Source: a virus
Strand: one strand, 5' to 3'
Length of the DNA: 22,489 nt
Virus record (IMG/VR): IMGVR_UViG_3300034190_002138
Location: 1 to 22,489 of that record
Shown: positions 1 to 22,489 of the stretch, piece by piece
How positions within the stretch are numbered: position 1 is the stretch's first letter
Layout: every line of letters starts with the position of its first letter
The notes under the pieces: model-generated
The model's database searches: none
What the model saw: only the letters and a program-made list of their open reading frames with translations
What the model was told of the DNA's origin: nothing
Made by a program: the position numbers and the translations under genes

Positions 1-3000
1 ATACCTGCACTAAAAGTTTGCTGTGCTGTAAAGTCTTGAGCACTTGAAAGTAATGCCACTGTGCCTGTAGCATCTGGCAGAGTTATTGTTCTATCAGCAG
101 TAGGGTCTGTTACTGTAACAGTCGTTTCATTTGTATCGTCTGTTGAACCCTCAAAAACAATATCTCCTGATAATGTACCTAAATTGGTAATGCTTGAAAG
201 GTTTCCTGTAGTTATAACTGTACCTGTAACATCAGGAAAAGTAATTGTTCTATCAGCAGTAGGGTCAGTAACATTTAAAACAGTTTCGTGATCATTAGCA
301 CTAGAGCCTTCTATAGTAAGACCTGCATCGTTTAACTTTAAACCAGTTACTGTAGGACTTGTAAGAGTTTTATTTGTTAATGTTTTTGTTGTAGCTGCAA
401 AATAAGTGTCGAGTAAATCTACGTCAAAATATCCTATACCTCCACTACCACTGTTGGCAGATGCATCAAGTATAGCAATAGCATCTGCTGTTGCAATAGC
501 AGTGCTTGTATCAACTGTAATTGCTGATACATCTGCTACTGCATTAATTTCTTCACCTGTGGCAGTAAGATTTGTAACATTGTTAGCAGAACCTGCTACT
601 GAGTTTACGTAAGCTTTTATAGATTGTTGTGTTGCAAGTGCAGTGTTTGAATCTGAAGTAAAGTCATCTTCATCTTTAATGGATGTAACTGTAGAGCCTG
701 AAGCAAGAGTTAAACTTGTATTAGCTGTTATACCACCACCATCAGCAATGGTAATAGCATCGTCACCATCTGTAAATGCTATCTTAGCAGTTTGTACTTC
801 TCCACCTACTTTAATATCTCCAGATACATCCACACGAGTAGATGCATTTAAATCAATAATAGCTTCACCATCAATAGTTAGCGTACCATCTGCTGATTGA
901 TGTATAAAAGATGCAGTGTCACCAAACTGAATTTTATTTGTACTATCCATTAAAATGTTGTCAGAGTATTTAAAGTAATCCTCGTCTTCCATCCAAGTAA
1001 TAACACCGTCATTACTGTTAGCATTGAATGTTAAAACAACATCTGTGTCTCCACCGTTACCAACAGATAAAGCATCTGTTTCTAAATTAATACCACCACC
1101 AGAATCTAATGTTACTGTTGTACCTACAGCTTCAAATGTACCGTCAGCAGTGATTGTAATGTTAGCTGCAGCAGCAGCAGTGTCTGTAGTAGTAATAGCT
1201 AGTGTACCATTTGTTCCTACAGTTAAAGTAGCTGTATCATCTGTAGAGCCTGTCATGGTAATAACTTTACCATCCACAGCTACATCATCTACTGTTAAAG
1301 CAGTAAGCGTTCCTAAACTTGTAATATTTGTTTGAGCAGCAGTTTGTAATGTACCCTCTACATTAGCCACAAGAGTTCCTGTGCTAATAGTAAGGTTTCC
1401 TGTAGATGCACCTGTAAATGATCCTGTGCCTACAATAAATTTATCTGCAGACTCATCAAAACCAATAAAGGCATTGTCTGCTGAACCACGTTCAATAACA
1501 ATACCTGCATCGTTAGATGGAGTACCTGTTGTTCCTGTACCTAATTCTATAAGAGCATCTTCAATTGTTGTGTTAGTTGTACTAATAGTTGACGTAGAAC
1601 CATTAACTGTTAAGTTTCCTGTAACAGTTAAGTCTTGAGTCATTGTAACATTACCACCAGAGGCAATTGATATTGCATCTGTGTCACTAGCTGAACCTAT
1701 ATTACCACCATCTGATATTATAAGATTACCACCAGTAATATTTCCTGTAGTAGTAATTGTGCTAGAGCCAGTATCAATAGTACCAAAACCAGATGTAATA
1801 GAACCTGAGTCAAGAGCACCTGTAGTTGTAAGATTTGATAATGATGTAATAGAACTTCCCACATAAGTAGAAATAGCTGTGGCTGCAACTTGTTTCATAT
1901 CGCCATCATCGTTTATTACAAAACGATCTGCATCTGCTATGGTTACTGAACTTGCTGCGGTATCACCATCTAATATATTTAATTCACCTGCTGTAGAACT
2001 AACAGCAGTATTATTTATTGCTAATTTACCTGTAACAACATTAAATGTGCCATTGTCTTCAATTCTAGCTACCTCTGTTCCATCTCTTTGTTGAAAAATA
2101 ATATCTTTAGCATCTACAATAGGTTTAATAATTACATCACCTGATGAGTTAGTAATTCTAAGTACTTCTGTGCCATCATCTTGAAATTTAAAATCTCCAC
2201 CATCGGCATCTAAAATAATATCTCCTGCTACATCTACGGTTAAATCTCCAGAGCTAAGATCAATTTCAGTTCCATCAATAGTAATATTATCAATTACCAC
2301 ACCTGCATTAGCTGTAACTACACCAGTAACTCCTAGTGTTCCTCCTATGGAAGTATTACCAGTTGTATCTGCAACAGTAAATTTATCGGTGTCCATAGTA
2401 AGACCACCATTAAGTGCTACTGCACCTGAAGCTGTAATTGCTGTAAATGTACCTGCACCTGCACTGTTAGCACCAATAGTTACACCATCGATTGCACCAC
2501 CGTTAATATCTGCAGTAGTTATTGTAGTTGTTCCTGAAGCTGTAATATTAGTAAATGTACCTGCAGCAGCACTGTTACCACCAATAACAGCACCGTCAAT
2601 TGTACCACCATTTATATCAGCAGTATCAGCTACAAGATCATCTATATTTGCTTGACCATCAATGTATAAATTACGCCACTCAGAACCTACCGCACCAAGG
2701 TCATGCGTATCATCAGCAGAAGGAGTTATAGCAGAGGCAACATCAGCAGTAAGAGTAACTGTATCTGTAGCTGCATCACCAAGAGTGGTGTTTCCGTTTA
2801 CTGTTAAGTTTGCGGTAATAGTAGCACTTTCATCTACAGTAAGTGTATCTATTGTAGCTGTGCCATCAATAAATAAATCTTTAAATTCTAAACTAGATGT
2901 ACCAAGATCAATGTCATTATCAGTTACAGGAACAATAACGCCATCTTGTATTCTTATTTGTTCTACAGCAGAAGAAGATACCTCGCTAAAAAATCCAATA

Positions 3001-3215
3001 CGATTATTAGATGTATCTATTGCAACTTTGTTTAATGCATCACTATCTGCAATTAATGGTACGTATGCACCTTCTTGAGTGCTTCCATCATGTTTATGCC
3101 CTGAATCTTTATTAAATGCATCTCTTAATGCATTATATTCTGCATTTACTGGTGCAGCTTTAATAACCGCATTAGCAATAATATCTGCTGTTGATTGTCT
3201 TGAATAACCTGCCAT
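1..3215 (-). CDS. Giant repetitive tail fibre / virion surface protein, 3' end beyond window
   Basis: The reading frame is open from an ATG at 3215 to the left edge (at least 1071 codons); its C-terminus lies outside the window. The N-terminus (MAGYSRQSTADIIANAV) leads into a GHKHDGS motif, as seen in marine phage fibres. The rest is a Thr/Ser/Gly/Asp-rich beta-structured chain built of imperfect modules. DLG-x(n)-L(F/Y)IDG(T/Q)A occurs twice early on. Two adjacent modules carry INGG(T/A)IDG and AGTFT. Near the left edge TNKTLTSPTVTG is followed by two PTADRTIT(F/L)PD(V/A)TGTV units. Such modules are typical of trimeric phage fibres that bind host receptors. It follows the nozzle gene by one base, and an AGG motif lies about 7 bases before the ATG. 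The family is clear; the receptor and any C-terminal chaperone or tip domain cannot be seen. Confidence 0.85.
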   Translation of the reverse strand, partial: MAGYSRQSTADIIANAVIKAAPVNAEYNALRDAFNKDSGHKHDGSTQEGAYVPLIADSDALNKVAIDTSNNRIGFFSEVSSSAVEQIRIQDGVIVPVTDNDIDLGTSSLEFKDLFIDGTATIDTLTVDESATITANLTVNGNTTLGDAATDTVTLTADVASAITPSADDTHDLGAVGSEWRNLYIDGQANIDDLVADTADINGGTIDGAVIGGNSAAAGTFTNITASGTTTITTADINGGAIDGVTIGANSAGAGTFTAITASGAVALNGGLTMDTDKFTVADTTGNTSIGGTLGVTGVVTANAGVVIDNITIDGTEIDLSSGDLTVDVAGDIILDADGGDFKFQDDGTEVLRITNSSGDVIIKPIVDAKDIIFQQRDGTEVARIEDNGTFNVVTGKLAINNTAVSSTAGELNILDGDTAASSVTIADADRFVINDDGDMKQVAATAISTYVGSSITSLSNLTTTGALDSGSITSGFGTIDTGSSTITTTGNITGGNLIISDGGNIGSASDTDAISIASGGNVTMTQDLTVTGNLTVNGSTSTISTTNTTIEDALIELGTGTTGTPSNDAGIVIERGSADNAFIGFDESADKFIVGTGSFTGASTGNLTISTGTLVANVEGTLQTAAQTNITSLGTLTALTVDDVAVDGKVITMTGSTDDTATLTVGTNGTLAITTTDTAAAAANITITADGTFEAVGTTVTLDSGGGINLETDALSVGNGGDTDVVLTFNANSNDGVITWMEDEDYFKYSDNILMDSTNKIQFGDTASFIHQSADGTLTIDGEAIIDLNASTRVDVSGDIKVGGEVQTAKIAFTDGDDAITIADGGGITANTSLTLASGSTVTSIKDEDDFTSDSNTALATQQSIKAYVNSVAGSANNVTNLTATGEEINAVADVSAITVDTSTAIATADAIAILDASANSGSGGIGYFDVDLLDTYFAATTKTLTNKTLTSPTVTGLKLNDAGLTIEGSSANDHETVLNVTDPTADRTITFPDVTGTVITTGNLSSITNLGTLSGDIVFEGSTDDTNETTVTVTDPTADRTITLPDATGTVALLSSAQDFTAQQTFSAG
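84..266 (-). repeat. Direct repeat inside the fibre gene
   Basis: A 23-base identical segment occurs at 84-106 and 244-266, 160 bases apart, with similar flanks. It encodes part of the PTADRTIT(F/L)PD module of the fibre, so this is internal module duplication rather than a mobile element. Confidence 0.85.
2425..2624 (-). repeat. Tandem 108-base (36-codon) module duplication in the fibre gene
   Basis: Two similar copies start at 2425 and 2533, exactly 36 codons apart. Both encode an INGG-x-IDG-x-x-IG-x-NSA-x-AGTFT-x-ITASG type module. The copies differ at scattered sites, mostly preserving the protein pattern. This looks like in-frame duplication within a repetitive fibre shaft. Confidence 0.8.
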
Positions 3216-3216
3216 T

Positions 3217-4992
3217 TTATAACCTGTCTCCTACTCCAAATGTAATCACTAAACCTTGAATACTATGTGATGCACTGGAATCATTAGTAACGAATTTAAA
3301 AGATGCGGATTTACCTGATCCTTCAATATTAGTTCGTTGTACTGGTGATGGATTACCATCAAATATTGCGGTGCTATCATACGATACTTCATTATAGTAT
3401 GCTGCTGCACCTTCTGTCGTTAAATTAAAGTTTGTTGGATTAAGTGTATCTACATTTTCATAATCATATACAGCCGACATAACTATTTCATTATCACCTT
3501 CAGAGCGTAAATATGTAGCTACACTATAAAATATTTTTCGTTGTTCAGGGTCTTGTAAATAGTAAAACGGAGTTTGAAATAAACTAAATATATCCGTTCC
3601 TGCAAAATCGTTACCTCTTTCTTGCCTATGTACTTTACCGTCTGAATCACCATGTAATACAAACTCGTCTTGCCCTATATAAGCACTATCAGAACAAGTA
3701 GCTGTAATACCTAACATTTGACCATATTCAAACTGTAAACCATTAGGTGTTTGTCTAAATCCACCAATAATACCTTGTGAATCTGCCGCCCCAAAAAAAT
3801 ATCTAAATTGTGATTTTTGTCTAATTACTACAGCATTAAGCGTATCAAGATCAATATCAAATACTATATCAGTAAAAATAGATTGAATATTTTTAGATAC
3901 AGTTTCAAGATTAACATCTCCAATTTTTGCTGTACCTGCAATAGGACGTAAACCGTCTTGAGATAAAAATAATAAATCACCGCCTATTTCTATAACACTA
4001 TCTGTAGCTAAACATCCTAAATCATCAGTAACAGTAGATAACACAAAATTAGCTGTTGCCGTACCAGATAATTTTTTAATACTATTTGAGCCAAATATAA
4101 ATAATTCATTTCTAAATGATTTAATTGCAACTATAGAAAATCCTACATTTATAACTCCTGCCCCATTACCTGATGCAAAGTCTGTTTCTGCTAGTGGAGC
4201 ACTATGATATAGTTTTGTTGGGTGTGCAGGATCACCTGCTAAAAATAAATGGTTTTGAAATATTGCAGAAAACTTAGGGTCTGTTGGTGCATCTGAGTGT
4301 GTAATCTGTGTGTACGTTGAACCATCATAAGTAGCTGCGGGATTTATACCATCTGTTAATACTACTTTTGGTGTTCCAAAATTAAGTCTAGAAAATCTAA
4401 CTTTTGTTACACCTGTCATTGTAGGTGAACCAGAAGTAGTTACTTCAGACCAACCTACTTTTGTTGGGGTGCTTGTTAGCGTTGTGCTTGTACTAAAACC
4501 ATCATCTGATATAGCATTACCATTAGTAAAAATATTCGTACCTGCAATTTTTCCAAAGTCAACTACTATTGTATTAGAATTTTTAGATATTAAAGTTCCT
4601 GTAATACTTGTAGCTGTAGTAGAATCACCTGCTGTGCCTCTTTCTGTTAAAGTTTCACCCACTGTTAAATTAGTGTCTGAAGTTACTGTAAAAGTATAGT
4701 AAAAACTCCAATGATGTAAATAGTTATTACCAGATGAAGGAGTTCTACAGGCAAGCACTCCTTGATTTATACCATTAGCTACACAAACTCCAAGAACACT
4801 TCCTGTTCCTGTAACTGTTCCAAAATCATTACTAAAACCATTTATTTTACGATAACCGCCAGTTACAGCAGGTTCATAGTTAATTAAACCAATAGCTGAT
4901 CCAGGTTGTGTTTCACCTTGAGATAATACATCTCTACTAGTATTTAGCCCTCCTTGACAGAAAACTTTAAAAGAAGCTAAATTATCAACCAT
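3217..4992 (-). CDS. Tail nozzle / stabilisation-like protein
   Basis: A 591-residue protein, almost entirely beta-rich with no membrane segment. It contains repeated short blade-like units (NHLFLAGD, NELFIFGSNSIKKL, GDLLFLSQDGLRPI) that suggest a beta-propeller core, as in the nozzle or stabilisation proteins of short-tailed phages (P22 gp10-like; SU10/phiEco32-type nozzle). Its place directly after the adaptor gene and before the fibre gene supports this. Its ATG overlaps the adaptor stop codon by one base (TAATG), suggesting coupled translation. It would form the lower part of the short tail, carry the fibre and close the DNA channel. The family call rests on pattern and order, not on an alignment. 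Confidence 0.7.
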   Translation of the reverse strand: MVDNLASFKVFCQGGLNTSRDVLSQGETQPGSAIGLINYEPAVTGGYRKINGFSNDFGTVTGTGSVLGVCVANGINQGVLACRTPSSGNNYLHHWSFYYTFTVTSDTNLTVGETLTERGTAGDSTTATSITGTLISKNSNTIVVDFGKIAGTNIFTNGNAISDDGFSTSTTLTSTPTKVGWSEVTTSGSPTMTGVTKVRFSRLNFGTPKVVLTDGINPAATYDGSTYTQITHSDAPTDPKFSAIFQNHLFLAGDPAHPTKLYHSAPLAETDFASGNGAGVINVGFSIVAIKSFRNELFIFGSNSIKKLSGTATANFVLSTVTDDLGCLATDSVIEIGGDLLFLSQDGLRPIAGTAKIGDVNLETVSKNIQSIFTDIVFDIDLDTLNAVVIRQKSQFRYFFGAADSQGIIGGFRQTPNGLQFEYGQMLGITATCSDSAYIGQDEFVLHGDSDGKVHRQERGNDFAGTDIFSLFQTPFYYLQDPEQRKIFYSVATYLRSEGDNEIVMSAVYDYENVDTLNPTNFNLTTEGAAAYYNEVSYDSTAIFDGNPSPVQRTNIEGSGKSASFKFVTNDSSASHSIQGLVITFGVGDRL

Positions 4993-5720
4993 TAGATCAC
5001 ACTATTAAAGGTACTAGTATATGGACGATTAATTGCTGTTGAACGTACATATAAATTATCATCTAATAATATTCTACGCATAGATTTTATACCTTCTTCA
5101 AAATTATTTTGATGCATTGCTGCACTTTGCTCATTACTACGAAAACGCATAACAAACATAATAGCACCATCAACTATAACATGTTTAAATCTATCAGGTA
5201 TAACTGTTGTATCTGTATGTGCTGTTAAATCTGCAGGAAAAGTAAAATAAACATATTCAACTTCATATGCTGCATCAGTAAGAGGAGTAATACCAAATTT
5301 TTCTTCTAACGTTTGATATACATATAATGGTTTACTTACACCATTTGTCTGATCACCTTCATCGTCTTGTGTACGATAATTTTGTAAATAATCATTATAT
5401 GTTATTGTTCTAAGAGGTCTTGGTGTATTATCAAGCCCACTAGTTTTTTTTAAAAAGAACGAATCCCAATCAACAGTACCCATATCTGTAGGAAAATCAT
5501 ACGTTCTCTGGGCTGTTACTAATGTTTGAGTATTTGTTGTTTTTAAAAAAGGAAATTCTTGACCGTCTTGTATTATTAATCTTATACTGTTATTAACAGC
5601 ATCTTTAACTAAACCCTGTACGTTACGCACAGTAGTAAAACCGTCACCTGCAGTATCTAAGGTAACTTCATTTAATCTTCTTAATGTATCATTTACAAGT
5701 GTAATATACGTAGTTGCCAT
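4992..5720 (-). CDS. Portal-to-tail adaptor (head completion) protein
   Basis: A 242-residue protein beginning MATTYITLVNDTLRRLNEV. The helical N-terminal segment, a central aromatic-rich beta region and the C-terminal helix (NNFEEGIKSMRRILL) fit the adaptor proteins that form a ring under the portal in podoviruses of the SU10/phiEco32 type. It follows the decoration gene after about 60 bases holding a GC-rich hairpin and overlaps the nozzle gene by one base. An AAAGG motif about 8 bases before the ATG serves as ribosome binding site. The order capsid, decoration, adaptor, nozzle, fibre is the main support; the exact family is from memory. Confidence 0.7.
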   Translation of the reverse strand: MATTYITLVNDTLRRLNEVTLDTAGDGFTTVRNVQGLVKDAVNNSIRLIIQDGQEFPFLKTTNTQTLVTAQRTYDFPTDMGTVDWDSFFLKKTSGLDNTPRPLRTITYNDYLQNYRTQDDEGDQTNGVSKPLYVYQTLEEKFGITPLTDAAYEVEYVYFTFPADLTAHTDTTVIPDRFKHVIVDGAIMFVMRFRSNEQSAAMHQNNFEEGIKSMRRILLDDNLYVRSTAINRPYTSTFNSVI

Positions 5721-5746
5721 TTAAATAACCTTTAAATAAGTCTAGA

Positions 5747-5766
5747 GGGGCAAGTTTCCCTGCCCC
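5747..5766 (-). terminator. GC-rich hairpin between decoration and adaptor genes (weak terminator)
   Basis: On the minus strand a 6-bp stem (GGGGCA / TGCCCC) encloses an 8-base loop. It is the most GC-rich spot in an AT-rich neighbourhood and lies in the short gap after the decoration gene. The bases after the stem (TCTAGACTTATTT) hold only a broken T-run, so it may pause or trim transcripts, lowering tail-gene expression relative to capsid, rather than terminate fully. Confidence 0.5.
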
Positions 5767-5780
5767 CCAGTTTAGTTTAA

Positions 5781-6257
5781 TTACGCAAGCGTGTCACGAT
5801 CTACTTCATCAGCAGTCATTTCACCTAAAGAACTAACGTCCATTAACACAGCGTAAACACGTAGTTCACCTGCAGTAAATGATGCGCCAGAACCTGCAAG
5901 AGTTACATCAAGTGTATCTGAAGAAGTAATAACAATATCACCTGCTACAGTTGCTGAAGGGGCATAAGCTCCATCAGACGCACCATCAATATCAAATGCA
6001 GCCACATACTCATTGTCATCTACAGCCGTACCTAAAATTGCGGTAGCGTCTGTACCAGAGTTCATAGTAGCAGAAGTTGTTACTTGAAGACCTGCAGCTA
6101 TAATTTTAGTATTAGCAGGTATAGTAAGAGCCTGTACTACATCACCTGGGGCAATGCTGTTTGCGGTTAAGTCAATAGTTTGCTCAATCATGTAAGGCTG
6201 ACGCCCACGTGAAGAACTCCCATGTGCAGGAGCTAGAGTTGCAGTAATAGTTGCCAT
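5781..6257 (-). CDS. Probable capsid decoration / minor head protein
   Basis: A 158-residue protein rich in Ala, Thr, Gly and Asp with alternating hydrophobic beta strands, no membrane segment and no Cys. It starts MATITATLAPAHGSSSRG. It lies immediately downstream of the major capsid gene (14 bases) and has a very strong ribosome binding site (GGGAGG about 8 bases before ATG), as expected for a protein needed in capsid-like amounts. I recognise no catalytic motif. Position, size and composition suggest a head decoration or head-fibre base protein. A GC-rich hairpin follows its stop codon. Confidence 0.6.
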   Translation of the reverse strand: MATITATLAPAHGSSSRGRQPYMIEQTIDLTANSIAPGDVVQALTIPANTKIIAAGLQVTTSATMNSGTDATAILGTAVDDNEYVAAFDIDGASDGAYAPSATVAGDIVITSSDTLDVTLAGSGASFTAGELRVYAVLMDVSSLGEMTADEVDRDTLA

Positions 6258-6271
6258 TGTCTAATCCTCCC

Positions 6272-7369
6272 TTACGCTAAGTTATATGCAGCAGTTACAA
6301 TTGCTTCAGGACGAAGAATTTTTCTGCCGTATAGATGCATACCACGAACAATATCAGCAAAGCTGTCAGGATCACGATATGTTTCAGTCTTATTAATCTG
6401 CTCTGCAGTTGCAATAGCAGAAGAATGACCTGCCACGATAATACCCATGTTTGAAGTATTCGGACCACCTGTTGTTCCTGGGCCAGTACCCAAAGATGGT
6501 AGATTATTTGAACTATAAACTTGGAAACCGTGTAGATTATTTACTACAAGACCATTTTGAAGTCCAGAGCCACCGAAGTCAGAATTTAATAGGCGAGAAT
6601 CCTCGTCTTTTAAAACTTCAATAAACACTGGGTCTAATACAAGCCAACGACCTTGTGTGTCAACATTTTGTTGATCCATTAGTCGTGACATACGTGCAAT
6701 AATTTGCAATGGAAATGCATTACCTGCAGTTCCAGATTTTGCAGCGGTTGCCCCACCTGCACGTGGTTCAATACCAATTGAATTGTTTGCTGAACCTGCT
6801 GATCCAGATGTGTTTGTAAAGTCAGATGCGTCTAGTGACATTGAAGCCAATAGTTCCGCACCAACTAAGTTAGAACCATCTGAAGCAGTGGAAACAGCTT
6901 TATCACCGTTCACTGTGGTATTTACTGCGCTTGCATTTGCATGAAGTGCAGCTTGTTTAAAACCAGATAGATACCCAAGAACTTCTTGGTCCATTTGGTC
7001 AGCTAGTCTATATGCAGCACGATCTGATGCAAGACTTTGAAAATTGACGTGGCTATGAGCCTCTTCAATATCATCGACTTTAAAAGCAAAATAGTTAGCT
7101 TTGTCAATAGTCAATGAAAAATCTTCATCATCTAAATCTTGTGGTGTGATAGTTGTACCACGTGCATATGATTTTACGGTGATTTCAGGTTCTTTGATAA
7201 TTTTGACTGAATCACCCATTTGGGCTATCTCTCCGAAATAATCAGAGTTTGTGATAGCTTCAACAACAGATGCCTTGCGGAAAGCAAGCTGCACCTGTTT
7301 GGAATAGATTACTGGACTAAAGTTACCATTAGGTAAATTGCCGTAACCTCCTGCTTTTGAAAACGCCAT
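6272..7369 (-). CDS. Major capsid protein
   Basis: A 365-residue protein starting MAFSKAGGYGNLPNGNF. I chose the ATG at 7369 rather than an in-frame start at 7396 because AGGAG sits 7 bases before it and the longer N-terminus is Lys/Arg-rich leader sequence. The order N-arm, a segment with EIAQMGDSVKIIKEPEI, an acidic DLDDEDFSLTIDKANYFAFKV stretch split over two strands and a helical DQMDQEVLGYL spine fits the HK97-fold coat proteins of podoviruses. It lies between scaffold and decoration genes. It has its own sigma70-like promoter and a long 5' leader, consistent with the highest expression in the virion set. Confidence 0.88.
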   Translation of the reverse strand: MAFSKAGGYGNLPNGNFSPVIYSKQVQLAFRKASVVEAITNSDYFGEIAQMGDSVKIIKEPEITVKSYARGTTITPQDLDDEDFSLTIDKANYFAFKVDDIEEAHSHVNFQSLASDRAAYRLADQMDQEVLGYLSGFKQAALHANASAVNTTVNGDKAVSTASDGSNLVGAELLASMSLDASDFTNTSGSAGSANNSIGIEPRAGGATAAKSGTAGNAFPLQIIARMSRLMDQQNVDTQGRWLVLDPVFIEVLKDEDSRLLNSDFGGSGLQNGLVVNNLHGFQVYSSNNLPSLGTGPGTTGGPNTSNMGIIVAGHSSAIATAEQINKTETYRDPDSFADIVRGMHLYGRKILRPEAIVTAAYNLA

Positions 7370-7429
7370 TTGTTTTCTCCTTTTAATTAGCAGCAACAGA
7401 TGCGAAACACACAGATATTCTACTGGAGG

Positions 7430-7489
7430 CTAGACATCGTAGGGTGCACAATTACAACACTTGGCCTTTGCATTGTACTTGTGGGCCAT
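7430..7489 (-). CDS. Possible 19-residue Cys-rich leader peptide
   Basis: ATG to TAG, encoding MAHKYNAKAKCCNCAPYDV. The CCxC cluster in so short a peptide is striking, and the ORF sits alone in the capsid leader with no overlapping gene. However there is no clear Shine-Dalgarno motif before the ATG and the length is well within chance. It could be a real microprotein, a regulatory leader peptide, or noncoding. Confidence 0.28.
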   Translation of the reverse strand: MAHKYNAKAKCCNCAPYDV

Positions 7490-7495
7490 GAATTA

Positions 7496-7555
7496 CTAGG
7501 TAAGTCCGTAAGCCACTGTTGTTTGCTTGGGGATATAGTTAGTGCAGGTATCCAT
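7496..7555 (-). CDS. Possible 19-residue leader peptide
   Basis: ATG to TAG, encoding MDTCTNYIPKQTTVAYGLT. Its ATG falls in the loop of the leader hairpin (7539-7575) and it ends 6 bases before the next small ORF. A GTAGAG motif abuts the ATG too closely to be a good ribosome binding site. Most likely incidental; listed because the leader is otherwise unexplained. Confidence 0.15.
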   Translation of the reverse strand: MDTCTNYIPKQTTVAYGLT

Positions 7556-7575
7556 CTCTACAGGGGCTGCACTAA
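7539..7575 (-). promoter_or_regulatory. Hairpin at the 5' end of the capsid transcript
   Basis: Perfect 9-bp arms (TTAGTGCAG and CTGCACTAA on the minus strand) flank a 19-base loop. The hairpin begins about 10 bases after the predicted transcription start, a position where stem-loops often stabilise phage mRNAs. Confidence 0.6.
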
Positions 7576-7590
7576 ACTACAATACATATA

Positions 7591-7618
7591 GTTATAACAT
7601 AAATAACTATAATGTCAA
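7591..7618 (-). promoter_or_regulatory. Sigma70-like promoter for the capsid gene
   Basis: On the minus strand a perfect -35 box TTGACA (7618-7613) is followed after 16 bases by -10 TATAAC (7596-7591). It begins just after the scaffold stop codon. The -10 lies within TATGTTATAACTATAT, a 16-base stretch also present at the promoter near 18440. The spacer and -10 form an inverted repeat (9-bp arms at 7587-7595 and 7603-7611). Such a promoter would use host RNA polymerase with its main sigma factor. Confidence 0.75.
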
Positions 7619-7624
7619 TACTTT

Positions 7625-8497
7625 TTATCTAGCTGATCCAGATAAATCGTATATAAAGTTGCCTGTACGAATAGCTTCCATTATCTCGTCAGAGTTTCTT
7701 TCGTATTCGACTGCAGACATTTTTTGTACATCAGACTCTTTGATCGCATTTCCCTGTGGATCAGACTGAGGTTTACTGCGTTCATTCCGTGTACCCACAG
7801 AACGTGCAGCATCTTTTGATGAAGCAGATTTTTTAGGTTTAATATTTTTATCTGCTTTATACAAATCAATTGCTCGTGCAGCAGACCTTGCATCTGCATC
7901 ATTTTCATAAAGAGCTTCTTGTACCCACTTAGGTTGTTCTTCTGCCCATTCGTGAAAATCGTCACTGTCACGAATATCTACAAAATCAGGATGTAGTTTA
8001 AGTAATTCAACTTCAGCTTTTTCTCGTGTAGCTGTAGCTTTCATTTCATCTATTTCTTTTACACGTGCTTCAAGACTTTCTGCTTGTTCTCGTGCTTTTT
8101 TAATTGCAATAGTTTCTACTATACCTGCTACATCAGGATATTGTTTTGCCCATGCTTCAATATCTTCATCTGACTTTGGTAGTTTAATCTCACTTTTAGT
8201 AGACTGAGTTAGTTGTTCTTCTAATGCTTTGATACGATCTTCATATTCTTTTTCTTTTAATTGTTGATGTCTACGTAGATCACCATATCGTTTCTTAAAG
8301 CTACGTTCCTCTGCATTTTTAGGTTCTGTCTCTTTAGGTTCTTCAACCTGTTCTGTTTCACCTTTTTGTTCTGCGAGTAGTTGCTCTAACTCTTCTTCTT
8401 CTTTTTTTCTTTTTTCTTCATTAGTATACTTGCGATTTGCAAATGCTACTTTTTTTGGTGACTGCATTTCTTCAGCCATAATTTGTTGTTCTGACAT
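7625..8497 (-). CDS. Capsid scaffolding protein
   Basis: A 290-residue, highly charged protein of mostly predicted helix and coiled coil, rich in Glu and Lys. An ATG at 8497 (MSEQQIMAEEM) is preferred over an in-frame start 33 bases upstream because AAGGA lies 6 bases before it. The central repeat-like EEKRKKEEEELEQLLAE and EYEDRIKALEEQL segments are coiled-coil. The C-terminus (MEAIRTGNFIYDLSGSAR) is a compact basic/hydrophobic tail of the kind that binds coat protein. Position immediately before the major capsid gene is the classic scaffold slot. No protease motif is seen. Confidence 0.75.
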   Translation of the reverse strand: MSEQQIMAEEMQSPKKVAFANRKYTNEEKRKKEEEELEQLLAEQKGETEQVEEPKETEPKNAEERSFKKRYGDLRRHQQLKEKEYEDRIKALEEQLTQSTKSEIKLPKSDEDIEAWAKQYPDVAGIVETIAIKKAREQAESLEARVKEIDEMKATATREKAEVELLKLHPDFVDIRDSDDFHEWAEEQPKWVQEALYENDADARSAARAIDLYKADKNIKPKKSASSKDAARSVGTRNERSKPQSDPQGNAIKESDVQKMSAVEYERNSDEIMEAIRTGNFIYDLSGSAR

Positions 8498-8570
8498 TAT
8501 CTGTCCTTTCACTAGGGCCACCGTAGCCATGTTGGATGGGGGATGGGTAGCTAGTCATATTGGTGGGTAG

Positions 8571-10610
8571 TTATTTTTTCTTCTTCTTTTTGTTTACAAG
8601 GCCACCTTCCTTGAAACCTCCCATAGGACCGCCTCCTGTGTAGATATTTTCGTTAGGATTAGCTGCTGCCGCTTCTTCTAGTTTAATTTTAGCTTGATCT
8701 AGATTAGCTTTTGCTATTTTTGCTGCATTAGCTTGTGCTATTTTTTCTATTTCGCTATTGTCATCATCATCATTATTATTTGAACCCGATCCAGAGCCTG
8801 ATCCAGAGCTTTCATTAGCTTCATTTACACTATCTGCAATTTTTTCTCCATCACTATTAAACATTACTTGTGCTTGTGCAATATCATATGTAGATAAACC
8901 CATTGCTGTTCCTAACGCAGGATCACCACCTGCAGCCATAAAGTCTGACATTTTATTAAATCGGTTATTAATTATTTCATAATGTTCTGCTACATTTGCA
9001 TTACCACTTGTAACTGCATTGTCATATGCTCTTGCTTGATCCATACTTAACATATTTGTAGCATTTGAAACTGTAGTTAATGGAGAATTTGACGGATCAT
9101 ACATAGGGTTATATGTACCTGATTCTTCACTTGTTGTTGTAAAAATATTTGAAAATGCACCTTTTAAGTTTTCAATAAATCCTGTTTCTATTTTGGGTAT
9201 TTCAATTCCGTTTTCTTTCATTAAATTTTCTAGTTGTTTACCATATAAATTTGCTGCACCTACTCCTGCAAGACCTGCTATAGGAATTACAAATCCTACA
9301 CTTTTCATAAGAGCTTTTGCTTTTTCATTCTGCAAATAGGCATCTATAACAGATTGTGTATCTCCTTCCGCAACTTTCTCTTTTAATTCAGATAATTTAT
9401 TTCCACTTTGTTGTCTTACCATATCTTCTAAACGTTTTTTAGTACCACTTTTATCATCACGAACTTGTGTAGTTTCTACAGATGTGCTTTCTAAATCTGT
9501 CGTAGTTGTTTCATCTTCTTTATAAGTTTCTTTTAGTACAAACCCTTCAGGTATTTCATTTATTGGATTATTATTATAAAAATTAATTATGCGTGTTTCA
9601 CCTGTTTCAGGATTAAAATATTCTTTTTGTGTGTACACATCATCTACTGTGGGAACAAAGTCATCTGTGGTTCCTGTTGTGCCTGTATTATCTGTAGTTC
9701 CTGTATTAGTTTTTGGTGCAAGACTACCATCATCAAATGGTGTAGTTTGATTTGTTATAAATTTAGGCATATACCCACCTGCAGGTGACGGTGCAGGGGT
9801 TGGTGGGGCTATTGAACTTGGAGGAATAAATGGTGCAGATACCTGTGGTTGATTTTGGAATACAGATTGTTGATAGCCACCTATACCTGTTGATGGTACA
9901 AATGTATTTGTTGATGGTACAAATGTACCTGTTTGTGCTTGTATAACACCACCTTGTGCCATTTCTTTTGGTTTATCTTCTTCTGGTTCGCTTGTTACAA
10001 TAATAAGATCAGCCATATCAAAAGGCATATCATCTGGTATAGTTGCCTCTTCACTATTACCCATCTGCCCCATAGCTTCCATTTTCTTTAGACCCATTTT
10101 AGCGTCTTGTCTTAAACGCATTAAATTTTCTAAACCAATGTAACGCACAACGTCAGCAGGAAAAACAAACTCACCTTCACTTAGCATAGCAGGTATATCG
10201 TCACGTACTTCTTTTTTGGTAGAGCCAATAGGTACGTCATTACCAGACTCAGGGTCTACTTCACCACCTTCGTCTTTTAAACCACCTTTGTTAAATAATT
10301 TCATTTGTTCTTCTAGCATAGGAGTATCACCTTTATCAAATTCAAGAGAATCACTACGGCTTTCTGCAGCCTCAAGAGCTTCTTCTAATTTATCATGTGT
10401 GCTAGTAGGTTCTATTAAACCTTCATCTAGCATTTCTATTAACTCTGCATCAGAGTATTCTTTTCCATTATGTATTGTAGGAATATTAACCCATTTACCT
10501 TTGTATTTAAAAGTTGTAGATTTTTCAGATACCATTTCACCTTCAGATGTTTCATAAACATCTCTACCTGCTTGTGTTTGTTTACCTGTTTTCTTTCCTA
10601 CGTCAGCCAT
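8571..10610 (-). CDS. Large modular virion-associated protein, function unknown
   Basis: A 679-residue protein with distinct zones. Residues about 18-100 (YETSEGEMVSEKSTTFKYKG, then KWVNIPTIHNGKEYSDAEL) resemble a domain I recall from other phage proteins. Next comes RDDIPAMLSEGEFVFPADVV with YIGLENLMRLRQDAKMGL, a motif often seen in marine phage structural proteins. A Pro/Thr/Gly-rich disordered middle carries a TFVPST(N/G) repeat, followed by a helical region with a hydrophobic GFVIPIAGLAGVGAANLYG segment. Near the C-terminus a Gly-Ser run leads to Asn/Asp-rich sequence, a helix and a terminal KKKKKK. It sits between portal and scaffold genes, so an internal or ejected virion protein is plausible. 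Start ATG overlaps the preceding small gene by 8 bases. Confidence 0.7.
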   Translation of the reverse strand: MADVGKKTGKQTQAGRDVYETSEGEMVSEKSTTFKYKGKWVNIPTIHNGKEYSDAELIEMLDEGLIEPTSTHDKLEEALEAAESRSDSLEFDKGDTPMLEEQMKLFNKGGLKDEGGEVDPESGNDVPIGSTKKEVRDDIPAMLSEGEFVFPADVVRYIGLENLMRLRQDAKMGLKKMEAMGQMGNSEEATIPDDMPFDMADLIIVTSEPEEDKPKEMAQGGVIQAQTGTFVPSTNTFVPSTGIGGYQQSVFQNQPQVSAPFIPPSSIAPPTPAPSPAGGYMPKFITNQTTPFDDGSLAPKTNTGTTDNTGTTGTTDDFVPTVDDVYTQKEYFNPETGETRIINFYNNNPINEIPEGFVLKETYKEDETTTTDLESTSVETTQVRDDKSGTKKRLEDMVRQQSGNKLSELKEKVAEGDTQSVIDAYLQNEKAKALMKSVGFVIPIAGLAGVGAANLYGKQLENLMKENGIEIPKIETGFIENLKGAFSNIFTTTSEESGTYNPMYDPSNSPLTTVSNATNMLSMDQARAYDNAVTSGNANVAEHYEIINNRFNKMSDFMAAGGDPALGTAMGLSTYDIAQAQVMFNSDGEKIADSVNEANESSGSGSGSGSNNNDDDDNSEIEKIAQANAAKIAKANLDQAKIKLEEAAAANPNENIYTGGGPMGGFKEGGLVNKKKKKK
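9889..9927 (-). repeat. Short tandem repeat (21-base unit) in the modular virion gene
   Basis: An 18-base identical segment at 9889-9906 recurs at 9910-9927, encoding two TFVPST(N/G) units in the disordered middle of the protein. Confidence 0.8.
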
Positions 10611-10818
10611 TCTTTAAAACTTCATCTCTTAATAGTTTAAGTCTACGTAATTGATATACTGCTCCTTGTGCTCTATGCACAGCAACTGTATTGTCTGTTT
10701 GTTCCATTACTCTGTGTTGTTGATCTATTAAAGTATCTAAATACTTTTCAAACTTATCCCACTGGGCTTGGTTGCTGACCAACGCCTTGAGCTTGTTGAG
10801 GTGCTCCCTGTCCTGCAT
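10603..10818 (-). CDS. Small helical protein between portal and virion gene
   Basis: A 71-residue, wholly helical charged protein (MQDREHLNKLKALV, then QWDKFEKYLDTLIDQQHR, then AVYQLRRLKLLRDEVL). Its first 65 bases overlap the 3' end of the portal gene in another frame, and its end overlaps the next gene by 8 bases. I recall similar small proteins after the portal in other marine podovirus-like genomes, which supports it being real. The role is unknown; a portal-associated or assembly factor would fit the position. Confidence 0.7.
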   Translation of the reverse strand: MQDREHLNKLKALVSNQAQWDKFEKYLDTLIDQQHRVMEQTDNTVAVHRAQGAVYQLRRLKLLRDEVLKNG

Positions 10819-12892
10819 TACCTGTAAATCCTTGTTCCTGTGGTGTTGGTGCTTGGCCTACGCCTATATTTCCACCACCTGCCCCTGTTGGGTCCATTGG
10901 GTTAGCCCCTGCAGGAGCACCCTGTTCTGCTTGTTTTTCTTGTTGAAACTGTTTCATAAGTTCAGCCTGTATAGCAGCATCATTCATATTGTTGGTAACT
11001 TTGTCGGGGTCAAGATCAAGAGACTTTGCAATCTCACGAATAATATATTGAAACTTAGCAAATGGTGCAAGTGCAGGGTTAGATGATACTTGCAAGAATT
11101 GCATAAGTCTTTGGCTACGTACTTCATTAGCCATAAGAGATTCTGTTCCACGTGCCTTAACTTCTAGATCACCTTTTATTTCAGGATCAAAGTCAAACTG
11201 CATGTTAAATCTAAACAGCCCCTCTCCTAGTGGACGTAATAAATAATCGTCTACATTTTTAATAACATTTTTAATTGTGCCACTAGCTGCACCCATTAAC
11301 ATACTAATACCACTAGCAGTTCTGCCTACACCCATAACACCTGTTTGTCCATGAGCAAAAGAAGGAAAGCCTGTAGATTCATCAGCTAATACTCGTGCCT
11401 TGTCAAATAACTGTAAGTTTTCACCTGCAACATTAGGAAATTTAGTGCCAAAGATAGCTTGCCCTGGAGCACCACCCTGTCTTCTAAACACTTTCCCTGG
11501 ATATACTGATAGGTCTTGGCCTGGAACTAAGTTAGTTTCATCTACCTCTATCAACAGGTTGCCTGACAATACAGCATTATCTACAGCCATACGCATAAAG
11601 CCATTCATAAGTGTTTGTGTATCGTCCATGTTTTCAGCAATACCTACACCAAAGAATGAGTATGGGTTTAATTCATATGGAGCAGCCATATATGGAATAC
11701 GTGCAGGTTTAAAAGGATTAAGAACCATGCGTAATAGTTTATTATTACAAATCCAAATATTTGCTTGTAATTCATCCATTTCAGAAAGTTCTTCTGGTAT
11801 GTCTACACCTTGCTCTTCAAGCATTTCAACATCACACACACCCCAATATTCAAGTACCTCAAATCTTTCAACACCATGTTCTGGTGCATAGTCAGCTAGA
11901 TCATCTTCCCAATATTCTTTATCGTAATTTTCGCCTAAAGATATAGCTTCGTCAATAACTGCTGAACGAAAGTATGGACGTTTTTTTAAATTACGCATTT
12001 GTGAACGAGATAGTTTGTGTCGTTCTATTACGTACTGTGCTTCTTCTACATTGTTAGCATCTGGGTCTGGATAAAAATTCCAAACAGATACATGTGATAC
12101 TTGTGGTATTGTTTTAAATGTAGGTGAGTATTCACCTGTTTCATCATCCCAACTAGGATACTCTTTATCTATAGCAAATGGTCCTTTCATTACACCAGTG
12201 CCAAACAATGCCATTTCAAATGAAGTGCTTCGTAAATGTTTAGATGCGGAAGATTCATCAAGTTGATCTTGTATTTTCTTTTGCATTTTCTTTGCTGCAA
12301 TCATAGCAGGACTAAATGTAACTGCAGTAGGTGTGCCACCTATACCTTCTTTAACCCCATCAATTGAATTTAATTTTTCTGCCAGTTCTGGATTTAATAA
12401 CTCTTCTAACGTTTTAGCCGTAGCACCTTTAGGTATTTCTCTACCGTCACCTGCAAAACCGTAAGGCGATACTGGATCATTTTTTTCATCTTCTTGTAAT
12501 TCTTTAGGCAAAGCAGGATCAAAAGAGACATTTTCTACAACACCCTCTGGAAGTTCTGTTGGATCAACAGTTAGTGGAAATGCATTTTTTGCAAATAGTA
12601 CATCTACAATTTGACCATATGCTGCAAGTGTTTTAGTTTTAGTTACCTTAATAAATACACGAGATTTTTCAGCTTCAGTAAATTGTACATCAGGTCCATA
12701 TATACCCCGATAATTTCTATATGCTTTTAACCAACGTTGTTCATCTTGTCTACGATATTCTTCTGCACGATTATATCGTTCCATAATAAATGGAATTATT
12801 TTAGATGTATCTGCATCTTCTTCTACTGAATTATCTGTATCTTCAAGAACTACTGCATCGTCTTCAATAAATACTTCGTTATCTTCTGCCAT
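10754..12892 (-). CDS. Portal protein
   Basis: A 712-residue protein, close in length to podovirus portals such as P22's. The acidic N-terminus is followed by a helical region (MERYNRAEEYRRQDEQRWLK), a mixed core with HVSVWNFYPDPDANNVEEA, a long helical section (ENMDDTQTLMNGFMRMAVDN) and a Gly/Gln/Pro-rich disordered tail from about residue 665. The dodecameric portal forms the DNA entry pore and binds the terminase and adaptor. It lies 10 bases after the large terminase, with AAGGA 7 bases before the ATG. Its last 65 bases overlap the next small gene. Confidence 0.88.
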   Translation of the reverse strand: MAEDNEVFIEDDAVVLEDTDNSVEEDADTSKIIPFIMERYNRAEEYRRQDEQRWLKAYRNYRGIYGPDVQFTEAEKSRVFIKVTKTKTLAAYGQIVDVLFAKNAFPLTVDPTELPEGVVENVSFDPALPKELQEDEKNDPVSPYGFAGDGREIPKGATAKTLEELLNPELAEKLNSIDGVKEGIGGTPTAVTFSPAMIAAKKMQKKIQDQLDESSASKHLRSTSFEMALFGTGVMKGPFAIDKEYPSWDDETGEYSPTFKTIPQVSHVSVWNFYPDPDANNVEEAQYVIERHKLSRSQMRNLKKRPYFRSAVIDEAISLGENYDKEYWEDDLADYAPEHGVERFEVLEYWGVCDVEMLEEQGVDIPEELSEMDELQANIWICNNKLLRMVLNPFKPARIPYMAAPYELNPYSFFGVGIAENMDDTQTLMNGFMRMAVDNAVLSGNLLIEVDETNLVPGQDLSVYPGKVFRRQGGAPGQAIFGTKFPNVAGENLQLFDKARVLADESTGFPSFAHGQTGVMGVGRTASGISMLMGAASGTIKNVIKNVDDYLLRPLGEGLFRFNMQFDFDPEIKGDLEVKARGTESLMANEVRSQRLMQFLQVSSNPALAPFAKFQYIIREIAKSLDLDPDKVTNNMNDAAIQAELMKQFQQEKQAEQGAPAGANPMDPTGAGGGNIGVGQAPTPQEQGFTGNAGQGAPQQAQGVGQQPSPVG

Positions 12893-12902
12893 TTATTTTT
12901 CC

Positions 12903-14474
12903 TTAATAACCAAATGTTGTATCTGCTACTTGCATACCCATTGACGTAGTTCCATATGGGTCATAATCAAATATACTAAATCTTGGTCTTGACATTATAC
13001 CATATCTTAACGCATCATACAAGTGGTCTTCTGCATTGGTATCTACGTCTTCTGGATTTTTTTTATCCAAAGGTATTGCAGGTAATTGTGATATTGTTTC
13101 TACACATGTATTAAAAAATACTAATCTGGGATTTTCTGTAAATTCATCTATTTGTAAACGTCTATGTATTTCATTTTTACCTGCAACACGAGAACCTTTT
13201 GATCTATCTGAAGGACGCCATCTACATCCTCTAGTTATCATTTGCTCCGCAAGGCTTGGACCTGTATCGCCACGTTTATGCCATAAAGAGCTATCCAATA
13301 CTCCATATTTAATATTTCCGTCCTGTGCTTCTAGATCAAGAACCATATCAGCTAAATCTGTAGCTAATACTTTACTAACATATAGTTCTCTATATATTAT
13401 AATTTGCTCGTCAGGTGCAACAGCAAACCACAAAACAGCACTATAAGAACCATATCCATAATCACACGCTCTAAACTTAACCCAGTTATTTGGTATTTTA
13501 AATGGTTCTACTACATGTATATTTCTATCAAACTCTGTAAAAGCTGCACCTTCTTTTATATCCCAGTCACCCTCTAATAGTTGTCTACGTTGTTGTTCTG
13601 GCAGTGACAATAGCATTGCTTCATAGTCACCTTGTGTAGCCAAGTATGGGTTGTCAGATAGTCGTGCAGGTATAAACCTACGTTTAAATAATGCCTTACC
13701 TGCTTTCTCGTGACCTGCAGGATATTTAAGAACTTCTCCTGTTTCTAAGTCTCGTGCTTCAAATGCTTTACCTGCAGGTGCAGGATCAATAAACATTTTC
13801 TTTACCCAGTGATGTCCTCTACCTCCTGGGTTAGTGGTAGCTCTCATATACACTGGTAAATCGGGTGCAGTGGACCGTAGACGAGAGCGCATGTAGTTCC
13901 ATGCGAATGGTGAGGGCCATTGAGTCAACTCGTCAAAGCCTATCCAACTAAACGCTAGACCTTGGTAGCGCAGGACATCATCTTCCCTGTCTAGGTAGGA
14001 CATCCACAACCTCGCTCCAGAGGGCGCAGTCCACTGCATCTTTCGTTCAGACCACTTAATACCCTTCCAAATTTTAGGGTACATTTCCTGTGATTTAAAT
14101 ATAAGCTCTCTAAGTTCTTCTGTTGTATGTCGTAGTAGTAAGCCTGAAAAATCAGGATGACCCATGTATCTCAAAGGGTCTGCTAACATTGCATAACTTT
14201 TACCACCACCTGCAGAGCCACCATATAAAACCTCTCGTTCACCTGCAGCTAAAAAATCTGTCTGTGGACCTTCATTAGGTTTGAAAATAACGTTATGTTG
14301 TTCCTCAACAGGAATCTCCTCAACGATATTAACTGGCTTTGGGGTAGCTTTCTTCTTCGTAGGCTTTCGCACCGAGGCGTTTGTTTTCAATTTCTTCCGC
14401 TTTGGCGATTGCCTTTTTCGCATAGTCTGCCCATCTGCGTAGGCTTCCAACTTTGTTTTTTCTTCTTCGCTCAT
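12903..14474 (-). CDS. terL: Terminase large subunit (ATPase and nuclease)
   Basis: A 523-residue DNA packaging motor. Residues about 1-60 are a Lys-rich low-complexity arm. The ATPase domain shows Walker A GGSAGGGKS at about 85-93, Walker B with acidic pair SWIGFDE at 176-182, and motif III-like ATTNPGG at 212-218. The C-terminal RNase H-like nuclease shows Asp-bearing segments RACDYG (338), GVLDSS (394) and EDHLYDALRY (483/487). Both halves look intact. The first 146 bases overlap the preceding HTH-like gene in a different frame. The start has only a weak GGTTGG motif; the ATG for residue 18 is an alternative. Confidence 0.95.
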   Translation of the reverse strand: MSEEEKTKLEAYADGQTMRKRQSPKRKKLKTNASVRKPTKKKATPKPVNIVEEIPVEEQHNVIFKPNEGPQTDFLAAGEREVLYGGSAGGGKSYAMLADPLRYMGHPDFSGLLLRHTTEELRELIFKSQEMYPKIWKGIKWSERKMQWTAPSGARLWMSYLDREDDVLRYQGLAFSWIGFDELTQWPSPFAWNYMRSRLRSTAPDLPVYMRATTNPGGRGHHWVKKMFIDPAPAGKAFEARDLETGEVLKYPAGHEKAGKALFKRRFIPARLSDNPYLATQGDYEAMLLSLPEQQRRQLLEGDWDIKEGAAFTEFDRNIHVVEPFKIPNNWVKFRACDYGYGSYSAVLWFAVAPDEQIIIYRELYVSKVLATDLADMVLDLEAQDGNIKYGVLDSSLWHKRGDTGPSLAEQMITRGCRWRPSDRSKGSRVAGKNEIHRRLQIDEFTENPRLVFFNTCVETISQLPAIPLDKKNPEDVDTNAEDHLYDALRYGIMSRPRFSIFDYDPYGTTSMGMQVADTTFGY

Positions 14475-14760
14475 TGTCCAACCGTTTCTTGAGTCCTACG
14501 TGAGATATAGATCGACCTGTATTTCTAGATAGCCAATTGGCAACCTCACGATATGAATACTGTTTTAGATATTTCTTTGCCTCTTCAAGCATGTCAAGTT
14601 CGTGCTCAACAGGCTGAAGTATATCAGGATCGTCCTTATCTATTTCATATCCGAATGGTATTGTTCTTGATATACGTGGAATAGCAATCCATTCGTTGTC
14701 TTCTTTTATGTCGGTTGGTTGGGGTAACTTCCACTTTTGTAGAGGTTTAGTCATCGTCAT
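14329..14760 (-). CDS. HTH-like DNA-binding protein between terminase subunits
   Basis: A 143-residue basic protein. Residues about 67-95 (YSYREVANWLSRNTGRSISHVGL) match the pattern of a recombinase/resolvase-type helix-turn-helix, followed by a basic KKRLDNERRRKNK and a helical Lys/Ala/Glu-rich tail. It overlaps the small terminase stop by 14 bases and the large terminase start by 146 bases. In this position it may help recognise packaging DNA or act as a second small-terminase-like factor; that role is inference. The ATG at 14754 is an alternative start. Confidence 0.75.
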   Translation of the reverse strand: MTMTKPLQKWKLPQPTDIKEDNEWIAIPRISRTIPFGYEIDKDDPDILQPVEHELDMLEEAKKYLKQYSYREVANWLSRNTGRSISHVGLKKRLDNERRRKNKVGSLRRWADYAKKAIAKAEEIENKRLGAKAYEEESYPKAS

Positions 14761-15118
14761 CCATTTGTTTAGGTGGCATTAGCATTACACCACCTTTTGC
14801 TTCTACTTGCATCTTTTCTGTTTTAACTAGACCTGTACGATCAAGTAGTTCTTTGGCAGCTTGCATCTTATCACGAATACCTAACTCTGTAGGATCGTAC
14901 AATGCACCCACCATAGACATTGCAGCTTTTGGTGCATTACGTGCCATGTAAGTCTGCGTTGCATCTAGTATTTCTTCTTTAAGAGACTTTACCACTTCAG
15001 CAGATGATGTAGCATCTGAGTATCCTGCAAGTTTCTTTGCAGTCACAATGTCTCCACCTGCTTCATCAAACAGTACAGCCAATAGCTTTTGTTGTTTTTC
15101 TGTTAGTGCTCTTGTCAT
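14747..15118 (-). CDS. terS: Terminase small subunit-like protein
   Basis: A 123-residue, mostly helical protein. The N-terminal EKQQKLLAVLFDEAGGDIVTAKKLAGYS region fits a helix-turn-helix DNA-recognition domain (shown here in fragments: EKQQKLLAVLF, AKKLAGYSDAT). The RDKMQAAKELLDRTGLVK motif is typical of phage small terminases, followed by a flexible tail ending in four Asp. It would recognise viral DNA and regulate the large subunit. Its ATG overlaps the preceding spanin-like gene stop (ATGA), with GGAAG 9 bases upstream. Confidence 0.78.
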   Translation of the reverse strand: MTRALTEKQQKLLAVLFDEAGGDIVTAKKLAGYSDATSSAEVVKSLKEEILDATQTYMARNAPKAAMSMVGALYDPTELGIRDKMQAAKELLDRTGLVKTEKMQVEAKGGVMLMPPKQMDDDD

Positions 15119-15468
15119 AGTTTTGATCTTCCAAATAATAATAAGACAAAGTTAAGTATACCTCTGCCCATTTCTGTAGGTGTTGGTAATAACCATCCTA
15201 ATAACAACAGGATCATTACCCAAGGTGGTATATTTTGAATGTTTAATTTTTCAACCATACCTGTTTCTACTTCTTTTAAAACTTCTGTAGTTATTACGTC
15301 TCTACCTGCTGTAGTTTCTTGAGTTTCTTCATAACTTACAGCAGACTGTCTATTCTCTGCACCTATTTGTGCATTAGAATTTACTGTAGGCCCTTCTGAT
15401 CCTCCTAGCGGAAGCAGAGTACTCAAACCACAACCAGATAAAAATAGAACGAGTATTAACCATCGCAT
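15115..15468 (-). CDS. Spanin-like lipoprotein with C-terminal membrane segment
   Basis: A 117-residue protein. The N-terminus MRWLILVLFLSGC is a lipoprotein signal with a textbook lipobox (LSGC, lipidated Cys13). The middle is a polar, Thr/Glu-rich periplasmic stretch. The C-terminus carries hydrophobic segments (VMILLLLGWLLP at about 83-94 and ILNFVLLLFG at about 104-113). An outer-membrane lipid anchor plus an inner-membrane segment in one chain is the architecture of unimolecular spanins (as in phage T1 gp11), which disrupt the outer membrane in the last step of lysis. It is two genes downstream of the endolysin and overlaps both neighbours. No sequence match is claimed. Confidence 0.65.
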   Translation of the reverse strand: MRWLILVLFLSGCGLSTLLPLGGSEGPTVNSNAQIGAENRQSAVSYEETQETTAGRDVITTEVLKEVETGMVEKLNIQNIPPWVMILLLLGWLLPTPTEMGRGILNFVLLLFGRSKL

Positions 15469-15794
15469 TAAGGACTCACATAAGTTAAGGTATTTTCTAT
15501 TATAGCAATACGTTGTTGTAATTCTATAATAGAGGTCATATGTTTAGCCATAGTATTAGCTTCTTGCCAAAGAAATTCAGTCTCTTCCCAAAGTTCTTCT
15601 ATTTCATCTAAAGCTTGTTTAGCATCTCTTTTAAGATTTATATTATCTTCAATAGCCATACGAGAACCTAACTGAGATACTGTTTCTTCTAGAGATGTTA
15701 TAGTAGCTGCTTGTTGAGATACCCACCAAACACCACCTGCTAATTGTATAGCCATTGCAGCTACAAGAGCTATTGGTAATTTTAAATTTTCCAT
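15468..15794 (-). CDS. Inner-membrane anchored coiled-coil protein in the lysis region
   Basis: A 108-residue protein. Residues about 6-27 (PIALVAAMAIQLAGGVWWV) form one membrane anchor. The remainder is a long helical, heptad-like region rich in Glu, Leu and Ile (ITSLEETVSQLGSRMAIED; IEELWEETEFLWQEA). I recall similar proteins in marine phages. Location after the endolysin suggests a lysis role such as an i-spanin-like or holin-accessory protein, but it could be a virion-associated membrane protein. Its stop overlaps the spanin-like gene start by one base. Confidence 0.65.
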   Translation of the reverse strand: MENLKLPIALVAAMAIQLAGGVWWVSQQAATITSLEETVSQLGSRMAIEDNINLKRDAKQALDEIEELWEETEFLWQEANTMAKHMTSIIELQQRIAIIENTLTYVSP

Positions 15795-15798
15795 GTTG

Positions 15799-16101
15799 TT
15801 AACTCTTTTCTTTTTTACTTTGATGTTTCTTTTTTAATTCAGCTTTTGCTCGTTTAAATAAATTAGCTATTGCAGTTTTACCCATAACTTTAGCACGTTG
15901 TTCAGCAACTGTTAAGATTTGTATTTTTCTAGCGTATGGTTTATTTATTCTTTTTACTTTAGCTATAGTAGCTTTTGCATCTGCTATGGTAGCAAATTTT
16001 ATAGATACAGTATCTTTAGGATTTTCATCTGTATATAGTCTACGCCCAGACCCTTTAGGTTTTTTACCTGTTCCTACTTTAGGGTCTTTTTGTTTTACCA
16101 T
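15799..16101 (-). CDS. Conserved basic marine-phage protein (YTDENPKDTVSIKF family)
   Basis: A 100-residue, strongly basic protein. The N-terminal half has KDPKVGTGKKPKGSGRRLY followed by TDENPKDTVSIKFAT, a signature I recall from many marine phage hypothetical proteins. The C-terminal half is helical with a Lys-rich end. Function is unknown; charge suggests nucleic-acid or virion association. It starts by TAATG overlap with the endolysin gene. A decayed second copy of its 3' half lies near 20663-20762, about 4.8 kb away, so the family was once present twice in this genome. Confidence 0.75.
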   Translation of the reverse strand: MVKQKDPKVGTGKKPKGSGRRLYTDENPKDTVSIKFATIADAKATIAKVKRINKPYARKIQILTVAEQRAKVMGKTAIANLFKRAKAELKKKHQSKKEKS

Positions 16102-16568
16102 TACATTAACTCAAAATGTGGTGCATCAATAAATGGTCTACGTCCTTGTGATCTACGTAAATCTACATATGCCATCATAGCATCTTCTGATGTACCTTCA
16201 TATGTACGAATGTCACCTTCGCTCCATGCTGCACCCCATTTGATAGCGCAGCCTACTTCTTCGGCTGCTTGTTTAAAGGCATCGCATATATCGTCATAAA
16301 GATTTAGTTCCCATGATACATCTGGACCTACATATGCTACTACGTCTACAGCATGACTAAATCCATCGTCTTGTAATAAATGTTTACTTGCCATTGTTTG
16401 TGATCGTCCTGCAGCTACATTAGCTTTCTGTTCTTCTAAAGTACGCACACCTTGTGTAACTCCAAAGTCTACCTCTGTCAGTTGAATAGCTCGTTCAACT
16501 ACTGCTGTCATATCTGGATGAACACCCTCAAGTCTATCTATTGATCTTTGGCTTAGTCTAAAACTCAT
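16101..16568 (-). CDS. Endolysin, M15 L-alanyl-D-glutamate peptidase type
   Basis: A 155-residue single-domain enzyme with the layout of the phage T5 endolysin. The N-terminus MSFRLSQRSIDRLEGVHPDM is followed by FGVTQGVRTLEEQ (about 35-47). A zinc-binding zone SKHLLQDDGFSHAVDVVAY (61-79) offers His63, His72 and Asp75, then RPFIDAPHFEL (145-154) provides the final His151. It should cut peptide cross-bridges of Gram-negative peptidoglycan. The spacing between the first His and Asp is 5 residues longer than in T5, so His72 may be a ligand or His63 may be displaced by a loop. No signal peptide is present, so a holin is needed. Confidence 0.88.
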   Translation of the reverse strand: MSFRLSQRSIDRLEGVHPDMTAVVERAIQLTEVDFGVTQGVRTLEEQKANVAAGRSQTMASKHLLQDDGFSHAVDVVAYVGPDVSWELNLYDDICDAFKQAAEEVGCAIKWGAAWSEGDIRTYEGTSEDAMMAYVDLRRSQGRRPFIDAPHFELM

Positions 16569-16945
16569 TACCTTCTCCTATTAAATCTACTCATGGCTCT
16601 TCTATTAGCTTGTCTCATTCTGTTCATTGGATTTACTCTTGACGGAGGTGTTCTTCTTGTTGAGGGTCTTCCTGTTCTCCTTGACATTCTTGAACGAAAA
16701 GAAGGCACATTAGGTGATGACATAGGTCTTTGTGTCATTCTTCTTCTAGTAGGTCTTCTTGTAGGTGAAGATATTCGTCTAGCTTGCATTGAACCTAATC
16801 TATTTGCTTGACTTGAAGTAGGTCTACCTCTACCCATACTTCTTCTTTGAGCTAAACTTGATCTACCTGATGTAGCACGTGTAGGTCTTCTTCTCATAGG
16901 TGTTCTTCTTCCTATTGATCTTCTTGGGGGTGCTCTTCTAATCAT
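16568..16945 (-). CDS. Arg-rich, acid-free protamine-like protein
   Basis: A 125-residue protein with 40 Arg and, by my count, no Asp, Glu, Lys, Cys, Trp or Tyr. It is built of short RR(x)P and RRR clusters spaced by Ser, Pro, Thr and Met (for example RRTPMRRRPTRATSGRSS). Such composition predicts a disordered nucleic-acid-binding chain. The start ATG overlaps the preceding gene (ATGA) and AAGGA lies close upstream. DNA condensation in the capsid or binding host nucleic acids or membranes is inference. The strictly in-frame ORF, good ribosome binding site and operon fit support it being real despite its odd composition. Confidence 0.75.
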   Translation of the reverse strand: MIRRAPPRRSIGRRTPMRRRPTRATSGRSSLAQRRSMGRGRPTSSQANRLGSMQARRISSPTRRPTRRRMTQRPMSSPNVPSFRSRMSRRTGRPSTRRTPPSRVNPMNRMRQANRRAMSRFNRRR

Positions 16946-17271
16946 CTCATATCCTTCTTCATTGCTATCTTATTGCCCATTGGTTTACCTGCCATATAAG
17001 CTGTTGCTCCCATGTATGCAGCTACAATACCTGTTTGTGCAATGTAAAACAAACCAAGTAAATCTGCAAGAGCATTAACTCGTGTATCTGACATTATAGG
17101 AGTAAATAAAAATACTGTAAAAATAATCATCATAGCCATAGCTACCCATGCCATCTTTTTTTGTGACTCAGCTTTTTCTTCTCGTAGCTCTATTTCAAGC
17201 ATACGTTCTTTCATTGCTATTTCTTCTGCTGTGATTTCACCGTCACCGTCTATATCAAAATCTACTACCAA
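16942..17271 (-). CDS. EF-hand protein with two membrane segments
   Basis: A 109-residue protein. Residues 6-17 form a canonical EF-hand calcium loop, DIDGDGEITAEE (Asp6, Asp8, Asp10, Gly11, Ile13, Glu17). A charged helix (MLEIELREEKAESQKK) follows, then two membrane segments (about 39-62 and 69-95) and a basic tail. Translation must begin at TTG (17271), since a stop codon lies directly upstream in frame; AGGAGA 6 bases before this TTG supports it. Two membrane spans and closeness to the endolysin make it a holin candidate, possibly calcium-responsive, though I recall similar proteins as uncharacterised in marine phages. Confidence 0.75.
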   Translation of the reverse strand: MVVDFDIDGDGEITAEEIAMKERMLEIELREEKAESQKKMAWVAMAMMIIFTVFLFTPIMSDTRVNALADLLGLFYIAQTGIVAAYMGATAYMAGKPMGNKIAMKKDMR

Positions 17272-17529
17272 TCATGTTCTCCTGTAACGTCTGGAAGTTT
17301 TAGCTGCCCCTTTAGGTTGTTTAGAAAACTGTTTACCTGCAGCCGTATCTTTTCTTTTCTTAGCAGTGCTTGCTGCGTACTGCGAACTAGACATAGCTTT
17401 GATTGCTGCTTCGGGCAAGTATCGTTCACCAGTTGCTTTTGGTCCTTGCGTAGAAGGTTTACCACTTTTAGTTCTCCATTTTTGCCTTGTCCATTTATCA
17501 AGACTTTTTTGTGATTTTGCTTTAGCCAT
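17272..17529 (-). CDS. Small basic conserved protein
   Basis: An 85-residue Lys/Arg-rich protein with KSLDKWTRQKWRTKSGKPS, TGERYLPEAAIKAM and a C-terminal KQFSKQPKGAAKTSRRYR. The tryptophan-bearing basic N-terminus and QPK-x-x-A-x-K end are a pattern I recall from short proteins of marine phages and some large DNA viruses. No enzyme motif is visible. It overlaps the preceding gene stop by 8 bases and is followed at once by the EF-hand gene. A longer overlapping frame (17265-17597) is a shadow. Function unknown; nucleic-acid binding is a guess from charge. Confidence 0.72.
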   Translation of the reverse strand: MAKAKSQKSLDKWTRQKWRTKSGKPSTQGPKATGERYLPEAAIKAMSSSQYAASTAKKRKDTAAGKQFSKQPKGAAKTSRRYRRT

Positions 17530-17983
17530 TTATTAACCATGCTATAAATATAATCGCACCTACACCTGAAACTAATAATAAACCTGTAACTGTCCACGTA
17601 ATTATTGCTTCTTGCATTTCTGCTTTACGATATTCTTGTTCTTTTTTCTTTTTACGTATTCTACCTTCAGTAGCCACAAGCTCATCCCATGCGGATGGAC
17701 CCATACTAAAACTAATCCAGTCTTTTAGCTCTTTTCTCATAGCCTCTGCTTTTTTCTTAGCTGTAAATATTTCTAAAGCTTCTGCTTCAACAGATTGTCC
17801 ATTAAGAGCTTTCCACCAAGGAGGGTTTTTATTTTTTTGCTCTGCATAGGACAAATCGCTCATAGCACCTGCCCATTGAGTTAGCTGACTTGACATATCT
17901 TGCAGGTCTTTACCTACCTGAAATCCCTTCTTGAGGGCATTAAATGCTACAGTAGCCCCACCAATAATTGTAACTGGGTCCAT
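17522..17983 (-). CDS. Conserved tail-anchored membrane protein
   Basis: A 153-residue protein starting MDPVTIIGGATVAFNALKKG. An amphipathic N-terminal region is followed by charged helices (KKKAEAMRKELKDWISFSMG; ATEGRIRKKKKEQEYRKAEM), and a single C-terminal membrane segment at about 127-151 ending just before the stop. The pattern matches, from memory, a recurrent unknown protein in marine phage genomes. The C-terminal anchor with a long cytoplasmic part suggests an inner-membrane protein active late in infection. An AGAGG motif 5 bases before the ATG is the ribosome binding site. Confidence 0.75.
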   Translation of the reverse strand: MDPVTIIGGATVAFNALKKGFQVGKDLQDMSSQLTQWAGAMSDLSYAEQKNKNPPWWKALNGQSVEAEALEIFTAKKKAEAMRKELKDWISFSMGPSAWDELVATEGRIRKKKKEQEYRKAEMQEAIITWTVTGLLLVSGVGAIIFIAWLING

Positions 17984-17991
17984 GTTAGCCT

Positions 17992-18228
17992 CTAATTTCT
18001 ATAGCCACCACCTTTGGCTTTGTATTGTTTTGCAAGCATTTGAGCTTTACGTGCAGACCATTGACCTGCACCACCACCCTTAGTTCCTGCTTTTATCTTA
18101 TTAAAAAGATTTTTACGCATAGTAGGTTTAGTATAGTTACCTGCTTTATTAACTGTACTTTTACCACCTTTAGACATTTTTAGTGGTTTAGCTTTATGCT
18201 TAGTAGCGGTTTGCTTCTTTATAGCCAT
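17992..18228 (-). CDS. Small basic conserved protein (GQWSARKAQ motif)
   Basis: A 78-residue, very Lys-rich protein. An N-terminal basic stretch is followed by GGKSTVNKAGNYTKPTMRK, an IKAGTKGGGAGQWSARKAQ motif and a Gly-rich end (AKGGGYRN). The GQWSARKAQ core is a pattern I recall from phages and large eukaryotic DNA viruses, where it has no known function. Its start overlaps the 3' end of the DUF1127 gene by 29 bases, so the two are probably co-translated. Likely a nucleic-acid-associated or virion protein, by charge only. Confidence 0.75.
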   Translation of the reverse strand: MAIKKQTATKHKAKPLKMSKGGKSTVNKAGNYTKPTMRKNLFNKIKAGTKGGGAGQWSARKAQMLAKQYKAKGGGYRN

Positions 18229-18376
18229 ATCTTAAAACTCTTTCTATGTCATAGCGACCTATGCCTATATCTTTTAATTCCGCATCAGTCATGCTATATA
18301 ATTGCTCACGTGCAATTCTTTTTTTTGCAGATTCAATTCTAGCTTCTACTAATCTATTAAATAATTTTTTTAACAT
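18200..18376 (-). CDS. DUF1127 small protein
   Basis: A 58-residue protein, MLKKLFNRLVEARIES onward, with the DUF1127 (YjiS-like, PF06568) core: SMTDAELKDIGIGRYDIERV at about residues 28-47, then an Arg/Tyr-rich end. The pattern L/M-(S/T)D-x-EL-x-DIG-(I/L)-x-R-x-DI is diagnostic. DUF1127 proteins abound in alphaproteobacteria and gammaproteobacteria, and some bind RNA and affect its turnover or phosphate metabolism. AGGAG sits 7 bases before the ATG. It is the first gene after a sigma70-like promoter, and its ribosome binding site lies in a predicted hairpin. It overlaps the next gene by 29 bases. A host-derived RNA-level regulator is a reasonable inference. Confidence 0.85.
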   Translation of the reverse strand: MLKKLFNRLVEARIESAKKRIAREQLYSMTDAELKDIGIGRYDIERVLRYGYKEANRY

Positions 18377-18379
18377 AAT

Positions 18380-18420
18380 CTATCTCCTGTGTTAACGGTA
18401 ACTTTAGCTACCAGAGATAG
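18380..18420 (-). promoter_or_regulatory. Hairpin sequestering the DUF1127 ribosome binding site
   Basis: On the minus strand CTATCTC (18420-18414) pairs perfectly with GAGATAG (18386-18380), which contains most of the AGGAGA ribosome binding site. The 27-base interior can form a smaller GGTA/TACC hairpin. The stem starts within about 10 bases of the predicted transcript start. It may shut off translation until opened, or simply stabilise the 5' end. Confidence 0.55.
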
Positions 18421-18434
18421 TTATATCATATATA

Positions 18435-18463
18435 GTTATAACATACCACAGACAAAAATGCAA
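18435..18463 (-). promoter_or_regulatory. Sigma70-like promoter upstream of DUF1127
   Basis: On the minus strand a -35 box TTGCAT (18463-18458) is followed after 17 bases by -10 TATAAC (18440-18435). The -10 region TATGTTATAACTATAT is identical to that of the capsid promoter. A 9-base direct repeat (ATAGTTATA on the plus strand) at 18417-18425 and 18432-18440 overlaps the -10 and start site and could bind a regulator. It lies in one of the two largest gaps of the window. Confidence 0.7.
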
Positions 18464-18468
18464 CCCTG

Positions 18469-18747
18469 TTATGCTTTTCTTGTAACCTTCTTAACTATTT
18501 TAGTTGTCCATGCTTCGTTTTCAGGTGTATTAGGATCGTCTTTTATGTAATGACCTTTTTTATTACGTGCACGTACTTTTTTTACTGTTCCTAGAATATT
18601 TTGTATTGCTTCAACTTTAGTAATATGATTTCCTTCAGCATCTGTAGTAAGCACCATTTCTTTTGTACTCATATCCATAACAGAATTACCCTTATCAAAA
18701 ACCATATAACCTAGTTTTGTAATTTCATTTATTTGTTCAGGTGTCAT
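18469..18747 (-). CDS. Small conserved unknown protein
   Basis: A 92-residue protein beginning MTPEQINEITKLGYMVF. A beta-rich first half with DMSTKEMVLTTDAEGNHI leads to a basic second half (VKKVRARNKKGHYIKDDPNT, PENEAWTTKIVKKVTRKA). The GHYIKDDPNTPENEAW stretch resembles tails of small proteins I recall from cyanophage genomes. Function unknown. Its ATG overlaps the preceding stop (ATGA). It is the last gene before the 18.4-kb promoter. Confidence 0.68.
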   Translation of the reverse strand: MTPEQINEITKLGYMVFDKGNSVMDMSTKEMVLTTDAEGNHITKVEAIQNILGTVKKVRARNKKGHYIKDDPNTPENEAWTTKIVKKVTRKA

Positions 18748-19058
18748 TTCTTTTCTTTTTCTTTATTTTTATTTATTTGTTTTACATAATCTTGTAATAA
18801 ACTAGATGCTTTTTTAAAGTCTTCAGTATTAGTTTCTTTATGATGTTTAATCCACATAGCTGCAATTTTATTAGCTTTTGCAGTTGATCTACTAGTTTTC
18901 TTTAGACCACTACCAGGTTTCTTCTTTGGCTTAGTAGTGCTAACGCCACCAGTGCTCATTTTTTTAGGTGTACCACCTTTTTTCATATAGCCCATTTTAT
19001 TTCTAACGGCTTTTGGTAATTTAGGTAAACCTTTATTTCCTTTTGGTATTGCTTTCAT
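18744..19058 (-). CDS. Small basic unknown protein
   Basis: A 104-residue Lys-rich protein starting MKAIPKGNKGLPKLPKAVRN. I chose the ATG at 19058 over an in-frame start at 19112 because the upstream 54 bases encode the end of the 31-residue microprotein in another frame, and AAGG precedes 19058. The first half is basic and Gly/Pro-rich (KKGGTPKKMSTGG), and the second half is helical (IAAMWIKHHKETNTEDFKKA, then LQDYVKQINKNKEKEKK). Function unknown. Confidence 0.68.
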   Translation of the reverse strand: MKAIPKGNKGLPKLPKAVRNKMGYMKKGGTPKKMSTGGVSTTKPKKKPGSGLKKTSRSTAKANKIAAMWIKHHKETNTEDFKKASSLLQDYVKQINKNKEKEKK

Positions 19059-19062
19059 TTTA

Positions 19063-19158
19063 TTACGCCTTACAATTACAATCTGGTCCACAATGCTTAT
19101 TAAGAATTGCACAACCTATTCTTTTAAAATATCTCCATAACCATTTTAATATTTTCAT
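19063..19158 (-). CDS. 31-residue Cys-rich microprotein
   Basis: Encodes MKILKWLWRYFKRIGCAILN followed by KHCGPDCNCKA. AGGAG lies 7 bases before the ATG, the start overlaps the preceding stop (ATGA), and the next gene begins 4 bases after its stop, so it sits exactly in an operon slot. The N-terminal half is a basic amphipathic aromatic helix that could touch membranes. The C-terminal half has four Cys (C16, C23, C27, C29) in a C-x6-C-x3-C-x-C pattern that could bind a metal or form disulfides. No family recognised. The strong ribosome binding site argues that it is translated. Confidence 0.7.
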   Translation of the reverse strand: MKILKWLWRYFKRIGCAILNKHCGPDCNCKA

Positions 19159-19349
19159 AATGAAACTCCTATTTTGATTTTTTGACATTGTGGTACTGCT
19201 AGGTATCCCTGTTGTTGGAAATACCTAGCCACTACCATTGCTTCTTGAGCACATGCTTCCTCTGTAATAAATGTTGCTTCTGTCTTTGCCATAACTTCAC
19301 AAGACAATGCTGCAGGTGTACTACAGAGGAGCATAAATGCTATCCACAT
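19155..19349 (-). CDS. Small exported Cys-containing protein
   Basis: A 64-residue protein. MWIAFMLLCSTPAALS looks like a short signal peptide, with Cys17 directly after it in a poor lipobox (ALSC), so either a lipoprotein or a periplasmic protein. Mature-region Cys17, Cys33 and Cys55 could form disulfides. EEACAQEAMVVARYFQQQGY is a helix, and AVPQCQKI is near the end. It starts by TAATG overlap with the beta-barrel-like gene, so the two exported proteins are probably made together. Function unknown; a partner of the barrel or a surface-modifying protein is inference. Confidence 0.68.
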   Translation of the reverse strand: MWIAFMLLCSTPAALSCEVMAKTEATFITEEACAQEAMVVARYFQQQGYLAVPQCQKIKIGVSL

Positions 19350-19741
19350 TAGAAGCTAACCGTAGCCCCTACCGTTACGTCACCGAACTCTAAGTCTGAG
19401 TCTGTTGATACTTCAGTATATAAACTAATGTTTGTGCTAGGCACAGTATAGTCTGCTGTAAAATCTAGCCCTTGAAAAATGTCTCCTTCGTCAAGAGTTA
19501 ACATATCAATGTCTGTGGCTACACTTAATCCAATACCTAATACAGTTATTCCTGCAGAGGGTGTAAGTTCCCATACCCAGTCTTCTACACCAGTAGTATA
19601 GTTCAAGTCAGTCTCTGCACCAATAGACAATGTTTGCCCTGCTACAGAAAAGTCTTTTGCATACGTGGTTGTAGCTGCCATTATGGTAGCCAAGCCAACC
19701 CATGCCGCAACAACGGCAAGTTCTACTTTAGTCATTTTCAT
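19349..19741 (-). CDS. Small outer-membrane beta-barrel-like protein
   Basis: A 130-residue protein with an N-terminal signal peptide (KVELAVVAAWVGLATIMA, predicted cut after TTTYA at about residue 28). The mature part of about 102 residues alternates polar and hydrophobic residues in strand-like runs (TLSIGAETDLNY; ISLYTEVSTDSDLEF). It ends VTVGATVSF, with the C-terminal Phe and alternating pattern of the outer-membrane assembly signal. Six to eight strands would fit. A phage-encoded outer-membrane protein could block receptors for competing phages or alter permeability; this is inference. AAGGA is close upstream; the ATG at 19735 is an alternative start with better spacing. Confidence 0.7.
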   Translation of the reverse strand: MKMTKVELAVVAAWVGLATIMAATTTYAKDFSVAGQTLSIGAETDLNYTTGVEDWVWELTPSAGITVLGIGLSVATDIDMLTLDEGDIFQGLDFTADYTVPSTNISLYTEVSTDSDLEFGDVTVGATVSF

Positions 19742-19747
19742 AAGTCC

Positions 19748-19960
19748 TTATTTCTTTTTCTTAGTCATGCCGCCACGCATCATTTTCTTTTTAGCCATTC
19801 CACCACCACGCATCATAGGTTTCTTTGTCATACCACCACCACGCATCATTGGTTTCTTCTTCTTAGTCATGCCGCCTTTAGCGTAACCTTTTTTCTTCAT
19901 ACTCATTTTACCACCACGAGCCATTCCTTTTTTCTTCATTTTATTTCCATGCATTGCCAT
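19748..19960 (-). CDS. Repetitive Lys/Met/Gly-rich basic protein
   Basis: A 70-residue protein with no acidic residue. It is composed of KKK runs and repeats of the type (M)MRGGGM(T/A)KK, three copies in the C-terminal half. At the DNA level the repeats share 17-19 base segments near 19800 and 19833. AAGGA lies 9 bases before the ATG and the preceding stop is 3 bases away, so it fits the operon. Similar Lys/Gly/Met-rich proteins occur in marine phages, to my recollection. Predicted disordered; nucleic-acid binding likely from charge. The plus-strand frames opposite it are shadows. Confidence 0.68.
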   Translation of the reverse strand: MAMHGNKMKKKGMARGGKMSMKKKGYAKGGMTKKKKPMMRGGGMTKKPMMRGGGMAKKKMMRGGMTKKKK

Positions 19961-19962
19961 AG

Positions 19963-20637
19963 TTATTTTTCCTTATATAAATTGTTAAAGACACGTTCCG
20001 TATCCCAAATGTATTCAACATCTTCTTTAGAATTAAAGATATTCTGATTAGGTTTAAAATCTGGTGCACCTTCGCCAGTCTCAAACCAAGCAGGGTGAGT
20101 TACTCTCACTCTATTATTGGGTAACGCAACCATGTTACCTGTGTATTCTCCTGCATCTAACAACTCTAAAACATGTGACTGCTTGTGTTGAGCAGGATCA
20201 TCTGCTACTTCGTTATCAGTGTAGTCTACTGTAAAGTAGTACTTTGCAGGGTAAAACTCACCATCTATTTTTGCTATCCAAGGAGCAGGTGTAGCTCTTT
20301 CTAATTTATATACTGAATGTGTATGTGACATACAATCCCAAGGCTGTGCTATATAGGGTGGTAATTCTTTAGGCCATTCTTCATATGGCGTATCAGCTAC
20401 AAGCGCAGTCAGAGGCATCCTAGCCCACATTGCACCACCATGCACATTCTCTGAGTCATCAAAGTCTGACTCACATCCAGTAAATAAAACTTGAAAGCTT
20501 AACGTTCTGTTTGGCATAGTAGTTACACCTATAACCATACAATGTAAAAACTCTCCGTGATATTCCTCTAGGTTTTTTGTGTATTCTCTACGTACCCATG
20601 CTTTGAAGTACGGTATGCTACTTTGTAGATATGGCAT
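19963..20637 (-). CDS. Conserved unknown protein (MPYLQSSIPYFKAW)
   Basis: A 224-residue protein by the start at 20637, MPYLQSSIPYFKAWVRRE. A longer in-frame start at 20685 exists, but its 16 extra residues lie inside the broken gene copy described next, read in another frame, so I prefer 20637. The protein is rich in aromatic and acidic residues with mixed alpha/beta patterns (FDDSENVHGGAMWARMPL; PPYIAQPWDCMSHTHSVY; KYYFTVDYTDNEVADDP). No catalytic motif or signal peptide is seen. AAAGGAAA is 10-12 bases upstream. I recall similar proteins in marine phages without a known function. Confidence 0.72.
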   Translation of the reverse strand: MPYLQSSIPYFKAWVRREYTKNLEEYHGEFLHCMVIGVTTMPNRTLSFQVLFTGCESDFDDSENVHGGAMWARMPLTALVADTPYEEWPKELPPYIAQPWDCMSHTHSVYKLERATPAPWIAKIDGEFYPAKYYFTVDYTDNEVADDPAQHKQSHVLELLDAGEYTGNMVALPNNRVRVTHPAWFETGEGAPDFKPNQNIFNSKEDVEYIWDTERVFNNLYKEK

Positions 20638-20644
20638 CTTTTTT

Positions 20645-20772
20645 ATATTTCCTTTGCAAGTTTGCTTTAGCTTATTTAAAGACATTTGTTATTGTTGTCT
20701 TATCCATCACTTTAGCATGTTATTCATTAACTGTCAAGATTTGAATATTCTTTGCGTAAGGTTTTATTGCCA
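20645..20772 (-). pseudogene. Decayed 3' copy of the basic gene at 15799-16101
   Basis: The stretch 20663-20762 aligns without gaps to 15841-15940; my hand count gives about 76 matches in 100. On the minus strand it reads I-KPYAKNIQILTVNE-stop-HAKVMDKT-x-I-x-N-x-FK-stop-AKANLQRK against NKPYARKIQILTVAEQRAKVMGKT and ANLFKRAKAELKKK in the intact gene. Two in-frame stops break it, and its 5' half has been replaced by the end of the 20764-21291 gene. It therefore looks like a remnant of an ancient duplication. A 17-codon ORF (MAIKPYAKNIQILTVNE) remains. Confidence 0.78.
20709..20737 (-). promoter_or_regulatory. Possible promoter inside the broken gene copy
   Basis: On the minus strand a perfect -35 TTGACA (20737-20732) is followed after 17 bases by TAAAGT (20714-20709), a 4-of-6 match to the -10 consensus. 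The intact gene reads TTAACA at the matching place, so a single change would have created the -35. It would drive the 19963-20637 gene. The weak -10 keeps confidence low. Confidence 0.35.
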
Positions 20773-21291
20773 TCGTTGATTTCTTCTTTGTCTTCTTTCT
20801 AGTACAAGAGCTTCATATTCTTCTTTGGGATACACGTTGTAGTATCCAAGTTTTTCAAGCTTTAGACTTGCATCGTCTACTTGAGATAAAGACTGGATAA
20901 ACATCATAGCATATTCTTCTTCAATGTTAGATGTCCAGTCATGGTCATACAAAAAATCTAAGTCAGCATCCTCTGCTCCGTACTCTGGATGAAATCCCAT
21001 TATATGTAAATCATTATACGAGTACGTATCATTAAGAAACTCTATAAATTCTGTAAATTGATATGGGGTAGGAAATTTGTAAGATGCAACTACAACTAAT
21101 TCATATTTATTTGTATTGAACACATTAGCTTGTAGTATAGTTTCAATACCAATGTGTTCTGTTTCTACTACACTTACTTTGTTTTGTTTCCATGCTTCCT
21201 GTGCATAAGGACATGCAGGTAGTCCATTTAATGCAGGGTTAGCTACCTCAAGCACTTGTTGTGACCAACTACGTATATCGTCCTTTATCAA
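20764..21291 (-). CDS. Conserved unknown protein with GLPACPYA motif
   Basis: A 175-residue acidic protein. Near the N-terminus NPALNGLPACPYAQEAW recalls the NPxxxGLxxCPFA signature of DUF1415-type proteins, though the rest does not clearly match. The middle has alternating strands and helices (KYELVVVASYKFPTPYQFTE; YNDLHIMGFHPEYG) and the C-terminus ends in a basic RRQRRNQRWQ. The start is a TTG at 21291 overlapping the preceding stop (TTGA); no in-frame ATG lies near. It may be an enzyme, because conserved Cys-Pro motifs are often catalytic, but the role is unknown. Confidence 0.7.
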   Translation of the reverse strand: MIKDDIRSWSQQVLEVANPALNGLPACPYAQEAWKQNKVSVVETEHIGIETILQANVFNTNKYELVVVASYKFPTPYQFTEFIEFLNDTYSYNDLHIMGFHPEYGAEDADLDFLYDHDWTSNIEEEYAMMFIQSLSQVDDASLKLEKLGYYNVYPKEEYEALVLERRQRRNQRWQ

Positions 21292-22001
21292 GGTCTACCC
21301 ATTATACCACCAGTTTGATCTGGTCCTGTGTCTATCATATTACGTTCCATAATACTAATAGCTCTATCTTGCTTTTGTGTTTGTGATAATTGTTTTAGTT
21401 TAGCAAGGTTTTCTTTTGCGTCTTTAGAAAGTCTTTCTCGTGCTTCCATATTACGAACTACTGCCTGTATTTGATTATCTGTAGGATTACCTACAATCTC
21501 ACCGTCCTTTGTAATACCATTATCTGTATTACCTATTAACATGTCACTATCTTTTAATTTAGGTTTAGAGCCTACACGTTTTATACCTTCCTCTGTCATA
21601 AGGCTTACACCTTCACTTTTACGTGCATCAGAACTACGTGTGACTGCTGCTTTTCTTGTACGAGATACATCTGCCTCTTCTGACATTGCATTAAGTTTAT
21701 CTAGTAACTCTTGTTCTTTTTTTGTAATTGTACCTTTTTCTTCTTTAGTTTCTAGTATAGATACAAGTTCAGCACGTGCTCTAGAACCTGCTGATGCAGA
21801 CTCTTGCATCCTTGGTTCACTCAGATCACCTCTAGTTACTGTACCTGCTTTACCTTCCTCTACGTCAAGTGTACCACGAGAGGGTGCTTGCCCTTCGTCT
21901 AGTTGACTTACAAACTTATCTGCAAATAGTTTTTGTGTGCCTTCTTTAACTTCGTCTGTAACTTCTTTAATTTTTCTAAGGCTTCTTAATGCTTTTACCA
22001 T
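21288..22001 (-). CDS. Charged coiled-coil unknown protein
   Basis: A 237-residue hydrophilic, helix-rich protein starting MVKALRSLRKIKEVTDEV. The ATG at 22001 overlaps the preceding stop by one base (TAATG) and has GGAG 6 bases upstream; a TTG at 22013 is less likely. It contains long Glu/Lys/Arg stretches (ELVSILETKEEKGTITKKEQ; VVRNMEARERLSKDAKENLA) and a Gly/Asn-rich segment (IGNTDNGITKDGEIVGNPTD). No enzyme motif or membrane segment is seen. A virion-internal or assembly protein is possible, but position far from the head genes gives no firm clue. Confidence 0.68.
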   Translation of the reverse strand: MVKALRSLRKIKEVTDEVKEGTQKLFADKFVSQLDEGQAPSRGTLDVEEGKAGTVTRGDLSEPRMQESASAGSRARAELVSILETKEEKGTITKKEQELLDKLNAMSEEADVSRTRKAAVTRSSDARKSEGVSLMTEEGIKRVGSKPKLKDSDMLIGNTDNGITKDGEIVGNPTDNQIQAVVRNMEARERLSKDAKENLAKLKQLSQTQKQDRAISIMERNMIDTGPDQTGGIMGRP

Positions 22002-22291
22002 TAACATCTCCAACGTTTACGTGCTTGACGTAATCTTGAATTAGGGTCTTTAGCTGCTTTAGGAAACTTCTTCATCTGCCCTGCACTTCTAGCACAAAAA
22101 GACTTTCGTCTTGCTTTTTCTGATTTAGTTAAACCTTTTTTCTTAGTAACAGCAGTTTTTAGTTTTGATCCTGGGTTATCTCTACGGTACTTAGCTACAC
22201 CTTTAGCTGTCATACCTGCTCCCTTTTTAGTGGGGCGTTTATGACCACCTTTAATGGTGTGTCCTTTCATTGAGCCTTTTTTCTCAGCCAT
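22001..22291 (-). CDS. Basic conserved protein with KSFCARSAGQM motif
   Basis: A 96-residue Lys/Arg-rich protein starting MAEKKGSMKGHTIKGGHKRP. It has GMTAKGVAKYRRDNPGSKLK, RRKSFCARSAGQMKKFPKAA and a terminal RQARKRWRC. The RRKSFCAR-x-x-GQM block is, from memory, a widespread small-protein signature in phages (DUF6321-like; name not certain). Two Cys may bind a metal. An upstream in-frame ATG at 22321 would add 10 residues but lacks a ribosome binding site; GAGG lies 8 bases before 22291, within a repeated segment. Its stop overlaps the next gene's ATG. Confidence 0.72.
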   Translation of the reverse strand: MAEKKGSMKGHTIKGGHKRPTKKGAGMTAKGVAKYRRDNPGSKLKTAVTKKKGLTKSEKARRKSFCARSAGQMKKFPKAAKDPNSRLRQARKRWRC

Positions 22292-22435
22292 CAGTCCAAC
22301 CTCACATACACAAGTCTTCATACAAAACTGTATAAAGTCTATGTTTGCTTTTGTCTCTACTGATGCATTTCTTTTTAAACCAAGCTATCATGCTCTATTA
22401 CCTCGTGTCGTTGCCATCAGTCCAACCTTCCATAC
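22287..22435 (-). repeat. Direct repeat pair carrying a ribosome binding site and ATG
   Basis: A 23-base element at 22287-22309 recurs at 22413-22435 with 2 mismatches (first 16 bases identical), 126 bases apart. On the minus strand both copies hold AGGTTGGACTGATGG. In the right copy this codes for EGWTDG of the upstream gene; in the left copy it supplies the start region of the 22001-22291 gene. It suggests partial duplication of the upstream gene's 3' end. Confidence 0.65.
22302..22391 (-). CDS. Possible 29-residue small protein
   Basis: ATG to TGA, encoding MIAWFKKKCISRDKSKHRLY then TVLYEDLCM. GAGG lies 9 bases before the ATG and it fills the gap between the upstream gene end and the 22001-22291 start. 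The basic aromatic start recalls the 31-residue microprotein at 19063-19158. Its stop falls within the repeated element. It could instead be a noncoding gap or a remnant. Confidence 0.4.
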   Translation of the reverse strand: MIAWFKKKCISRDKSKHRLYTVLYEDLCM

Positions 22436-22489
22436 GCATTGCCCACTCTACATGCTCTAATGAAAAAGGTCTACCGTAGTGAGCCTGTA
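22398..22489 (-). CDS. C-terminus of an unknown upstream gene (partial)
   Basis: The frame is open from the right edge to a TAA at 22398-22400, giving the last 29 residues: YGRPFSLEHVEWAMRMEGWT and DGNDTR. The start lies outside the window. The composition looks like a real protein end, and its GWTDG codons coincide with one copy of the 22287/22413 repeat. Function cannot be judged. Confidence 0.6.
   Translation of the reverse strand, partial: QAHYGRPFSLEHVEWAMRMEGWTDGNDTR

Follow-up and report, generated by a model that had tools for sequence, protein, structure and literature searches.

In bacteriophage T4, the ribosome-binding site or the start codon of genes e, soc, 49 and I-TevI is covered by an RNA helix, and the late promoters of gene e are placed such that late transcripts lose the 5' strand of the helix and are translated (PMC3014915). 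Control through the leader has also been described for a host DUF1127 gene, that of Sinorhizobium meliloti, which is subject to attenuation through a uORF (PMC12218461). Among the DUF1127 proteins themselves, CcaF1 of Rhodobacter sphaeroides binds RNA, acts together with RNase E and, when overexpressed, strongly impedes growth under microaerobic conditions (PMC10253847). The DUF1127 proteins of Agrobacterium tumefaciens and Escherichia coli (YjiS) bind the sensor kinase PhoR, and those of other Proteobacteria complement, including CcaF1, which complements an Agrobacterium mutant in a PhoR-related role; on average, arginine makes up about 14% of DUF1127 proteins (PMC12501420). Salmonella YjiS is membrane-associated, and no association with RNA was seen (PMC11707872). 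A literature search of limited scope returned no study on phage DUF1127 genes; in the HMO-2011 genome survey, the domain goes unmentioned in the main text.

We describe here a phage DUF1127 gene whose leader resembles that of T4 gene e. The Shine-Dalgarno sequence is predicted to lie within a hairpin, a putative promoter box sits in, or adjoins, the 5' strand of this hairpin, the leader is located at lysis-related genes, and two boxes are present in some lineages. Unlike in T4, where the box is TATAAATA, the box of the DUF1127 leader is TATAAC/T; moreover, the gene is a different one, the phages are unrelated, and the short and long transcripts are predicted from sequence. With the DUF1127 gene of S. 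meliloti, the phage gene would share control by its own mRNA leader, but S. meliloti employs a translated uORF and probably Rho, whereas the phage leader is short, with a predicted hairpin directly over the Shine-Dalgarno sequence. We suggest, with a probability of about 0.55 from sequence comparison, that this leader acts as a translation switch and that the protein, made late in infection, acts on a host target. The hairpin, which was absent from the preliminary description of this DNA, is the most informative feature of the locus.

The window (the whole stretch of 22,489 nt that was analysed) is a 22.5-kb viral contig fragment. Its minus strand encodes, in this order, the DUF1127 protein, small proteins, an endolysin, an Rz-like spanin, the terminase small subunit (TerS), the terminase large subunit (TerL), portal, capsid and adaptor (Table 1). 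A DUF6321 protein is encoded in the same gene run (22001-22321, minus strand; 52.8 bits). The window TerL is about 88-90% identical to those of CRP-1 and CRP-345 (87.6% for CRP-1 by tblastn), and the TerL tree places it within a clade with CRP-1, CRP-345 and HMO-2011 (support 99/97). Judged by its TerL, the window comes from part of the genome of an HMO-2011-type phage whose host is probably a Roseobacter. The DUF1127 gene had been placed at the head of a late phage operon; a same-strand run into lysis and packaging genes is indeed present, and "late" is read from gene content alone. The Rfam search returned no credible match in the window, its two low-scoring snoRNA matches lying far from the gene and being taken as chance.

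The DUF1127 gene had been proposed with no strand named. Translated on the minus strand, 18200-18376 is an uninterrupted ORF of 58 codons (MLKKLFNRLVEARIESAKKRIAREQLYSMTDAELKDIGIGRYDIERVLRYGYKEANRY); on the plus strand the same interval has stops in frame and no coding ORF. The profile search confirmed the family assignment, with 30.0 bits against PF06568 (E = 4.4e-7; residues 20-45 on model positions 12-37), the curated gathering cut-off of Pfam being 23.3 bits. A six-frame search of the whole record also returned a DUF1127 match (29.7 bits), and 18 phage records and 12 viral contigs likewise score above the cut-off. In the alignment of homologues, the window protein shows the family core L-T/S-D-x-x-L-x-D-I/L-G-I-x-R, and columns L26, L34, D36, G38, R41 and I44 are without variation. 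Arginine accounts for 8 of its 58 residues (13.8%). Relatives are encoded at 51 IMG/VR loci, at identities from 100% down to 38%, and the ORF is kept among the homologues. For 35 distinct sequences from 48 homologous loci, median dN is 0.09 and median dS 0.76 (ratio about 0.12), and the variable columns per codon position (27/17/45) reveal changes concentrated at third positions. The gene is under purifying selection. Given the 51 relatives, the low dN/dS and the third-position bias, the ORF does not reflect chance, and we consider it virtually certain that the gene is real.

The preliminary description had also called the gene easily missed, being short and overlapping the next one. The overlap is of 29 nt, and the gene is unannotated in CRP-13 and SIO1 and "hypothetical" in nearly all other relatives, with CRP-603 naming it DUF1127. 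In CRP-13 it lies at about 49332-49490 of MW514247.1, on the minus strand, absent from the annotation of the record. The proteins of CRP-345 and CRP-1 have a conserved C-terminal extension (SWRQYIYSKLGWELHKANHA), which the window protein does not have. An AlphaFold model, computed from an alignment of the window and IMG/VR rows only, reached a mean pLDDT of 75 and a pTM of 0.43, and none of its matches among PDB folds had an E below 4, so that the fold is given no weight here. A SAM-domain identity was considered and rejected: the weak matches to CNK2 (E = 0.002, profile search) and to SAM_TNK (under the Pfam cut-off) are attributed to coincidence or to a helix motif in common. The genome contigs searched contained no close bacterial relative of this protein.

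Table 1. Coordinates of the features of the DUF1127 locus and of the downstream gene run in the window
Feature	Position	Strand	Remarks and evidence
DUF1127 gene	18200..18376	-	58 codons + stop, ATG at 18376; translation, PF06568, dN/dS
Hairpin 3' arm GGAGATAG	18380..18387	-	predicted fold, arm covariation
Shine-Dalgarno AGGAG	18384..18388	-	sequence; within predicted hairpin
Inner stem-loop GGTAGC-TAAA-GTTACC	18397..18412	-	predicted fold
Hairpin 5' arm CTATCTCT	18413..18420	-	starts at last base of TATAAC box; predicted fold, covariation
Proximal -10-like box TATAAC	18420..18425	-	overlaps hairpin 5' arm
Distal -10-like box TATAAC	18435..18440	-	17 nt after TTGCAT; some lineages only
-35-like TTGCAT	18458..18463	-	sequence
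GGGTTGCA element	18459..18466	-	starts about 42 nt before proximal box in most leader types
Next gene	17992..18228	-	78 aa, PHROG 17747; overlaps DUF1127 gene
Endolysin-like gene	16101..16568	-	PHROG 465; same run as DUF1127 gene
Rz-like spanin candidate	15115..15468	-	PHROG 1804, E = 4e-6
TerS candidate	14747..15118	-	same gene run
TerL	12903..14474	-	puts window among HMO-2011-type phages

Whole-genome HMM searches of the Roseobacter isolates in the HMO-2011 group found one DUF1127 gene in every one of them (11/11). The same searches found none in HMO-2011 (SAR116 host), in the pelagiphages HTVC033P and HTVC115P, in a Rhizobium phage or in one environmental genome of unknown host. On the TerL tree HMO-2011 is nested inside the Roseobacter phages, and therefore the gene was probably lost in HMO-2011; the clustering of presence and absence on this tree was not significant, and only the nesting is used here. 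DUF1127 is also encoded by the cobaviruses CRP-4/5/6, SIO1, ICBM1/3 and P12053L, by the roseobacter phages CRP-118, CRP-403 and CRP-7, and by phages of Sinorhizobium, Agrobacterium, Ochrobactrum, Rhizobium and Methylophilales (several of the weaker matches among these come from tblastn alone). Nearly all phages outside the HMO-2011 group with the gene infect Alphaproteobacteria. The order MazG, DUF1127, ribonucleotide reductase is shared by the cobaviruses CRP-4 and CRP-5 and the autographivirus CRP-118, that is, by different phage families; CRP-6 has one extra gene between the DUF1127 gene and ribonucleotide reductase. In SIO1, the unannotated gene (NC_002519.1, 20004-20165) has MazG on one side and ribonucleotide reductase on the other, with phoH downstream. 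Among cellular genomes, 69 of 190 sampled from the class of a Roseobacter-group genome have DUF1127 genes. Those listed as having none are mostly small genomes, and an association with particular groups of hosts is therefore no more than suggested.

By analogy with the host proteins, the phage DUF1127 protein likely has a host-modulating role of some kind, and our best guess is a late host modulator. Made late, it would act on a target that is normally served by the DUF1127 proteins of the host, either RNA turnover, as for CcaF1, or PhoR and phosphate uptake. Both targets are possible, since in core motif and arginine content the phage protein is like the rest of the family. CcaF1 (71 aa) resembles the phage protein in being a small, basic protein with the same domain in an alphaproteobacterial setting. 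It differs in that CcaF1 is followed by the CcsR small RNAs and the phage gene by an overlapping protein gene; downstream of the phage gene no CcsR-like small RNAs were found (next gene, Rfam search of the window). The A. tumefaciens and E. coli PhoR binders also share the domain and an arginine content of about 14%, whereas the phage protein is phage-encoded and its gene heads a lysis-packaging run. The more specific proposal that the phage protein targets PhoR, altering phosphate uptake in late replication, is in our opinion somewhat doubtful. It draws on the PhoR binding and cross-complementation reported for the family (PMC12501420) and, for cobaviruses and SIO1, on the neighbourhood of the gene, which is flanked by MazG and ribonucleotide reductase and has phoH close by. 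However, phosphate uptake is reduced by the DUF1127 proteins in Agrobacterium, whereas a phage might want the reverse.

Upstream of the DUF1127 gene, a gap of 92 nt holds promoter-like boxes. The gene had been described as the first after a promoter and as having a strong AGGAG ribosome-binding site; the latter was found at 18388-18384, seven bases 5' of the ATG, and the former stands as far as matches to promoter consensus sequences go. Among newly collected leaders, TATAAY (TATAAC or TATAAT) is present in 234 of 244, versus 13 of 338 control ORF starts on the same contigs, and in nearly all homologues it lies 30-70 nt before the start codon; some lineages have TAAAAC at the proximal position, not TATAAY. 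In most leader types a GGG..TGCA element stands at a near-fixed distance above this box (Table 1). In these phages TATAAC also follows TTGACA before the capsid gene, in the window at a spacing of 16 nt (7532-7618, minus strand), where a long hairpin lies near the expected RNA start; this second occurrence supports the reading of TATAAC as a -10 element. The stems of the capsid leaders of CRP-345, CRP-1, CRP-9 and CRP-13 differ in sequence, yet lie in the same place and still pair. In the phage sequences searched, the GGG..TGCA-type element is essentially confined to the DUF1127 gene, with one unrelated match in CRP-1, and as a regulon marker it was thus rejected. Nor was this promoter-like element found in relatives without the DUF1127 gene over the stretches searched. 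Outside the HMO-2011 group, CRP-7 has a TATAGT box before its DUF1127 gene (about 840-932 of its locus), and by eye a short arm after this box could pair with the Shine-Dalgarno sequence.

The RNA from the box to the ATG is predicted to fold into a hairpin with the Shine-Dalgarno region as its 3' arm. Predicted leader folds cover the Shine-Dalgarno sequence in the main lineages, with z from -3.2 to -6.8 (-2.7 in CRP-738); those of CRP-2 and CRP-603 gave no clear sequestration. Stems of 8 pairs, including G-U, at single Shine-Dalgarno-like sites are common by chance, and the case for the hairpin therefore rests on covariation. The arms differ between lineages yet pair, with one base gained in both arms in one case: the window has CTATCTC/GAGATAG, other lineages have CTACTCCT/AGGAGTAG and CTATCCTC/GAGGATAG, CRP-3 has ATAATTATCTC/GAGATAATTAT, CRP-212 has ATAATTACCT/AGGTAATTAT and the CRP-235 type has AAACTCTCCTTAGT/ACTAAGGAGAGTTT. 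Since MAFFT did not align the Shine-Dalgarno sequences correctly where indels intervene, we quantified covariation by permuting arms. Arms pair better with their own partners than across lineages, with 0 of 100,000 permutations reaching the observed value in the 15 discovery leaders and again 0 of 100,000 in 30 new leader types, counts that are strong but not exact probabilities, as leader types are mutually related. The new leaders were fetched after the hypothesis had been formed, from IMG/VR DUF1127 loci found with the proteins of four other lineages, and the 30 types remained once leaders close to the first set or to one another had been discarded. The median probability that the Shine-Dalgarno sequence is unpaired is 0.061 in 97 distinct leaders of the second set, some of which resemble discovery leaders, versus 0.564 in 274 control genes of the same contigs. 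With Watson-Crick pairs counted alone, 22 of 67 leader types place the Shine-Dalgarno sequence in a stem of 8 bp or more, versus 6.1% of cross-lineage pairs. Within CRP-1 alone, the DUF1127 gene ranks 13th of 66 by crude Shine-Dalgarno accessibility and first by stability. From these comparisons, it is very likely that the hairpin is under selection for pairing. A terminator was also considered and dropped, there being no T run after the hairpin. In CRP-212 the annotated start of gp47 is probably wrong, an inner ATG having a Shine-Dalgarno GGAGG and a 10-bp sequestering hairpin.

What the pairing is selected for may be timing. RNA reading through from upstream genes would contain both arms, with the Shine-Dalgarno sequence hidden and little protein made, and transcripts from the distal box would likewise carry the whole hairpin. 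From the proximal TATAAY box, RNA would be expected to start inside the 5' arm or directly behind it, and the inner stem-loop would be near the 5' end of the transcript; without the 5' arm, this RNA would be translated into DUF1127 protein. In CRP-235 and CRP-738 arm and box are separate, and RNA started at the box would still be without the arm, since the arm lies upstream. The gene would thus stay silent until its own promoter fires. We infer a timing switch because the layout of box and arm matches that of T4 gene e and because some lineages have a distal box; on the leader sequences and this analogy, a promoter-in-hairpin switch of the T4 type is rather probable.

The hairpin could also be the operator for a protein, possibly the DUF1127 protein itself, repressing or processing its own leader. 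CcaF1 does bind RNA, affects the ccaF1-CcsR transcript and participates, together with RNase E, in processing its own mRNA (PMC10253847), and host DUF1127 genes can have leader control, as in S. meliloti (PMC12218461). However, loop and stem sequences vary by lineage while the pairing is kept, which fits occlusion better than the recognition of a fixed site, and cobavirus DUF1127 genes are without such a leader; we consider such autoregulation unlikely. More improbable still is that the hairpin mainly shields the 5' end of the mRNA from RNase E, with the cover over the Shine-Dalgarno sequence a side effect. In these phages the capsid mRNA, too, has a leader hairpin near its predicted start, but that hairpin does not contain a Shine-Dalgarno sequence, whereas the paired arm of the DUF1127 leader is the Shine-Dalgarno region in lineage after lineage. 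Very improbable is a reading in which the gene came from a host and is simply carried along, doing nothing in particular during infection. DUF1127 is common in alphaproteobacterial genomes and could easily be acquired, but the purifying selection on the phage gene, its presence in every Roseobacter isolate of the group and its own conserved promoter-hairpin leader speak against this.

Returning to the switch, so tight a leader would make sense if the protein modulates the host and its early synthesis must be avoided. We tentatively extend this proposal to the Roseobacter-phage clade as a whole, large and abundant marine phages, which may have a gene e-like switch that arose independently of T4 and a late DUF1127 protein that would retune RNA turnover or phosphate sensing, with gene and leader lost together outside Roseobacter hosts. 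The DUF1127 leader would then offer a testable stage-specific translation switch outside the T4-like phages, a candidate maintained through compensatory changes in ocean viruses of a very abundant group. Small phage genes of this kind go unannotated, as in the early marine phage genome SIO1. The function of the DUF1127 family is itself disputed, between RNA binding and PhoR binding, and phages that keep the gene only in certain hosts may serve as natural probes of that function.
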